Origin: Clostridia bacterium
GTDB taxonomy: Bacteria; Bacillota; Clostridia; Oscillospirales; CAG-382
Assembly (NCBI GenBank): GCA_017549365.1
Contig: JAFYUZ010000048.1
Span: 1-64,000, forward strand
Reading direction: 5' to 3'
DNA length: 64,000 nucleotides
Position numbers and translations under genes: made by a program. Under the pieces are notes generated by a model that did not search any database, was not told where the DNA came from, and was given only the letters and a program-made list of their open reading frames with translations. This document shows positions 1 to 64,000 of the stretch, piece by piece. How positions within the stretch are numbered: position 1 is the stretch's first letter; each line of letters opens with the position of its first letter.

Positions 1-46
1 ACTGTTAATCATGGGGTCGTTGGTTCGAGCCCAACAGGGGGAGCCA
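1..46 (+). tRNA. tRNA-Asn (GTT), 3' part, cut by window edge
   Basis: The window opens in the anticodon loop: C2-T-G-T-T-A-A8 with anticodon GTT at 4-6, then the 3' anticodon stem TCATG (9-13), variable loop 14-18, T-arm stem GTTGG (19-23) with loop TTCGAGC and stem CCAAC (31-35), acceptor strand AGGGGGA (36-42), discriminator G43 and encoded CCA (44-46). All visible pairings are intact, so this looks like the end of a working tRNA-Asn gene. The 5' half lies outside the window, so function cannot be fully confirmed. Confidence 0.85.
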
Positions 47-48
47 TG

Positions 49-83
49 AAAAAAGCGTACTGAAAGATTCAGTACGCTTTTTT
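49..83 (+). terminator. tRNA-Asn terminator, perfect 16-bp hairpin
   Basis: AAAAAAGCGTACTGAA (49-64) and TTCAGTACGCTTTTTT (68-83) are perfect inverted copies around a 3-base loop, ending in six T. It begins 2 bases after the tRNA CCA. Nearly the same hairpin precedes every copy of repeat A at 4052, 6217, 7511 and 7908. The A/T arms make it work on either strand. Confidence 0.85.
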
Positions 84-87
84 CAGC

Positions 88-187
88 GATATAAATTCCT
101 GACGGAATTTACTATATGTACTTCGTACACGATATATCTTCGATGCGATATGTTGCCTTGCGGCAACGCGAAAAAGGAATTTATATC
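88..187 (+). repeat. Cloverleaf repeat A, copy A1 (complete)
   Basis: Outer inverted repeat GATATAAATTCC (88-99) and GGAATTTATATC (176-187). Inside are hairpins AAATTCC/GGAATTT with loop TGAC, TGTAC/GTACA around TTC (117-129), ATC-TTC-GAT, and GTTGC/GCAAC near 151-166. The right half of the first hairpin competes with the outer arm. No open reading frame is convincing. Other copies: 4090, 6256, 7550 and 7947, all in this orientation. Confidence 0.85.
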
Positions 188-290
188 ATATCGTAACTGA
201 ATGTAATGAAGTTATATCGAACGAGCGTTAGCGAGTATATCGTCCGTTTGTTTTTCTCAAGAAGCCCAAGATGAAAAACTTGGACTTTTT
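188..290 (+). repeat. Tail of A1 with extra hairpin and second terminator-like stem
   Basis: TAACT (194-198) pairs with AGTTA (210-214), followed by the short repeat CGAGCGTTAGCGAG near 220-233. A second terminator-like stem has CCAAG (266-270) and CTTGG (279-283) followed by T-rich sequence. The same tail follows copy A4 at 7650-7775, where one more hairpin is present. Confidence 0.7.
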
Positions 291-304
291 TCATTTAAAT
301 ACCG

Positions 305-370
305 GGTAGAGCACATGACAGTGGAAGATTACGCAATGCGTAATCTTCAGAAGATACGAAGCTCCGCTTC
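305..370 (+). pseudogene. tRNA-Asn D-arm/anticodon remnant with truncated element C
   Basis: GGTAGAGCACATGAC (305-319) matches the D-arm and 5' anticodon stem of a tRNA-Asn. Where the anticodon should follow, element C begins: TGGAAGATT (322-330) and hairpin GAAGATTACGC/GCGTAATCTTC (324-348). The match to the complete copy at 7806-7864 is lost after about 370, so the right end of C and the tRNA 3' half are missing. From 371 to 500 I see no gene. Confidence 0.65.
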
Positions 371-492
371 TTTTAATGGTTTGAGGGCTTTTGCAAAAAT
401 GGCTTTTGAAACAAAAGGGTAGATGCCAAGCGATTTTGAACCAAACTTGAACTAACGGCAACACGTAATTCAAAAAAATTGAACATAAACGC

Positions 493-546
493 CGTGTATG
501 TTGACACGATATTTTTTACAATGATATAATTTAAGATGTAATACAT
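493..546 (+). promoter_or_regulatory. Promoter of the GH116-lacI operon with two palindromes
   Basis: TTGACA (501-506), 18-base spacer, TATAAT (525-530). Two small palindromes frame it: CGTGT (493-497)/ACACG (504-508) across the -35, and ATGTA-A-TACAT (536-546) just after the -10. The second sits where a LacI-type repressor would block transcription. That the adjacent LacI protein binds here is inference. Confidence 0.75.
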
Positions 547-563
547 AATTTGGAGGTACTGTT

Positions 564-3095
564 ATGAAATATGTTGGTCAATATACAAAAGAAATATCAT
601 TTCCATTAGGCGGTATAGGAACCGGAAGCATCGGTCTTGGTGGTGATGGTAGACTTATAGATTGGGAGATTTTTAATAAACCATCAAAAGGCAGTGTAAA
701 CGGATATTCTCATTTTGCCATAAGAGCGATACATAATGACAAAATTACAGCTGCAGTATTAAATGGCGATATGCAAAAAGAATTAATAGGGCAGTACAAT
801 AAACATAAGTGGAGTTGGAACAGTTACGGCTCTGGTGCGAATAATGAGAAAATGTGTGGTTTTCCTCATTTCAAAAACGTAGAGTTTAATGGTGAATTCC
901 CTATAGCTGTTGTTGATTTCAAAGATGATAATTTTCCGGCAAATATATATATGACAGCATTTAATCCGTTTATTCCTTGTGATTCAAAAAATTCCAGTAT
1001 TCCGGCTGCTTTTTTTGAATTCGAGGTTGAAAACACAACTCAGGAAAATATAATTTATCAGATCGCATTATCTGTAGCAAATCCTTATGAAAAGTCAAGA
1101 AATAAAGCATCAGCAAGTAGGGGCTTTAGAACCCTGACGCTGTTCAACGCTGGTGTTGATAAAAATGACATAGAATATGGCGATTTAACTTTTGCAACTG
1201 ACTGTGAAACTGCTTACACACAGTCTTATTGGTATCGAGGCGGATGGAAAGATGGCTTAGTATCATTCTGGAATGAATTTTCATCTGAAATCAATATAAA
1301 AGAAAGAATATATGATACCGACGGTAGGTATGATATGGGGACGATTATAGCAGAAATAACCGTATCACCTAATGAGAAAAAGAAAGTAAAATTCATATTA
1401 TCATGGAATATTCCAAACAACTATAATTATTGGGATGAATGCAGAAACGATGACCAAACTCATCAGAGTTGGAAAAATTACTATGCAACAGTTTTTGAAG
1501 ATTCTGCACATACAGCGGTGTTCGCGTTGCAAAACTGGGATGATTTGTACAACCGCACATTAGCTTTTAAGAGAGCGTTGCACGAATCGACATTACCAAT
1601 GGAAGTAATCGATGCAGCATCATCGAATCTTTCTGTTTTGAAGTCACCAACTGTTTTAAGACTTGAAGATGGTTCTTTTTACGGTTGGGAAGGTGTGGCA
1701 GAATTAATCGGGCTATGCGAGGGAACTTGTCAGCATGTATGGAATTATGCGTATGCTATGTGTTTTTTATTCCCGGATCTTGAACGTTCGATAAGGGATA
1801 TTGAATTTAAATACAGTACAGATGAAAATGGTAGAATGGCTTTTAGAACAAGATTGCCGTTAGGCAGAGAGATGAATGATTTCAGGGCGTGTGTCGATGG
1901 ACAAATGGGTGCTGTTATTAAATGTTACAGGGAGTGGAAAATATCCGGTGATAATAAATGGTTGATAGATAATTGGGTAAACATTAAAAAGGTTTTGGAA
2001 TATGCCTGGAGTGAGAAAAATGTAGATTGTTGGGACAGGAATAAAGATGGGGTGCTTGAAGGCAGACAACATCATACTTTGGATATGGAACTTTTTGGTC
2101 CGTCATCCTGGCTTGAAGGAATGTATCTTGTAGCACTTAAAGCAGCTGCTGAAATGGCAAACTTTTTAGGGGATACGGAAAAAGAAGAGGAATATCGCCA
2201 ACTGTTTGAAAAAGGATATAAATGGACAAAAGAAAATTTATTTAATGACAGGTATTTTGTTCAAAAAATTGATATAAGCAACAAAGAAATAATAGATAGA
2301 TTTGAAGCGACGGGAGACTACTGGAATGATGAAATAAAGCAAATAAAATATCAGATTTGCGAAGGCTCATCCATTGACCAGATGCTTGGTCAGTGGCATG
2401 CAGATATTCTTGGTCTTGGACAGATTTTTGACAGAGACCAAGTCGATACAGCGTTGTCTGAAATGATGAAGAATAACTTTAAATCAAAGATGCGATATTT
2501 TGTCAATCCGTGGAGAGTATTTTCTATCAACGATGAAGCGGGAACTGTTATATGTGATTATTCCGACGAAATTGACAAACCGAAAATTCCACTCCCGTAT
2601 AGTGAAGAAACAATGACAGGATTTGATTATTCATTTGCTGGACTTTTATGTTCGCAAGGTAGGATAGATGACGGGTTAAAGGTCGTAAAAGCAGTGCGTG
2701 ACCGTTTTGACGGAGAAAAAAGAAATCCGTGGAATGAATTTGAGTGCGGCAGCAACTATGCAAGGTCAATGGCAAGTTATGCTCTAATACCAATACTTAG
2801 CGGCTTTGAGTTTGATATGCCACATCATCATATAGGTTTTAATCCCTACAAAGCAAATGATTTCAAGTGTATATGGAGTCTTGCGGACGCATGGGGAGAT
2901 TTTGAGGTTAATAACAATACTGTGAAAATCAATGTGTGTGAAGGCGAAATTAATCTTAAATCATTGAGCTTGAAATTTTGCAGCAAGGTTTCTTATGTAA
3001 AAATCGATGGAAAAGACGTTGATTTCGAGTTTAAAAACGGTATAATATATTTTAAGGAAACAAACATTTTAAACTATGTGGAGATTATATTATGA
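564..3095 (+). CDS. GH116 family glycosidase (beta-glucosidase/glucosylceramidase type)
   Basis: An 843-residue enzyme of glycoside hydrolase family 116, which removes beta-linked glucose or xylose with retention of configuration. The N-terminal beta-domain starts with the family hallmark FPLGGIGTGSIGLGGDG (about residues 13-29), and the C-terminal part is the all-alpha catalytic domain. E386 in CEGTCQHVWNY and D507 in LDMELFGPSSW fit the family's nucleophile and acid/base positions. No signal peptide, so it acts in the cytoplasm on imported oligosaccharides. GGAGG at 552-556 sets the start. Its stop overlaps the next gene's start (ATGA), so the two are translationally coupled. The gene is visibly more AT-rich than the rest of the window, which fits acquisition. 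Exact substrate is unknown. Confidence 0.88.
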   Translation: MKYVGQYTKEISFPLGGIGTGSIGLGGDGRLIDWEIFNKPSKGSVNGYSHFAIRAIHNDKITAAVLNGDMQKELIGQYNKHKWSWNSYGSGANNEKMCGFPHFKNVEFNGEFPIAVVDFKDDNFPANIYMTAFNPFIPCDSKNSSIPAAFFEFEVENTTQENIIYQIALSVANPYEKSRNKASASRGFRTLTLFNAGVDKNDIEYGDLTFATDCETAYTQSYWYRGGWKDGLVSFWNEFSSEINIKERIYDTDGRYDMGTIIAEITVSPNEKKKVKFILSWNIPNNYNYWDECRNDDQTHQSWKNYYATVFEDSAHTAVFALQNWDDLYNRTLAFKRALHESTLPMEVIDAASSNLSVLKSPTVLRLEDGSFYGWEGVAELIGLCEGTCQHVWNYAYAMCFLFPDLERSIRDIEFKYSTDENGRMAFRTRLPLGREMNDFRACVDGQMGAVIKCYREWKISGDNKWLIDNWVNIKKVLEYAWSEKNVDCWDRNKDGVLEGRQHHTLDMELFGPSSWLEGMYLVALKAAAEMANFLGDTEKEEEYRQLFEKGYKWTKENLFNDRYFVQKIDISNKEIIDRFEATGDYWNDEIKQIKYQICEGSSIDQMLGQWHADILGLGQIFDRDQVDTALSEMMKNNFKSKMRYFVNPWRVFSINDEAGTVICDYSDEIDKPKIPLPYSEETMTGFDYSFAGLLCSQGRIDDGLKVVKAVRDRFDGEKRNPWNEFECGSNYARSMASYALIPILSGFEFDMPHHHIGFNPYKANDFKCIWSLADAWGDFEVNNNTVKINVCEGEINLKSLSLKFCSKVSYVKIDGKDVDFEFKNGIIYFKETNILNYVEIIL

Positions 3096-4000
3096 AAGAC
3101 CTTAAAATAACAACCTCGCAAATTGCAAAAATATGTAATGTTTCTCAGGGGACGGTTGATAGAGCTTTAAATAACAGACCTGACATAAAAGCGGAAACAA
3201 AGCAAAAAATTCTTGAGATTGCAAGACAATATGGTTATCGTGAGTATATAAACACACCTAATGATAAAATTGAAGGTCAAATAGGAATTATTATTTTTAA
3301 TTTAAATAACGAATATTTTTCCGAACTTATAACTGAGATGGAATATGCTTTAAGGAAAGCAAAACTTGGTGCTACTGTAATGATGACTCATTATGATAAG
3401 CAATATGAGATAGAATGTATTCGTAATTTATATAATATGGGTGTGAAGGGTATCGTTTTATGTTCGGTAAATAATGGAACTGAATTTGAAAACTATCTAA
3501 AGCTTTTTGATATTCCAATTGTTGCTGTGGGCAACAGAGTCAAATCATTGCCTTATGTGGGAATTGATGACTTTGCTGCGATGAGTGAAATGACAGAAAA
3601 AGTTTTAAATGAAAAGCCTCAAAATATTATCTATTTTTCGCCGGCACTCAATTATTCCGATGCCTATGCTCAAAAAAAGAGATATGAAGGATTTCTAAAC
3701 GTAGTGGGTAACAAAAAGCATTCAGTTGTAACGAATATAGAAGATATAAAAGAGCGTTATAATGAAAAAACGACAATTATATGTTCTAATGATTATTATG
3801 CTCTCAAGGCATATTTCAAATCAAGCGATGTAAAAGTTGTTGGGTTTGATAATATAAAAGCTATTGATAAATACAAAATAGGTATTGATTCTGTGGGTTA
3901 TTCTGTGTCTGAAATTGCAAATGCGGCAGTAGAGATTATAATGCGCAATGGAAAGGAGAGTGTTATTGTAAAACACTTCATTGCAGAACATACAGTATAG
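3092..4000 (+). CDS. LacI-family transcriptional regulator
   Basis: The 302-residue protein has the LacI helix-turn-helix at residues 5-30 (TTSQIAKICNVSQGTVDRAL) and a hinge (ILEIARQYGY), then a periplasmic-binding-protein-like sensor domain (GQIGIIIFNLNNEYFSEL onward) ending in VVGFDNIKAIDKYKIGIDSV. It is about 30 residues shorter than typical LacI members, but both domains are recognisable. It overlaps the GH116 gene by 4 bases and is probably its local, sugar-responsive repressor. The palindromes around the promoter at 501-530 are candidate operators. Confidence 0.88.
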   Translation: MKDLKITTSQIAKICNVSQGTVDRALNNRPDIKAETKQKILEIARQYGYREYINTPNDKIEGQIGIIIFNLNNEYFSELITEMEYALRKAKLGATVMMTHYDKQYEIECIRNLYNMGVKGIVLCSVNNGTEFENYLKLFDIPIVAVGNRVKSLPYVGIDDFAAMSEMTEKVLNEKPQNIIYFSPALNYSDAYAQKKRYEGFLNVVGNKKHSVVTNIEDIKERYNEKTTIICSNDYYALKAYFKSSDVKVVGFDNIKAIDKYKIGIDSVGYSVSEIANAAVEIIMRNGKESVIVKHFIAEHTV

Positions 4001-4051
4001 TTTAAAGTTGTATCTGAATACGTGGCATCTAAACCATTCGGCTCTTCCACG

Positions 4052-4085
4052 AAAAAGCGTACTGAAAAATTCAGTACGCTTTTTT
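4052..4085 (+). terminator. Terminator preceding repeat A2
   Basis: AAAAAGCGTACTGAA and TTCAGTACGCTTTTT around a short loop, nearly identical to the tRNA-Asn terminator at 49-83. It ends the GH116-lacI operon. Confidence 0.8.
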
Positions 4086-4089
4086 CAGC

Positions 4090-4191
4090 GATATAAATTC
4101 CTGACGGGATTTACGATATACGCCTACGGCGTACGATATATCTTCGATGCGATATGTTGCCTTGCGGCAACGCGGAAAAGGAATTTATATC
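4090..4191 (+). repeat. Cloverleaf repeat A, copy A2 (complete, variant)
   Basis: Outer arms GATATAAATTCC (4090-4101) and GGAATTTATATC (4180-4191) are unchanged from A1. The second inner hairpin is different: TACGCC (4119-4124)/GGCGTA (4128-4133) instead of TGTAC/GTACA. The first hairpin has GGGATTT for GGAATTT, turning a T-A pair into a T-G wobble. The element ends 3 bases before the stop codon of the minus-strand AraC gene. Confidence 0.85.
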
Positions 4192-4194
4192 ATA

Positions 4195-4929
4195 TCACTT
4201 TTCACATTTCAGCATAGATGGGGAGCAGTGGAGCTCCGCCATGATGGCGTTATAAAAGGCAGTGGGGGATCTGTAGCCGCATTGTTCTGCGGCTTCAGCC
4301 ACCGACATACCGCTTTGTAAAAGCTGCCTTCCGTACGCGATACGGTAGGCGCGGATGTATTTTGCCGGGGTGATATCCATCACGGAGGAGAAGAGACGGA
4401 TAAAATAACTTTCGTCAAGGTTGAGCTTGCTTGCCAAAAGCTTGGTGGTCAGGGTGGTGTATTCTCGCCGGATGATATCGAGTGCCGTGGTAATATATGT
4501 ATTTGATATATATGGAAATGGGTGCTTTGCATCCAGAATGGTGAGAAATCCGCAGAGAAGATGCTCCAGTGCGGTGAGTAGCTCGTCACTTGGTGGGCTT
4601 TCAAGCAGGCTGTTGATGTATTCAAAAAAGCGAAAGCCGTTCAGTTCTGCTTTGTCAAAAGCAAGCAGGGTGTCGTGACGCAGGATTTGCGAATGACAAA
4701 AATCAAAATAGGTGTGGTCAAATGCAGTAGCATTTACCGTGCGAAAATCATAATTCTGCGGAATAATGTAGATTTGCCCGCTATGTAGCGTATATTCTCT
4801 TTGGGCGTACGAGATAACCGCCGTTCCTGCGTTGATGTAGTACAGCCGATTGACAATGCGGTCTGGATTGATCTGCCATGCGCCGCTGACGGTCTTTCTG
4901 CCGTAGCAGAACAGTCGAATACTTTTCAT
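4195..4929 (-). CDS. AraC-family transcriptional regulator
   Basis: A 244-residue AraC/XylS regulator with an N-terminal cupin-like sensor (IVNRLYYINAGTAVISY, HSGQIYIIPQNYDF) and two C-terminal helix-turn-helices (TKLLASKLNLDESYFIRLF; MSVAEAAEQCGYRSPTAF). The start at 4929 has AAGG 6 bases upstream. A longer reading from 4953 lacks a ribosome site. It is divergent from the GH29 gene, which it probably activates in response to a sugar. Its stop codon lies at the right edge of repeat A2. Confidence 0.88.
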   Translation of the reverse strand: MKSIRLFCYGRKTVSGAWQINPDRIVNRLYYINAGTAVISYAQREYTLHSGQIYIIPQNYDFRTVNATAFDHTYFDFCHSQILRHDTLLAFDKAELNGFRFFEYINSLLESPPSDELLTALEHLLCGFLTILDAKHPFPYISNTYITTALDIIRREYTTLTTKLLASKLNLDESYFIRLFSSVMDITPAKYIRAYRIAYGRQLLQSGMSVAEAAEQCGYRSPTAFYNAIMAELHCSPSMLKCEK

Positions 4930-4972
4930 AATTGCCTTGCCCCATAAAGTCAATTTTTATAAGATTTATGAC

Positions 4973-5012
4973 GATGCAAAAGATTTACAATTGCTTGCAT
5001 CCACTATATAAT
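4973..5012 (+). promoter_or_regulatory. GH29 promoter with flanking inverted repeat
   Basis: TTTACA (4984-4989), 17-base spacer, TATAAT (5007-5012). GATGCAA (4973-4979) and TTGCATC (4995-5001) form a perfect inverted repeat enclosing the -35. It is a candidate operator for the divergent AraC regulator (inference). Confidence 0.65.
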
Positions 5013-5061
5013 TATTATATCTCTCGCAAATATGAATGTCAATATTGAAAAGGAGATTGTT

Positions 5062-6021
5062 ATGAAATCTTGGTTTAAGGAAGCAGGATTCGGCTTGATG
5101 ATCCATTGGGGGTTGTATTCAGTTCTTGCAGGCGAATGGCGAGGAAAGCGGATGGATTATATCGGTGAATGGGTGATGTCAAAATACGAAATTCCCAATA
5201 CTGAGTATGAGAAGCTCGCAAACGTGTTTAACCCCATCTATTTTGATGCAGAGGAGTGGGTGCGTGCAGCAAAGGCGGCGGGAATGCAGTATATGGTCGT
5301 TACGGCGAAGCATCACGATGGCTTTGCACTGTTCCACTCTGCGGTGGATGCATACAATGTGGTAGATGCCACGCCGTTTGGACGAGATGTCATTCGTGAG
5401 CTTGCCGATGCTTGCCGCAAAAACGGTATGAAGTTTGGCCTGTACTATTCGCAGGTTATCGACTGGCACGAGGAACACGGTGGTGGATACGATGCGAAAT
5501 TTGATCACACCAATTTGGGTATGAGCTGGGATAACGATTGGGATTTTCCGAACCGTGACAAAAAGAATTACCGCATCTGCTACGAGAAGAAGATCAAGCC
5601 GCAGGTGAAAGAATTGCTTACGAAATACGGTGATCTGTGTCTGATTTGGTTTGATACGCCGCTGGATATTCCGCCGGAATGCTCGCGTGAGCTTTACGAA
5701 ATGGTCAAAAAATACCAACCGCATTGCCTTGTCAATTCCAGAATCGGCAACGGCATGGGGGACTATCGCTCTTGTGGTGATAACCACCTGCCCGACAGGG
5801 ATACGGGCGAGTTGGTGGAATCCCCCATCACGCTCAATCATACTTGGGGCTACAAGGCGTTTGATAACGATTGGAAATCGCCCGAAGTCGTGAGAGACAT
5901 TTTAGCAAAGTGCCGCTCCTGCGGCGCAAATATGCTACTCAACATCGGTCCGGATCCTTTGGGAAGATTGCCCGCTCCCGCGTTGGATGTTTTGAAAGCT
6001 TTGAATGTGAATGAGCGCTGA
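5062..6021 (+). CDS. GH29 alpha-L-fucosidase, short form
   Basis: A 319-residue family 29 fucosidase that cleaves alpha-linked L-fucose. Family motifs: FGLMIHWGLYSV near the start, VTAKHHDGFALF, GLYYSQVIDW, and nucleophile D198 in LIWFDTP. AAAGGAG at 5049-5055 fixes the start at 5062; an upstream in-frame ATG (5032) would overlap that site. The protein stops right after the MLLNIGPDPLGRLP motif and lacks the C-terminal beta-sandwich found in usual 430-600 residue members. It may be a minimal form or a truncation. No signal peptide, so cytoplasmic. Confidence 0.85.
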   Translation: MKSWFKEAGFGLMIHWGLYSVLAGEWRGKRMDYIGEWVMSKYEIPNTEYEKLANVFNPIYFDAEEWVRAAKAAGMQYMVVTAKHHDGFALFHSAVDAYNVVDATPFGRDVIRELADACRKNGMKFGLYYSQVIDWHEEHGGGYDAKFDHTNLGMSWDNDWDFPNRDKKNYRICYEKKIKPQVKELLTKYGDLCLIWFDTPLDIPPECSRELYEMVKKYQPHCLVNSRIGNGMGDYRSCGDNHLPDRDTGELVESPITLNHTWGYKAFDNDWKSPEVVRDILAKCRSCGANMLLNIGPDPLGRLPAPALDVLKALNVNER

Positions 6022-6057
6022 AATATGCAGGATGTGTTTTTATACTAAGAGCTCAAG

Positions 6058-6085
6058 AAAAAGACCGTTTTCAAGCGGTCTTTTT
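6058..6085 (+). terminator. Terminator of the GH29 gene
   Basis: AAAAAGACCG (6058-6067) and CGGTCTTTTT (6076-6085) around an 8-base loop, followed by two more T. Confidence 0.85.
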
Positions 6086-6091
6086 TTCTAT

Positions 6092-6190
6092 CCAATCCAA
6101 AGGATTGGCATGTAATCTCACCGCAGGTGAGTATGTGATCGCCGAAGGCGTATGGCATCACGCGTCAGCGTGTATCCTCCTTCGGATTGG
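6092..6190 (+). repeat. Cloverleaf repeat B (same architecture, different sequence)
   Basis: Outer arms CCAATCC (6092-6098) and GGATTGG (6184-6190). Inner hairpins: CCAATCC/GGATTGG (6092-6108, competing with the outer pair), CTCACC/GGTGAG (6117-6131), CGCC/GGCG (6140-6150), CACGC/GCGTG (6159-6172). Like element A it follows a terminator directly, has 3-4 base loops, and shares no obvious primary sequence with A. Single copy in this window. Confidence 0.75.
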
Positions 6191-6216
6191 TTGCATTTTT
6201 GTACTATGAGCCCATG

Positions 6217-6251
6217 AAAAAGCGTACTGAATTTTTAAGTACGCTTTTTTT
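6217..6251 (+). terminator. Terminator preceding repeat A3
   Basis: AAAAAGCGTACT (6217-6228) and AGTACGCTTTTT (6238-6249). The loop region is rearranged compared with the other copies, but the stem is kept. Confidence 0.75.
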
Positions 6252-6255
6252 CAGC

Positions 6256-6390
6256 GATATAAATTCCTGACGGAATTTACTATATGTACTTCGTACACGA
6301 TATATCTTCGATGCGATATGTTGCCTTGCGGCAACGCGAAATAGGAGCCGCAAGGCTTCTGCTTCATGCCGACGAAGTCGGTGCTTCATC
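6256..6390 (+). repeat. Cloverleaf repeat A, copy A3 (right arm replaced)
   Basis: Left arm GATATAAATTCC (6256-6267) and the inner hairpins match A1 to about 6340. The right outer arm is absent and is replaced by other small hairpins: AGCC-GCA-AGGCT (near 6346) and CCGAC/GTCGG around GAA (near 6369-6381). Confidence 0.75.
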
Positions 6391-6415
6391 AAATGTGTCC
6401 CTTCCTGTGAACAAA

Positions 6416-6444
6416 TTGACAACCTCGCGCTTTTGTGCTATAAT
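6416..6444 (+). promoter_or_regulatory. Promoter of the serine hydrolase gene
   Basis: TTGACA (6416-6421), 17-base spacer, TATAAT (6439-6444): a consensus sigma-A promoter 23 bases before the start codon. Confidence 0.85.
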
Positions 6445-6467
6445 AACCTCAAGAAGGCGGTGGTACT

Positions 6468-7463
6468 ATGATTAATCTGAATAAAACGATTGATGGTCTT
6501 ATTTCGAATGGTACTGTAGAGCATATCGCAGTTCGCGTTGGAAAACGTGACGACGTAATTTGTGACGTTTTTCGAGGTGAGGTTTGTGAAACGACTCTTT
6601 TTGATATGGCATCAATTACAAAAATTATGGTGACGACTTCGCTTGCTTTGATTGCTCTCGATAAGGGGTTGCTTCAACTTAACGATACCGTTGACAAGTT
6701 TTATACAACTGACAAATCCTTGTCGGTAAAGAATTTACTGACACATACCATGGGAATCGGGCATAAGCCATTGAACAAAGAAGGCAATACTTATGAGAAT
6801 ATTGCTGAAAAGATCCTTGATATTCCCTCCGATATTCCAATCGGAACAGATGTGCTGTATAGCTGTCCCGGATTTATTTTGTTGGGGAAAATACTTGAAA
6901 AGATATTTGGTGAGCCTTTGAATAAATGTTTTGACGAACTCGTTGCAAAGCCGCTCGGACTTAACAACACGTCGTTTTTGCCGACGGACACATCCAATGC
7001 GGTCAATTCCAATCTGAACGAGGATAAGCGAGGAATTGTAAACGATTATAATTGTCAATTTCTCGGTGGGGTTGCGGGAAACGCGGGTCTCTTTTCAAAT
7101 ATTTATGACATTACAAAATACGTGTCTTTTATACAGAACAGAGGAAAGCCTTTATTCAGTGAAGAAACTTTTTTATTGGCGGCGCATAATCATACCATGG
7201 GAATGAGAGAATCCCGTGGGCTTGGTTTTTTGTATGTAGATGATGGATATAATCAGACAGGAGGATTGTTCTTACAAGGCGCGATAGGGCATTGTGGGCA
7301 CACGGGGCAATCGGTATTTGTCGATTACCGATCGGGGCTGTATGTGATAATCTTATCGGACGCAACAGTATCTACGGTTAGAAAGTACGGAAAAGAGCAT
7401 TATGACGAGGTTATGGATATGCGTTCGCGCGTACACGCGGCTATCAAACAAGATATGCAATAG
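6468..7463 (+). CDS. Serine hydrolase of the beta-lactamase class C / penicillin-binding family
   Basis: The 331-residue protein has the S-x-x-K motif in MASITK (about residues 48-53), a Y-S-C in place of Y-x-N (LYSCPG), and H-T-G (GHTGQS) in the position of K-T-G. Members include esterases, D-aminopeptidases and beta-lactamases; the motif variants do not point to one substrate. There is no signal peptide, which argues against a wall enzyme or antibiotic resistance. The ribosome site GAAGGCGGTGG precedes the ATG. It stands alone between repeats A3 and A4 with its own promoter. Confidence 0.85.
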   Translation: MINLNKTIDGLISNGTVEHIAVRVGKRDDVICDVFRGEVCETTLFDMASITKIMVTTSLALIALDKGLLQLNDTVDKFYTTDKSLSVKNLLTHTMGIGHKPLNKEGNTYENIAEKILDIPSDIPIGTDVLYSCPGFILLGKILEKIFGEPLNKCFDELVAKPLGLNNTSFLPTDTSNAVNSNLNEDKRGIVNDYNCQFLGGVAGNAGLFSNIYDITKYVSFIQNRGKPLFSEETFLLAAHNHTMGMRESRGLGFLYVDDGYNQTGGLFLQGAIGHCGHTGQSVFVDYRSGLYVIILSDATVSTVRKYGKEHYDEVMDMRSRVHAAIKQDMQ

Positions 7464-7510
7464 GTAAGAAATATTCGGTTATGGGTTCGAAATTGTTGGG
7501 GTAAGCCATG

Positions 7511-7545
7511 AAAAAAGCGTACTGAAAAATTCAGTACGCTTTTTT
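7511..7545 (+). terminator. Terminator preceding repeat A4
   Basis: AAAAAAGCGTACTGAA and TTCAGTACGCTTTTT, the same stem as at 49-83. The 25 bases before it (near 7485-7508) end in AAGCCATG and begin GGTTCGA, resembling a decayed tRNA T-arm and CCA end. Confidence 0.8.
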
Positions 7546-7549
7546 CAGC

Positions 7550-7649
7550 GATATAAATTCCTGACGGAATTTGCTATATGTACTTCGTACACGATATATC
7601 TTCGATGCGATATGTTGCCTTGCGGCAACGCGGAAAAGGAATTTATATC
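7550..7649 (+). repeat. Cloverleaf repeat A, copy A4 (complete)
   Basis: Outer arms GATATAAATTCC (7550-7561) and GGAATTTATATC (7638-7649). The inner hairpins are as in A1, with a few substitutions. Confidence 0.85.
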
Positions 7650-7775
7650 ATATCGTAACCGAATGAAATGAGGTTATATCGAATTTGCGAAGCAAATATA
7701 TCGAACGAGCGTTAGCGAGTATATCGCCCGTTTGTTTTTCTCAAGAAGTCCAAGTTGAAAAACTTGGATTTTTTT
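7650..7775 (+). repeat. Tail of A4: hairpin modules and second terminator-like stem
   Basis: TAACC (7656-7660)/GGTTA (7672-7676) around an 11-base loop corresponds to TAACT/AGTTA in A1, with both sides changed together. An extra module ATTTGC-GAA-GCAAAT, absent from the A1 tail, follows. Then comes a hairpin TCCAAGTT (7749-7756)/AACTTGGA (7761-7768) with a T run. Confidence 0.7.
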
Positions 7776-7788
7776 CATTTAAATACCA

Positions 7789-7905
7789 GGTAGAGCACAT
7801 GACAGTGGAAGATTACGCAATGCGTAATCTTCAGAAGATACGAAGCTTCGCTTCGAATCTTCCATAATCATGGGGTCGTTGGTTTGAGCTGGGCAGGGGG
7901 AGCCA
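7789..7905 (+). pseudogene. tRNA-Asn pseudogene interrupted by element C
   Basis: GGTAGAGCACATGAC (7789-7803) matches the D-arm and 5' anticodon stem, and TAATCATGGGGTCGTTGG onward (7865-7905) matches the 3' half ending AGGGGGAGCCA. About 60 bases replace the anticodon. The T-arm 3' strand is TGGGC instead of CCAAC, so the T-stem cannot form, and there is no acceptor 5' strand. It cannot be a working tRNA but clearly descends from the gene at the window's left end. Confidence 0.75.
7806..7864 (+). repeat. Cloverleaf element C inserted at the tRNA anticodon
   Basis: Outer arms TGGAAGATT (7806-7814) and AATCTTCCA (7856-7864). Two inner hairpins: GAAGATTACGC/GCGTAATCTTC with a 3-base loop, and CGAAGC-TTC-GCTTCG. 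At 59 bases it has the same layout as A and B. A truncated second copy is at 322-370. Confidence 0.75.
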
Positions 7906-7907
7906 TG

Positions 7908-7942
7908 AAAAAAGCGTACTGAAAAATTCAGTACGCTTTTTT
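7908..7942 (+). terminator. Terminator preceding repeat A5
   Basis: AAAAAAGCGTACTGAA (7908-7923) and TTCAGTACGCTTTTTT (7927-7942). It lies 2 bases after the CCA of the tRNA-Asn pseudogene, exactly as for the tRNA at the window's left end. Confidence 0.8.
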
Positions 7943-7946
7943 CAGC

Positions 7947-8033
7947 GATATAAATTCCTGACGGAATTTACTATATGTACTTCGTACGCGATATATCTTC
8001 GATGCGATATGTTGCCTTGCGGCAACGCGGAAA
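7947..8033 (+). repeat. Cloverleaf repeat A, copy A5 (right arm missing)
   Basis: Left arm GATATAAATTCC (7947-7958) and the inner hairpins match A1 until about 8033. The right outer arm is lost, and unrelated sequence leading to the next gene's promoter follows. Confidence 0.75.
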
Positions 8034-8085
8034 ATGAAGAATCATGGTGTTTTTTCCGGAGTAACAAAAATATTTTTGTTTTATG

Positions 8086-8113
8086 TTGAAAATGTTCGAT
8101 ATTATGGTATAAT
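8086..8113 (+). promoter_or_regulatory. Promoter of the metallophosphoesterase gene
   Basis: TTGAAA (8086-8091), 16-base spacer, TATAAT (8108-8113). Confidence 0.6.
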
Positions 8114-8182
8114 TCTTACATGATGATTTAAATAAATGAAAATGATACTGTTGGTACCGATCATTTGCTGAGGTGACATCTA

Positions 8183-9049
8183 ATGAACATAAACCATTCA
8201 AAAACTGAAACAAAAAGAACGCGCGTGATTCTTATGTCAGACATTCATTACTGCAATGAATGGTATGGGATTACTCCGGAAATTAAACGAGAAATGCTTT
8301 GCGCGGATTTAGAGCGCGAATACGAAGAAGATCCCTACCAAGCGCTTTTGTTGCTTGGAGATTATTCCCTTGACCATTGGGCGTGGAACACCAAAGGCAC
8401 CTATCTGACGCATGGCATCAGCAATGCAAAACGATTTGTCGAGCATTGTTTGCCGCGAATGGCACCAAGCGGTGTTGAGGTTCGCATGATAGCGGGTAAT
8501 CATGAGCAGTATGGTGAGGCTCTTTGGCAGAAATTAACGGGTTTCAATCGAAAAGATCATTTGGTTTGCGGTTCTGTGCTTTTTATTTTGCTTGATACGT
8601 TTGGCGGTGATCTCGATCCGGTTGAACACAGCGATGGCACCTATATAGGCGCGAATATGGCGGATCTGCGAGTTCTTATGGCACGTTATCCCGATAAAAA
8701 AGTAATTTTGTGTGCGCATTGGTTTGATATGCAAAAGGAAACCGACGAATTTCGTTCTTTTATTGCGCAAGAGCCTCGAATTTTATGTTTGTTTTGTGGA
8801 CATAATCATATCTCCAAAGTTGTATCTACGGGAGAGGAATACGGCAACAAGCCCATTATTTATACCGGTCATTACTCATATTCCGGCGATATGAACCCGG
8901 TGCATTGCTTGAATGGCTACAGAGAAGTTCTTATTATGGAAGATGGGATCACGTCAAAATATATTGTACCGTCCCATACCTATACGATGGAGGCCGTGAA
9001 ATTTACGACCGAGTACGCTGAACAGGATGATGTGGAGATTAAATTTTAG
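8183..9049 (+). CDS. Calcineurin-like metallophosphoesterase
   Basis: The 288-residue protein has the full metal-binding motif series of the metallophosphatase superfamily: MSDIH, LLGDYS, AGNHEQ, LCAHW and CGHNH. These ligate two divalent metals to hydrolyse phosphomonoesters or diesters. No signal peptide or membrane segment, so cytoplasmic. GAGGTGA lies upstream of the start. Substrate cannot be read from sequence. It follows the last copy of repeat A and has its own promoter and terminator. Confidence 0.88.
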   Translation: MNINHSKTETKRTRVILMSDIHYCNEWYGITPEIKREMLCADLEREYEEDPYQALLLLGDYSLDHWAWNTKGTYLTHGISNAKRFVEHCLPRMAPSGVEVRMIAGNHEQYGEALWQKLTGFNRKDHLVCGSVLFILLDTFGGDLDPVEHSDGTYIGANMADLRVLMARYPDKKVILCAHWFDMQKETDEFRSFIAQEPRILCLFCGHNHISKVVSTGEEYGNKPIIYTGHYSYSGDMNPVHCLNGYREVLIMEDGITSKYIVPSHTYTMEAVKFTTEYAEQDDVEIKF

Positions 9050-9107
9050 TTTTGATGGGTATACATATTTTCACGATTAAAAGGTTTGAATTTGTTGGGG
9101 AACTCCG

Positions 9108-9139
9108 AAAAAGGCACTTGCTTTTGCAGGTGCCTTTTT
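9108..9139 (+). terminator. Terminator of the metallophosphoesterase gene
   Basis: AAAAAGGCAC and GTGCCTTTTT, with TGC/GCA continuing the stem after one mismatch, around TTTT. Confidence 0.85.
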
Positions 9140-9178
9140 CAATTATATTGCTTTTTCCTGCGAAACAAGCGATTGATA

Positions 9179-9207
9179 TTGACAGTGATATTGGTTTGTG
9201 CTACAAT
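9179..9207 (+). promoter_or_regulatory. Promoter of the 634-residue protein gene
   Basis: TTGACA (9179-9184), 17-base spacer, TACAAT (9202-9207). Confidence 0.75.
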
Positions 9208-9262
9208 TCTGTCGGAATTCTCAATGTAGTATGAGGTTTTTTATTGTTTAAGGAGTGTTTAT

Positions 9263-11167
9263 ATGTATAAAATTTCGGTACCAATTATGTCTACCACAGT
9301 CAATATGAGCAATCGCGAAGAATTTGTGCGACAGTTCAGAGAAGCCGGCGCAGAAAGAGTTTTTATTGCAATGGGAACCCCTGTGCGACCTATTCCGCAA
9401 CACATCATTGACAATGTAAGTTTTTTCAAATCCCACGGCTTTGAGGTGGGAGTATGGATAGATACTATAGGTCATGGCTTTGTTCTTGCACACGTTGAAG
9501 AAGATAATCCTTTGCTTAACTTCACACAAATGGTAGATTTGGACGGAAAGCGTTTGAACTATGCAAATTGTCCATGTGATGAGGGTTTTCAAAAATACAT
9601 TTCCGAATATGTTGGAGATCTTGCAAAAACAGGAGCAGATATCGTTATGCTTGATGACGATTTCAGAATGTCTCAACATAGAGGAAACCTTTCTTGTGCC
9701 TGCCCGAAGCATATGGAACGTATAGCAAGAACGCTTGGTGAACGCATTTCTGTTGATGAGTTAAGGCCTTATGTTCTCACAGGGAAAGCCAACAAATACA
9801 GAAACGCCTGGATGCAAGCGCAAAACGAAGGACTTATTGAATTTGCAAAAGAAATACGCCAATCGGTGGATGCGGTTAATCCTGATGTTATCGTTTGTAT
9901 TTGTACTGCGTGTGCGCCTTGGAATGTTGATGGGCTTGATGTTTCTGCTGTTACCAAAATACTTGCAGGCAAAAACAAACCAATAGTAAGATTGACGGGC
10001 GCGCCGTATTGGGCGACAAAAGACTTCAGATATCCGCTTATAACAGTGTTTGAGATTGCGAGAATGCTTGCCTCATTTGTTTCGGGAAACGGTTTTGAAA
10101 TTATGAGTGAAGGTGACGTTTATCCACGTCCGAGATATACTTGTCCCGCATCGTATCTTGAATTGTACGATGCTGTTACTCGTATTGACGGAGCTTACAG
10201 CGGAATACTTAAATATATGTTTGATTACGTTGCAGGACCGAATTTTGAAACGGGGTATTTGAAATTTCATAAATATAACGAGCCGTATTTGAAAAAACTG
10301 AGTGATTTTTTTGCGGAAGGCGCAAATGCGGGAGTCAAAATCATCACCTATCCTCACACAATGAAAGACGCTGATCTTGATGTTTCAACGCTTCATGTGT
10401 ATTCGCCGTGTCCTGCTGATGCCACGATGCTTGGAAGCTGCGGCATCCCCACGATCTATAGGGGAAAAGGTGTATGCAATTCTGTTTTCGGAGAAAATGC
10501 CCGTTCTTTTGATCTTTCAATGTTGGGTGAAGGTACCATATTGGATGCTGTTTCCGCAATGATCCTTACTGAACGCGGGGTCGATGTGGGACTTGAAACG
10601 TACGATGAGCTTGTTGATAAAAATATATCCTTCCTTTGCACAAAGGATGTTGAATACAAATCCTTTATTTCAAGAGGTAAAGCGAGAATGCTCACTCCAA
10701 TTCTCAAGGAATCGTCAGAACAGCTGCTATTTGCAACAGAGCAAAACAATAAGTGTACCGTAGCTTATAAATACGAAAATGCAAACGGCGAAAGGTTTCT
10801 TGTTTTCCTTTTTGAAGGAGATTCGATTTTCGGCGAAACATATATGCGCGACTCGGGACTTTTAAAGAATTATGCCACACAAAAAGTTCTTACGGAAGAA
10901 CTTCCCTGGGTTGCGAGAAAGGCACTTCCTGCATACTGTGTTGGAAATCCTGAGCTTTATCTTATGTGCAGAAAAGAGGAGGATTCCGTGTCGGTAGCTA
11001 TGTTTAACTGCTTTGCAGATCCCATTATAGATGCCACAGTAGTCATCGACGGAGAATACAAGACGATCGAGTGTGTGGGCTGTGAGGCTGAGCTTTTAGA
11101 CAATAAGGTGATCCTCAAGGAACCATTGTACGGTTTTACTTCTGCTGTGTTCAGAGTGCGCAGATAA
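9263..11167 (+). CDS. Large TIM-barrel-like protein, probable glycosidase of unassigned family
   Basis: I cannot name a family for this 634-residue protein. The N-terminal half reads like a beta/alpha barrel (AGAERVFIAMGTPV, HGFEVGVWIDTIGHG, GADIVMLDDDFRMS, PDVIVCICTACAPWNVDG, GNGFEIMSEGDVYPRPRY). The middle has a Rossmann-like stretch (KIITYPHTMKDADLD onward), and the C-terminal part is a beta-sandwich-like tail. This layout resembles large bacterial glycosidases of the GH42 kind, with acidic residues at strand ends (DDD, SEGD), but the match is only by general pattern. No signal peptide. AAGGAG precedes the start. It is monocistronic with its own promoter. Confidence 0.55.
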   Translation: MYKISVPIMSTTVNMSNREEFVRQFREAGAERVFIAMGTPVRPIPQHIIDNVSFFKSHGFEVGVWIDTIGHGFVLAHVEEDNPLLNFTQMVDLDGKRLNYANCPCDEGFQKYISEYVGDLAKTGADIVMLDDDFRMSQHRGNLSCACPKHMERIARTLGERISVDELRPYVLTGKANKYRNAWMQAQNEGLIEFAKEIRQSVDAVNPDVIVCICTACAPWNVDGLDVSAVTKILAGKNKPIVRLTGAPYWATKDFRYPLITVFEIARMLASFVSGNGFEIMSEGDVYPRPRYTCPASYLELYDAVTRIDGAYSGILKYMFDYVAGPNFETGYLKFHKYNEPYLKKLSDFFAEGANAGVKIITYPHTMKDADLDVSTLHVYSPCPADATMLGSCGIPTIYRGKGVCNSVFGENARSFDLSMLGEGTILDAVSAMILTERGVDVGLETYDELVDKNISFLCTKDVEYKSFISRGKARMLTPILKESSEQLLFATEQNNKCTVAYKYENANGERFLVFLFEGDSIFGETYMRDSGLLKNYATQKVLTEELPWVARKALPAYCVGNPELYLMCRKEEDSVSVAMFNCFADPIIDATVVIDGEYKTIECVGCEAELLDNKVILKEPLYGFTSAVFRVRR

Positions 11168-11505
11168 CGAAAAGACCTTGAAATCCGACCCCGTTATTGT
11201 TTGGATTTCAAGACGAACACGGCTTGCCCCTACCGCGCTTTTAGACAAACATCCTTATCAGAAGTCTGTTTTTGGCAAGTGCTTTTTTAGGCGATGTTTG
11301 CCTGCGTAAATTGATGTTGTTTGACTCGCGACCGATATTCGCAAATCACGCACGAAAACGGCGGATTTTCCATAGATTTTTTGCACAATATACTTGAAAA
11401 AACGACATTTTTTGAAATGCAAGTGTTGCTTGACAATATTCCAAATGAATTTTATTGCTTTTTTCGACGCCAAATGTTATAATTTGACAAAAGGAAGTGA
11501 TTTTT
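11168..11505. other. Intergenic stretch with one long hairpin and the XRE promoter
   Basis: CTTGAAATCC (11177-11186) and GGATTTCAAG (11203-11212) form a 10-bp stem without a T run, possibly a weak terminator for the preceding gene. TATAAT at 11478-11483 with TTGCTT (11455-11460) 17 bases upstream is a likely promoter for the XRE gene. No gene is seen here. Confidence 0.5.
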
Positions 11506-12750
11506 TTGTTAAGCGATAATATCAGAAAATACCGAAAAGCAAAGCATATGTCCCAGGATGAACTGGCCGAAAAATTGGAAGTGACAAGGCAAAGCGTGAG
11601 TTTATGGGAAACCGGTCAGACACAACCGTCTCTTGATAATATAATTGCATTGGCAAATTTATTTGATATTTCCACAGATGCTTTATTAAAAGACAGCGAG
11701 CCTGATTCTGATGTGGCGGACACGGCAGAGGTGGCTGTTGCTCATTTCGAGAAACCTGCAAAAAAGAAAAAAACGGCTTTGATCGTGGCAATCTGTTGCA
11801 TCGTCGTTGCCGTTGCAGTTGCAGTTGCAGGTGTTTTGATGTGGAAAAACGGCATTTTCGGTTCTGATTCGGGCGATGGTGATGCGGTGAATACCGACGC
11901 TTTGATCGATACCGATGCTGACGATAGTTCAAACTCCGACAAAACGGATGTTGAAGATGCGCAAGAAGCGACAGAGGACGGAACAAAAGAATCGGAAGAT
12001 AAAATCACCCCCGACGTTTCGGAAAAGACGGAAGAAGATCCGGTCGACGGCGGAAATGAAAATGTTCCGTCAACCGAAGACACAGGTGACACTAAAGGCA
12101 ACGCACAAACCACTGTCCCCGAAGAGCCGATTGTGACACCGCCTGCTACTGCGGACAAACCTCAGCCGCCCGTTTCGCAACAGGGTACTACGCAAAGCAA
12201 TCCCCAGACCACTATCCCCGAACCTCCTGCAAGCGTGGTTGTTCCACAACCGAACGAGCCAAAGGATATATACGGATATCTCAAAAATTTTGTTATCCAA
12301 AACGGAATAATCAACGGCGACTATTGCTATTATTCCAATGATGCCGATAGATACGGCGGATATGCCTCCGAAAGATTTTCGCTTTATTATTGGGGAGACA
12401 CCGAGAAAATAGAATTTTGTCTGCACAGCGTTTTGGACGATATGTTCAGCATAAACTTCTATATTTACGTTCCCAAAGAGCACACCGGCAAGTACGATTA
12501 TATTTCTTCGTATTATTACAGAGATACGGGCGAGCCGTTGTTTGAGGCGAAGGGCGTGATAGATGCCGCTGTTTTCACAAAAAATTACCCCTTGAACTGC
12601 ACGAGATACACCGGATCAACAGATGCCCAAAACGGCTTTATGGAAATGAGCCGTCAGGGAATATGCGATCTGATCGATTGCCTTAAAAATTTCATCGTTG
12701 TGGAAAATATCAAGTATTCGTTCTATGATTTCGGTTTCTTGAATTTTTAA
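11506..12750 (+). CDS. Membrane-anchored XRE-family regulator with long acidic linker
   Basis: The 414-residue protein starts with an XRE helix-turn-helix (NIRKYRKAKHMSQDELAEKL, RQSVSLWETGQTQPSLDNI). A basic patch (KPAKKKKT) and one transmembrane helix (about residues 90-110) follow. Then comes roughly 140 residues of low-complexity Asp/Glu/Ser/Thr/Pro linker and an outside beta-rich domain (DIYGYLKNFVIQNG onward). DNA binding inside and a sensor outside suggest a one-component surface sensor. GGAAGTG (11493-11499) favours the TTG start at 11506; a GTG at 11497 lies within that site. The reading frame continues recognisably after the stop codon (see next entry), so the last domain is probably truncated. 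Confidence 0.75.
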   Translation: MLSDNIRKYRKAKHMSQDELAEKLEVTRQSVSLWETGQTQPSLDNIIALANLFDISTDALLKDSEPDSDVADTAEVAVAHFEKPAKKKKTALIVAICCIVVAVAVAVAGVLMWKNGIFGSDSGDGDAVNTDALIDTDADDSSNSDKTDVEDAQEATEDGTKESEDKITPDVSEKTEEDPVDGGNENVPSTEDTGDTKGNAQTTVPEEPIVTPPATADKPQPPVSQQGTTQSNPQTTIPEPPASVVVPQPNEPKDIYGYLKNFVIQNGIINGDYCYYSNDADRYGGYASERFSLYYWGDTEKIEFCLHSVLDDMFSINFYIYVPKEHTGKYDYISSYYYRDTGEPLFEAKGVIDAAVFTKNYPLNCTRYTGSTDAQNGFMEMSRQGICDLIDCLKNFIVVENIKYSFYDFGFLNF

Positions 12751-12969
12751 ATCCAGAATATATTTGTTAAAGTTATTGAAATTATTGGTTGCGAGTGATA
12801 TTATAATCAGTATAAAATCTATGATAGCGAAGGCTGTGTGGTTGATTCGGGAGATCTCTATTTAGCGGATCTTTCCGTAAACGACAAGTTTAAGGATGAT
12901 TCAATTGTTGTATATGATGTTGTCCCCGGCGAAAATTATACAATAAAGTTCAGCGAATGCGTTTGGTGA
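12751..12969 (+). pseudogene. In-frame C-terminal continuation of the XRE protein behind stop codons
   Basis: Directly after the TAA at 12748-12750 the same frame reads IQNIFVKVIEIIGCE, a TGA (12796-12798), then YYNQYKIYDSEGCVVDSG through PGENYTIKFSECVW and a TGA at 12967-12969. This reads like a complete extracellular beta-domain (YKIYDSEG...VVDSG...DKF...PGE.YTI). Frame is kept throughout, so two nonsense codons, not indels, separate it from the main gene. TGA is an ordinary stop elsewhere in the window. Confidence 0.65.
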
Positions 12970-12992
12970 TTTTCGTCCCAAATCATTGTATT

Positions 12993-13026
12993 AATCGACA
13001 AGGTTTATGAAATCTTGTCGATTTTT
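12993..13026 (+). terminator. Terminator after the XRE gene
   Basis: AATCGACAAG (12993-13002) and CTTGTCGATT (13014-13023) followed by TTTT. Confidence 0.8.
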
Positions 13027-13201
13027 TGCGTTTTCGATGAATTAACAAAAAGATAAAATGGATTTGTTCATGGCAGAAACGTTTTTGTGCCCTTTTATAC
13101 GAAGATAGGCTATCATCGGTTGACACAGCAAAAAAATGCGTGTATAATTGTATCGAAAGCTGTTTTGACAAATCAAAATGCAGAAATGGAGAGAATATAA
13201 A

Positions 13202-13774
13202 ATGAAAGTCACACTTTTGGGCGACTCTATCAGAATGATAGGCTACGGAATGCGGGTGCCTCAGATGCTGGGAAGCGAATTTGAAGTTTTTCAGCCTCAG
13301 GAAAACTGTCGCTTTGCAAAATATACCATGCGCGGAGTTATGCACGATTGGAAAGAATTTATGAAAGGTTCGCAGATAATCCATTGGAACAACGGTCTTT
13401 GGGACGTTTGCGACCTTGTGGGCGACGGCCCTTTTACAAGCTACGAGCAGTATGAGGCGGATATGCTGAGAATATTGAAGGTGCTTAAAACCTACACCGA
13501 CAAGATAATTTTTGCCACCACAACCCCCGTGCGTCCCACCCACGAAAGATGTGCAAACCCCACCATCGAGGAATACAACAGAAAGATCGTTCCCGTGCTT
13601 GCGGCACAGGGCGTTGTAATAAACGATCTGCACGCGCTCGTTTACCCCAAGCTTAACGAATACATTAGCGAGAACGACAACATCCATCTGACAGAAGCGG
13701 GCACAAAGGCGTGTTCCCAAAAGGTTGTGGAAGCCATTCTTGCCGCAAAGCGCGAGATAGAAGAAGGAAAATAA
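13202..13774 (+). CDS. SGNH/GDSL-type hydrolase
   Basis: The 190-residue protein opens with LLGDSIRMIGYG, carrying the catalytic Ser of SGNH hydrolases. It has the block-III Asn region (HWNNGLWD) and ends with DNIHLTEAG, carrying the catalytic Asp-His pair. Members are esterases, often carbohydrate deacetylases or lipases. Cytoplasmic by sequence. GGAGAG before the ATG at 13202 fixes the start. It lies 15 bases before the Fe-S reductase gene, so the two may be cotranscribed, although a functional link is not obvious. Confidence 0.85.
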   Translation: MKVTLLGDSIRMIGYGMRVPQMLGSEFEVFQPQENCRFAKYTMRGVMHDWKEFMKGSQIIHWNNGLWDVCDLVGDGPFTSYEQYEADMLRILKVLKTYTDKIIFATTTPVRPTHERCANPTIEEYNRKIVPVLAAQGVVINDLHALVYPKLNEYISENDNIHLTEAGTKACSQKVVEAILAAKREIEEGK

Positions 13775-13789
13775 AAAGCGGAGGATATT

Positions 13790-14716
13790 ATGCAAAACAA
13801 AAAGACTTTTGAAGATTACGGGCTCACCCCGAAAAACGGAAAGCTCACCGCCGAGCAGATAGGCAAGGTCAAGGGGTTGGGCTTTCTTCGCGACAAGAGA
13901 TATGATGACGTTTTTAACGTCAGAGTTATTACAAGAAACGGAAAAATAACCACCGACGAAAGCCGACACATCGCCCGCGCCGCCGACCTTTTTGGCAGTG
14001 GCGAGATCGCCATGACCACCCGTCAGACAATTGAGATTCAAGGGGTGGCGTATGATAACATTCCGGGGCTTATTTCTTTTCTTGAAGAGGCGGGTCTTGA
14101 ACCCGGCGGAACAGGGCCAAAGGTTCGTCCCGTTGTTTCGTGCAAGGGCACGACGTGTGTTTTCGGACTTATTGACACCTATGCGTTAAGCCGCAAGATA
14201 CACGAGCGTTTTTACGTTGGATATCACGGCGAGGTTTTGCCCCACAAATTCAAGATTGCCGTCGGCGGATGCCCGAACAGCTGTGTAAAGCCCGATCTTA
14301 ACGATCTTGGCATTGTCGGTCAGAAGATCTTTGGCGCAAACACAGAAAAATGCCGTGGATGCGCAAAATGTGCCGTGGAAGAATCCTGCCCCATGAAGGC
14401 GGCAAGTATTGTTGACGGCAAAATACATATTGACGAAAATATCTGCAACAAATGCGGCAGATGTGCAGGAAAATGTCCCTTTGGCGCAATAGAAGTTTTG
14501 GGCGAGGGCTACAAGCTGTGCATCGGCGGCAGATGGGGCAAAAAGACCGCCGTCGGAAAGCCGATATCAAAGATCTTTGTGAGCGAGGAAGATATCCTTT
14601 CTGCCATCGAGCGCGCCATCATTCTTTTCAGAGACGAGGGAATAAAGGGCGAACGCTTTGCCGACACGGTTGAAAGACTTGGTTTTGACTATGTACAAAA
14701 GAAGATCATCGGTTAA
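13790..14716 (+). CDS. Siroheme/[4Fe-4S] sulfite-nitrite reductase-like protein with two-cluster ferredoxin domain
   Basis: A 308-residue redox protein. Residues 20-100 match the ferredoxin-like half domain of nitrite/sulfite reductases (ARAADLFGSGEIAMTTRQTIEIQG). The siroheme-[4Fe-4S] Cys set is C118/C123 (SCKGTTC) and C161/C165 (GGCPNSC). The first pair is spaced C-x4-C, one shorter than the classic C-x5-C. A two-cluster ferredoxin follows (CRGCAKCAVEESCP; CNKCGRCAGKCP). It probably reduces a small oxyanion or sulfur compound with ferredoxin electrons; the true substrate is unknown. The downstream importer and precorrin-2 dehydrogenase-like gene support a tetrapyrrole/iron link. AGCGGAGG precedes the start. 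The next gene's start overlaps its 3' end. Confidence 0.82.
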   Translation: MQNKKTFEDYGLTPKNGKLTAEQIGKVKGLGFLRDKRYDDVFNVRVITRNGKITTDESRHIARAADLFGSGEIAMTTRQTIEIQGVAYDNIPGLISFLEEAGLEPGGTGPKVRPVVSCKGTTCVFGLIDTYALSRKIHERFYVGYHGEVLPHKFKIAVGGCPNSCVKPDLNDLGIVGQKIFGANTEKCRGCAKCAVEESCPMKAASIVDGKIHIDENICNKCGRCAGKCPFGAIEVLGEGYKLCIGGRWGKKTAVGKPISKIFVSEEDILSAIERAIILFRDEGIKGERFADTVERLGFDYVQKKIIG

Positions 14717-15653
14717 AGTACTTCTTTCTTTGGTCGCCCTTGCGCTTCTTTTGCTATGTTCGTGCTTTGCCGAAAGATCGGCGCAGGTGGAGGAAAATGA
14801 CGAAAGCATCACTTTTTGCGATGCTTTGGGGCAAAAGGTCGACATCAAAAAAGGCACTGTGCGTGCCGCCTGCCTTACGGGAAGTTTTGCCGATGTGTGG
14901 ACCTTGTCGGGCGGCCGGGTTTGCGCCGCCGCGGACGATGCTTTTGACGATTTCGGACTTTGCCGCGAGGGTGTCTCAAACCTTGGCAAGACCAAAAATC
15001 CGAATCTTGAAAGCCTTATTGCCTCAGACCCCGATCTTGTTATTGCAAGCGCCGACACGGCGGCAGACGTTGGGATGAAAGACCTACTTCTTGATGCTGG
15101 AATTGACGTGGTGTATTTTGACGTCGACTGTTTTGACGATTATCTTTTGATGCTCGATATCTGCACCGATATTACAGGCAGAAAAGATCTGTATGCCAAA
15201 AACGGACTTGAGATCAAAGAAACTGTTGACGGCATAAAAGAGGAATTTTTGCAAAAAGATTTTCCGAGCGAAAAAAAGACCTATCTTTTTCTTCGCGCAT
15301 CGGCGGGTTATATCCGCGCCAAGGGAAGCGACGGCACTGTGCTTGGTGAGATGCTTTCGGACCTCGGCTTTATAAACATTGCAGACAAAGATACGGCTTT
15401 GCTTGAAGATCTCAGCATCGAAAGCATTATGAGCGCCGACCCTTACCGAATTTTTATTGTTCAGGTGGGGGACGACCGCGATGCCGTGCAGGAAAATATA
15501 AAAAGAATGATGGAGGAGGCCCCCGCGTGGCAGAGTCTTTCGGCTGTGAAAGAAAACAGAGTTCACAACCTTGACAAAAGACTTTTTAATCTGAAGCCAA
15601 ACGCACTTTGGGGCGAGGCGTATGAGACTCTTTGCAAGCTTGTTGCCGAGTGA
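14691..15653 (+). CDS. Lipoprotein substrate-binding component of a FecCD/BtuCD-type importer
   Basis: A 320-residue helical-backbone binding protein of the BtuF/FhuD type. It has a signal peptide with lipobox LCSC (lipidated Cys25) and core motifs NLGKTKNPNLESLIASDPDLVI and AWQSLSAVKENRVHNL. It binds an iron chelate, heme or corrinoid outside the membrane and hands it to the permease encoded next. The start at 14691 lies inside the reductase gene (26-base overlap), and its end overlaps the permease gene by 32 bases, so the cluster is tightly coupled. Ligand identity is not visible. Confidence 0.85.
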   Translation: MYKRRSSVKVLLSLVALALLLLCSCFAERSAQVEENDESITFCDALGQKVDIKKGTVRAACLTGSFADVWTLSGGRVCAAADDAFDDFGLCREGVSNLGKTKNPNLESLIASDPDLVIASADTAADVGMKDLLLDAGIDVVYFDVDCFDDYLLMLDICTDITGRKDLYAKNGLEIKETVDGIKEEFLQKDFPSEKKTYLFLRASAGYIRAKGSDGTVLGEMLSDLGFINIADKDTALLEDLSIESIMSADPYRIFIVQVGDDRDAVQENIKRMMEEAPAWQSLSAVKENRVHNLDKRLFNLKPNALWGEAYETLCKLVAE

Positions 15654-16629
15654 GAAAAAAACAGTAATAGCGTTTGTCACAGCCGCGGTATTTTTGATTT
15701 TTGCCGCGGCTTTTGGACTTTTGTGCGGAAGTGTGCGAATTTCTGCATCAGACGCTGTAAGTGCGATAATTAACGGACCTGTGGGAATGGGCGAGAGGAT
15801 CTTTCTTTTTTCGCGCCTTCCGCGAACTGTTGCGGGTATACTTGTGGGTGCCGCCCTTTCGGTTTCGGGCGCGGTTATTCAAAAGGTGCTGGCAAACGGC
15901 CTTGCATCCCCAAGCATCATCGGTGTAAATTCGGGCGCAGGACTTGCCGTGACTCTTTGTGCCGCCTTTGGAATATACGGCGGTGCGGTGCTTTCGCTTT
16001 TTTCTTTTGTCGGCGCCCTTTTGGCAACGGCGATCATAAGCTTTGGTGCGTGGAAATGGGGAAACGCAAGATCGACGGTTATCCTTATGGGTGTTGCGCT
16101 GAACAGCGTTCTGGGCGCTCTTTCCGATTCTGTTATCGAGTTTAATCCCGACATTGCCGCCATGAGCGCTGATTTTAAGATCGGCGATCTTTCGGCGGTG
16201 TCATACGGCAAGCTGATACCTGCCGCTGTTGCGGTGGGGATTTGTCTTATTCTTCTTTTCCTTCTTGCCAACGAGCTTGACGTTCCCGGTATGGGCGACG
16301 AAACGGCGTCGGGACTTGGAATGAATACAAAGCTTTTTCGTGCAGTTTTTCTTGTGGCGGCGGCGCTTCTTGCAGGTTGTGCCGTAAGCGTTGCCGGACT
16401 TGTGTCTTTTGTGGGACTTGTGGTGCCCCATGCGGTGCGAAAGCTTTGCGGTGCCCGTGCAAAGGCTCATCTTCCCCTTTGTGCGATGGTTGGCGCAGGG
16501 CTTGTTACCTTTTGCGATACTTTGGCACGAAGTCTTTTTTCGCCTTACGAGATACCCGTGGGCATAATTCTTGCTTTTGTGGGTGCGCCTTTGTTTGTTG
16601 TGATACTTATAAAAGGAAAGGGGAGATAA
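15622..16629 (+). CDS. FecCD-family ABC permease
   Basis: The 335-residue membrane protein has about ten hydrophobic segments and the family signatures RLPRTVAGILVGAALSVSGAV (near residue 63), GLASPSIIGVNSGAGL, and GLVSFVGLVVPHAVRKL (coupling to the ATPase). It moves siderophores, heme or corrinoids across the membrane together with the adjacent binding protein and ATPase. Confidence 0.9.
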   Translation: MRLFASLLPSEKKTVIAFVTAAVFLIFAAAFGLLCGSVRISASDAVSAIINGPVGMGERIFLFSRLPRTVAGILVGAALSVSGAVIQKVLANGLASPSIIGVNSGAGLAVTLCAAFGIYGGAVLSLFSFVGALLATAIISFGAWKWGNARSTVILMGVALNSVLGALSDSVIEFNPDIAAMSADFKIGDLSAVSYGKLIPAAVAVGICLILLFLLANELDVPGMGDETASGLGMNTKLFRAVFLVAAALLAGCAVSVAGLVSFVGLVVPHAVRKLCGARAKAHLPLCAMVGAGLVTFCDTLARSLFSPYEIPVGIILAFVGAPLFVVILIKGKGR

Positions 16630-16637
16630 AAAGCTTT

Positions 16638-17396
16638 ATGGCAATATCTGTTTCGGGCGTATCGTGCGGATACGGAAAAAAGACCGTCCTCTTTGACTTT
16701 TCGGCAAGCTTTGAAAAAGGACAGATAACCTGCATAACAGGCCCCAACGGATGCGGAAAAAGCACCCTTTTAAAAACCGTTGTCGGAAGTGTCGTGCCTT
16801 TTTCGGGGAAGATTTTTGTTGACGATGCGCTTGTTTCAAAGCCCGTCGAGAGGGCAAAAAAGATTGCTTTTCTTCCGCAGGGAAAGGAAGTTTCAGATAT
16901 GACCGTTTTTGAAACGGTTTTGCACGGACGTTTTCCCCACCTTTCGTTTCCCCGTGTATACTGCGAAAAAGACCGAAAAAAAGCCTTTTTGTGTCTGGAA
17001 AGCATGGGACTTTCACGCCTTTGCGACAGCCCCGTTTCCACTCTTTCGGGAGGAATGCGGCAAAAAGTATATATCGCCATGGCACTCTGTCAGGACACCG
17101 AATACATTCTTCTTGACGAGCCGACGACGTATCTTGATATTTCAAACGTTTTTGAGCTTTTTGATACAATAAAAAAACTTGCGCAGTCGGGCAAGGGGAT
17201 AGTTTTGGTGTTGCACGATCTTGTGACGGCGCTTCAGTTTTCCGACCGCGTGCTTGTGATGAATGAGGGCAGAAACGTATTTTTCGGAAGCCCCGACGAT
17301 ATTGTGGAAGCGGGAGTGATAAAAGACGTTTTTGGTGTTGGGATATCAAAGCGTGACGGCAGTTATTTTTATGAAAGGAGCGCGAAAAATGGCTGA
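16638..17396 (+). CDS. ABC transporter ATPase (FepC/BtuD type)
   Basis: The 252-residue ATPase has Walker A GPNGCGKSTLLK, Q-loop FLPQGK, signature LSGGMRQ, Walker B YILLDEPT and H-loop LVLHDL. GGGGAG before the ATG at 16638 sets the start; the open frame extends further upstream inside the permease gene but has no ribosome site there. It energises the importer. Its end overlaps the next gene by 8 bases. Confidence 0.92.
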   Translation: MAISVSGVSCGYGKKTVLFDFSASFEKGQITCITGPNGCGKSTLLKTVVGSVVPFSGKIFVDDALVSKPVERAKKIAFLPQGKEVSDMTVFETVLHGRFPHLSFPRVYCEKDRKKAFLCLESMGLSRLCDSPVSTLSGGMRQKVYIAMALCQDTEYILLDEPTTYLDISNVFELFDTIKKLAQSGKGIVLVLHDLVTALQFSDRVLVMNEGRNVFFGSPDDIVEAGVIKDVFGVGISKRDGSYFYERSAKNG

Positions 17397-17949
17397 ATTT
17401 TTTCCTCTTTTCCGCCGTGCGAAGTATAGCACCGTGCTTATTATCGGCGGCAATGCCGAGGCTGACAAAAAAGCGCAAAAACTTTCGCAATACCCTTTCA
17501 AGATCGTGTTTTTTAAGGAAAGGGTGGATAATATCGAAAGGCTTCTTTCGGAAGTTTCGCCCGATATCGTGATACTTGCCGACAAAAGCTTGTGTTGCAA
17601 AGAAGAACTGTTTGACATCTGTCGCAACAGGCGAGTGGAGATAAACACGGTTGACGATGCCGAAAACAGCAGTTTTATTTTTCCGTCGGTCGTAACAAAA
17701 GGCAAGCTTTCGGTGGCAATATCCACCGACGGGGCGTGCCCCGCCGCGGCGGCAAAGCTTCGCGAAGATATCGAAAGCTTTCTTCCCGACGAAACCGATA
17801 GCATAATAGATCAGCTGGCGCAGATACGCGGCAGAATAACGTCGGGGGACAGACGGCGGATAATGAAAGAGCTTTGCGGTGCCGCCTTTTCAAAGGGGAT
17901 GCCGCTTGACGATGCGGAAATTGAAAAGATAATTGAAAGCAAAAAATGA
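17389..17949 (+). CDS. Precorrin-2 dehydrogenase-like protein (siroheme synthesis, Met8/CysG-N type)
   Basis: The 186-residue protein matches the NAD-dependent precorrin-2 dehydrogenase/sirohydrochlorin ferrochelatase domain: EFFPLFRRAKYSTVLIIGG at the start, INTVDDAENSSFIFPSVV, and VAISTDGACPAAAAKLRE. It would complete siroheme for the reductase three genes upstream. The nucleotide-binding loop is GGNAEADKKA rather than the usual GGGxVAxxK, so cofactor binding may be altered. AAAGGAG precedes the ATG at 17389, inside the end of the ATPase gene. No uroporphyrinogen methyltransferase gene is in view. Confidence 0.78.
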   Translation: MAEFFPLFRRAKYSTVLIIGGNAEADKKAQKLSQYPFKIVFFKERVDNIERLLSEVSPDIVILADKSLCCKEELFDICRNRRVEINTVDDAENSSFIFPSVVTKGKLSVAISTDGACPAAAAKLREDIESFLPDETDSIIDQLAQIRGRITSGDRRRIMKELCGAAFSKGMPLDDAEIEKIIESKK

Positions 17950-17970
17950 CAGCGCGGGCTGTCATTTTTT
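17941..17970. terminator. Bidirectional terminator between siroheme operon and AraC gene
   Basis: AAAAAATGACAGC (17941-17953) and GCTGTCATTTTTT (17958-17970) around four bases. T runs lie on both strands, serving the operon on the left and the minus-strand AraC gene, whose stop codon lies inside. Confidence 0.85.
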
Positions 17971-18744
17971 TGTGTTTGCTTTTCTGTATGAGGTTGGCGA
18001 CGTGCCGATATTTTTAGCAAAAAAGCGCGAAAAGGTCAAAACGTCGCGAAAACCGACCGATGCGGCGACCTCGCCTATTGAATCGTTGCTTTCGCGGAGC
18101 ATTGAACACGCTTTTGTCAGCCGCAGATTGTTCAGATATTTCTTGGGAGATATGCCCTCGTTTTCAACAAAGAGATTGTAAAGATATCTGTCGCTGATAA
18201 AAAGCGAGCCTGCAATTTCGCTTATGGTGAGTGGTCGGTGAAAGTTGGAATCGATGTATTTTTTCGCCTCAATAACATGACGGTTGCCCGAGATCTCGGG
18301 CTTTTTTTCGTGGTAAGACATGAGAAGATAGAATATCCCATGGGTTTCGGCGTTGCCGAGCACAGAGTGGTTTTCGAAAAAGTTTTTTGAAAAACGCAAA
18401 AGCTTTTCGCAAAAATTATATGTGAAAATGCCATATTCGTCAACGCTTATATATTTTTTGCACAGCCCGTCGGCGCGCTCGCCCGTCAACGACACCCAAA
18501 AATATACCCACGGATCTTTTTTTGACGAATGATATTCGTGCATACTGTTGCGACAGATAAAAAATCCTTCGCCTGCCGACACTTTTCTGCCGTTAAAATA
18601 GCCATATCCGCGCAAAACATAGTGAATAAGCGTTTTGTCCCTTGTGCCTCTGCCCCAATGGGCAAGGGCGGAGTTTTCTTCGATGCCAAAGTCGAGAATG
18701 GCGGGATCTTCGGCTTCGTCATAGATGGCGTTTCTTGTTTTCAT
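17962..18744 (-). CDS. AraC-family transcriptional regulator
   Basis: A 260-residue AraC regulator with an N-terminal sugar-sensing cupin (IHYVLRGYGYFNGRKVSAGEG) and C-terminal helix-turn-helices (LTISEIAGSLFISDRYLYNL; DSIGEVAASVGFRDVLTFSR). AGGTGG 9 bases before the ATG at 18744 is the best start; a GTG 9 bases earlier is too close to it. It is divergent from the GH27 gene, which it probably activates in response to galactosides. Confidence 0.9.
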   Translation of the reverse strand: MKTRNAIYDEAEDPAILDFGIEENSALAHWGRGTRDKTLIHYVLRGYGYFNGRKVSAGEGFFICRNSMHEYHSSKKDPWVYFWVSLTGERADGLCKKYISVDEYGIFTYNFCEKLLRFSKNFFENHSVLGNAETHGIFYLLMSYHEKKPEISGNRHVIEAKKYIDSNFHRPLTISEIAGSLFISDRYLYNLFVENEGISPKKYLNNLRLTKACSMLRESNDSIGEVAASVGFRDVLTFSRFFAKNIGTSPTSYRKANTKK

Positions 18745-18762
18745 TTTTATCACCCACCTATG

Positions 18763-18821
18763 ATTTTACTATATAACAGTATGATTTGTCAATGTATTTT
18801 GCCTGCTTTTTGCCGTATAAT
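18763..18821. promoter_or_regulatory. Divergent promoters of the AraC and GH27 genes
   Basis: Minus strand: TTGACA (plus 18787-18792), 18-base spacer, TAAAAT (plus 18763-18768) drives the AraC gene. Plus strand: TATAAT (18816-18821) without a recognisable -35 drives GH27, as expected for an activator-dependent promoter. Confidence 0.6.
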
Positions 18822-18844
18822 CAGAAAAAAAGGAGGTATTAAAA

Positions 18845-20281
18845 ATGAGATATACCCAAATTGCCACGGCAAAACCCTTCGAGGGGGCGCCGCGCATAAA
18901 TTTGCCCGACCTTTTCGGTGCTTCTCCCAAAAAGCCTGTTATTCTCCGCGTGCCGGTCACGGGCGAGCGGCCGATAAAATACGGTGCTGTCGGTCTTCCG
19001 ACGGGGCTTGTTCTTGAAAACGGCATCGTTACGGGAAAAGCGGAATGCGAGGGCGAATACACCGTCACCTTCACCGCCGAAAACGCCTTGGGCAGGGCGG
19101 AGAAAAAGGTCACCTTTGAAATAAAGGAAAACGCCGTTCTTCTTACACCTCTTCTTGGCTTTACAAGCTGGAATGCGTATGATTCGGATGTGTCGCAGGA
19201 AAATATCGAGAAAGTTGCCGACAGAATGGTTGAAACAGGCATTGCCGAATACGGTTACAGCTACGTAAACTGTGATTCGGGCTGGCAAAAGGAATACGGC
19301 GGAAAGCACGATGCTATTATGCCAAACGAAAAATTCCCCGATATGAAGAAAATGTGCGACAAAATACACTCGCTCGGACTTAAATGCGGTATATATTCCA
19401 CCCCTATGTTAAGAGCCTGGGGATGCCCCAAAGAGTTCGATCATATTCCCGGATGCACCGTGGGCGAGCCCGACGATCTTTTTGCCATAACCAACACGGG
19501 CGTTGGCAAGATCCGCAAGGAAAAGAACAACGTGGCACAGTGGACAGAATGGGGATTTGACTACCTCAAATACGACTGGGCGCCCTGCGACCCGACCAAT
19601 GCCGAATATATGCGCCGCGAGCTTATGAAATCCGAGCGTGACTTTGGCTTTTGTGTTACTGTTTCGGCTTCTCATGATTACATCACATATTGGAGCCGCT
19701 ATTGCAACAGTTATCGTTGCAACCAGGATTCCTGGGCGGCGTGGGACAATTTTACAAACATCTACCGTTCGTATTTCGGATATATCTACGACGTGCGAAA
19801 GGGACATTTTTTCGATCTCGATATGCTCGACGTGGGCAACGGAAAATATCGCAAGGACGGCACAAGCAAATTCAACGAGGACGAAGAGCTTTGCTCGTAC
19901 ACTCTGCGCGCCTTCATGAGCTCGCCCATTCAGCTGTCGTCCACCTTTGAGGATATGAGCGAATTTGAACTTTCGATGTATTGCAACGAGGAGATCATTG
20001 CCATCAACCAGGATTCGGCTTTTTATCCTGCCCGCCCCGTTATGATGTTTGAACAGGACAAAAAATGCGTGCATATCTTTAAGAAAAAGCTTTCGGATGG
20101 AAACTTTGCCTATGCCGCTTTCAATCTTGGCGAAACCCACGAAAACCTTGTTATCCATCTTGACGAGACCTGTGTTATCCGTGACGTGTGGAAAAAAGAA
20201 GACCAGACCACCCGCGACCGCATTGTTTTTGATATGCATCCGCACACGGTAAGAGTTTTTAAAGCGATAAAAGCAGAATAA
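18845..20281 (+). CDS. GH27 alpha-galactosidase-like enzyme
   Basis: A 478-residue family 27 glycosidase. An N-terminal Ig-like module (VPVTGERPIKYGAVGLPTGL to KVTFEI, about residues 35-98) is followed by the barrel: LLGFTSWNAYDSD, YVNCDSGWQ, nucleophile D244 in YLKYDWAPCD, and acid/base candidate D295 in RCNQDSW. It removes terminal alpha-galactose, or alpha-N-acetylgalactosamine in some members. No signal peptide, so cytoplasmic. GGAGG precedes the start. Expression is probably under the divergent AraC regulator. Confidence 0.88.
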   Translation: MRYTQIATAKPFEGAPRINLPDLFGASPKKPVILRVPVTGERPIKYGAVGLPTGLVLENGIVTGKAECEGEYTVTFTAENALGRAEKKVTFEIKENAVLLTPLLGFTSWNAYDSDVSQENIEKVADRMVETGIAEYGYSYVNCDSGWQKEYGGKHDAIMPNEKFPDMKKMCDKIHSLGLKCGIYSTPMLRAWGCPKEFDHIPGCTVGEPDDLFAITNTGVGKIRKEKNNVAQWTEWGFDYLKYDWAPCDPTNAEYMRRELMKSERDFGFCVTVSASHDYITYWSRYCNSYRCNQDSWAAWDNFTNIYRSYFGYIYDVRKGHFFDLDMLDVGNGKYRKDGTSKFNEDEELCSYTLRAFMSSPIQLSSTFEDMSEFELSMYCNEEIIAINQDSAFYPARPVMMFEQDKKCVHIFKKKLSDGNFAYAAFNLGETHENLVIHLDETCVIRDVWKKEDQTTRDRIVFDMHPHTVRVFKAIKAE

Positions 20282-20288
20282 CAAAAAA

Positions 20289-20329
20289 CGGAGCTGTAAA
20301 GTTTGTTTACAGCTCCGAATTTTTTATTT
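20289..20329. terminator. Bidirectional terminator, GH27 / SLH protein 1
   Basis: CGGAGCTGTAAA (20289-20300) and TTTACAGCTCCG (20306-20317), with T runs on both strands. Confidence 0.9.
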
Positions 20330-23284
20330 TGTAATAAGAACGAATACGGGTGCTTCGTCTTTCATCTGCTTGTTGAGAAGGAAGGGGGATTCAAAGTCGG
20401 CGTCTGCCGCCTTGCCTCTGAGTCCGCCAAGGATCATTCCCTCGTCCTGAACGTAGATGTGACAGCTGAAATCTTCCTTTGCGCTGCTGACATAGTTTAT
20501 CAGATAGCCCGCACAGCGATCGAGCACGTTGTATTTGCTGGTGAGGTTGTTGCTTGAAACGCTAAAAATATAGTTGGCATAAAGCATAGAGCTTGCAGGA
20601 CGCTTTGTGACGATGGTGCCCCAACCGTAGCCGCCGTTACGCATCACGTTGTAGTTTGCGGCATAGTTGTTAAGCGAACCCTTGCTGACAGGCTGTGTCA
20701 TCCAGCATTCTATTGCCCAGTGACAATATTCCATGAGGTTTTCTTCGTATTGAATATTTTTCATATTCAGGTTTTCGCCCTGGTGGGTGATGGCGGTGTC
20801 GTATATCTGGTACATCCAGCAATTTCTTACATAGTATCCGTCGCAGTTACCGTAAAGCTCAACGGCGTTGCCGTACTGAGTGGTGGTTTCGCCATAGTTT
20901 CCGAGAAGCGAGCCGCCAAGCCACGAAAATTCGCAGTTTGTTACAACAACGTTATCACCCGAGCCAAGGCCTATCGCGTGGGAACCTGTGTGCTTGAAGT
21001 GGAGGTTGTCGATAACGATGTCAGATGCGCCGCCGTCAAACAGATCAAGACGTGCTCCGATCTCGATGTCCTTAAAGCGCGATCCGGGGTTGCCGCCCGT
21101 GCTGCAAAGATAGAAGGTGTCTGCGCACGAGAAAAATTCGAGGTCCTCTGTCAGCTCTTTGTAGGTTGAGATGTTTTTGTTGTAAATGCGGTTCTGACCG
21201 TAAAGTCCGTCGTAGTTTCCGTGGGCATCGTCTGCGTGGTCAAAGACGATGATGCCTGCGTTGGTGATGGCGTCGGTCAGTCTGTACACGTTGGGGGTAT
21301 CTGTTTCGACCCAGAGATTGGGGTCAGCGTAGTTTTTCTTCGAGCCCGAGATAATGGGCTTTTCGCCCTCACCGTACGAGCCGTAGGTGAGGCCTGTATT
21401 TACCGTCAAAGATCCGCGGTAGGTGCCGCCGCGTTCAAAGAGGATCGCCGTGCCCTTGCCTGGGAAGCGGAGCTTTGACATAAGTCCCTGAATAGTCTTT
21501 AATGCTGTGGCGGGAGATTTTCCGTCGTTGGCATCGTTGCCGTTCTTTTCGGAAATGTAATATACGTTTTTGCCGATTCTGTCAGCGTAGAGCTCGGTGG
21601 TGTTGGGAGTTCCGAGGATGTCCTTTTTCATCTGCTCGGAAATGGTGTCGATTCCGCGGCGGATGGCATCACCGGTGAGGTTTTTGGACTGGGTGTGAAG
21701 AGCGGTGATATAGTCTTTTGCGCTTTCGCCTTCGAGAACGTATTCTTTTTCGGCGGTTTTAAGAGCCCAGGTGCCGTCGGCCTTTGCCGAGGCAGAGGCG
21801 ATGATCTGTCCCTTTGCCCAATGGTCGGAAATATCCGAAAATCTTGCGTTTCCTGCGCCGTTCCATTCTCTGCCGAGCATTCTGTTGATAACTGTCACAG
21901 CCTCGGCTCTCGTTATCTCGTTGTTGGGCTTGAAGGTGCCGTCTTCGTAACCGTTTACAAGTCCCTTGGCGCTGGCGTACATGACAGCTTCAAAATAGTC
22001 TGCCTTGGAATTTACGTCCGAAAAATACAAGAGCTTCAGGTTGCCTGCATCGGTACCCGACACTGCATGGATGAGCTGAACGAACTCTTTACGGGTGATC
22101 TTTTCGGAGGGCAGAAGTTTTTCGACGAAAACTTTCTGCACCGCACCGAGCTTTTCAAGAGAGGTGACGGAAGAATAGAACCAATCCTCGGGTTTTATGT
22201 CCTGATAAGAGGAAGCCCCGCCCGAAAGCTTGCCCGAAGGATCAACAAGAGAAGCGATTATCTTGCAGGCTTCGGCGCGTGTTATGTTGTTCTGAGGGCG
22301 GAAGGTGCCGTCCTCGTAGCCGTTGATGTACGAGTTTTCGCAACCCGAAAAATCAACGGAAACTTCAAAAACAGGAACGTATATATCGTCCTCGCCAAGG
22401 CCGTACTGATAGGATGTGCCGGGTGAACAGGTTTTTTCTGTCTTTACACTGCGCCATTCCTTAAAGGAGTGGTGTTCGGGAGCGGCGGCGGTAAATTCGG
22501 GGATCTCGATGAATTCAAGATCCTTGACCTTGACGGTGTTGATGGGGGCTGCGCCCTTTTCGTAATCCTCGGGAGAAGCGTAGAAGCTGACGTTTCTTTC
22601 AGAAAACGTGGGAGCGGTATCGGGGTCCCAGCTTTGGAAAGTGATCGAGCTTATGTACAAAACGTCGTCTTTGCCCATGTCTTTTTCGAGGGGATAAAAC
22701 TTGAGTTGCTGCAGATATACTTCGCCGTGACGCAAAGCGTTGTCCTTTGTGCTTCCGAGAGTTTCATCAAAGGGAAGCACCAGCTTGTCCCACTTGTTTG
22801 CAACCATGCCGTTGCGCGACATGACTCGGGTGTTCCACGCAAATTCGGAATATTCGTTAAATCTGCCTCCGGCTGTCACTCTGCCCTGTATCCAGCCCAT
22901 CTTGTTGCCGACAAGGGCGGGAGCTTGGTCGGGGGAAGCATAGTAGTATTCAATAACGATATAGTTTGCCGTAGACAAGGGAATGGGGTTTCCGTTGTCA
23001 TCGGGAAGCGGGGTGGAAAAATGATAGTAGTTGAAGTTTGTGGAGGTGTTGGCTCTTCCGTCGCGCTTTAATGTTCTGACAGATCTTCCGTCAAAGGTAT
23101 CGTTCGAGCCGACGTATCCCGATGTGTCGCCCTCAAAAGCACCAAGGGTAAGAGCGGAAACGATATGGCGGGAGTATGCGTCCTGAACCTTTTCCTCTTC
23201 TGCAAAAATTGCAGGCATACAAAGGATCAGCATGCTTATCGCCAGGAAAACCGAGAGCACTTTTTTCATTTTTTGATTTGCCAT
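20324..23284 (-). CDS. Surface protein 1: SLH modules plus right-handed beta-helix
   Basis: A 986-residue secreted protein. The signal peptide is VLSVFLAISMLILCMPAIFA, followed by a carbohydrate-binding-like region (to about 300). Three SLH modules (about 310-490: NGYEDGTFRPQNNITRAEA, NGYEDGTFKPNNEITRAEA, FSDISDHWAKGQI) attach it to the cell-wall secondary polymer. From about 575 a parallel beta-helix (YYISEKNGNDANDG start motif, then VVVTNCEFSWLGGSLLG, VRNCWMYQIYDTAITHQ) resembles polysaccharide lyases/epimerases. It probably binds or cuts plant or mucosal polysaccharide at the surface; I cannot identify catalytic residues. GGAGG lies 8 bases before the ATG. It is a tandem paralogue of the next gene. 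Confidence 0.85.
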   Translation of the reverse strand: MANQKMKKVLSVFLAISMLILCMPAIFAEEEKVQDAYSRHIVSALTLGAFEGDTSGYVGSNDTFDGRSVRTLKRDGRANTSTNFNYYHFSTPLPDDNGNPIPLSTANYIVIEYYYASPDQAPALVGNKMGWIQGRVTAGGRFNEYSEFAWNTRVMSRNGMVANKWDKLVLPFDETLGSTKDNALRHGEVYLQQLKFYPLEKDMGKDDVLYISSITFQSWDPDTAPTFSERNVSFYASPEDYEKGAAPINTVKVKDLEFIEIPEFTAAAPEHHSFKEWRSVKTEKTCSPGTSYQYGLGEDDIYVPVFEVSVDFSGCENSYINGYEDGTFRPQNNITRAEACKIIASLVDPSGKLSGGASSYQDIKPEDWFYSSVTSLEKLGAVQKVFVEKLLPSEKITRKEFVQLIHAVSGTDAGNLKLLYFSDVNSKADYFEAVMYASAKGLVNGYEDGTFKPNNEITRAEAVTVINRMLGREWNGAGNARFSDISDHWAKGQIIASASAKADGTWALKTAEKEYVLEGESAKDYITALHTQSKNLTGDAIRRGIDTISEQMKKDILGTPNTTELYADRIGKNVYYISEKNGNDANDGKSPATALKTIQGLMSKLRFPGKGTAILFERGGTYRGSLTVNTGLTYGSYGEGEKPIISGSKKNYADPNLWVETDTPNVYRLTDAITNAGIIVFDHADDAHGNYDGLYGQNRIYNKNISTYKELTEDLEFFSCADTFYLCSTGGNPGSRFKDIEIGARLDLFDGGASDIVIDNLHFKHTGSHAIGLGSGDNVVVTNCEFSWLGGSLLGNYGETTTQYGNAVELYGNCDGYYVRNCWMYQIYDTAITHQGENLNMKNIQYEENLMEYCHWAIECWMTQPVSKGSLNNYAANYNVMRNGGYGWGTIVTKRPASSMLYANYIFSVSSNNLTSKYNVLDRCAGYLINYVSSAKEDFSCHIYVQDEGMILGGLRGKAADADFESPFLLNKQMKDEAPVFVLITK

Positions 23285-23414
23285 AAATGTGTCCTCCTAA
23301 TTCTTTACTGAGATTTCTGGGATTATACATCTGATTACATTATATCTCGTGTATCCCCAAAAATCAACATTTATTATCATTTTGTGCAAGGATAATGACA
23401 AAATGTATAAGCTG

Positions 23415-23443
23415 ATTATAGCAGTGTTTTTGCACATTTTCAA
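23415..23443 (-). promoter_or_regulatory. Promoter of surface protein 1
   Basis: On the minus strand TTGAAA (plus 23438-23443), 17-base spacer, TATAAT (plus 23415-23420). It leaves a leader of about 125 bases before the start, in which I see no clear riboswitch. Confidence 0.65.
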
Positions 23444-23502
23444 TATGAATAACACGCAATAATAATACAAAAACGCGCATTTCAAAAATTGGCACAGGTT
23501 AA

Positions 23503-23540
23503 CAAAAAAACACGGCGGCACTTTCAAAGAAGTGCCGCCG
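23503..23540 (-). terminator. Terminator of surface protein 2
   Basis: On the minus strand an 11-bp GC-rich stem (plus CGGCGGCACTT 23513-23523 with AAGTGCCGCCG 23530-23540) is followed by a T run (plus 23503-23510). It separates the two paralogues into different transcripts. Confidence 0.88.
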
Positions 23541-23553
23541 CAGACTATTTTTG

Positions 23554-26508
23554 TTATTTCTTTGGGATAAGGACAAAAACGGGTGATTCGTCCTGCATGT
23601 GCTTGTTGAGAAGAATGGGAGCGTCAAGACCTGCGTTTGTTTCCTTGCCTCTGAGTCCGCCAAGTATCAAGCCCTCGTCCTGAACATAGATGTGACAGCT
23701 GAAATCTTCCTTGGCGTTTTCGTCTATGTTGATGAGATAGCCTGTGCAACGGTCGAGAATGTTGTATTTGCTGCTGAGGTTGCTGCTTTCTACCTTGAAG
23801 TTGTAGGTGGTGTAAAGCATCGAGTTCAAAGGACGCTTTGTTACAATGGTACCCCAACCGTAGCCGCTGTTGCGCATTACGTTGTAATTTGCGGCGTAGT
23901 TGTGAAGCGAACCCTTAGAGTCGGGCTGGGTCATCCAGCTTTCGATCGACCAGTGGCAGTATTCCATGAGGTTGCCTGAGTATTCGATGTTTTTCATATT
24001 CAGATTTTTGCCCTGGTGGGTGATGGCGGTGTCGTATATCTGGTACATCCAGCAATTCTTTACGTAGAATCCGTCACAGTCGCCGTAAAGCTCAACGGCG
24101 TTGCCGTACTGAGTGGTGGTGGAACCATAGCTTCCCAAAAGCGAGCCGCCGAGCCATGAAAATTCGCAGTTGGTTACAACGACGTTGTTGCCCGTGCCAA
24201 GGCCGATGCCGTGGGCACCCGTGTGCTTGATGTGCAGATTGTCAAAGAGAATGTCGGATGCCGAACCGTCAAAAATGTCGGCGCGTGTACCGATCTCGAT
24301 GTCTTTAAAGCGTGATCCGGGGTTGCCTTCTGTGCTACATAGATAAAGAATGTTGTCGCACGAGAAAAATTCGAGGTCTTTTTCAAGCTCAATGTACGAG
24401 ACGATGTTTTTGCTGTAAATGCGGTTTTGACCGTAAAGTCCGTCGTAGTTTCCGTGGGCATCGTCGGCGTGGTCAAACACGATGATACCGACGTTTGAGA
24501 TGTTTTCTTTGAGTCTGTATACGTTTTTGATATCGGTTTCTATCCAAAGGGAAGCGTCGGCGTAATTTTTCTTCGAGCCCGAGATGACGGGTTTTTCGCC
24601 CACGCCGTACGAGCCGTAGGTTACACCGGCGGTAACAGCCACCTGTCCGCGGTATGTGCCGCCGCGTTCAAAGAGAATTGCTGTGCCCTTGCCGGGGAAG
24701 CGGAGCTTTCTTGAAAGACCCGAAATGGTCTTTACGGCAGTTTCGGGGGTTTTGCCGTCGTTGGCATCGTTGCCGTTCTTTTCGGAAACGTAATATGTAT
24801 TTTTGCCGATTCTGTCGGGATAAAGATCTGCGGTGTTGGGGGTGCCGAGGATGTCTTTTTTCATCTGTTCGGAAACGGTGTCGATTCCGCGGCGGATGGC
24901 ATCGCCCGAGAGATTCTTTGACTGGGTGTGGAGAGCCTCGATATAATCCTTTGCGCTTGTGCCTTCGAGAGCGTATTCCTTTTCGGTGGTTTTAAGCGCC
25001 CAGGTGCCGTCGGATTTTGCCGAGGCGGAAGCAATGATCTGTCCCTTTGCCCAATGGTCCGAAATGTCAGAAAATTTTGCATCTCCCGCGCCGTTCCATT
25101 CTCTGCCGAGCAGTCTGTTGATAACCGTTACGGCTTCGGCTCTTGTTATTTTGTTGTCGGGCTTGAAGGTGCCGTCCTCGTAGCCTGTTACAAGCCCTTT
25201 TGCCACCGAGAACATCACGGCTTCAAAATAGCCGGCTTCTGCATCCACGTCCGAAAGATAGGTCAGCTTCATGCTGTCCATTTCTTTGTTGCACACGGCG
25301 TATATAAGCTGAACAAACTGTTCGCGGGTAATCATTTCGGAGGGGAGAAGCTTTCGGTCGAAAACCTTCTCGACCGCGCCCAGCTTTTCAAGCGCAGTTA
25401 CCGAGCCGTAGAACCAATCTTCGGGTTTCACGTCCTCGTAAGAAGATGTGCCGCCCGCAAGCTTGCCCGCGGGGTCAACAAGAGATGCGATTATCTTGCA
25501 GGCCTCTGCTCGTGTTATGTTGTTCTGGGGCTTGAAGGTGCCGTCCTCATAGCCGTTGATGTAAGAGCTTTCGTAATTTGAAAGATCAACAGCCACGTCG
25601 AAAACGGGAAGATACACGTCGTCTTCACCGATAAGGAACTGATATGTCGCGCCGGGGAAATATGTTTTTCCCGTTTTCACGCTTTGCCAGTGTCTGAACT
25701 TGTGATGTTCGGGAGGGGTGACGGAATATTCGGGGACAGTGACTGTATCAAGGTCTTTTAACTTGATGGTGTTTATGGCATTTTCGCCGTTTTTATAAGC
25801 TTCGGAAGTGGCATAGAAGCGGACATTTCTTTCGGAAACACCCGAATCTTTGGCGGGATCCCAGCTTTGCACTGTGATGGTGCTGAAATAAAGCACATCG
25901 TTTTTGCCCATATCCTTCTGAAGAGGAAAGAGCTTAAGCTGGTGCAGATAGTATTCGTTGCCGCCACTTACAAGCTTGTCTTTCGTGCTTTTTACATATT
26001 CGTCAACCGGAAGCACGAGCTTGTCCCATTTGTTTGCAATCATGCCGTTGCGCGAGAGGATCTCGGTGCCCCAATCAAACGATTTCACCTCTGCGGTGTT
26101 TTCGGCGTTGCAGACACGTCCCTGGATCCAGCCCATCTTGTTGCCGACAAGGGCAGGGGATTCGTCGGGGGAGGCATAGTAGTACTCAATAACGATATAG
26201 TTTGCCGTAGAAAGGGGAATGGGATTTCCGTTTTCGTCGGGCAGAGGTTTGGACCAGTGGTAGTAGTTAAAATCCGTTGCGGTCTTTTCGCTGAGGTCGC
26301 GTTTTAAAACCATGACGTTTTTACCGTCGAAAATTTCTGCCGCATCGACGTAGCCCGTGTGGTCTTCCTCGAAAGCACCGAGGGTAAGAAAAGGAAGTGT
26401 CTGGCACGCAAAAGTGTTGCGGACGTTTTCCTCACCTGCCGCAAAAACTGCGGGGAAGCAGAGCGCTATCATGCACAAGGCAAGAAGAATGGCTGTTATT
26501 TTTTTCAT
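23554..26508 (-). CDS. Surface protein 2: SLH modules plus right-handed beta-helix
   Basis: The 984-residue paralogue of surface protein 1 is collinear over its whole length with long identical blocks (YEDGTFKPQNNITRAEACKI, NAVELYG, MYQIYDTAITHQG). The signal peptide is KITAILLALCMIALCFPAVFA, SLH modules lie at about 311-500, and the beta-helix from about 575 to the end. Divergence is greatest in the N-terminal region (residues 30-300) and in the SLH edges, which would change the ligand but keep anchoring and fold. AAAGGA precedes the start. It has its own terminator, so the pair arose by whole-gene duplication. Confidence 0.85.
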   Translation of the reverse strand: MKKITAILLALCMIALCFPAVFAAGEENVRNTFACQTLPFLTLGAFEEDHTGYVDAAEIFDGKNVMVLKRDLSEKTATDFNYYHWSKPLPDENGNPIPLSTANYIVIEYYYASPDESPALVGNKMGWIQGRVCNAENTAEVKSFDWGTEILSRNGMIANKWDKLVLPVDEYVKSTKDKLVSGGNEYYLHQLKLFPLQKDMGKNDVLYFSTITVQSWDPAKDSGVSERNVRFYATSEAYKNGENAINTIKLKDLDTVTVPEYSVTPPEHHKFRHWQSVKTGKTYFPGATYQFLIGEDDVYLPVFDVAVDLSNYESSYINGYEDGTFKPQNNITRAEACKIIASLVDPAGKLAGGTSSYEDVKPEDWFYGSVTALEKLGAVEKVFDRKLLPSEMITREQFVQLIYAVCNKEMDSMKLTYLSDVDAEAGYFEAVMFSVAKGLVTGYEDGTFKPDNKITRAEAVTVINRLLGREWNGAGDAKFSDISDHWAKGQIIASASAKSDGTWALKTTEKEYALEGTSAKDYIEALHTQSKNLSGDAIRRGIDTVSEQMKKDILGTPNTADLYPDRIGKNTYYVSEKNGNDANDGKTPETAVKTISGLSRKLRFPGKGTAILFERGGTYRGQVAVTAGVTYGSYGVGEKPVISGSKKNYADASLWIETDIKNVYRLKENISNVGIIVFDHADDAHGNYDGLYGQNRIYSKNIVSYIELEKDLEFFSCDNILYLCSTEGNPGSRFKDIEIGTRADIFDGSASDILFDNLHIKHTGAHGIGLGTGNNVVVTNCEFSWLGGSLLGSYGSTTTQYGNAVELYGDCDGFYVKNCWMYQIYDTAITHQGKNLNMKNIEYSGNLMEYCHWSIESWMTQPDSKGSLHNYAANYNVMRNSGYGWGTIVTKRPLNSMLYTTYNFKVESSNLSSKYNILDRCTGYLINIDENAKEDFSCHIYVQDEGLILGGLRGKETNAGLDAPILLNKHMQDESPVFVLIPKK

Positions 26509-26623
26509 TTTGTATTTCCTTTCAGAAAAAAGTATTACAATGATATGGTAACATATTTTGTATGTAAATGCAATGTCGTTTTATGCTGAAATTTAGCACT
26601 TTTTTGCTACGAAAAAGTTTTTC

Positions 26624-26974
26624 TTATTCTTTTTCAAGTTCAAATTCAATCCCCACGACGCCGTATTTTGCTTGTTCTTCCTTTGAGTAATAGGCTTCCA
26701 TGTCGGTGGGGCTTGCTTTTTTTACCTCGTCTTTGCCGTAGCCGCATTTTTCAAGCGAAAGTGTGGTGTAAAGCTCTTTGAACGAGGAAAAACGATGCAG
26801 TGCCAAAACGCGGACATTTACGGTTTTTTCGCCCACATCGGGACATTCAAATTCGATGGTGTCACCGACATTTACTTTTTTTCGCTTTTCATCCAAAAGC
26901 CGAAGCTCGACGGTTTTCTTTTTTGCGCATATCTTTTCAAACGGCTCTTTTTTAAGGCGCATATTGTGCTTCAT
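26624..26974 (-). CDS. ASCH-domain protein (PUA-like, RNA-binding fold)
   Basis: This 116-residue protein matches bacterial ASCH proteins: MRLKKEPFEKICAKKKTVELRLLDEKRKK then VGDTIEFECPD and a C-terminal GVVGIEFEL strand. The K-T-V-E-x-R-L element forms the putative RNA-facing cleft. Proposed roles for the family are RNA binding or modified-nucleoside hydrolysis. Single gene. Confidence 0.8.
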   Translation of the reverse strand: MKHNMRLKKEPFEKICAKKKTVELRLLDEKRKKVNVGDTIEFECPDVGEKTVNVRVLALHRFSSFKELYTTLSLEKCGYGKDEVKKASPTDMEAYYSKEEQAKYGVVGIEFELEKE

Positions 26975-27037
26975 ATGTTTGGCCCCCTTTTTTGTGGTCT
27001 GATATCAATATACCATTTTTTGCTTCATTTTACAAGA

Positions 27038-27072
27038 CAAAAAAAGAGTTGTCCCGATTTTTGGGACAACTC
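27038..27072 (-). terminator. Terminator of the lipoprotein gene
   Basis: GAGTTGTCCC (27046-27055) and GGGACAACTC (27063-27072), with a T run on the minus strand (plus A run 27038-27045). Confidence 0.88.
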
Positions 27073-27082
27073 CTGCAAAAAA

Positions 27083-27823
27083 TCACAAATTGCTGCCGGG
27101 CATCTTGCCGTTTTTGTAGCCGTCGTAAACCTTTTCCAGCTCGCTTTTCAGATATTCGGTCTGCTTTTTTGTAAGGCTCACCTGCTTGCCCTCGTGGCGA
27201 ACGTAGCCTTCGGAAAGACTTATGCCGTAGTTAAGTCCGAATTCGGTGTCAACCGTGTATTCGGGCAGACACTTGCACACCTCTTCGCTGTAATTGAGCC
27301 AGCGCAGAAAATCGGTAAGTCCCACCGAAACTCCGCCCCAGAAGGTATATTCCCAGTCCTCTTGCCCTTTTGCAAAGCCTTGGTATCTGACGGTGGTCAT
27401 GGTGTTGCCGCAATATCCGAATTCTTCGTGCTCCAACACGTTGTTTTTTTCGCTTTCGGTGTGGGTGTGTTCTTTGGGTTCGGTTATATAGAATATTCCG
27501 AAGCGGTCAAGGTCTGATATTTTGGCTTTTCCCGAAGAAAGTGCGGATTTTATGCCTTCTTTTGTTCCGTCGGAATATTCGGCAACGATGTATTCGCTCA
27601 TTATACAGGGAAGGAAATATACGTTTTCGTCGTCTTCAAATATCTGCTCGAGCGCCTCGGCAAAGGCAAGGTCGGGGTTGTCCTTCGATTTGTCGGTTAT
27701 GGAAACAAGGGTTACTTCATCAACGGCGGTGTCGTTTTCGATCGTTTTGTCCTCTTGCGGCACGTTTGTTTCGCAACCGCAAAGAAAAAGGAGTATTAAA
27801 GCCGCCAAAAACAATTTTTTCAT
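27083..27823 (-). CDS. Uncharacterised lipoprotein
   Basis: A 246-residue lipoprotein: signal peptide KKLFLAALILLFLCGC with lipobox LCGC (lipidated Cys17), then a soluble, acidic domain. I do not recognise the domain. Conserved-looking parts are GYCGNTMTTVRYQGF and WEYTFWGGVSVGLTDFLRWL. It lies alone between an ASCH gene and the CARF nuclease gene, divergent from the latter. Confidence 0.7.
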   Translation of the reverse strand: MKKLFLAALILLFLCGCETNVPQEDKTIENDTAVDEVTLVSITDKSKDNPDLAFAEALEQIFEDDENVYFLPCIMSEYIVAEYSDGTKEGIKSALSSGKAKISDLDRFGIFYITEPKEHTHTESEKNNVLEHEEFGYCGNTMTTVRYQGFAKGQEDWEYTFWGGVSVGLTDFLRWLNYSEEVCKCLPEYTVDTEFGLNYGISLSEGYVRHEGKQVSLTKKQTEYLKSELEKVYDGYKNGKMPGSNL

Positions 27824-27899
27824 ATATCTGCCTCCGAAAAATGCTTTTTATGTCTGTTTGACGGCAAAAAAAGAAAAAAGTTCCGCTTTTTTCAAAAGC

Positions 27900-27929
27900 T
27901 TGACATTTTTTGCTCTTGTGTGATATACT
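27900..27929 (+). promoter_or_regulatory. Promoter of the CARF nuclease gene
   Basis: TTGACA (27900-27905), 18-base spacer, TATACT (27924-27929). Confidence 0.75.
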
Positions 27930-27968
27930 AAATACAACAAAACCGAAAGGAACGGAGGAACAAAAAAT

Positions 27969-29186
27969 ATGACTCTTGTCGAGCTTTACTCGAAAGCGCC
28001 CTGCAACAATATATATTCCTGTCTGGCCACTTCTCCCGAAAGAGTTGTTTTTTTGGGGTCTGATTCAAAGGACATGAATCGCAGTGCACAGATTTTCAGC
28101 TCTGTTTTTTCGGAAAAAGGGCAGAATCCCGAGATAGTATGCAAAACTGTCCCGAAAAATGATATTTCCCGCGCAGTGCAACTGATGGAAGAAATATATG
28201 CCACCTACGACGATTTCGTTTTTGACATAACGGGCGGTGATGGGATGATGATTTTTTCCCTTGGCAGATTTTGCGAAAAAAACAAGGACAAAAAGATATT
28301 TATCCACAGCTTCAACGTGACAAACGACCGCATCTGCGATTGCGACGGCGACGGAAAGGTTGCCGAATACAGTGTCCCCTCTCTTTCTGTCAGAGAAAAT
28401 ATTATGATCCACGGCGGAATGTGCGATTGGGACAGCCGAAACAAAAAAGAAGAGTCGGCAGAATTTAAAAACGACGTAAAAAAGCTTTTTTCGGTCTGCC
28501 GCGAAAATCCGAGGGGCTGGAACAGTCAGATGAATATTCTTGCCGCCATCGAGGAGATGGGCGACAAGAAGGAAAACGTCACGTATCTTGACAAAGAAAA
28601 GCTGAAAACGTTTCTTGAACGCAGAAAATCCAAGGTCATCTTCAACAAGCCCATAATGCAAAGCCTTGTTTTAGCGCGGCTTGTGTCGGAATATCGCGCC
28701 GATTCGCAGGGGCTTGTGATAAAATACAAAAACGCGCAGATAAAAAACTGCCTGACAAAGGCAGGCATCGTGCTTGAGCTTGCCGTTTATCTTGCGGCAA
28801 AGGAATGTCGCGAAAAGGACGGCACACCCGTTTACAACGATGCCGCCACAGGCGTTATCATCGATTGGGACGGAAAGGATATGCTTTACGATACGAAAAA
28901 CGAGATAGACGTGCTTTTGATGCACGGGATCGTTCCCGTTTTTGTTTCGTGCAAAAACGGATACGTTTCGGTGGACGAGCTTTACAAGCTTTCTACGGTG
29001 GCAGAGCGTTTTGGCGGACCTTTTGCAAAAAAAGCTCTTGTTGCCGCCGACCTTGACACCGATTGTGACAACGGAAAATATCTTCTTGCAAGGGCAAAGG
29101 ATATGGGTATCGAGGTTGTCTGCGGAGATCTTGCTTTCCGCGAGAGAAATTTTGAAAAAAGAATTGCAAATCTTTGGAAAAATTGA
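27969..29186 (+). CDS. Stand-alone CARF-nuclease of the Card1/Can2 type (DUF1887)
   Basis: The 405-residue protein has an N-terminal CARF Rossmann domain (RVVFLGSDSKDMNRSAQIF; FDITGGDGMM at residues 85-94, the cyclic-oligoadenylate pocket loop), a winged-helix-like middle (about 160-240), and a C-terminal PD-(D/E)xK nuclease (NEIDVLLMHGIVPVFVSCKNG, with E312, D314 and K329). This is the architecture of Card1, a CRISPR type III accessory nuclease switched on by cyclic tetra-adenylate. Ser327 stands at the acidic position two before the Lys. Full length, with promoter and GGAGG, so apparently functional. No cas gene or CRISPR array is in the window. Confidence 0.82.
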   Translation: MTLVELYSKAPCNNIYSCLATSPERVVFLGSDSKDMNRSAQIFSSVFSEKGQNPEIVCKTVPKNDISRAVQLMEEIYATYDDFVFDITGGDGMMIFSLGRFCEKNKDKKIFIHSFNVTNDRICDCDGDGKVAEYSVPSLSVRENIMIHGGMCDWDSRNKKEESAEFKNDVKKLFSVCRENPRGWNSQMNILAAIEEMGDKKENVTYLDKEKLKTFLERRKSKVIFNKPIMQSLVLARLVSEYRADSQGLVIKYKNAQIKNCLTKAGIVLELAVYLAAKECREKDGTPVYNDAATGVIIDWDGKDMLYDTKNEIDVLLMHGIVPVFVSCKNGYVSVDELYKLSTVAERFGGPFAKKALVAADLDTDCDNGKYLLARAKDMGIEVVCGDLAFRERNFEKRIANLWKN

Positions 29187-29190
29187 CGTG

Positions 29191-29222
29191 AAAAAAGGCA
29201 GTCCGCGAGGACTGCCTTTTTT
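29191..29222. terminator. Bidirectional terminator, CARF nuclease / lactate dehydrogenase operon
   Basis: AAAAAAGGCAGTCC (29191-29204) and GGACTGCCTTTTTT (29209-29222) around GCGA. Confidence 0.9.
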
Positions 29223-29224
29223 TA

Positions 29225-30616
29225 TCAGAATATCTTGTCGGGGTTGAGGATATTGTCGGGGTCGAAGGCTTGTTTGATGCCGCGCATGATCTCCAGCTGA
29301 CCTTCGCCGTAATCTTCACGCAAAAAGCCTTTTTTGGCATAGCCGATGCCGTGCTCGCCCGAAACAAGTCCACAAAGCTCTCGGGCTTTTTTGTAAAGAA
29401 GCTCGAAGGCTTTTTCAAGCTTTTCGTTCCATTCCGCATCGCCAAGATCGTCGCGGCAGACGTAAACGTGAAGGTTTCCGTCGCCAGCATGGCCAAACGA
29501 AGGAATACGCACGCCAAGATCTCTTGACACCTCGTGGGTGTAAAGCACAAATTCGGCAACCTTGTTTCGGGGAACCACCACGTCACATTCGTCCATTTCG
29601 GTGGTGGACGCCTTTATGGCTTCAAGAAACGCGCCGCGTGCCGACCAGACCGAGGTTTTGCGCTCGTCGGTGTCAACGATGAGGGCGTCTTTTGCTCCGT
29701 TTTCGATGCAAAGGGATGCCACCTTGTCTATCTCGTCCTCAACAACCTTTTTGTCGTTGCCGTCAACGGTAAGAATAAGATAGGCGGGGGATTTTTTGTC
29801 GGGGAAATTTTTGCCCAGGTATTCTTCGCTGAAAAGTATCGTGCCCTGCTCCATAAATTCGATGGCGGTGAGGGATGCGCGGCTTTTTATCAGCTTTGGC
29901 ACTGTGCCTATTGCTTTTTCTATCGAATCATAAGGAATAAGAAGCGAAACCGTGATCTTTGGCAGGGGCACAAGCTTGAGCACAGCCTCTGTAATAACTG
30001 CAAGAGTACCCTCCGAGCCTACGATAAGGTCTTTGAGAGAATAGCCCGAGCTGTTTTTTACTGTTTTTCCGCCGAGATGCATGATCTTTCCCGAGGGAAG
30101 AACGGCGGTGAGTCCGCGCACATAGTCGCGCGTTACGCCGTATTTCACGGCGCGCATTCCGCCGGCGTTGGTGCTGATGTTTCCGCCGATGGTGGCGCTT
30201 TTTTCGCCGGGATCGGGGGGATAGAGAAAATCGTGCTCTTCGCAGAAGGCGGCAAGCTCCATCAGAAGCACGCCGGGTTGCACCGTGACGGTCAGATTTT
30301 CTTCGTCAAGCTCAAGAATTTTGTTCATGCCCACCGTTTCAAGCATTATGCCGCCGTGCAGGGCAACCGATGCCCCCACAAGGCCTGTTCCACTGCCGCG
30401 GACGACAACGGGGATCTTGTTTTCGCTGGCATATTTCATTACTTTCGACACTTCTTCGGTGGAGCCTGCTTTGACGAGTACCTCGGGCATATGCGAAATG
30501 CCGCCCAGCTCGTCGTGGCTGTAATCGTGGCTGATGTTATCACCTGTTATCACTCTGTCGGTCGACAAAAAAGAGGTGAGGGCTTCGATGTCTTTTTGCG
30601 ATACGCGGTTATACAT
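29225..30616 (-). CDS. FAD-linked D-lactate/glycolate dehydrogenase (GlcD type), EtfAB partner
   Basis: A 463-residue flavoprotein with the PP-loop FAD-binding domain ([40 protein letters not shown]) and C-terminal oxidase domain ([31 protein letters not shown]). Such proteins oxidise D-lactate or glycolate. Lying last in an operon after EtfB and EtfA, it corresponds to LctD of the Acetobacterium-type electron-bifurcating lactate dehydrogenase, in which lactate oxidation by NAD is driven by reduced ferredoxin. It overlaps EtfA by 8 bases. Confidence 0.88.
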
Positions 30617-31808
30617 TTGCTTTACCTCCTTTTATTTTTTCAATAAGCTGTGGCACGATCTCGTAAATATCGCCCACAAGTCCCACGTGGCATATATCAA
30701 AGATGGATGCATCGGCCGCCTTGTTTACGGCAACGATAAGGTCTGCACCCTTCATGCCTGCGGCAAACTGAACAGAGCCCGAAATGCCAAGGCAGATGAT
30801 GATCTTTGGTTTCACCGTTCTGCCCGAAAGGCCGATCTGGCGTTTTGGCGAAAGCCATCCTGCCTCGATCAGCGGACGGGTACCTGCCAGCTGACCGCCG
30901 AGAAGTTCTGCAAGCTCGCGTGCCATTTCAAGATCGGCTTCTTTTGCAAAGCCTCTTCCGCAGGCAACGATGACGTCGGCATCCGAAATGTCTACCTCAC
31001 GCGGTTTTTCGGTGACAGAAAGTATCTGTGTGCCCGAACGTTTCATATCGTCGGTTACGTCCATCATAACCACCTCGCCCGATGAAATGTCCGAACGGAC
31101 GGGGGCAGAGAATATCTTGTATCTGACGGTGCAGAACTGGGGACGGGCGTTGGGGGTGACGATCTGTGCCATGATGTTTCCGCCAAAGGCAGGGCGTATC
31201 TGCACAAGATCGGTGTTTTCTTTCATTTTGAGAACGGTGCAATCGGCGGTAAGGCCTGCGCCGCATCTTGCCGCAACTCTGGGGGCAAGGGATCTGCCCA
31301 TATTTGTCGCACCCACAAGGATCGACGAGGGCTTTATTTTTTGGATAAAATCATAAAAAGCGGCGGTGTAGGGGGATATTCTGAACTGCTCGAAGGAGGC
31401 ATCGTCATAGACGAATATCTTGTCTGCGCCATAGTGGCAAAGCTCTGCGGCGTGGTCTTTTACGTCCTTGCCGATAAGGATGCCGTAGACGGGGTGAGAA
31501 ATGCTGTCGGCAAGCTCGCGCGCTTTGCCAAGAAGCTCGAGGGTGACGGGATGGATCTTTCCCTCGGAAATTTCGCAGAAAACACAGACACCGCGCCAAA
31601 GCGATTTGTCGATCGTTTCCTTTTTTTCTTCGTCCTCCCAGGTGATGGCACCTGCGGGACCTTTTTTTACACAAAGCTTGCACGCCTTGCAGGCGGCGTT
31701 TACCGAAAGCTTTCCGCCATCATAAGAAAGAGCCTTGAAGGGGCAGATGTCAATAAGCTTTGATGCAACCGAGCTGTCGATTTTTTCGTTATGTATTATA
31801 AGTCCCAT
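30609..31808 (-). CDS. etfA: Electron-transfer flavoprotein alpha subunit with N-terminal [4Fe-4S] domain
   Basis: The 399-residue EtfA/LctC-type subunit has an N-terminal ferredoxin-like segment with C22 (ICPFKA) and C40/C43/C46 (CKACKLC), but Gly50 where the fourth Cys of the second motif would be. That is exactly the Cys set for one cluster. The Etf alpha fold follows, with FAD-binding C-terminus ([37 protein letters not shown]). It passes electrons between EtfB, ferredoxin and the dehydrogenase. EtfB is 12 bases upstream. Confidence 0.9.
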
Positions 31809-31820
31809 AAAAACTCCTCC

Positions 31821-32612
31821 TTATACGAATTTGCGCTCTTTCAAAAGAGCAAAAAGGCTTTGCGATAGCTTGTCTGCAGATCCTTCAAGCATGGTTCTGT
31901 CGGTGTTTTTTTCGGGTGGGAAAATTTTTTCTACCTGGGTGGGCGAGCCCGAAAGACCAAGCTTTTTTTCGTCGGCCTCGGGGATGTCTGCCACAGAGTA
32001 TACTTTTATAAGCTCGTCGCAGTTCATGCTCTTTTTGCGGTTGTAGGATGGCAGACGGGGAGTGTTGGCGTCCTTTTCCACCGTGATAAGGCAGGGGAGC
32101 GTAAGGCGGGCGGTCTGGTGCACCTTGTCAAGATCGCAGACGACGGTTATTGTTTTTCCGTCACATTCAAGTATTTCTGTTACGTTTGCAATATGCTCGA
32201 TGCCGAGTTTTTCGGCAAGCTCGGGGCCAACCTGCGCCGTGTCGCCGTCGGTGGTCTGCTTGCCGCAGATAATAAGGTCGTATTCGCCCATTTTGCCTAC
32301 GCCAAGACTGAGAGCGCAGCTGGTGGCGGCAACGTCTGCGCCGCCGAATTTTCTGTCAGAAAGAAGCACTGCCTCGCTTGCGCCCATATATATCGTTTCT
32401 TTCAAGGCTTCCTTTGCCATGGGGGGACCCATCGAAAGAGTTTTTACCTGTCCGCCGTATTTTTCGGCAAGGGCAAAACCTTCTTCAAGGGCAAAAAGAT
32501 CATAAGGATTTATCTTGCTGTCAACTCCGTCGCGAACAAGCACACCTGTGACGGGATCGACGGCAACCTTGTTTGTGCCGGGGACCTGCTTTACGCATAC
32601 GATAATGTTCAT
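31821..32612 (-). CDS. etfB: Electron-transfer flavoprotein beta subunit
   Basis: The 263-residue subunit starts MNIIVCVKQVPG and has NPYDLFALEEGF and the nucleotide-binding GKQTTDGDTAQVGPELAEKL and DLDKVHQTARLTLPCLITV. In bifurcating Etfs this subunit binds NAD(H) and the flavin where electrons split. The start at 32612 has AAAGGA upstream; a longer reading from 32657 lacks one. First gene of the three-gene operon. No lactate permease is nearby. Confidence 0.9.
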   Translation of the reverse strand: MNIIVCVKQVPGTNKVAVDPVTGVLVRDGVDSKINPYDLFALEEGFALAEKYGGQVKTLSMGPPMAKEALKETIYMGASEAVLLSDRKFGGADVAATSCALSLGVGKMGEYDLIICGKQTTDGDTAQVGPELAEKLGIEHIANVTEILECDGKTITVVCDLDKVHQTARLTLPCLITVEKDANTPRLPSYNRKKSMNCDELIKVYSVADIPEADEKKLGLSGSPTQVEKIFPPEKNTDRTMLEGSADKLSQSLFALLKERKFV

Positions 32613-32635
32613 AAAAAAAGCTGTCCTTTCATTGC

Positions 32636-32698
32636 GGTGCAAACACTGCACCATCATAATTCTGATTTTATTATACTATGCGCAAGGCGTGTTGTAAA
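32636..32698 (-). promoter_or_regulatory. Promoter and palindrome of the etf-lactate dehydrogenase operon
   Basis: On the minus strand TTTACA (plus 32693-32698), 17-base spacer, TATAAT (plus 32670-32675). GGTGCA (32636-32641) and TGCACC (32647-32652) form a palindrome in the leader about 20 bases downstream of the -10, a likely repressor site. Confidence 0.65.
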
Positions 32699-32788
32699 GA
32701 GAGGATTTGTCCTTTTTTAGCATTTTTCGACCAAAAGGCGATTGGCGTTTTTGCCGAAATTTTGCTTAATTATTTGTGACTTTTGTGC

Positions 32789-32817
32789 TTGACAAGCCTT
32801 GTGTGTTGAAATATAAT
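32789..32817 (+). promoter_or_regulatory. Promoter of the M14 peptidase gene
   Basis: TTGACA (32789-32794), 17-base spacer, TATAAT (32812-32817). Confidence 0.85.
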
Positions 32818-32850
32818 TGAATAAAACAAAAGAGATTGGAGATAAATTGA

Positions 32851-35235
32851 ATGATTTCAAAAATTCCTACTCCCGAAAGCTTTTTTGGCTTTGTTCCCGG
32901 CGCCGACAGAAAAATGATCCGTTGGGACAGGCTTTGTGAATATTATGACACCTTAAATACCCTGTCCGACAGAATGGTTATTGAAGAAGCAGGCCTTTCC
33001 AGCGAGGGAAACAGATTTATTTTTATCTACGTTTCTTCTCCCGAAAATATAAAAAATCTCGAAAAATACCGCGAGATCTCCGAAAAGCTTGCCGACCCCG
33101 AAGGACTTTCGGAAGACGAGATATCGGCTCTTTGCGACGAGGGAAAAGTCGTTTGTATGCAACAGTACGGGCTTCATTCCAATGAGGTTGGCGGACCGCA
33201 GATGGTGCCGATAATGTTGCACGAGCTTGTTGCGGGCGAATCCGAAAAAATAAGCAGGATTCTTGACAACGTTATCTTTATCATCGCTCCCTGCAGTGAG
33301 CCTGACGGCGAGATAGTTTTTACCGATTATTACAACAAACATCTCGGCACAGAGTGCGAGGGCACGGTTTCGCCTTTTCTTCGCCACAACTGGGCAGGAC
33401 ATTCCAACAACCGCGACGGCGTCCGCGAGATAGTGCGCGAATCGCAACACATAAACGACGTTCTTGTGCGCAGATGGCATCCGCAGGTGTTCCAGGATCA
33501 TCATCACCAATGTCCGTGGGAAGACCGCATGACCATTGCCCCCAACACCGACCCGTATTTTGACCCCATCTGTCCGCTCGTTATCAGAGAGGCGGGACTT
33601 TACGGCGCATATATGGCGCAGGCTTTGTCGGCGGCGGGAAGAAAGGGAGTTGTTACGGGCGGAGATTTTTTTGACGGCTTCAACATTTCTTCCTATTCCG
33701 AATTTGCCAAGATACACAACACCGCGGGAATGCTCACAGAAAACGCCGACGTAAGCATAGCAACCCCCGTTACCATAGGAAAAGAGCTTCTTTCGGGTTG
33801 TTATCTGAAGCCCAGCGTCCACTGCCCCGACCCATGGGAGGGCGGCGAATGGCACCTTTCGGACATTGTGGATCAGATGCACATTGCTTCTGTGGCTCTG
33901 CTCGAATATCTTTCGATGCACCGCAGGGAAACTCTTGCGTGTATGGCGCAGAAGGCAAAGCTTCAGACCGAAAGAGGAAAGAACAGCGCCGACAAGTTCT
34001 ATATAATCCCACCCGATCAGCACGATCGCTCGGCATCAGAGGTGCTTTTGAAGCTTTTGCACAAGCAGGGCATAAAAATGTATGCATCGACCGAAATGTT
34101 CCGCGCAGGAAGCGCGTATTTTCCAAAGGGCACGGTGGTGGTGCCCGCGGCACAGCCGAAATATGCGGCGGTGATGGCGTATCTTCACAAAAATCCCTAC
34201 ACGGTTATTCCGTCAAGGCTTCGTCCCGACGGCTCGCAGAGGATCTCTGATTCGGCAAACGTCAGCTTTGCCCTTTGCATGGGGGTTGAGGTTTTGACGT
34301 GCGGTGAGGATATTGACAAGGCGATACTTGAAAAATTTCTTCCCGATGACCGCGTGGAATGTATCATGTCGCCCTTCGGATATGACGGAACGCGTGACAA
34401 GATAAACCTTCCGCTTTCGGCTTGCGAAAACCTCAGCTATAAGCACGCAAATCTTTTGCTTGCCTCGGGCAAAAAGCTTTTCAGAAACGAGGCGGGAGAT
34501 TTCACCGAAAACGAGGGAACTTCTGTGCGCAGATCGCGCATCGGACTTTTGAAAAAGAGTGCCACCTGGAACGAGGAAGAGGGCTTTACAAGAAGCCTTC
34601 TGAAAATGTATTCGTTTGATTTCAGAATATTGCTTGACAAGGAGATCCGCGAAAACGGCGTGCCGCAGGATATCGACGTTGTGATAATCCCGGGGGACGA
34701 CGACGGCTCGCTTTCGGCGGGGGATGTGCGCAATATGAAAATGCCGATCGAGTTTCACTCGGGGCTCGGAAGCGCGGGCGCTGCCGCTTTGCAAAAATTT
34801 GTAAACAGCGGCGGACGGCTTGTGGCGTGGGAAAAAACCTGCTCGTACGTCAACCGTGTTTTCAACCTTGGTATAAATATTCCAAACTGTTCCCGTGCCG
34901 AGCTTTCCACCAACGGTTCGGTGCTGAAGGGCGAGATAAAAGCCGACAGACTCACCCGCGGAATGCCGAAAAAATTCAATCTTACCCACAATGACGGCCC
35001 CATGCTTTTGCCCACCGACAGAAACGGAACGGTTCAGGTGATAGCACGGCTTGACGGCGAAAAAACTTTTGTAAACGGTTATGTCAGAGGGGAAGATCGG
35101 CTTTGCGGAACCCCCTGTGTTCTGCGTGCCGCAAGGGGAGAGGGCGAGATAATCCTTTATAGCTTCAACCCCGAATTCCGCAATCAGAACGACAGCACCT
35201 TCAAGCTTTTGTTCAACGCGCTTTACGAAGAATAA
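32851..35235 (+). CDS. M14-family zinc carboxypeptidase-like protein, large
   Basis: A 794-residue protein whose first 350 residues form an M14 peptidase domain. The H-x-x-E zinc pair is H109/E112 in YGLHSNEVGG, and a histidine run (217-219, QDHHHQ) may supply the third ligand. The C-terminal half holds Rossmann-like and beta-rich segments (VVVPAAQPKYAAVMAY; DVVIIPGDDDG; LQKFVNSGGRLVAWEK) of the glutamine-amidotransferase-like fold often seen after such peptidases. No signal peptide, so probably cytoplasmic cleavage of imported peptides or amino-sugar amides. GGAG precedes the start. Monocistronic. Confidence 0.78.
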   Translation: MISKIPTPESFFGFVPGADRKMIRWDRLCEYYDTLNTLSDRMVIEEAGLSSEGNRFIFIYVSSPENIKNLEKYREISEKLADPEGLSEDEISALCDEGKVVCMQQYGLHSNEVGGPQMVPIMLHELVAGESEKISRILDNVIFIIAPCSEPDGEIVFTDYYNKHLGTECEGTVSPFLRHNWAGHSNNRDGVREIVRESQHINDVLVRRWHPQVFQDHHHQCPWEDRMTIAPNTDPYFDPICPLVIREAGLYGAYMAQALSAAGRKGVVTGGDFFDGFNISSYSEFAKIHNTAGMLTENADVSIATPVTIGKELLSGCYLKPSVHCPDPWEGGEWHLSDIVDQMHIASVALLEYLSMHRRETLACMAQKAKLQTERGKNSADKFYIIPPDQHDRSASEVLLKLLHKQGIKMYASTEMFRAGSAYFPKGTVVVPAAQPKYAAVMAYLHKNPYTVIPSRLRPDGSQRISDSANVSFALCMGVEVLTCGEDIDKAILEKFLPDDRVECIMSPFGYDGTRDKINLPLSACENLSYKHANLLLASGKKLFRNEAGDFTENEGTSVRRSRIGLLKKSATWNEEEGFTRSLLKMYSFDFRILLDKEIRENGVPQDIDVVIIPGDDDGSLSAGDVRNMKMPIEFHSGLGSAGAAALQKFVNSGGRLVAWEKTCSYVNRVFNLGINIPNCSRAELSTNGSVLKGEIKADRLTRGMPKKFNLTHNDGPMLLPTDRNGTVQVIARLDGEKTFVNGYVRGEDRLCGTPCVLRAARGEGEIILYSFNPEFRNQNDSTFKLLFNALYEE

Positions 35236-35238
35236 ACG

Positions 35239-35271
35239 AAAAAATACCACCCTTTTCGGGTGGTATTTTTT
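35239..35271. terminator. Bidirectional terminator, M14 peptidase / Ddh
   Basis: AAAAAATACCACCC (35239-35252) and GGGTGGTATTTTTT (35258-35271). Confidence 0.9.
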
Positions 35272-35274
35272 ATA

Positions 35275-36258
35275 TCAAAGCAGATTTTTAATGATCTCTT
35301 CTCTCGGCTTATCCGAAAGGTAAAAAGGCGGAACGTCAAAAACCGTCTTGCCGCCGCACATACCCTCGCAGTTCATGCGATAGGCGGCGCGGGCGTATGC
35401 CACAAGAACGCTGGCGGTAAATTCGGGGTTGGAATCGAGCTTTAAGCTATATTCGATGACGTGGGTATTTTCAAGCTCTTTGCCCGTTTTTCCGCTGCGG
35501 ATAACAAAACCGCCGTGGGGAATGCCCGCATGGTCGCGCTTAAGCTCTTCCATGCTGATAAAATGTACCGTGGTATCGTATTCGTCAAAATAGTTTTTCA
35601 TGGTGACGATCTCTTTTTCGATCCTTGCCTTGTCGGCGCCTTCTTTTGCCACAACAAAGCATTCACGGGTGTGCTTCTGGCGTGCCGAAAGGTCGGGAGC
35701 TTCGCCGCGGCGGACAGAATCAAGAGCAGACTGCACGGGAATGGTGTATTGCTTTGCATCAAGCACGCCGTCGATGCGTCTGATGGCGTCCGAATGTCCT
35801 TGGCTTACGCCCTTGCCCCAAAAAGTATAGCTTGCGCCGTCCACGAGGATGCTTTCTGCATAAAGGCGGTTGAGCGAGAACATTCCGGGATCCCAGCCCA
35901 CAGAGATTATGCCGATCTTGCCGCCCAGCTTTGCGGCTTTGTCAACGTTTGCAAGGTGATCGGGGATGTTTTTGTGGGTGTCGAAGCTGTCTATTACGTT
36001 AAAATGTTCTGCCATGGCAGGGGTCTGCACGGGAAGGTCTGTGGCACTGCCTCCGCACATAATAAGCACGTCTATTTCGTCCTTGTGTTCAAGCACTGTG
36101 TCTGCGTGGTAAACGGGAGTTTCTCCGAAAACGGTTTTTACGCTTGCGGGATCGCGGCGGGTGAAAACGCACGAAAGGGTCATGTCGGCGTTCTGCTTTA
36201 TGGCACATTCGGCACCGCGTGCAAGGTTTCCGTATCCGTAAAGTCCAATCTTTATCAT
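35275..36258 (-). CDS. ddh: meso-Diaminopimelate D-dehydrogenase
   Basis: A 327-residue NADPH enzyme that makes meso-diaminopimelate from tetrahydrodipicolinate and ammonia in one step, for lysine and peptidoglycan. N-terminal Rossmann motif IGLYGYGNLARGAE, substrate-region motifs FDTHKNIPDHL, VGWDPGMFSLNRL, TFWGKGVSQGHSDAIRRI, and C-terminal NPEFTASVLVAYARAAYRM. Full length. AGGAGTGAT precedes the start. Confidence 0.93.
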   Translation of the reverse strand: MIKIGLYGYGNLARGAECAIKQNADMTLSCVFTRRDPASVKTVFGETPVYHADTVLEHKDEIDVLIMCGGSATDLPVQTPAMAEHFNVIDSFDTHKNIPDHLANVDKAAKLGGKIGIISVGWDPGMFSLNRLYAESILVDGASYTFWGKGVSQGHSDAIRRIDGVLDAKQYTIPVQSALDSVRRGEAPDLSARQKHTRECFVVAKEGADKARIEKEIVTMKNYFDEYDTTVHFISMEELKRDHAGIPHGGFVIRSGKTGKELENTHVIEYSLKLDSNPEFTASVLVAYARAAYRMNCEGMCGGKTVFDVPPFYLSDKPREEIIKNLL

Positions 36259-36289
36259 TCATATCACTCCTATTGATTTTTACCTTATA

Positions 36290-36318
36290 AGAATAATACT
36301 TTTGAGGCTTTTTGTCAA
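36290..36318 (-). promoter_or_regulatory. Promoter of ddh
   Basis: On the minus strand TTGACA (plus 36313-36318), 17-base spacer, TATTCT (plus 36290-36295). Confidence 0.7.
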
Positions 36319-36381
36319 TTGCCTTTTATAAATTTTTATTGCGTATTTTGAGAAAATTTTCAAAAACCGCAGGCAAAATCG

Positions 36382-36535
36382 CGAACAGAAGTTTACAAAA
36401 CACGAACAAAAGTTATAAATAAACATCTAAAATGCATAAAAAGACGGCAAAAACGAAAAAAATATCTAAAAAACAGAACATTTATTCTTGACAAATGTTC
36501 GATAACGTGCTATTATGTTATCGAACAAAAATTCG
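36382..36535 (+). promoter_or_regulatory. SOS-type control region of the Y-family polymerase gene
   Basis: Promoter TTGACA (36488-36493), 17-base spacer, TATTAT (36511-36516). A perfect 11-bp inverted repeat, TGTTCGATAAC (36496-36506)/GTTATCGAACA (36517-36527), frames the -10. CGAACAAAAATTCG (36522-36535) matches the Gram-positive LexA box CGAACNNNNGTTCG but for one base. Two partial boxes lie upstream: CGAACAGAAGTTT (36382-36394) and CGAACAAAAGTT (36403-36414). Confidence 0.75.
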
Positions 36536-36561
36536 CAGTGTTTGTGATGCGGAGGGACAAA

Positions 36562-37866
36562 ATGATTTCTGAAAGATATGTGACGTGCGCCGAATATTCA
36601 TCGGGCAGGGGAATAAACGCAGGCCGGGTGGTGTTGCACGCCGATCTCAACAACTTTTTTGCTTCGGTGGAGTGTGCAAATTCGCCCGACAGGTCGCTTT
36701 TGCAAAAACCGGTTGCCGTCTGCGGAAGCAGAGAGCTTCGCCACGGCATTGTGCTGGCAAAAAACGAAAAGGCAAAATTTTACGGCGTGAAAACGGGCGA
36801 GACCATATCGGATGCCCTTAAAAAATGCCCGTCGCTTGTGATACTTTCTGCCCACTACGACCTTTATATGCAATATTCTCGGGCGGCACGCGATATATAC
36901 CTGCGCTATACCGACAAGGTGGAGCCCTTTGGCATGGACGAGGCGTGGATAGAGCTTTCCGACTGCCGCGAGATCAGAAGTATTTCCGACGGTGCGCGTG
37001 TTGCCGACGAGATACGAAACGCCATAAAAAAAGAGCTTGGCGTAACCGCGTCGGTCGGGGTTTCGGACAACAAGGTTTTTGCAAAGCTCGGCTCGGACTA
37101 CAAAAAACCCGATGCCACCACTGTTTTTTCACCAGCCGAGTACGAAGGGGTGATATCAAAGCTTCCCGTTTCGGACATTCTTTTTGCTGGACGCAGTACC
37201 TGTGCCCGTCTGCGAAGCTACGGCATTACCACAATAGGCCAGGCGGCGGGCAAGGACGAATATTTTATGAAAGCGATACTCGGAAAAAACGGGCTTACCC
37301 TGCGAAGCTTTTGCAGGGGGGAGGACACGTCGCCCGTGGCGTATTTCGGGTCTGCACCCGATGCAAAATCCGTGGGAAATTCCACCACGCCGCCGAAGGA
37401 TATTTCAAGCTTTCTTGAAGCAAAGCTTATTCTCTCGTCGCTGTGCGACACGGTGTGCTCGCGTCTGCGTGCCGAAAAGCTGAAATGCCGCGGAATAAAA
37501 ATGCATTTTCGCCTTACCGATCTGCAATTGTTCGAGCGGCAGATGCCGCTGGGGTTTTGCACCAGCAGTGCGCGGGATATGCTGGCTTTTGCGTGTATGC
37601 TTCTTGCAAAAAGTGTGGATCTTACCAAGACTCCTTTGCGCTCGATCGGTGTGTGTGCCATAAATCTTGCACCTGCCGACGGATTGTGTCAGATGTCGCT
37701 TTTTCCCGAGGATTCGGGAAGAAAGGATATTATCGATTCGACGGTCGATCGCATACGCGGACGGTTTGGTTTTTCAAAAATATCCACCAACGCCCTTTCG
37801 CTGTGCGACACCGAAATGCTGGGAAAGATAGAGCGCGGATATGAGGTTTTTACACATCTGAGATAA
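36562..37866 (+). CDS. Y-family DNA polymerase (DinB/UmuC type)
   Basis: A 434-residue translesion polymerase with palm motifs HADLNNFFASVE and PFGMDEAWIEL (catalytic Asp/Glu), finger LAKNEKAKFYGVKTGE, helix-hairpin-helix region ARLRSYGITTIGQAAG, a little-finger domain, and a clamp-binding motif QMSLF near the C-terminus. It copies past DNA damage during the SOS response, in agreement with the upstream LexA-like boxes. The start at 36562 is set by GGAGGG 4 bases upstream; a longer GTG reading from 36538 covers that site. Confidence 0.9.
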   Translation: MISERYVTCAEYSSGRGINAGRVVLHADLNNFFASVECANSPDRSLLQKPVAVCGSRELRHGIVLAKNEKAKFYGVKTGETISDALKKCPSLVILSAHYDLYMQYSRAARDIYLRYTDKVEPFGMDEAWIELSDCREIRSISDGARVADEIRNAIKKELGVTASVGVSDNKVFAKLGSDYKKPDATTVFSPAEYEGVISKLPVSDILFAGRSTCARLRSYGITTIGQAAGKDEYFMKAILGKNGLTLRSFCRGEDTSPVAYFGSAPDAKSVGNSTTPPKDISSFLEAKLILSSLCDTVCSRLRAEKLKCRGIKMHFRLTDLQLFERQMPLGFCTSSARDMLAFACMLLAKSVDLTKTPLRSIGVCAINLAPADGLCQMSLFPEDSGRKDIIDSTVDRIRGRFGFSKISTNALSLCDTEMLGKIERGYEVFTHLR

Positions 37867-37873
37867 TGGCGTG

Positions 37874-40168
37874 TCACACCACCTTCACCGCTGCGCAGGT
37901 CATATCGTCTTCGCGCAGGTTTATTTTTTTCGCTTTGGAAATTATTCTGTCGCACAGCCGCGACGGGTCGTCGTTTGTATCCTGCGCCAACATTTCGCAC
38001 AGCCAGGGCGCGTCGTCGGATGATTGCACTATGCCGTCGGACAGCATCAGCACGGTATCGCCTTTTTCAAGAGAAAATTTTGTGCTTTCGGCGCAGAAAG
38101 AGCGGACAATTCCTGCGGGCGGAGTACACGAGGCGATTTTATAAAGCTTTGAGGCGCGGACGATGTATGCAGGGGCGGCACCTGCTTTGATAAAGGCGGC
38201 ATCCCCCGAAAGAAGATCTATTTCAAGAAGATCGACGGTGGCAAAGCTTTCGTCGTTTTTGGACAAAAGAAGATTATTAAGCATTTCAAGGGTTACGGTT
38301 TTGTGGGTGCCGGTGGTCAGAAGCTTTTCGAGAAAAATAGACGTCAGGCGCGAGGTCAGAGCGGCGCTTCTGCCGCTTCCCATGCCGTCGGAAATAAGGG
38401 CGTAAAAGAAATCCTCGTCGCTTTCAAAAAAATTGACACTGTCGCCGTTTACTCCATGTCCGCCTTTGGCACAGGCGCATCGGGCGTATTCCAGCTTTAT
38501 TTTTCGCGCCCGTTTCATCCGCATAGTCATGCCGTCGCCGCAAGCGATATATTCGGGCTCGCCGAAAAAACAGTCGCATTTTTCGCTCATATACCGCGCA
38601 AGCTCTGCAGACGTGCAGGGGAATTTGTCAAGCACCACCCCGTTTACGTCCACCGTTTTCATCCGCGTGCCATAGGCTTTTACCGACGAAAATCTGATGC
38701 CTATTGCCGCAAGGGCGCATCTTGCTTTTTCTTCGAGTATCGGGTCTTTGGTCGTGTCGGCCTTTTCTTTTTGAGACGTGTATTTTATAAGTCTTGCCAT
38801 ACTGCTGTACTCCGATGCGAGAATTTCTGTTTTGTTATCGCGAAAGCGGTCGCTTATCATCTGTGCATACCCGTCGTTCAGTTTTTCAACCGTTGTTGAA
38901 AGCTTTATGCAACTTTCGGCGTATTTATCGGGAAGATCGCTTTTTTTAAGTCCGCCCGACAAAAGCCGCTCGCAGATGATATCCTCGACGTTTTCTTTTT
39001 CGTAAAGCCGTCTGCTGTAACATTTTTCATACATAGCACAGCTTGCGCAGACTGAAAGCAGTGTTTTTTGCACCTCTTGCCGCGTTTCGTATTCGGTGGG
39101 ATATTTCAGCTTGTCCGAAACGTTGTATACCATATCCGAAATAGAAGAAAAGGCGTGGGAGATCTTTTCGTATTTTGTATTTTTAAAAGGCGCCGTCGGA
39201 AAAAGTAAAGAGCGGTTTTCAAATATTCTTGGCATAAGGGAAGATACGGGATAAAAAACGACACATCCCAAAAGAGCGCCGAAAAAATATTTTTCAAATC
39301 CATTTTCAAAAAGCAAAAGACCGATAACCGAAAAAAGCGCAAAGAAGCAGGATATGCACTGCGCTTTTTTTCTTTTGTCGCACATTCCCGAGGCAAACGC
39401 GGCAATTCCCACAGGAAGTGCAAGGGCGGCGCTCAAGGTGTTTCCCGTGCAGGCAACGCCGCAGATGATGCCAAGCAAAAGCCCGTGCACACTGTCGCCC
39501 ATGATCGAAGAAAAAAGGGTTATGACGGCAGAAAAAAACATGGCGGTCGAAAAAAATTCAAGGTCGGCAAACGACAGGGCAAAAACAAAGATAAAGGCGG
39601 TGGCGCAGAAAGAGCCGTTTACCGAAAGAGCGCCGCCTTTGGGCAACGATTTCGGGAACGCCGAAGATATGGCAAAGGTTACGGCAGGAAGACAGACGGC
39701 GTAAAACACGCCTGCCAGGACGCATTGCTTGCTGAATCCGCTAATACTTGCCGCCACTAGAGCGCAAAGCAGAGAAAGAGCCGACGAAAAAAACAGCTTT
39801 CGATGCCTTTTTTCGTTGAAATTGTACGAGCTTGAAAACGCCCGTGCAAAAAAGGCAATGGTGTTTACGGCAAAGGCAGGGGCTGCGCCGTAAGGGTAGG
39901 TGACACAGGCAAGGCTTGCGCCGATATATGAAAAAAAGCAGTTTTTTCCCGCGGCAAAAACAAGGGCGGTGCCACAGGGATATATGCCGAAAGGAAATTT
40001 TGCACAGCCGAGGATAAACCCACAAACGGCGTGGAAAAAAGCAGAAAGAAACGGCGCGCTTTTTGAACTTCTTTTTTCATCGGCGGATTTTTGCCGCAGG
40101 GGGATGTATTTGCGCGGCAAACGGCTTTGTATGCTTTCTTTTGCCTTTGTTGTGACCTTTGACGGCAT
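37874..40168 (-). CDS. spoIIE: Stage II sporulation protein E
   Basis: The 764-residue protein has about ten hydrophobic segments in residues 45-320, a central region with Cys pairs (SVCASCAMYEKC), and a C-terminal PP2C-type phosphatase (ISDGMGSGRSAALTSRL; LLSKNDESFATVDLLEIDL; LMLSDGIVQS; REDDMTCAAVKV). In sporulation it sits at the polar septum and dephosphorylates SpoIIAA to switch on sigma-F in the forespore. It is convergent with the polymerase gene, leaving 7 bases between stops and no terminator. Confidence 0.92.
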   Translation of the reverse strand: MPSKVTTKAKESIQSRLPRKYIPLRQKSADEKRSSKSAPFLSAFFHAVCGFILGCAKFPFGIYPCGTALVFAAGKNCFFSYIGASLACVTYPYGAAPAFAVNTIAFFARAFSSSYNFNEKRHRKLFFSSALSLLCALVAASISGFSKQCVLAGVFYAVCLPAVTFAISSAFPKSLPKGGALSVNGSFCATAFIFVFALSFADLEFFSTAMFFSAVITLFSSIMGDSVHGLLLGIICGVACTGNTLSAALALPVGIAAFASGMCDKRKKAQCISCFFALFSVIGLLLFENGFEKYFFGALLGCVVFYPVSSLMPRIFENRSLLFPTAPFKNTKYEKISHAFSSISDMVYNVSDKLKYPTEYETRQEVQKTLLSVCASCAMYEKCYSRRLYEKENVEDIICERLLSGGLKKSDLPDKYAESCIKLSTTVEKLNDGYAQMISDRFRDNKTEILASEYSSMARLIKYTSQKEKADTTKDPILEEKARCALAAIGIRFSSVKAYGTRMKTVDVNGVVLDKFPCTSAELARYMSEKCDCFFGEPEYIACGDGMTMRMKRARKIKLEYARCACAKGGHGVNGDSVNFFESDEDFFYALISDGMGSGRSAALTSRLTSIFLEKLLTTGTHKTVTLEMLNNLLLSKNDESFATVDLLEIDLLSGDAAFIKAGAAPAYIVRASKLYKIASCTPPAGIVRSFCAESTKFSLEKGDTVLMLSDGIVQSSDDAPWLCEMLAQDTNDDPSRLCDRIISKAKKINLREDDMTCAAVKVV

Positions 40169-40337
40169 TGATCTTACACTTCCTTTGTTTTTGATATTGG
40201 CAAAAATCGGTAAATTTTTCTATGGCTATATTATATGGCGCGCTTTGTGAGAAAAAGGTCGAAAGCAGTAGCCTGCTTGACTTTTTTTGTACGGAATGAT
40301 ATAATCAAGAAAACTCTACTTTGTCGCGGAGGCGCAG

Positions 40338-41291
40338 ATGAAAATGAAGAGCAACATGGTGATCCATCCCGACGAGCTGTCAAAAAGATGGATCGACAGA
40401 CTGGCGGATGCGGGAATTGAAGTTTTGGGCATACATCCGTGGGGCGGCACGAAAGCGACCGAGTCGCTGAAAAATCTTGCGGAGCTTGTAAAAACAGACG
40501 GATTTCGAAAGCTTATCGATTATGCAGAGAGTCGCGGACTTGAAATAGAATACGAACTGCACGCGGCAGGCTACCTTATGCCGAGAGAACTTTTTGACAC
40601 CCACCCCGAATATTTCAGAATGAACGCCGACGGCAAAAGGACGAATGACAGCAATTTTTGTGTTTCAAACGGTGAGGCTCTTGACATTTTTGCCCGCAAT
40701 GCGGCACAGCTTGCCCTTTCGCTGTACAAAAGTTGTAACAGGTTTTACTTTTGGATGGATGACGGACACGATCTCGGATGTTTTTGTCCCGAATGTCAAA
40801 AGCTTTCGGCATCCGACCGTCAGATGCTTGTGATAAACAGAATGCTTTTTGAAATACGAAAGCATATTCCAAACGCACAGATGGCGTATCTTGCGTATAT
40901 GGACACGGTCGTACCACCAAAAAATATAGCCCCCTGCGACGGAGTTTTTCTTGAATACGCCCCCTTTGAAAAATATACGGCAAAAGGGGAGAACGCCCAA
41001 AATCTTATCGAACGCGAGAAAAAAATGATTGCACCGCTTGCGGAATACTTTGGAAACGGTCAGAAAAAGGTGCTTGAATATTGGTATGACAACTCGCTTT
41101 TTTCGGGCTGGAAAAAGCCGCCGTCAAAATTTGTTCCCGATGTTTGCGCTATGGAAAAAGATATGGATGAGTATCGCAAAATGGGATTTGACGTTGTTTG
41201 CACCTTTGCCTGCTTTTTGGGCGAGGATTACGAAGAGCTTCACGGCGACTTTGACATAACCCCCTTCGCGGAATGTGCAAAAAAGTACTGA
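40338..41291 (+). CDS. TIM-barrel-like protein (DUF4838-like), first gene of the glycan operon
   Basis: The 317-residue protein reads as a glycosidase-type barrel: WIDRLADAGIEVLGIHPWGG, GLEIEYELHAAGYLMPRELF, FYFWMDDGHDLGCFCPECQKLS, AQMAYLAYMDTVVPP, GVFLEYAPFEKY. The acidic WMDDG strand end followed by a C-x-C-x2-C cluster is typical of the uncharacterised DUF4838 barrel. No signal peptide. GGAGG precedes the start. The operon runs to 46502 with short gaps. Confidence 0.6.
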   Translation: MKMKSNMVIHPDELSKRWIDRLADAGIEVLGIHPWGGTKATESLKNLAELVKTDGFRKLIDYAESRGLEIEYELHAAGYLMPRELFDTHPEYFRMNADGKRTNDSNFCVSNGEALDIFARNAAQLALSLYKSCNRFYFWMDDGHDLGCFCPECQKLSASDRQMLVINRMLFEIRKHIPNAQMAYLAYMDTVVPPKNIAPCDGVFLEYAPFEKYTAKGENAQNLIEREKKMIAPLAEYFGNGQKKVLEYWYDNSLFSGWKKPPSKFVPDVCAMEKDMDEYRKMGFDVVCTFACFLGEDYEELHGDFDITPFAECAKKY

Positions 41292-41336
41292 TACATAAGC
41301 CCGATACACAAAAAATGTTCAAAAAGGAGAACTTAC

Positions 41337-42305
41337 ATGGATCGTATTGAAGAAATTTTGAATAAAAAAGTATATCCCAAAAAGCCCGTTATAAGAAAGC
41401 TTGGAACGATATCCTGCAACTGTATCGTCGAAACGACACCGATAGTTTACCGCGGAGAGCTTTACCGTTTTGAGGTTGTGCGCAGAAAAAGCTTTACTTC
41501 CGAAACTACGGTATCGTGGCGGGACGTTGACGACAGCCCGTGTCTTCGCTTTGTAAACGTAAGAACCAACACCGCCACCCCTTTGTTTGCCGAGGATCAC
41601 ACCTTTGGTTTTCCCTTTGTTGTGGACGACACCATGTACGTGGTGACGGGAAAAGGCAAAGAATGGGGCGCAGACACCCTGACGTTTATGCGCTCGGACA
41701 ATCTTGTTGACTGGGAGACCTATCACGAGCTTACCCTGCCGGGCTTTAAGATCTACAACATGAATATTGCGAAAAAAGACGGCATATACACCCTTATGAT
41801 AGAGATAAGCGAGCCTGCCGACGAGTGCGGACCGCACCCCTATACCTTCCGCTTCTTGCAGTCCTGCGATATGACAAACTGGACTCTTACCCCGAAGGAA
41901 TGTGTATTCCAAAAAGACCGTTATGCAGGTTCTCCCGCACTTTACACATTGGACGACGATCCCTACTATTACGTTTTGTATCTCGAAGGATATCCGATGT
42001 GTTGTTATGCAAACTGCATTGCCCGCTCTAAGGATCTTATAAACTGGGAATACAGCCTGCTGAATCCCGTTCTTATGTACGACGAATACGAGGACAAGAA
42101 GATCGCCTCCCCCTTCCTTACCGAAAAAGACCGTGCGCTTATAGATGCTGCTCTTGATATAAACAACAGCGACATGGAGATCTGCGAATTTTTGGGCAGA
42201 ACCATCATTTATTACAGCTGGGGCGATCAGTTGGGACACGAATTTCTTGCCGAGGCGTGCTATGAAGGTACGATGAAAGAGTTTTTGCAGGGATTTTTTG
42301 AATAA
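41337..42305 (+). CDS. Five-bladed beta-propeller glycosidase-like protein (GH43/GH32-type fold)
   Basis: A 322-residue protein whose repeated blade motifs (YRGELYRFEVVRRKSF, HTFGFPFVVDDTMYVV, DNLVDWETYHELTL, KDGIYTLMIEISEP, SKDLINWEYSL) indicate the propeller fold of GH43-like enzymes. The canonical RDP/EGP acid motifs are not evident, so it may be a distant or non-hydrolytic member. GGAGAA precedes the start. Cytoplasmic. Confidence 0.6.
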   Translation: MDRIEEILNKKVYPKKPVIRKLGTISCNCIVETTPIVYRGELYRFEVVRRKSFTSETTVSWRDVDDSPCLRFVNVRTNTATPLFAEDHTFGFPFVVDDTMYVVTGKGKEWGADTLTFMRSDNLVDWETYHELTLPGFKIYNMNIAKKDGIYTLMIEISEPADECGPHPYTFRFLQSCDMTNWTLTPKECVFQKDRYAGSPALYTLDDDPYYYVLYLEGYPMCCYANCIARSKDLINWEYSLLNPVLMYDEYEDKKIASPFLTEKDRALIDAALDINNSDMEICEFLGRTIIYYSWGDQLGHEFLAEACYEGTMKEFLQGFFE

Positions 42306-42349
42306 AAGTATATAACGTTTTTTTTGATTTGAGAGAGGAAGTTAACGAA

Positions 42350-43048
42350 ATGAAAATCGTTTCCTTTAACACCCAGCATTGTCTTGATTACATCGAGAAA
42401 AAAATAGATTTTCAAGTCGTTGCGGATGCAATAAAAAGCATGGATGCGGATATCGTCGGATTAAACGAGATGCGTGGCAAAGGTACACGCGCCGATTATG
42501 AAGATCAGACGGATATTTTGTCCGAACTTACGGGTATGAAATATTATTACTTTGCAAAAGCGATAGACGTTGGCGGCGAAAATCCGTACGGAAATGCAAT
42601 TATTTCAAAATATCCCATATTAAGCGCCGAGACCATACTCGTGCCCGACCCCGACCCGCGGGAGGGAAATAGATATTACGAAACGCGCTGTTTGTTAAAA
42701 GCAAAGCTTGATTGCGGAATAACGGTTTTGATAATACATTTCGGACTAAACCGCGACGAGCAAAAAAACGCGGTGGAAACAGTGCTTGACCATATTGAAA
42801 ACGAAAAATGTATTCTTATGGGCGATTTTAACGTCACTCCCGAAAATGACGTTTTAGATCCGATCAGAAAGCGCATGAAGGACACTGCCGAGCTGTTTGG
42901 TGAACCGCAACTCAGTTTTCCGTCTGACAAACCCGACAGAAAGATCGATTATATTTTTGTAAGTCCCGATGTGGAAGTGATTGCGGCGGATATTCCCGCA
43001 ATTGTCGTGTCTGACCACAGACCTCATACGGCAACGGTGAGCCTTTGA
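42350..43048 (+). CDS. Endonuclease/exonuclease/phosphatase-family protein
   Basis: The 232-residue EEP-fold protein has MKIVSFNTQHCLDYI, DIVGLNEMRG (metal Glu), IIHFGLNRDEQ (catalytic His), CILMGDFNVTPEND (Asp/Asn) and VVSDHRPHTATVSL (Asp-His pair). All expected metal and catalytic residues are present. In a glycan operon it more likely acts as a phosphodiesterase or sugar phosphatase than a DNA nuclease (inference). GAGGAAG precedes the ATG at 42350. Confidence 0.82.
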   Translation: MKIVSFNTQHCLDYIEKKIDFQVVADAIKSMDADIVGLNEMRGKGTRADYEDQTDILSELTGMKYYYFAKAIDVGGENPYGNAIISKYPILSAETILVPDPDPREGNRYYETRCLLKAKLDCGITVLIIHFGLNRDEQKNAVETVLDHIENEKCILMGDFNVTPENDVLDPIRKRMKDTAELFGEPQLSFPSDKPDRKIDYIFVSPDVEVIAADIPAIVVSDHRPHTATVSL

Positions 43049-43098
43049 GGTGGGTATACGAATAAATTGAGTAAAATAAACAATAAGGAGATTTCAGA

Positions 43099-44709
43099 AT
43101 GAAAAAGCAAGAGACAAGACCGATAATCGGCACGATGATCGACTGTTCCCGAAACGGTGTGATGAACATTCCGTCACTTAAAAGATGGATAGATCTTATG
43201 GCAAGCATGGACTATAACACGGTCATGCTTTACATGGAAGACACCTACGAAGTAAAAGACAACCCCTATTTTGGCTACGGCAGAGGTTGTTATACAATAA
43301 ACGAGCTTAAAGAGATAGACAGCTATGCAAGCGCAAAGGGAATTGAAATAATTCCGTGCATACAGACCCTTGCACATCTCAACGCCATAGTAAACTGGCC
43401 TGCATACAGAGATTTTGTGGACTGCAACGACATTTTGCTTGTGGGCGACGAAAGAACGTACGAGCTTGTGGACAATATGTTTGCAAGCCTTGCCAAGGCG
43501 CTCACCACAAGACGCATCAATATCGGCATGGACGAAGCGCACATGATCTGCCGCGGCAAATATTATGATCTGCACGGCGATTGCGACAGAACAAAAATAC
43601 TTGTGGATCATATAATAAGAGTTTCGCAGATCGGCAAAAAGTACGGTTTCACCCTTGCCATGTGGTCTGATATGTTTTTCAGAATTGCATCCAACGGTCA
43701 GTATTACAATGCCAACATCGAAATTTCGGAAGATATAAAGGCTCTTATCCCCGACAACGTGGAGCTGATTTACTGGGACTATTATTCCAAAGACAAGAAG
43801 CACTATGACAATATGCTGAAAGCCCACAACAAGCTGAAAGAGGGCACTTGGTTCGGCGGTGGCGTGTGGACCTGGATAGGCTTTGCCCCCAACAACAAAT
43901 TCAGCATAGAAGCAACCAAAGCGGCACTTTACGGATGCCAAAAGAATAATACCTCCAACATCTTTTTCACAATGTGGGGAGATGATTCGGGCGAATGTTC
44001 AAAGTTTGCCTGCATCCCGTCGCTTTTCTATATTTCCGAGTATATGAAGGGCAACAAGAGCACAACTTCCATAAAAGAAAAGTTCAAGCAGAAATTCGGA
44101 ATTTCCTTTGACAGATTTATGCTTTTGGATCTTACCGACAACGGCAGATGCGTAAATCCGAGCAAATACGTATTGTACAACGACCTTTTCAACGGTCTGA
44201 TGGACAAGACCATTACAGATGATCTGGCAGACGAACACAAGGCTCTTTCGAGAAAGCTTTCGCTTCTTACAAAAGACGAAAACTACGGATATCTTTTTGA
44301 AACGATGAAGGCGCTTTGCGACGTTGTTGCCCTTAAAGCGGATCTTGGCATCAGAATACGCAAGGCGTACGATGCAAAAAATATTGACGAATTAAAGCTT
44401 GTTATATCCGATTGCAAAAAGCTTAAAAAGCTTATGGAAATCTTTTATGACCGCTACGAAAAGCAGTGGATGACAGAAAACAAGGCGGTGGGCTTTGACG
44501 TTCAGGATATCCGCATCGGCGGAATGATCGCAAGAGTTGCACACTGTACAAAGAGACTGGAAAAATTTGTCAACGGCGAAATACCGAACATAGACGAGCT
44601 TGAAAACGTTCAGCTTGATTATTTCGGAAACGGCACGAACTATGAAAAGAAAGACGTTGCGGTAAACAGCTTCAAGAACGTATTTTCCGCCAACGTCCTT
44701 TCGTGGTAA
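43099..44709 (+). CDS. GH20-like beta-N-acetylhexosaminidase
   Basis: The 536-residue protein has a GH20-type barrel: IPSLKRWIDLMASMDYNTVMLY, GIEIIPCIQTLAHLN, and the Asp-Glu pair D145-E146 in INIGMDEAH, matching substrate-assisted catalysis on N-acetylhexosamines. Then comes LAMWSDMFFR, ELIYWDYYS and a helical C-terminal domain. The usual N-terminal GH20b domain is missing, so it is a short cytoplasmic form. TAAGGAG precedes the start. Confidence 0.8.
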   Translation: MKKQETRPIIGTMIDCSRNGVMNIPSLKRWIDLMASMDYNTVMLYMEDTYEVKDNPYFGYGRGCYTINELKEIDSYASAKGIEIIPCIQTLAHLNAIVNWPAYRDFVDCNDILLVGDERTYELVDNMFASLAKALTTRRINIGMDEAHMICRGKYYDLHGDCDRTKILVDHIIRVSQIGKKYGFTLAMWSDMFFRIASNGQYYNANIEISEDIKALIPDNVELIYWDYYSKDKKHYDNMLKAHNKLKEGTWFGGGVWTWIGFAPNNKFSIEATKAALYGCQKNNTSNIFFTMWGDDSGECSKFACIPSLFYISEYMKGNKSTTSIKEKFKQKFGISFDRFMLLDLTDNGRCVNPSKYVLYNDLFNGLMDKTITDDLADEHKALSRKLSLLTKDENYGYLFETMKALCDVVALKADLGIRIRKAYDAKNIDELKLVISDCKKLKKLMEIFYDRYEKQWMTENKAVGFDVQDIRIGGMIARVAHCTKRLEKFVNGEIPNIDELENVQLDYFGNGTNYEKKDVAVNSFKNVFSANVLSW

Positions 44710-44766
44710 GCCATTTTGCGACAATATGTGACTTGCATCACGAGATTTGAACAGAGGAGATCCAAA

Positions 44767-45621
44767 ATGAAATTTTGCGACATACATCTGCGCGATCCGT
44801 TTGTTTTAACCGAAGACGGAAAGTATTACTTATACGGTACGAGATGTGCCGAACTGCGGGGAAAGTGCATGGGATTTGACGTGTATGTGAGCTCTGATCT
44901 TGAAAACTGGTCGGACGCACACACAGCTTTTACCCCGCCCGAGAATTTTTGGGCAACCAAGGATTTTTGGGCTCCCGAGGTGCACAAATACAACGGCGAA
45001 TACTATATGCTTGCAAGCTTCAAAAGCGATGACAAATGCCGCGGAACCCAGATATTGAAGGCAAGTTCTCCGATGGGACCTTTTTTGGTACACAGTGAAG
45101 ATCCTGTTACCCCCTCCGATTGGGAATGTCTTGACGGCACCTTACATATTGAAAACGGGGTGCCGTACATGGTGTTTTGCCATGAATGGACTCAGATAGA
45201 CGACGGAGAGATCTGCGTTATTGAGCTGACAAAAGATCTGAAAAGAGCGGCATCCGAGCCAAAAGTTCTTTTCAGAGCATCAGAACCCCAATGGAGCGAC
45301 GGATATGCCCCCGGAAAATACGTAACCGACGGACCTTTTATGTACCGCACAAAAAGCGGAAGGCTTTTGATGATATGGTCGAGCTTTTCAAAGCATCAGT
45401 ATTGCGAAGCTATTTCGTATTCTGACAACGGAAGCGTTTTTGGCAACTGGATCCACGATGAAAGATTGCTTTTTGAAAAAGACGGCGGCCACGGCATGAT
45501 CTTTGCAAATTATGACGGCGAAGTTATGTTTATCCAGCATTCTCCGAACAACTCGCCTTATGAAAGACCTTGTCTTTTCAAGATCGTCGAAAAGGACGAT
45601 ACTCTGTATATAGCCGAATGA
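44767..45621 (+). CDS. GH43-family glycosidase
   Basis: The 284-residue protein has the GH43 propeller with general base D10 in LRDPFVL and pKa-modulating D123 in LDGTLH. D188 in VTDGPFMYR stands where many members have the Glu general acid. Target is probably an arabinofuranoside or xyloside, or galactan in some subfamilies. GAGGAG precedes the ATG at 44767; the frame runs further upstream without a ribosome site. Cytoplasmic. Confidence 0.82.
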   Translation: MKFCDIHLRDPFVLTEDGKYYLYGTRCAELRGKCMGFDVYVSSDLENWSDAHTAFTPPENFWATKDFWAPEVHKYNGEYYMLASFKSDDKCRGTQILKASSPMGPFLVHSEDPVTPSDWECLDGTLHIENGVPYMVFCHEWTQIDDGEICVIELTKDLKRAASEPKVLFRASEPQWSDGYAPGKYVTDGPFMYRTKSGRLLMIWSSFSKHQYCEAISYSDNGSVFGNWIHDERLLFEKDGGHGMIFANYDGEVMFIQHSPNNSPYERPCLFKIVEKDDTLYIAE

Positions 45622-45671
45622 TTTTTGACGATCCATCGATTTTTTATATATGACAAGAAAGGAAAAATATC

Positions 45672-46502
45672 ATGAAGATCACCCACGATTTCCACGTGCA
45701 CACATCTCTTTCGCTTTGTGCAAGCAGGGACGCCACGGCAACGGGATATATTGAAATTGCAAAAAAGAACGGACTTAAAAAGATCGGGTTTTCGGATCAT
45801 TTTTGGGACGATCTTGTGGATTCGGTGACCTGCCGCCATATATTGCCCAATTTCCCCGATCCTTTTTATGGAGTGGGAAAGCAGAATTTTGAGCATGTGA
45901 CAAGCCTGCTCCCCGAACTTGATGGTCTGCGCTCGGAAGAACTTGAAATATTTTTCGGCGTTGAGGCGGATTATGATCCTTTTCATCATTCTATATCGGT
46001 AGCTCCCGAGCACGCCGAGCAGTTTGATTTTATCATCGTTCCCAATTCCCACACCCACATGATGATGCCAAAGGATTATTACGAGCCCAAAAGAAAGCAC
46101 ATTGATTATATGTTCACGGCTCTTGAAGACATAGTTTCTTCTCCTCTTGCAAAGTATATCACCGCCATTGCCCATCCTTTTCAGGCAGTGTGCTGTCCCT
46201 ACGGTTGGGAGATATTGATGGACATGATAGGCGACGACGAATACAAAAGAATCTTTGACAAGGTGGCAAACAAAAACATCGCCGTCGAGATAAACGTCAG
46301 CTCCTTTATGAAGCTTGGCGAAAACGATCTTGAACAGCACAAATCCATGCGCCTTTTCCGAAACGCCAAGGAAGTGGGTTGTAAATTCATCTTCGGAAGC
46401 GACGCCCACAGCCACGGCCCGATGGCAAAATATGCCATCTGCGACAAGATTGCAGATGCTCTTTGCCTGAAAGAAGACGATATTGCAGAAATTGCACGCT
46501 GA
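45672..46502 (+). CDS. PHP-domain phosphoesterase
   Basis: The 276-residue metal-dependent phosphohydrolase of the polymerase-and-histidinol-phosphatase family opens with HDFHVHTSLSLCA and has GFSDHFW, FGVEADYD, VPNSHTHMMM, TAIAHPF and FIFGSDAHSHG, the full metal-ligand series. As the last gene of the glycan operon it may dephosphorylate a sugar phosphate rather than histidinol phosphate. AAGAAAGG precedes the start. No terminator of its own is clear before the thrS promoter. Confidence 0.85.
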   Translation: MKITHDFHVHTSLSLCASRDATATGYIEIAKKNGLKKIGFSDHFWDDLVDSVTCRHILPNFPDPFYGVGKQNFEHVTSLLPELDGLRSEELEIFFGVEADYDPFHHSISVAPEHAEQFDFIIVPNSHTHMMMPKDYYEPKRKHIDYMFTALEDIVSSPLAKYITAIAHPFQAVCCPYGWEILMDMIGDDEYKRIFDKVANKNIAVEINVSSFMKLGENDLEQHKSMRLFRNAKEVGCKFIFGSDAHSHGPMAKYAICDKIADALCLKEDDIAEIAR

Positions 46503-46520
46503 CATTTTTTAAAAAATCGC

Positions 46521-46549
46521 TTGACAAAACGCAAAAGCGGATTTATAAT
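46521..46549 (+). promoter_or_regulatory. thrS promoter
   Basis: TTGACA (46521-46526), 17-base spacer, TATAAT (46544-46549). Confidence 0.88.
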
Positions 46550-46554
46550 ATTTC

Positions 46555-46790
46555 AAAGGCTATAAAAAAGACACGGGTCACAACACCGCCGTCAAGAGAG
46601 GGCGCCGCTTGGTGAAAGGCGCTTACGGCAGAGGGTTTTGGCTTACCGCTTTTTTGCTTTGGGGAGGAAATGCCCCGACGTGCGCCGCGTTAAGGCTCCG
46701 GAACAAGGGCATCTTACAACAATGCCGAAAACGGGTGGAACAGCGTAAAATTTTGCGCCCCGCGGAAAGAAATTTCTGCGGGGTATTTTT
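46555..46790 (+). promoter_or_regulatory. T-box riboswitch of thrS
   Basis: The leader senses uncharged tRNA-Thr. Stem I carries AGAGAGG and the distal-loop sequence TTGGTGAAAG. Stem III is GGCAT (46708-46712)/ATGCC (46722-46726). The T-box GGGTGGAAC starts at 46733 in the antiterminator: CGGG (46732-46735), a 7-base bulge TGGAACA, GCG, pairing with CGC-CCCG (46756-46762). The competing terminator is CCCCGCGGAAA/TTTCTGCGGGG (46758-46783) with a T run. ACC at 46645-46647 (Thr codon) is a tentative specifier. Confidence 0.88.
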
Positions 46791-46834
46791 GTTTTTTTGT
46801 AAAAATTTTCAATTATAGAAAGGAAGCGTTAAAA

Positions 46835-48775
46835 ATGCTTAACATCAAACTCAAGGACGGCACAGTTTTTGAATTCGAGGGCGGAACCGCTCTTGCGCTT
46901 GCCGAAAAGATCAGCGCAGGTCTTGCAAGGGTTGCTCTTGCCGCAAAGATCGACGGAAAGGTAACAGAGCTTTCTGCGATCATCGACAAGGATTGCGAAG
47001 TCGAGCTTCTTACCTTTGATTCGGACGAGGGCAAGAAGGTTTACAACCACACCGCATCCCACGTGCTTGCCCAGGCGGTAAAGCGCCTTTTTCCTGCGGC
47101 AAAGCTGACCATCGGCCCTGCCATTGACAACGGTTTTTATTACGATATCGACTCTGATGTTTCCATCACCGCCGACAATCTTGCAAAGCTTGAAGCCGAG
47201 ATGAAAAAGATCATCAAGGAAGATCTTGCCATCACCCGTTTTGTTCTTCCCAAGAACGAGGCTATTGCTCTGATGAACGAAAAGGGCGAAAGCTACAAGG
47301 TCGAGCTTATCGAAGAGCTTCCCGAAGGCGAAGAAATTTCGTTCTACTCCCAGGGCGAATTCACAGACCTTTGCGCAGGTGCACATCTTGCATCGACAGG
47401 CAAGCTCAAGGCAGTGAAGCTTACCTCCTGCACGGGCGCGTACTGGAGAGGCGACTCCAAGAACAAGATGCTTCAGAGAATCTACGGCACCGCTTTCCCC
47501 AAGCAGGCTCTGCTTGACGAGCACCTTGCCCGCATTGAAGAAGCAAAGAAGCGCGACCACAACAAGCTTGGCCGCGAGCTTGAGCTTTTCACCACCGTTG
47601 ACTATATCGGTCAGGGTCTTCCCATTATGCTCCCCAAGGGCACACAGATACTTCAGACACTTCAGCGTTTTGTTGAAGACATCGAAGCGGACTGGGGATG
47701 GGATCGCACAAAGACTCCCCTTATGGCAAAATCCGACCTTTACAAGATCTCGGGACACTGGGATCACTACAAGGACGGCATGTTCGTTATGGGCGACGAA
47801 GAGGACGGCAAGGAATGTTTTGCTCTGCGTCCGATGACCTGCCCCTTCCAGTATCAGGCATACCTCAACAGAGCGCGCTCTTACCGTGATCTCCCCATGA
47901 GACTTGCCGAAACCTCCACACTTTTCAGAAACGAAGATTCGGGCGAAATGCACGGTCTTATCCGCGTTCGTCAGTTTACAATTTCCGAAGGTCACCTTAT
48001 GTGTACCCCCGAACAGCTCGAGGACGAATTCAAGAGATGCCTTGAACTGTGCATCTTTATGCTCAAGACCATCGGCCTTTACGAGGACGTTTCCTATCGC
48101 TTCTCCCAGTGGGATCCCGACAACCGCGAAAAGTATATCGGCACCGAAGAACAGTGGAACGAAGCTCAGGGTATCATGAAGAACATCCTTGACAACATCG
48201 GCATTGAATACAAGATAGGTGTTGGCGAAGCGGCATTCTACGGCCCCAAGCTTGACATCCAGATCAAGAACGTTCACGGCAAGGAAGACACCCTTATCAC
48301 CATTCAGATCGACCAGATGCTTGCCGAAAAGTTCGGTATGGAATACACCGACCGCGACGGCACAAAGAAGAACCCCTATATCATCCACAGAACCTCCATC
48401 GGCTGCTACGAAAGAACTCTTGCCCTTCTTATTGAAAAGTATGCGGGCGCATTCCCCACATGGCTTGCTCCCACCCAGGCAAAGATCCTTCCCATCAGCG
48501 AAAGCCAGCATGAATATGCAAATGAAGTGTACAAGAAGCTCCGCTCTTACGGCGTTCGTTGCGAGCTTGACACAAGAAACGAAAAGATCGGCTACAAGAT
48601 CCGCGAAGCTCAGCTTGAAAAGGTTCCCTATATGCTCGTAATCGGTGAAAAGGAAATGGCGGCAAACGCCGTTGCCGTAAGAAGCCGCAAGGAGGGCGAC
48701 AAGGGCGCGATATCGGTGGACGAATTTATCGAACACATCACAAGGGAGATCCGCGAGAGAACCCTTAACATCTGA
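46835..48775 (+). CDS. thrS: Threonyl-tRNA synthetase
   Basis: This 646-residue class II synthetase charges tRNA-Thr. It has an N-terminal TGS domain (KDGTVFEFEGGTALALAEKI), an editing domain (HTASHVLAQAVKRLFP), and the catalytic core with motif 2 (ETSTLFRNEDSGEMHGLIRVRQF) and motif 3 (IHRTSIGCYERTLALLIEKY). The C-terminal anticodon-binding domain is QAKILPISESQHEYA onward. Normal length. AAAGGAAG precedes the start. Controlled by the T-box leader. Confidence 0.96.
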   Translation: MLNIKLKDGTVFEFEGGTALALAEKISAGLARVALAAKIDGKVTELSAIIDKDCEVELLTFDSDEGKKVYNHTASHVLAQAVKRLFPAAKLTIGPAIDNGFYYDIDSDVSITADNLAKLEAEMKKIIKEDLAITRFVLPKNEAIALMNEKGESYKVELIEELPEGEEISFYSQGEFTDLCAGAHLASTGKLKAVKLTSCTGAYWRGDSKNKMLQRIYGTAFPKQALLDEHLARIEEAKKRDHNKLGRELELFTTVDYIGQGLPIMLPKGTQILQTLQRFVEDIEADWGWDRTKTPLMAKSDLYKISGHWDHYKDGMFVMGDEEDGKECFALRPMTCPFQYQAYLNRARSYRDLPMRLAETSTLFRNEDSGEMHGLIRVRQFTISEGHLMCTPEQLEDEFKRCLELCIFMLKTIGLYEDVSYRFSQWDPDNREKYIGTEEQWNEAQGIMKNILDNIGIEYKIGVGEAAFYGPKLDIQIKNVHGKEDTLITIQIDQMLAEKFGMEYTDRDGTKKNPYIIHRTSIGCYERTLALLIEKYAGAFPTWLAPTQAKILPISESQHEYANEVYKKLRSYGVRCELDTRNEKIGYKIREAQLEKVPYMLVIGEKEMAANAVAVRSRKEGDKGAISVDEFIEHITREIRERTLNI

Positions 48776-48806
48776 CGGAACGAAAACAGAATAACAATAT
48801 AAAAAA

Positions 48807-48924
48807 GACAAGGCTCGGGTTTGAAAATCCGGGTCTTGTCGTGGTCTTTTTGAAAAAAGTGACGAAAAAACCATAACTATAAGAACACAAGGACTTGGGT
48901 TGAAAAATTCAGGTCTTGTCGTTG
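48807..48924 (+). repeat. Two related hairpins behind thrS
   Basis: First: GACAAG (48807-48812)/CTTGTC (48835-48840), closing CGGGTTT-GA-AAATCCG and followed by a T run, so it can end thrS. Second: ACAAG (48887-48891)/CTTGT (48915-48919), closing TGGGTT-GAAA-AATTCA, directly upstream of the next gene's ribosome site. Flanks are similar, but the inner stems differ with pairing kept, including G-T wobbles. Confidence 0.65.
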
Positions 48925-48936
48925 TTGGAGAAGACA

Positions 48937-49413
48937 ATGTTCAGAGAATTGACAAGAAAAAACAAAAAAATCGAAAATTCCGAGTGTGTCGAAATACTGA
49001 AAAGCGAAAAGCGCGGTGTGCTTTCGGTTATCGGCGACGAAAACTATCCCTACGGCATGCCCATGAATCATTTTTATGACGAGCGCGACGGAAAAATATA
49101 TTTCCATTGCGGTAAAGGCGGACATCGCGCAGATGCCTTGAAAATCAACGACAAGGTATCGTTTTGCGTTTATGACGCGGGTTATAAAAAAGAGGGCGAA
49201 TGGGCTCTTAATATCAGAAGCGTAATCGTTTTCGGCAGAATGAATATAATAAACGATGAAAAAAAGATCGTCGATATAACGCGCAGACTCTGCCGCAAAT
49301 TTACCGACGACGAAGAATATATTGAAAAAGAAATAAAAGCGTTTGCTTCAAAAACCCTTTTGCTCGAGCTTTGTCCCGAGCATATCTGTGGCAAGACGGT
49401 AAACGAATCGTGA
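48937..49413 (+). CDS. Pyridoxamine 5'-phosphate oxidase-family flavin protein (NimA-like)
   Basis: The 158-residue protein has the split beta-barrel flavin-binding fold: LKSEKRGVLSVIGDENYPYGMPMN, KIYFHCGKGGHRADALKINDKVSF, VIVFGRMNII, and C-terminal LLELCPEHICGKTV. Relatives bind FMN or heme and include nitroimidazole reductases. GGAGAAG precedes the ATG at 48937. The hairpin at 48887-48919 ends just before that site and could influence translation. Confidence 0.85.
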   Translation: MFRELTRKNKKIENSECVEILKSEKRGVLSVIGDENYPYGMPMNHFYDERDGKIYFHCGKGGHRADALKINDKVSFCVYDAGYKKEGEWALNIRSVIVFGRMNIINDEKKIVDITRRLCRKFTDDEEYIEKEIKAFASKTLLLELCPEHICGKTVNES

Positions 49414-49445
49414 CGGCAAAACATTTTTAAGAAAGGCGGTAAAAA

Positions 49446-52400
49446 ATGGCATTTTTAAAAAATCCCACGGCGCACATGCTTTCATCTGCCATAAAGGGCG
49501 AAAACGAATACAAAAAGCTTGTTTCCTCCCTTTCGGGTTACAGGATCAAAAATTTCAAACAACCGCCTGCCTTTGTAACAGGTCTTTCGGACACGCCTTT
49601 TTGCGCTCTTGCGGCGTCTGTTTGCGATGAATTTTCCGAAAAAGGCGATTTTTCGGGCACTTCCATGATAATTGCCCCCGACGAAAAAAGCGCGGCATAT
49701 ATGCGCGATCTTTTGTCTGCAATGTCCGACGGGGTATATCTTTTTCCGATGCGCGATTTTGTTTTTCACAACATCGAGGCTTTTTCGCACGATACCGAGT
49801 TTGAACGGCTTGAAATACTGCGGAAAATTTCGGAAGGTCAGGCAAAAATAGTTATTGCCGTCCCCGAAGCGGCGCTGTCGCTGCTTCCCCCGCCCGAAAA
49901 TATGGCAGACAAGATCGAGCTTTTTCAGGGAGCGGAGTATCCGATAGAAAAGCTTCTTGAAAAGCTTTGCCTTTACGGCTATTCCGAGGCAGACACGGTT
50001 GAGGGCAAGGGACAGTTTTCTCACCGCGGCGACATTGTGGACGTTTTTCCGCCCGATGCCGAATATCCCGTGCGCCTTGAATTTTTCGGCGACGAAATAG
50101 ACGCCTGCGGATATTTTGACATTCTCACCCAAAGAAGACTTGAAAACGTTCAAAAATTCGAGATCACCCCGTCAAGGGAGATAATGCTGACCAACGAGCA
50201 GAAGGAAAAATGTCTTTCTGCCTTAACAGAGCTTGTGGCATCCTGCGAAAAAAGGCTGGCAAAGGCGAAAAAAAGCGGCGAAAAGCTGGATGTGCTTTCG
50301 CTTGAAACCACCCTTGACAAGCTGAAAAACGAACACGAAAAGCTTTCGGATCTCACCATTGTGAACATTGACAAATACGTTCCGCTTCTGTCCGACAAAA
50401 AGACCTGTCTTTTGTCGTACCTTTCGGGTTGTCTTTTTGTGGTGGACCATCCGAAGGTGGTGGAAAGAATAAAAAGCTCGGTTTGGCAGATGAACGAAAC
50501 GGTACTTTCGTTTATCACGGCGGGTGAACTTTCGCCCGATTGTGCCGATTTTATGCTGGACGAAAGTTATCTTGCCGAAAAGCTTTCGAAATTTCCATCG
50601 GTCATCACCAGCTTTTTTGCTTCGCGGGTCGATTCTCAACTTTCGGGAATTTACAATTTTGTTTCAAAGCAAACTGTCCCGTTCGGCAAAAATTTTGACG
50701 TGCTTTTTGATGATATCGAAAACTACAATTCGCTTTCGTACAAAACGGTGATTCTGACCGAAAGCGAGAGGGCATCAAAAGAAGTTTCGGAAATGCTCGC
50801 GGCAAAGGGGATCTGCTCGGTGGTTTCCACCGTTGCGGGTGTTAACCAATCGTTGAACGATACGAAAAGTGTGTGCTTTTGCGTACACGACGGCGAATTT
50901 TTGCGAAACTGCAAGCTTTTGGGCTTTGAGCTCACACATTCGGGCTTTGCCCTTATTACCGAGGGCGAAAGATCGCTTGTTTCGGGTATAGGCTCCAGAG
51001 CAAAAACCAGAAGAAATACAAAAAGCGCAGGACAGAAGATACTTTCGTATCAGGATCTTACAGTCGGCGATTACGTGGTTCATTCGGTACACGGCATCGC
51101 GCGGTACGAGGGATTGAAGACCCTTACCGTTGACGGCGTGACAAGAGATTACATCATGCTTCAGTATGCGGGAAGCGATGCTTTGTATATTCCCGTCGGT
51201 CAGCTCGACCGCGTTTCAAAATATGCGGGCTCGGGTGACAACGTGCGCCTTTCGAGCATGTCGACCAAAGACTGGCAAAAGACCAAGGCAAAGGCAAAAA
51301 AAGCCGCCAAGGATATGGCAAAACAGCTTATTCAGCTTTATGCCCAGCGTGCGCGTTTGCCGGGATACGCTTTTTCTGCCGACACCGAATGGCAAAGAGA
51401 ATTTGAAGAAGGTTTTGAATTTGAAGAGACCGACGGCCAGCTTTGCGCCATAAACGAGATAAAAGCCGATATGGAAAAACCCCACCCGATGGACAGACTT
51501 CTTTGCGGCGACGTAGGCTTTGGCAAGACCGAGGTGGCACTTCGCGCCGTGTTTAAATGTGCAATCGAAGGCAAGCAGGCGGCAATTCTCGTGCCCACCA
51601 CCATTCTTGCCATGCAACACTATCAAACGGTGATGTCGCGAATGAAGGGTTTTCCCTTCAAGATCGAGATGCTCTCGCGATTTTGCAAGCCAAAAGAGGC
51701 GGCGGCAATAGTAAAGCGGCTTTCGACGGGAGAAACCGACATCGTCATCGGAACCCACAAGCTTTTGGGTAAAAACATCGTTTTCAAAGACCTGGGGCTT
51801 CTTGTGGTTGACGAAGAACAGCGCTTTGGCGTTGCACATAAAGAGCGTCTTAAAGAAATATCGCAGAACATCGACGTTCTCACCCTTACGGCAACGCCTA
51901 TTCCGCGAACCCTGAATATGGCGATGGCGGGCATACGCGATATGTCGGTGTTGGAGGAAGCCCCCATCGACAGATATCCCGTGCAGACCTATGTTCTTGA
52001 ACACGACGATTTTCTGATACTCGAGGCGATAAAAAAAGAGCTTCGCCGCGCAGGCCAGGTGTTTTATCTGCGCAACCGCGTGGAGGGGATTGAAGAAACG
52101 GCGGCCCGCCTTCGCGAAAAATTGCCTGATGCCGTCATTGCCTGTGCCCACGGACAGATGACCAAAGAAGAGCTTTCGGATATCTGGGCATCTCTTGTGG
52201 CAGGCGAAATAGACATTCTCGTTTGCACCACCATTATCGAAACTGGTATCGACGTGCCCAACGCCAACACCCTTATTATCGAAGATGCCGAAAGGCTCGG
52301 ACTTTCTCAACTGCATCAGATAAGAGGGCGCATCGGCAGATCCAACCGCAGAGCCTACGCCTACATCACTTGGCGCAGATCCGCAGAGCTTTCGGAGATC

Positions 52401-53057
52401 GCCACAAAGCGACTTGAAGCATTGCGCGAATTCACCGAGTTTGGCTCGGGTTTCCGTATTGCCATGCGCGACCTTGAGATACGCGGAGCGGGAAATCTGC
52501 TTGGCGCCGAGCAATCGGGTCACATGGAGGCGGTGGGATACGAGCTTTATATCCGTATTCTTGAAGAAGCGGTGCTGGAGGAAAAGGGAATTGTTCCCAA
52601 AAAAGAAGCCGAGGCGACCATTGACCTTCGCGTTAACGGATATATCCCCGAAAGATATATAAAAACCCCCGGCGGAAGAATTGAAATGTACAAAAAGATC
52701 GCCGCCGCCCGCACCCGCGCCGAGATCGACGAGGTGCGCGACGAGATGCTTGACCGCTTCGGAAATATTCCCAAAGAAGCCGAAAATCTCTGCGAGATAT
52801 CGCTTTTGCGCGCAAGATGCGAGGATTGCGGCATTGTCAAGCTCGAACAGCGCGAAAGCAAGCTGATTATTTACCCCACGAGGGTGGAAAAATCAAAGGC
52901 GGTGAGCCTTGCCCTTTATTTCAAGGGCAGAGTGCTTCTTTCTATGGGCCAGAACCCGTGCTATAACATCAAGCTCGAGCGCGACGAAGACCCGCTGAAG
53001 CTGGCGTCTGCTTTTGTGACACAGTACGAAAAACTGGTTGAAACAAGCGAGGAATAA
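49446..53057 (+). CDS. mfd: Transcription-repair coupling factor
   Basis: This 1203-residue ATP-driven translocase removes stalled RNA polymerase from lesions and recruits UvrA. It has a UvrB-like N-terminal half (to about 350), an RNA polymerase-interaction domain (VGDYVVHSVHGIARYEG, about 535), helicase motifs (DRLLCGDVGFGKTEVALRA; LLVVDEEQRFGV; LTATPIPRTLNMA), the RecG-like TRG region (IRGRIGRSNRRAYAYI), and the C-terminal TRCF domain. Full length. GAAAGGCGG precedes the start. Confidence 0.95.
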   Translation: MAFLKNPTAHMLSSAIKGENEYKKLVSSLSGYRIKNFKQPPAFVTGLSDTPFCALAASVCDEFSEKGDFSGTSMIIAPDEKSAAYMRDLLSAMSDGVYLFPMRDFVFHNIEAFSHDTEFERLEILRKISEGQAKIVIAVPEAALSLLPPPENMADKIELFQGAEYPIEKLLEKLCLYGYSEADTVEGKGQFSHRGDIVDVFPPDAEYPVRLEFFGDEIDACGYFDILTQRRLENVQKFEITPSREIMLTNEQKEKCLSALTELVASCEKRLAKAKKSGEKLDVLSLETTLDKLKNEHEKLSDLTIVNIDKYVPLLSDKKTCLLSYLSGCLFVVDHPKVVERIKSSVWQMNETVLSFITAGELSPDCADFMLDESYLAEKLSKFPSVITSFFASRVDSQLSGIYNFVSKQTVPFGKNFDVLFDDIENYNSLSYKTVILTESERASKEVSEMLAAKGICSVVSTVAGVNQSLNDTKSVCFCVHDGEFLRNCKLLGFELTHSGFALITEGERSLVSGIGSRAKTRRNTKSAGQKILSYQDLTVGDYVVHSVHGIARYEGLKTLTVDGVTRDYIMLQYAGSDALYIPVGQLDRVSKYAGSGDNVRLSSMSTKDWQKTKAKAKKAAKDMAKQLIQLYAQRARLPGYAFSADTEWQREFEEGFEFEETDGQLCAINEIKADMEKPHPMDRLLCGDVGFGKTEVALRAVFKCAIEGKQAAILVPTTILAMQHYQTVMSRMKGFPFKIEMLSRFCKPKEAAAIVKRLSTGETDIVIGTHKLLGKNIVFKDLGLLVVDEEQRFGVAHKERLKEISQNIDVLTLTATPIPRTLNMAMAGIRDMSVLEEAPIDRYPVQTYVLEHDDFLILEAIKKELRRAGQVFYLRNRVEGIEETAARLREKLPDAVIACAHGQMTKEELSDIWASLVAGEIDILVCTTIIETGIDVPNANTLIIEDAERLGLSQLHQIRGRIGRSNRRAYAYITWRRSAELSEIATKRLEALREFTEFGSGFRIAMRDLEIRGAGNLLGAEQSGHMEAVGYELYIRILEEAVLEEKGIVPKKEAEATIDLRVNGYIPERYIKTPGGRIEMYKKIAAARTRAEIDEVRDEMLDRFGNIPKEAENLCEISLLRARCEDCGIVKLEQRESKLIIYPTRVEKSKAVSLALYFKGRVLLSMGQNPCYNIKLERDEDPLKLASAFVTQYEKLVETSEE

Positions 53058-53060
53058 ACA

Positions 53061-53098
53061 AAAAAATCTGCAGTGATCGCGGTCACTGCAGATTTTTG
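53061..53098. terminator. Bidirectional terminator, mfd / PrsA-like gene
   Basis: AATCTGCAGTGA and TCACTGCAGATT around TCGCGG, with A/T runs on both sides. Confidence 0.9.
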
Positions 53099-53101
53099 TT
53101 T

Positions 53102-54313
53102 TCAGTTTTGCATTTGTGTCAAAAGCTCGTAGATCGCCTGTCCGTAGGTGTCGTAAAGCACCACCTCAAGTGAGTTTGCCGTTTCGTAAAGGGCGTTGTA
53201 AAAGGCGTCCTCGCACAGTGCCTTTTCGCAGGAATTGCGTAAAGCAGAGTTTGACAGAACGTATTCATCGTCGATGGGATATTTTTTTATAATGTGGTAT
53301 CCGTAGGGGCTTTCCACAATGTCCGAAACAGCGCCGAGCGGCATTTCAAAGCTTCTTTCGGATATCTCGGGTACGGTGGTGCCGTCGGCAATATAAAGAC
53401 CGTTTTCGGCATCGGTTGGGGTGTCGCTGTATTCGACGATCAGCTTTTCAAATTCCTCGCCGTTTTTAATAAGCTCGAGTATCTCCTCCGCCTTGCGCTT
53501 TGCCGCGGCTTTGCCGCTGTCATCAAGGTCGGCGGTGGAGATGAGAATATGCTTTACGTGGACGTAGTTTTCGTGGACGTAAGACAAAACGTTTTGGTCA
53601 GAAGCGTATTCTGCTCCGCTTTCGGGCGAGAAGCGTTCGTCGTAAATAAGAGAGGTGAGCACCGTATTTTCCTGCAACTGTCTGAAAAACAGATCGGTCA
53701 TGTTGAAAAAACCGAGAGCCTGCGGGTAGGACACGTTTTCTTGTCCGTCATAGGTTTTTATGGTATTCGCGATGACGTCCTGCACCTTTTCCTTCTTGTA
53801 CCGTTCGTCCATCTCCACAGACAAAAGGCTTGCCAAAAGCTCGGTTGCCACGTCTTTTTTTATTTCAAGAAGAGCGGTTTCCTCCCACACCACAGAGTTG
53901 TTGTCGGGATAGCTCTCGCGGGCTTCGTTGAAATAATACCAAAGGGCGGAATAAGAAACGTCAATGCCTCCCACCTGCATGACAAACACCGAATCGCGCT
54001 CGTCGGGGATGATTTCCGGTAAGGGGTCGGACACTGCTTGTGCCGACTCTTCGTCCGGGGTGTTCTCGCCGGTGCCTGCGCTGTCGGTAACCTCTGTGTC
54101 GGCAGTGTTGTCGGTGTCTGAAACTTCGTTTTGCACATCTTCCGCGGTCTCATGCGGCGGCTTTTCTTGCTCGGTCTTGACCGATGCTTCGGGCAGATCG
54201 GAAGAAACGTTTTCGCTTTCGGTGTCGGCAGGCGCGTTTTCTGTTTTTGCGCCGCACGCGCAAAGGGCGAGCAAAAGAAAGAAAATGACCGCAAGGAAGG
54301 ATATTTTTTTCAT
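53102..54313 (-). CDS. PrsA-like peptidyl-prolyl isomerase lipoprotein (parvulin)
   Basis: A 403-residue lipoprotein: signal peptide with lipobox LCAC (lipidated Cys20), an acidic Ser/Thr/Glu-rich linker (about 25-100), a SurA-like chaperone region, and a parvulin domain (HVKHILISTADLDDSGKAAA through EMPLGAVSDIVESPYGYHII). It folds exported proteins outside the membrane, and probable clients include the large beta-helix surface proteins here (inference). Confidence 0.88.
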   Translation of the reverse strand: MKKISFLAVIFFLLLALCACGAKTENAPADTESENVSSDLPEASVKTEQEKPPHETAEDVQNEVSDTDNTADTEVTDSAGTGENTPDEESAQAVSDPLPEIIPDERDSVFVMQVGGIDVSYSALWYYFNEARESYPDNNSVVWEETALLEIKKDVATELLASLLSVEMDERYKKEKVQDVIANTIKTYDGQENVSYPQALGFFNMTDLFFRQLQENTVLTSLIYDERFSPESGAEYASDQNVLSYVHENYVHVKHILISTADLDDSGKAAAKRKAEEILELIKNGEEFEKLIVEYSDTPTDAENGLYIADGTTVPEISERSFEMPLGAVSDIVESPYGYHIIKKYPIDDEYVLSNSALRNSCEKALCEDAFYNALYETANSLEVVLYDTYGQAIYELLTQMQN

Positions 54314-54330
54314 AATATTCTCCTGAGTGA

Positions 54331-54366
54331 AAAAAGAGGTTGCCCTGCGGGGACAACCTCTTTTTG
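54331..54366 (-). terminator. argG terminator
   Basis: AAAAAGAGGTTG (54331-54342) and CAACCTCTTTTT (54354-54365), the inner stem continuing with CCC/GGG-type pairs. On the minus strand it follows argG. Confidence 0.88.
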
Positions 54367-54370
54367 ATAA

Positions 54371-55594
54371 TTATTTCTTGTTCTTTGCGTCAACGATGGC
54401 CTTGACCTTGATGGGAAGACCGTAGAGGTTGATAAAGCCTGCCGCGTCAGCCTGATTGTAATCGCTTTCGCCGAAGGTTGCGATCTCTTCGGAATAAAGG
54501 CTGTAATCGCTCCAAACACCTGCCTTGATGATGTTGCCCTTGTAAAGCTTGAGCTTTACGGAACCTGTAACGGTTTCCTGGGTCTTGTCAACAAAAGCAG
54601 AAAGAGCCTCACGCAGGGGAGTGTACCACTGAGCGTTGTAAACAAGCTCTGCAAAAGTGAGAGCAAGCTCCTGCTTCTTGTGGTAGGTCATCTTGTCAAG
54701 ACAGATGGTTTCGAGATAGTTGTGGGCGAAATAAAGGATGGATCCGCCGGGAGTTTCATAAACGCCGCGGCACTTCATGCCGACAAGACGGTTTTCGACG
54801 ATGTCGATGATACCGATACCGTTTCTGCCGCCGATCTCGTTGAGCTTGAGGATGATGTTCTTTGCGCTCATCTTTTCGCCGTTGATGGCAACGGGAGCAC
54901 CCTTTTCAAAATCAAGAGTAACGTACTCGGGTGTGTCGGGAGCCTGAAGGGGCGAAACGCCCATTTCGAGGAAGCCTTCCTTTTCGTACATAGGCTCGTT
55001 GCCTGTGTCTTCAAGGTCAAGACCCTCGTGCGAGAGGTGCCACATATTCTTGTCTTTGGAGTAGTTTGTTTCGCGGTTTATCTTAAGGGGAACGTTGTGT
55101 GCTTCGGCATAGTCGATCTCCTCGTCGCGGGACTTGATATCCCATTCACGCCAGGGAGCGATGATGTGCATACCGGGAGCGAAAGCCTGGATGGCAAGTT
55201 CAAAACGAACCTGGTCGTTGCCCTTACCTGTGCAACCGTGACAGATAGCGTCTGCGCCTTCTGCAATGGCGATCTCTGCAAGGCGTTTGCCAATGATGGG
55301 GCGTGCAAGAGCTGTGCCGAGAAGATAATCTTCGTAAACTGCGCCTGCCTTGACCGAGGGAACAACGATCTCGTCAACAAACTCTTCTGTGAGGTCTTCG
55401 ACGTAGATCTTGGATGCGCCTGTCTTGATTGCCTTTTCTTCAAGGCCTTCAAGCTCGTCTGCCTGGCCGACGTTGCCCGAAACTGCGATGATCTCGGGGT
55501 TGTTGTAGTTTTCTTTGAGCCACGGGATGATGATGGATGTGTCAAGTCCGCCCGAGTAGGCAAGGACGATCTTTTTTATGTCTTTCTTTTCCAT
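54371..55594 (-). CDS. argG: Argininosuccinate synthase
   Basis: This 407-residue enzyme joins citrulline and aspartate with ATP in arginine synthesis. Motifs: [19 protein letters not shown] (PP-loop), [18 protein letters not shown], and [19 protein letters not shown]. The start at 55594 follows AAAGGAG; a longer reading from 55651 runs through the promoter. argH is not adjacent. Confidence 0.96.
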
Positions 55595-55636
55595 TTTGTA
55601 TATATCTCCTTTGAAATTGATTACTTTCTTTTGACT

Positions 55637-55693
55637 TGCATAATTATACACTCAATTACTGCATTTGTCAAGGGGTATTTGCATAAATATTCG
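55637..55693 (-). promoter_or_regulatory. argG promoter with ARG-type operators
   Basis: Minus-strand TTGACA (plus 55666-55671), 17-base spacer, TATAAT (plus 55643-55648). TGCATAATTATACA (55637-55650) fits the ArgR/AhrC box core TGNATWWWWATNCA at every position and covers the -10. TGCATAAATATTCG (55680-55693) fits except the last base and lies just upstream of the -35. Confidence 0.75.
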
Positions 55694-55775
55694 GAAAAAA
55701 TCAAATTATTGCATAAAACTTGAATATATGCACACATTTTGCGTTTTTATGCGCAAAAAATGCGATATATGCAGA

Positions 55776-56114
55776 TCAGCTTTGCGGATATTGGTCCAGA
55801 ACTTCCTCGAGTTTGGCAAGAAAGCTGTTTTCGCCGATGGTGTTGATCTTGAAAAAGATGCCCTGGCTTCCGCCCGAGCTTATGCCGCAGACGTTTACGG
55901 TTTCGCCCTGTTTCACCGCAAGCACCGTAAGGCTTACGCGGTTGCCGCCCATATAGCTGTAACGCTCGTAAACGCGAAGAGCCACCCGTCCGCCGGGGAT
56001 GTCGTAGTCTGTCATCTCCTCAAGGCTTGCGGATATGCTTTCGCGGATGTGGCTGTCGATGGCGTGCATAAGGTCGTCAAGATCACATTTCAGTATTCGC
56101 GCTATTTTTGCCAT
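55776..56114 (-). CDS. Small conserved protein, DUF6054-like
   Basis: This 112-residue protein has motifs VALRVYERYSYMGGNRVSLTVL and ISSGGSQGIFFKINTIGENSFL, reminiscent of DUF6054 proteins of Clostridia; the family name is from memory. No signal peptide. Function unknown. It lies 12 bases after the SleB-like gene on the same strand, so the two are cotranscribed. Confidence 0.65.
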   Translation of the reverse strand: MAKIARILKCDLDDLMHAIDSHIRESISASLEEMTDYDIPGGRVALRVYERYSYMGGNRVSLTVLAVKQGETVNVCGISSGGSQGIFFKINTIGENSFLAKLEEVLDQYPQS

Positions 56115-56126
56115 TTTTGTTCCTCC

Positions 56127-56960
56127 TTAATAGAAAAACTTGTTGCCGCCGACGCACACGGCAACCTCTCGGTTTTTATCCATCCACGAGCCCGTGAGCT
56201 TTTCGGCTTGATAAAACAGGCAGTCTTTTGCCACCACAACGCCTGCGAGGGCGCATTTTGCGGCAAGAATACATTCACCCGTGGGGGTGTTGTTGATCTT
56301 TCCGTTGTAGGCAAGGGTAAACTGAACACTGCCACCTCGGCGATCATAGATCACCTCGAAAACGTTATTTGGGAAAAGCGGGCTTGCCACGCGGTTTGTG
56401 ATAACGTTTGCCACGGCGATCTTGCCGTCAAACGACGAATGTCGACACTCGCAATGCAACACCTGCGCCACGATGAGTATCTCGTCGTTGTAATAGGTAT
56501 AGTCGATACATTCCTCGGGCACGGTCACCTCGGGGGCGGATATCCACACCTGGTAGTAATAATCGTCCCAGCTCACCGAATATCCGAGCTTTTCGGAAAC
56601 GGCACGGACGGGGATAAAGGTGGTGTCAAGATAAATCACCGCCGTGTTTTCGGCATCGTATATCGAAAACGAAACGTCGTTTCCGTCTTTGGAAACGGTG
56701 GCGGTTTTTGTTTCGTCGTCCCACAAAACTGTGGCGCCCAAGGCTTCGGATATGGCGCGGACGGGAACGTAGGTGGTGTTGTTTTCGGTTTCAAGAAAAG
56801 CATCCACGGGGGTTTTGATGATGCATCCGTTGACAATGACGTCGATGGGAATCTCAAATCCGTCGATCGAGTAATGCTCGGCAGACACGCCAAAGCCTGC
56901 ACAAAGAACAAACACCAGCGCAAAAAGCGCACAGAATATCAGCTTTTTTAAAGTCGACAT
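56127..56960 (-). CDS. Secreted SleB-type cell wall hydrolase with copper-amine-oxidase-N repeats
   Basis: The 277-residue protein has a signal peptide (LIFCALFALVFVLCAGFGVSA) and two stalk modules of the copper amine oxidase N-terminal type (TYVPVRAISEALGATVLWDD; TFIPVRAVSEKLGYSVSWDD). A Hydrolase_2/SleB catalytic domain from about 160 (LIVAQVLHCECRHSSFDGK, AVANVITNRVASPLFPNNVFEV) has Glu in HCECR as the likely catalytic acid. It probably cleaves spore cortex or wall peptidoglycan. Confidence 0.87.
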   Translation of the reverse strand: MSTLKKLIFCALFALVFVLCAGFGVSAEHYSIDGFEIPIDVIVNGCIIKTPVDAFLETENNTTYVPVRAISEALGATVLWDDETKTATVSKDGNDVSFSIYDAENTAVIYLDTTFIPVRAVSEKLGYSVSWDDYYYQVWISAPEVTVPEECIDYTYYNDEILIVAQVLHCECRHSSFDGKIAVANVITNRVASPLFPNNVFEVIYDRRGGSVQFTLAYNGKINNTPTGECILAAKCALAGVVVAKDCLFYQAEKLTGSWMDKNREVAVCVGGNKFFY

Positions 56961-57157
56961 ATAAAATAATCTCCTTATTTATCGCAAAAACAGACGATAC
57001 GCAATAATTATATCACAAAATCTTCGTTTTTTCAAGTGCATGCTTATGTATATGCCGAGCACACTTGTCATACAATCAAAAAAGGGCATTTTTTGAATAA
57101 AAACAAAAAATCGGGAAATCATCCCGATAAATCCAAAAAAGGTGAGATCGTGTTAAC

Positions 57158-58297
57158 GTGAACGTGAATTTGAATATGAACAAAACAGAAAAAAACAGCA
57201 TTAAAAAATCGGCACAGCTTGCTTTGTGTGCTTTTTTGACTCTTTTTGCAACAACGCTTGCGGGGGCTTTTTCTTTGCCCGAACGGGTGGATTTTTATCC
57301 GATAGCAAAAGACGGCGAAGAGACTCCCGCAGAAACGAAATTTTCCGAAAGCGAAGAAAAATCTCTGCCCGAAAAAGAAAAGGAAAAAGAGCCCGCACCC
57401 GACGTTGCCCGGGGGGAGAATGCGGTTTTTTCGCCGATTCCCGTAGTTCCCGTAAATGACGAAAAAACGGCAAAAGCTCCGATTGTTACGAGCGGATACG
57501 AAACCGTTTCGGTTTTTGACGTGTCGACGGGAAAGGTTGCCGTCATGCCCTTTGAGGAATATATTCTCGGCGTTCTGCTTTCGGAGATGCCCACGTCTTT
57601 TGAAGATGCGGCTTTGATGGCGCAGGCGATCGCATGCAGAAGCTACACCCTTTACAAGCAGAACGCAGGCACATATCATGAAAACGGCGCACAGCTTTGT
57701 ACAAGCCCGTCCCATTGTCAGGCTTTTTGCCCGCCGGAAAGCGTGTCTTTCGCACGTTACGAAAAGGCAAAGGCGGCGGTAGACGGCACACGCGGCGAGG
57801 TGATGCTTTTTGACGGAGCGCCTGTTCTTGCGGTTTTTCACGCATCAAGCGACGGCAAAACCTGCTCGTCCGAGGAGGTGTGGGGCGGAAAACTTTCGTA
57901 CCTTTCGTCGGTGGACACTGCCGAATGTTTTAACCCAGCGATGGATATAACAAAATGCTACACATTTTCGCCATCTGTTTTTTCGGACAAACTGGGTGTT
58001 GTGCCGTCGGACATTTATGACATAAAGCTTGAAAAAAGCGCATCGGGCAGGGTTGCTTGTGTGAATGTGGGCGAAAAAAGCGTGAGCGGCGGAGATTTTG
58101 TGCGACTTTTCGGGCTTCGCAGCAACTCGTTTGACGTGGCAATTGAGGCGGAAGCTGTTGTCATCACCTGCGCAGGCTACGGCCACGGGGTGGGGATGAG
58201 CCAATACGGCGCGCAGGACATGGCGCAAAGGGGATATACCTGCCACGAGATACTTGCACATTATTACACGGGTGTGAGCTTCGGCAAAATCGGATAA
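57158..58297 (+). CDS. spoIID: SpoIID/LytB-type peptidoglycan lytic protein
   Basis: A 379-residue protein with an N-terminal membrane anchor or signal (ALCAFLTLFATTLAGAF), a Glu/Lys/Pro linker, and the SpoIID domain (VMPFEEYILGVLLSEMPTSFEDAALMAQAIACRSYTLY; VFHASSDGKTCSSEEVWGG; CAGYGHGVGMSQYGAQDMA). In sporulation SpoIID trims denuded glycan during engulfment. The start is uncertain: GTG 57158, GTG 57164 and ATG 57176 are all possible behind GGTGAG. Confidence 0.87.
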   Translation: MNVNLNMNKTEKNSIKKSAQLALCAFLTLFATTLAGAFSLPERVDFYPIAKDGEETPAETKFSESEEKSLPEKEKEKEPAPDVARGENAVFSPIPVVPVNDEKTAKAPIVTSGYETVSVFDVSTGKVAVMPFEEYILGVLLSEMPTSFEDAALMAQAIACRSYTLYKQNAGTYHENGAQLCTSPSHCQAFCPPESVSFARYEKAKAAVDGTRGEVMLFDGAPVLAVFHASSDGKTCSSEEVWGGKLSYLSSVDTAECFNPAMDITKCYTFSPSVFSDKLGVVPSDIYDIKLEKSASGRVACVNVGEKSVSGGDFVRLFGLRSNSFDVAIEAEAVVITCAGYGHGVGMSQYGAQDMAQRGYTCHEILAHYYTGVSFGKIG

Positions 58298-58300
58298 AAA

Positions 58301-58328
58301 ATCCTCCCGAATCGGGAGGATCTCTTTT
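58301..58328 (+). terminator. Terminator after the SpoIID-like gene
   Basis: ATCCTCCC (58301-58308) and GGGAGGAT (58314-58321) followed by a T-rich stretch. Confidence 0.7.
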
Positions 58329-59379
58329 ATTCTGCAATAAATCTCAATATCGCCCGTCCGTAGGCGTGACCGAGCTCAAGAAGGCCGTCGATGCTGACCT
58401 TGCTTTCTGGGAGTCCGAAATACGCCGTTTCGGTTGACAAAACAAGCTTTATGCCGGGAATATCCGACATATAGTTTTTGGAGTTGGGCAGGTCGTCGGA
58501 ATTCCATCTCTCATTCGAGCGCACGTCGTTTTTTCCGTCATATTTCAAAGGCGAATGCTTGCTCTCGTCAGCAAGTATCTTGCCGAAATTGTCGGTGCTT
58601 TCACCCATGCTTGTCTTTGCATGAGAGAAGAAATTGTAATCATTGCCGTTTCGCATATGCCAGGGCGAGTGGAAATCAATAAAGATCTCGGGGGGATTTT
58701 CGGCGACAAAACCGACTATTTTTTTGACAACGTTATATATCGGTTTGTCTATGTAGTCGCGGTTGTGATCGTAGGGGATCCTGTTTTTTCCCTGGTCGCC
58801 GTCAAGCACGCCGTCATAGTCTACAAAGGGAATGACAGTGACCGAATAATCGTCGGGAAGCTTTCCGAAAAGCTCCGAAACGCATCCTTCGAGCACGTAA
58901 GTTCCCGTCGATTCGCAGGCGTGATGGCGCGAGGTGAAAAGCATCTTCTTTTTGCCGTCGCCAAAGGTGAACCACGGAAGAGCCCTGCCTTTTTCTGTGA
59001 CACAAAGGGTTTCGATGGGAATGTTTCTTTCGGCGGCAAGGAGGTTCATTCTTTCGGGATCATAAAGCATGTGGTGGGCGAAATACACTTTGTTTTCGTC
59101 CTCGTCGAAGGTGTAAGAAAAACTGTCGCCCGCATCCCATACGTCCTGCCAGTGCCAACTTTTGAGATCGTGGCTTACGGCGGCGCCGAATCTTCCAACG
59201 CGGTTTTCATTCGGAAAGCGGAAAGTCAGCGTTTTTCCTGCCGCTTCTTCCACACAAAAAGCCCAATAGAACCAGTCGGTGGTGTCGCGGTTTTCTCTTT
59301 CGACAAAAACGGTGTTGCCCTCGATTTTTTCAACCGAAATGTTTCCGCCGATAAAATTTTTGTGTATCAGCACAGTCAC
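58327..59379 (-). CDS. M14-family carboxypeptidase-like protein with N-terminal beta-domain
   Basis: The 350-residue protein resembles cytosolic-carboxypeptidase-like M14 enzymes. It has an N-terminal beta-sandwich (ENRDTTDWFYWAFCVEEAAGK), then the zinc motif H-x-x-E in SRHHACEST, VDYDGVLDGDQGKNRIPYDHNRDY (substrate Asn-Arg), third-ligand IDFHSPWH, and TETAYFG near the C-terminus with the likely catalytic Glu. No signal peptide. Its GTG start overlaps the stop of the upstream 49-codon gene by 4 bases, so it is probably translated by coupling. Confidence 0.82.
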   Translation of the reverse strand: MTVLIHKNFIGGNISVEKIEGNTVFVERENRDTTDWFYWAFCVEEAAGKTLTFRFPNENRVGRFGAAVSHDLKSWHWQDVWDAGDSFSYTFDEDENKVYFAHHMLYDPERMNLLAAERNIPIETLCVTEKGRALPWFTFGDGKKKMLFTSRHHACESTGTYVLEGCVSELFGKLPDDYSVTVIPFVDYDGVLDGDQGKNRIPYDHNRDYIDKPIYNVVKKIVGFVAENPPEIFIDFHSPWHMRNGNDYNFFSHAKTSMGESTDNFGKILADESKHSPLKYDGKNDVRSNERWNSDDLPNSKNYMSDIPGIKLVLSTETAYFGLPESKVSIDGLLELGHAYGRAILRFIAE

Positions 59380-59525
59380 ACTTCCCTTTCAAATATAATT
59401 TTTCTTATATCCTCCGCCTTGACGTTTCGGGGGGAGATATTGTTTTTTGCCGCAATTGCCGCGGCAAAGCCCGAAGGCCCACTGCCTGCCACGAGAATAT
59501 CGGTGTGTATCGTGCGTTTTTCCAT
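59376..59525 (-). CDS. 49-codon relic of an FAD-dependent oxidoreductase, internally deleted
   Basis: A small intact reading frame with AAAGGA before its ATG. Residues 1-28 are the N-terminus of an FAD oxidoreductase (TDILVAGSGPSGFAAAIAA, a full GxGxxG dinucleotide motif). Residues 29-49 (ISPRNVKAEDIRKIIFEREV) read like the C-terminal tail of the same family. The several hundred residues expected between are gone, with the frame kept. It cannot bind FAD as a complete fold. It overlaps the M14 gene start by 4 bases (GTGA) and may survive as a coupling leader for that gene. Confidence 0.75.
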   Translation of the reverse strand: MEKRTIHTDILVAGSGPSGFAAAIAAKNNISPRNVKAEDIRKIIFEREV

Positions 59526-59569
59526 TTGTTTTTCCTTTCGCCCGGATATTAAAAAACACTGACGTTTTT

Positions 59570-60397
59570 TCAGCTGGGTTTAACAGTTTCACCTGCTCTG
59601 ACAACAAAATCCTTGCCGTTGTCATAAAGCCAGACGTCGATGGAGGAGGGGTTGTATACCACGTCTGCCTTGCAGTTGAAAACAAGGCTTCTGTATGCGG
59701 TGACGTAATCGTATATTTCAATGTTTGTGGCATACCACACGTCGTCTCTGCCGCCTGTCATTTCGGCAAACTTTTCAATAACGTCCCAGTTGTTGCAATC
59801 GTTGAACTCATAGCTGTGTCCCCAAAGGTAGAAAAGCTGAGGTCTCTTGCGCCATGCATCTTTTACCTCGTAGTTGACAAAGCTTTCTGCCAGCTCGAAA
59901 AGTCGGGGGTTTCTGTGATGGCAGGTGGCAGGCAGACGAAGCCAGTCCTTGGGAATATCAAACTTTTCTGTCGAAACGGTGGTTCTTGCATAGGCGATAC
60001 CTGCGTGTTTCAGTGTTTCCACCACCTTGTCGTCATAACTTCCAAAAGCATATGCCATTCCGCGGACAATGCCGCCGGTGAGTTCTTCAAGCTGTTCTCT
60101 GTCTTTAATAACTTCGTAGCTTCTCACCCCGTCGGGAAGTTCGGTCATAAAGCGGTGATGAAGTCCGTGAACGGCGACCTCCATGCCGTTGCCAAGTATT
60201 GTCTCTTTTATTTCGTCTGCCGAAAGTTTATATTCGCCGCCCTTGCCGAAGCGTCCTGCGCTTACGTTGAAAGTACCCTTGAGGCCGTTTTTTACCATGA
60301 TATCGACGAGCCTCTTGTCGTGGATCACTCCGTCGTCGTAGCTTAAGGTGAGCGCCTTGCATTTTCCTTGCGGAAACATCATTGTGAGGATCTTCAT
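59570..60397 (-). CDS. Polysaccharide deacetylase-family protein
   Basis: This 275-residue CE4/NodB-fold protein has the metal Asp pair in LTLSYDDGVIHDKR and H-x3-H in VHGLHHRFM, then YAFGSYDDKVV and LYLWGHSYEF. It would remove N- or O-acetyl groups from glycans. No signal peptide, suggesting internal sugars as substrate. It heads a minus-strand group with the oxidoreductase relic and M14 gene. Confidence 0.82.
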   Translation of the reverse strand: MKILTMMFPQGKCKALTLSYDDGVIHDKRLVDIMVKNGLKGTFNVSAGRFGKGGEYKLSADEIKETILGNGMEVAVHGLHHRFMTELPDGVRSYEVIKDREQLEELTGGIVRGMAYAFGSYDDKVVETLKHAGIAYARTTVSTEKFDIPKDWLRLPATCHHRNPRLFELAESFVNYEVKDAWRKRPQLFYLWGHSYEFNDCNNWDVIEKFAEMTGGRDDVWYATNIEIYDYVTAYRSLVFNCKADVVYNPSSIDVWLYDNGKDFVVRAGETVKPS

Positions 60398-60462
60398 TTT
60401 TCTGCCTTCTTTCTTTGTGTGTTTTTTCGGGGAAAGCGACGTGCTTTCCCCGAATGTTTTAT

Positions 60463-63400
60463 TTACGGTGCGTAGAAGTAAACGCCCTGTGTATTCTCTT
60501 CTTTGAGATGGGTAGAGGTAATATAGTCCTCGGCATCTGTGTTAAATCTATAAGTTCCGTTCTTGTACCATCCAAGGAGGCCGCCGAAATCCTGTACCCA
60601 AAGGTTGGATTCGTAGGTAAGGTTGTCTTCGCTGGCGTTGTCGTAGAAACGGTACATACCGCCTGCACAACGGAAGAAGATATTGTCCTTTGCGTGGAAA
60701 TTGCGTGTTTCGGACTCTACTCTTGACAGACCGAAGCTGTTGTAAAGTGCGGCGCCCTCTTTTCTTATACGGCTGCCCCAACCGTAACCGCCCATACGGA
60801 TGATGTTGCCCTCGGAAAGAACGTCTTCAACTATTCTGACGTGGATCGGTGTTTCGCGGGGGTTACAACATTCGCAGTTCTGGTTGTAAAATTCGATCGA
60901 CCAGTGGCAGTATTCCATGAGGTTGTCTTTGTAAAGAATGTCTCTCATGTGGGTGTTTCCGACGCTTCCTGCCGAGATCTGATGGGTTATGGCAGTGTCG
61001 TAGATCTGATAGATCCAGTTGTTTTGTACAAGATATCCGTCGACGCTTCCGAATATTTCAACGGCGTTGCCGTAGCGTGTGGTATCCGAAAGGATCGAAC
61101 CGCCGATCCACGAGAAAATACAGTTTGTGACGGTGAGGTTTGCGCATCCGTTGATGCTTGTGAGGTTGCCGTAGGAATCGTGGTTTGCAAGTCCGCCGCT
61201 ACCGCCTACACCGTGCGATCCGCCATAGCGGAAGTCGAGGTTGTCAACAGTTACGTTCTTTCTGGAGCTTACCGCCATAAGGTTTCCGCCCGAGCCGAGC
61301 TCGATGGATCGGAAACGTTCGCCGGGGTTTCCGCGGTCGCTGTAAAGATACAGAACGCCGTTTGCCATATTACTGTAGAAATGCAGGTCTGTGTCAAGGT
61401 CGTACTGATTGTCGAAATATTTGCCGTCATAGGAAACGCCTGAAACTCGCATGGTTCCCACCAGCTCGTCGTATTTTCCGATCTCGCCGGTGTGGTCAAA
61501 CGCCATAAGACCGACGTTGTCAACCTTGTCTTTAAGCTTGTATACGTTTTCGATGTTGGTTTTTTCCCAAAGGGCGGGGTCGGCATAGTTTTTGGCACTG
61601 CCGTTGATAATGGGCTTTGCACCCGCGCCATAGGCAGAGTAGGTAACGCCTGCCACGGCTGTTATTTTTCCGCGGAATTCGCCGCCGCGCTCAAACAGAA
61701 CGGCATCGCCCGAGCGAAGGGTTGCGGAATTGACCTTTGCAATCGATTTCCACGGGGTAGACGGCGATCTTCCGTTGTTGGAGTCCGAGCCGTTGGGCGA
61801 AACATAGTATTTGGTTCCCGTTATCTTTGAAAGATCCATGTTTTCGGAGCCGAGCACGTTTTGCTTGTAAAGCTCGGTCTTTTCGTTAATCATTTCGAGC
61901 GTTTCGGTGGGAAGAAGCTCTATTCCGCGCTCTTTTGCATATACGGGAAGAATGGTTTCTCTCATATATGCCTCGGCAGAGGCGCTTTCGTTTCCGCTTT
62001 CAAGAGCGGCAATGGTGGTTTTGATAACGTCTACCGAATAGGGGTTTCCGTAAAGCACCGAGCGGTTGCCCGAACGGGTATAATAGATGAGATAAGGTCT
62101 TACCGTGTACTCGTATTCGTACTTTTCGGGAGTGATGTTGAGAAGACATACTGTGTATTCTGTCTTTTCGTCAGTCTTTTTGAATATGTTTGCGGAATTC
62201 GCACTTCTTGCCTTGTAGGTCTTGTTGCCAACAAAGTATTCGCCGTCGAGTACTAGCTCGGAAACGCCGAGAATGTCTGTGGGCATAACCACGCTTCCGT
62301 AGTGTGTGTCATATCCGAATTCGGGACGGAGCATGGGACTGTTCTTTTCCGAGAAGGAAGCGACCTTTTCAAAAGCCTCGTTGTCGGTTACTGTTATGTA
62401 TCTCAATCCCTGAATGTTGCTTGATTCGTCGGGGACACGCATCTGCACGCCGCGGATGGCAAAAACACCGTCTCTGTCGCGCATGGGGAAAAACTCGTAT
62501 TTTGCATAAAGCTCGATTCTGCTTCCGATATAGTCGCCGCTCTTTATAACCTTTGTGTACTCGGGGTCGGAATACCAGCCTTCGAAGATGTGGTCTTTCT
62601 TCAAAGGAGAATTGATGAAGGTGATGTATCCTTCGGAATCAATCTCGAAGGCGGGGCCGTTTTCCTTGCCGCCGCCAAGATCGACGACGTAGCTTTCGAT
62701 CGGCAGGTTGGATTTCATATAGGATATTATGACCTCGGTGTTTGCGGGGAAGTAATATCTTCCGCCGTGAGATAGAGCGGTGTTGCCGTTATAACTTATT
62801 ATTGCCGAGTATCCTTCGTCGGGAACAACGTCAAACATACCGGAAATCGAGTTTCCGTTTTCATCCTTGGCATGAAGAACACGGCCTCCGATACCCGAAT
62901 ATATCGTGTAAAGCTTGCTTTTGGGAACAAGGTCTTCGGGAACTGCGCCCATACCTGTTGTGCCGTTGTTGAAGACAAACTGGAATACGGTGTCGTCCGA
63001 AACGATAAGTCTGCGAGCGCCTTCGATCATGCTGCCGAAAGAACCGTTGCCGTCAAAGGTGAAAAGGAAATTTCCGTCAACGGCGCCTGCCACCTGGCTT
63101 GTCATATATGCATCGGTGCCGTAGCTGAGGTTGGTTACCTTGCCCGAGATATTTATGGTTACATCCCCCGAAACCTTTGTGGCTCTGGTGTGATAACCGC
63201 CGCCAAGGTGAAGAGAGCGGAAGGATGAATGTTCTCCGATGGTGACATCGGCGGAATTGACGCTTTTAGAGGCGTAAGTACCTATGTGCACCATAAAGCC
63301 GTCCATGGAAACGTTGTCACCAAACACCAGCTTGAAGCCGCGGTCGTTGAAGTGAGAATAGCTGCCCATGGTGATCTTTATGTTATCAAAGGTGATATCG

Positions 63401-64000
63401 CCGTTCAACATAGCGCCTGCGTTGTTATCAAGATATACCACGGCATCGGGATAACCGTCGCCCGAGATAAGAACGGGGTTGGCGTTTGTGCCATAGGAGG
63501 CACCGCCGTTTACAGAGTCCATGACGTATACCACACCGCCTGTTTTGCCGACAGCGGTGATGGCGGTACCGAGGGTCTTGTAGGGTGCGGTCTTGGATCC
63601 GTTGTTACTGTCGGAGCCCTTTGATTGGCTGACGTATTTTACAACTCCCGCAGAAAGCTCGCCGTAAAAATATTCAACGGTAAAGCTTCCGTCATCGTTT
63701 TCAATGATCGAAGCGCCGTTGCCGTTTACTGCGGCGTCGCAGAAGCCGTCTGTATCTATGGATTTTCCGGGAAGAAGGCGGATGCTGTAAGTATATTCTT
63801 TGTTAAGCTCAAATCTTTCCACCTGCTCTTCGCCGCACATCCAAGTACCTGTGGCAACGAATTTGTCGGTGGAGTAGTATGTTTTTTCAGCCTTGTGACC
63901 GAAGATGGGCTCGTCCACAACAAATTCAGCTTCGTTGAGATATCCCTTTTCGATAAATTCCACGGTGTATTCGCCGGAGGAAATTTCGATTTCTCCCTGC
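60463..64000 (-). CDS. Giant surface protein with two beta-helix domains, 5' end outside window
   Basis: About 1178 residues are visible; the frame stays open to the right edge (GEIEISSGEYTVEF precedes the first internal GTG), so the N-terminus, where a signal peptide is expected, is missing. A first beta-helix starts at KYVSQSKGSDSNNGS, followed by an InlB-type repeat (DHIFEGWYSDPEYTKVIKSG) and a linker domain (RDGVFAIRGVQMRVPDE). A second beta-helix starts at KYYVSPNGSDSNNGRSP and is homologous to the two SLH proteins (FERGGEFRG, YGNAVEIFG, IYQIYDTAITHQ). It probably binds or cleaves extracellular polysaccharide. Anchoring is unknown, since no SLH module is visible here. Confidence 0.82.
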   Translation of the reverse strand, partial: QGEIEISSGEYTVEFIEKGYLNEAEFVVDEPIFGHKAEKTYYSTDKFVATGTWMCGEEQVERFELNKEYTYSIRLLPGKSIDTDGFCDAAVNGNGASIIENDDGSFTVEYFYGELSAGVVKYVSQSKGSDSNNGSKTAPYKTLGTAITAVGKTGGVVYVMDSVNGGASYGTNANPVLISGDGYPDAVVYLDNNAGAMLNGDITFDNIKITMGSYSHFNDRGFKLVFGDNVSMDGFMVHIGTYASKSVNSADVTIGEHSSFRSLHLGGGYHTRATKVSGDVTINISGKVTNLSYGTDAYMTSQVAGAVDGNFLFTFDGNGSFGSMIEGARRLIVSDDTVFQFVFNNGTTGMGAVPEDLVPKSKLYTIYSGIGGRVLHAKDENGNSISGMFDVVPDEGYSAIISYNGNTALSHGGRYYFPANTEVIISYMKSNLPIESYVVDLGGGKENGPAFEIDSEGYITFINSPLKKDHIFEGWYSDPEYTKVIKSGDYIGSRIELYAKYEFFPMRDRDGVFAIRGVQMRVPDESSNIQGLRYITVTDNEAFEKVASFSEKNSPMLRPEFGYDTHYGSVVMPTDILGVSELVLDGEYFVGNKTYKARSANSANIFKKTDEKTEYTVCLLNITPEKYEYEYTVRPYLIYYTRSGNRSVLYGNPYSVDVIKTTIAALESGNESASAEAYMRETILPVYAKERGIELLPTETLEMINEKTELYKQNVLGSENMDLSKITGTKYYVSPNGSDSNNGRSPSTPWKSIAKVNSATLRSGDAVLFERGGEFRGKITAVAGVTYSAYGAGAKPIINGSAKNYADPALWEKTNIENVYKLKDKVDNVGLMAFDHTGEIGKYDELVGTMRVSGVSYDGKYFDNQYDLDTDLHFYSNMANGVLYLYSDRGNPGERFRSIELGSGGNLMAVSSRKNVTVDNLDFRYGGSHGVGGSGGLANHDSYGNLTSINGCANLTVTNCIFSWIGGSILSDTTRYGNAVEIFGSVDGYLVQNNWIYQIYDTAITHQISAGSVGNTHMRDILYKDNLMEYCHWSIEFYNQNCECCNPRETPIHVRIVEDVLSEGNIIRMGGYGWGSRIRKEGAALYNSFGLSRVESETRNFHAKDNIFFRCAGGMYRFYDNASEDNLTYESNLWVQDFGGLLGWYKNGTYRFNTDAEDYITSTHLKEENTQGVYFYAP

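Follow-up and report, generated by a model that had tools for sequence, protein, structure and literature searches.

The split tRNA-Asn sequence at positions 7789 to 7905 of the window is probably a dead, inherited relic that was multiplied by local duplication. The window is the whole 64,000-nucleotide stretch analyzed here, contig C39 of a 2.5-Mb draft genome (G000) in 124 contigs. As the reference for both halves of the relic we used the functional tRNA-Asn gene of the sister species G003 (C64:633-708; TCCTCCTTAGCTCAGTCGGTAGAGCACATGACTGTTAATCATGGGGTCGTTGGTTCGAGCCCAACAGGGGGAGCCA). Aligned to this gene, the fragment reads as tRNA-Asn positions 18 to 32, a 61-nt insert, and positions 36 to 76:

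7789 to 7803, + strand: tRNA-Asn positions 18 to 32, D-loop to anticodon stem (alignment to the G003 gene, 15-mer search)
7804 to 7864, + strand: insert of AG plus element C (7806 to 7864), two tandem hairpins in place of T33-G34-T35 (folds; present again in G003, diverged in G001)
7865 to 7905, + strand: tRNA-Asn positions 36 to 76, with the T-arm damaged (CCAAC to TGGGC; alignment to the G003 gene)

The 5' piece matches the reference exactly, and its 15-mer was found only at 305 and 7789 (0 expected in shuffles). The 3' piece is 88% identical to the reference, and the 20-mer TAATCATGGGGTCGTTGGTT has no occurrence other than those at 6 and 7865. Both matches go far beyond what chance would give. 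Between the two pieces, 61 nt (2 nt and then the 59-nt element C) replace T33, G34, and T35, and the original prediction, a tRNA-Asn pseudogene with an insert at its anticodon, holds. It had also described a D-arm and a 3' half on either side of C; the 3' half is there, as is part of the D-loop, and the 5' strand of the D-stem is absent.

Missing from the relic are the 5' strands of both the acceptor stem and the D-stem, along with part of the D-loop; in its T-stem, CCAAC has become TGGGC. ARAGORN called no tRNA gene anywhere in the window, at the split site, or with the flanks joined, and called the G003 gene at once. The local stretch gave no Rfam tRNA match, even at E values up to 10, and no promoter-like site was found ahead of the relic (7400 to 7900). 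Judged by sequence, tRNA function is lost: with the 5' strands gone, the T-stem changed, and no tRNA detected, splicing could not produce a working tRNA here.

The predicted fold of C alone has a free energy of -29.6 kcal/mol (z = -8.0) and consists of two hairpins in tandem. In the predicted fold of the whole fragment, both hairpins sit on a 3-bp TGG/CCA base, stacking on the tRNA's own anticodon stem. "Cloverleaf," the term first used for C, is too strong for this fold, and the outer inverted repeat (TGGAAGATT/AATCTTCCA) described along with two inner hairpins uses the same bases as they do, so that all of these cannot pair simultaneously. Between the window and the diverged form in the congener G001, five base pairs differ by changes to both partners that preserve pairing (one in hairpin 1 and four in hairpin 2), a count that rests on manual alignment of the G001 form with C. 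The pairing has thus persisted between species, and the five compensatory changes suggest that something maintains the structure. They are not proof of selection, because template-switch repair can also keep palindromes.

In G000, the search for the first hairpin of C found it at just two places, 323 and 7807. The first of these places belongs to a second copy of the split relic:

305 to 319, + strand: tRNA-Asn 5' piece (positions 18 to 32), copy 2 (15-mer search)
320 to 362, + strand: element C, truncated copy (hairpin search, alignment)

This copy is identical to the relic through ...GAAGCT[C/T]CGCTTC and divergent afterwards; it ends inside C, with the 3' part lost. The second, truncated junction predicted at 305 to 370 is therefore confirmed, at 305 to about 362. 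The proposed spread by duplication of the locus is likewise supported, as 42 to 370 and 7504 to 7855 are 90% alike.

G003 carries the relic at 98% identity over 120 nt (C identical at 60/60 positions), and 277 of the 285 nucleotides at 7504 to 7788 are identical as well. The unit common to the window and the G003 metagenome-assembled genome (MAG) spans 402 nt and lies there inside a syntenic contig, adjoining DNA syntenic with window positions 11072 to 44707. G003 keeps the split unit and the backbone from 11072 onward, without 7906 to 11071. Unusual conservation of the split unit relative to its surroundings was considered and rejected: the neighboring 11072 to 12000 is also 97 to 100% identical to G003.

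A longer, diverged relative of C (about 150 nt; form E) is present three times in G001, and its last two hairpins correspond to C. Two of the three copies abut a tRNA-Asn 3' half starting at position 35; the third runs into the next copy. One of them has the same TGGGC change in the T-arm as the window and G003 copies, which suggests descent from a single ancestral relic. In its 3' half, the best G001 copy matches the functional tRNA-Asn of G002 without a difference, and the 3' halves of the window and G003 split copies follow the G003 variant. Such matches to each lineage's own tRNA leave room for gene conversion or recurrent capture and in that respect speak against a single old event.

Element C was found in G000, G003, and G001 only, among 60 relatives searched with the split tRNA and 119 searched with the G001 form. 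Across 394 genomes of the order, tRNA-Asn with 45 to 75 extra bases at the anticodon was seen only in G000 and G003, and none had 14 to 44 extra bases; these patterns allowed zero mismatch, so that decayed cases would escape. The searches sampled a collection of 97,973 genomes. Phages, plasmids, and viral contigs gave no match to C, one of the patterns being narrow enough to miss the shorter G001 form. We rejected C as a dispersed repeat, since it occurs at this relic lineage only. Nor does it lie mostly outside tRNA genes, the outcome that would have refuted the original prediction: it sits at tRNA-Asn relics except in one of the three G001 copies. Every copy goes back to one relic lineage, so C may have come to lie at the anticodon just once.

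The relic is part of an array of tRNA tails, terminators, and hairpins that begins at the contig start:

1 to 46, + strand: tRNA-Asn 3' part (positions 31 to 76), intact, at the contig start (100% identical over 46 nt to the G003 gene)
47 to 85, + strand: bidirectional terminator-type hairpin GCGTACTGAA/TTCAGTACGC with A and T tracts (repeat search, sequence)
86 to 301, + strand: Gut-1-like hairpin array B plus further hairpins, copy 1 (90% identical to 7545 to 7788)
7483 to 7508, + strand: degenerate tRNA-like tail GGTTCGAAATTGTTGGGGTAAGCCA (sequence; also at C6:1052)
7509 to 7788, + strand: terminator hairpin, Gut-1-like array B, further hairpins, and a second terminator-type hairpin at 7743 to 7774 (G003 comparison, repeats)
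7906 to 8038, + strand: terminator hairpin and hairpin array B, next copy (repeat D1)

After every tRNA tail in the array comes the same terminator-type hairpin, with array B behind it; some of these repeats still carry a tRNA-Asn tail. Terminator-plus-B units number five within the first 8 kb of C39 and two within the first 3.4 kb of contig C6. The shared terminator hairpin with its Gut-1-like array lies at 47 to 85, 4052 to 4087, 6212 to 6250, 7509 to 7547, and 7906 to 7944 and at C6:1078 and C6:3270. The tail at 1 to 46 is the third tRNA-Asn tail and probably the end of a real gene closing an rRNA operon; we infer this link because the window's rRNA operon is unassembled. In G003, the rRNA-operon tail runs 23S end, tRNA-Lys, 5S-like sequence, and tRNA-Asn (rRNA labels read from the sequence). 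tRNA-Asn also ends this tail in G052 and other family members, with a terminator and similar hairpins next, and contigs of other family members begin or end inside tRNA-Asn as well (L070, L081, and L083). The array is probably preceded by an rRNA operon that has tRNA-Asn at its end.

Between the units lie a GH116-type glucosidase with a LacI regulator, an AraC regulator with an alpha-L-fucosidase, and a beta-lactamase-fold hydrolase with a phosphoesterase. In C6, a pair of AraC-like regulator and GH28-like enzyme (labels read from the sequence, not a Pfam result) adjoins such a unit, and its ortholog stands beside the C/tRNA unit of G001, where the remaining neighborhood differs. The two cassettes span C6:3482-5827 and G001:C35:28724-31060. 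There is no integrase on C39 or C6; the only two integrase-family genes of G000 are both on C42.

The arrays after the terminators are related to the Gut-1 RNA motif (RF01706; Weinberg et al. 2010, PMC2864571). Two array B copies in the window scored 30.1 and 23.9 bits against the Gut-1 model, below the gathering cutoff of 50 and thus short of membership; across G000, three matches were above the cutoff and twenty below. Unlike a single RNA gene, the arrays here are many intergenic repeats. Element C itself had no match to the motif.

The main alternative for the position of C at the anticodon is an old anticodon-type attachment site. The tRNA pieces would then be displaced tDNA fragments of islands integrated in tRNA-Asn through an anticodon-centered crossover, and C or its longer G001 form would be a residual island end whose integrase was lost. 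We regard this as possible though unlikely. Anticodon-centered crossovers are a main subsite in tRNA genes, and 3' fragments are their usual mark (PMC4383910). As with Islander-type fragments, the 3' piece reaches the tRNA 3' end (CCA) and lies in direct orientation downstream of a tRNA tail on the same strand (1 to 46), with variable cassettes between. Some 3' halves begin at the anticodon: those in G001 (position 35) and the one in G014, which has unrelated DNA ahead of CTGTTAATCA. The orthologous AraC and GH28-like pair in different neighborhoods would also fit. The interval, however, holds no integrase, a displaced fragment should not bear a 5' piece (18 to 32) directly before C, and Islander-type fragments have no hairpin insert between halves. 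The units moreover share about 140 nt past the tRNA, which exceeds an attachment core, and phage and plasmid matches were nil, with no viral contig carrying the exact 42-nt 3' half. An integron-like arrangement, in which the C/E hairpin, the host-matched tRNA-Asn 3' half, and the terminator formed a recombination site of a trans-acting system gathering carbohydrate cassettes downstream of rRNA operons, is a good deal less probable and would imply tRNA-derived sites with no local recombinase.

C as a site-specific element, as originally proposed, is not supported. A small, nonautonomous, hairpin-ended element inserting specifically in tRNA-Asn anticodon loops would account for the hairpins with their conserved pairing, the tRNA-Asn context of five of the six known copies, and the lineage-matched 3' halves beside C. 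We nevertheless consider it improbable, as C was seen neither elsewhere in the 119 relatives nor at other tRNA-Asn genes, the 394-genome search yielding only this locus and its G003 ortholog. In the same genomes, we found neither copies at several independent tRNA genes nor pairs of filled and empty sites. C also has no readable target-site duplication and no mobility gene nearby, and the shared T-arm damage of its copies points to one ancestor. A tRNA intron or failed intron is hardly credible. C is positioned at the anticodon, as are group I introns in bacterial tRNA genes, and the anticodon stem can still pair around it. Unlike those introns, it is 59 nt long and without an intron core, and its host is a dead fragment. 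With the acceptor and D-arm 5' strands missing, the T-stem damaged, and no tRNA called with the flanks joined, this is not an intron-bearing gene. There was no Rfam match to a group I or other intron, and none of the interrupted copies had an otherwise intact cloverleaf, so an intron in this copy is ruled out and the "intron-like" description falls. A group I intron would have to be longer than C, and bacteria are not known to have the protein-spliced intron pathway. An assembly artifact joining repeats is very improbable too: the locus is rich in repeats and several contigs break at tRNA-Asn, yet the MAG of another species contains the same 402-nt unit within a syntenic contig.

The history that we favor, an inherited relic, would start from the tRNA-Asn gene closing an rRNA operon in the genus, of which the relic would be a dead fragment. 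It would be one of several partial copies of the operon tail (tRNA-Asn 3' part, terminator, and Gut-1-like array) situated between carbohydrate-gene cassettes. Before at least three species of the genus diverged, hairpin sequence would have taken the place of the anticodon loop in one such fragment; this sequence is now about 150 nt long in G001 and 59 nt in this genome. The fragment would then have been inherited and locally duplicated together with its unit, possibly by homologous recombination, and would yield no tRNA. The simplest history of the array is repeated partial duplication of the operon tail with turnover of the cassettes between repeats, and the split form probably had a single origin. 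Pairing in C could be upheld by weak selection, in a terminator or RNA-structure role, or by replication errors that correct palindromes. The relic probably lacks any function. As it stands, it is a curiosity, a hairpin insert at the anticodon of a dead tRNA fragment that could readily pass for an intron or a targeted element. The repeated rRNA-operon tails between sugar-use cassettes may show gene accumulation beside rRNA operons in uncultured gut-type bacteria.

Several other sequences were seen around these tails. A conserved GGCATCTAAACCATTCGGCTCTTCCA-like sequence, in which no tRNA was detected, stands between gene end and terminator in three species (window 4024-4049; C6:3244-3262; G003:C29:36573-36591; G004:C58:1258-1276). 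Tails of a second type (GGCATCTAAACCATTCGGC) were considered as pieces of another tRNA and rejected, as no such tRNA was found. In another genus, L045 (G025:C2:25531) is a tRNA-Asn relic without an insert that is truncated near the D-loop point of the window's 5' piece. G000 also has a second functional tRNA-Asn of quite different sequence (82% identical), L012 (G000:C93:3052-3127), on a 3.2-kb contig with a 5S-like sequence upstream; it possibly reflects contamination of the draft genome (estimated at 5.1%). Finally, a hairpin array of the type CCAATCC...GGATTGG stands without a tRNA at window positions 6088 to 6190, whereas in a different genus of this family such arrays come after the terminators of tRNA-Asn (L042, L069, and L070).
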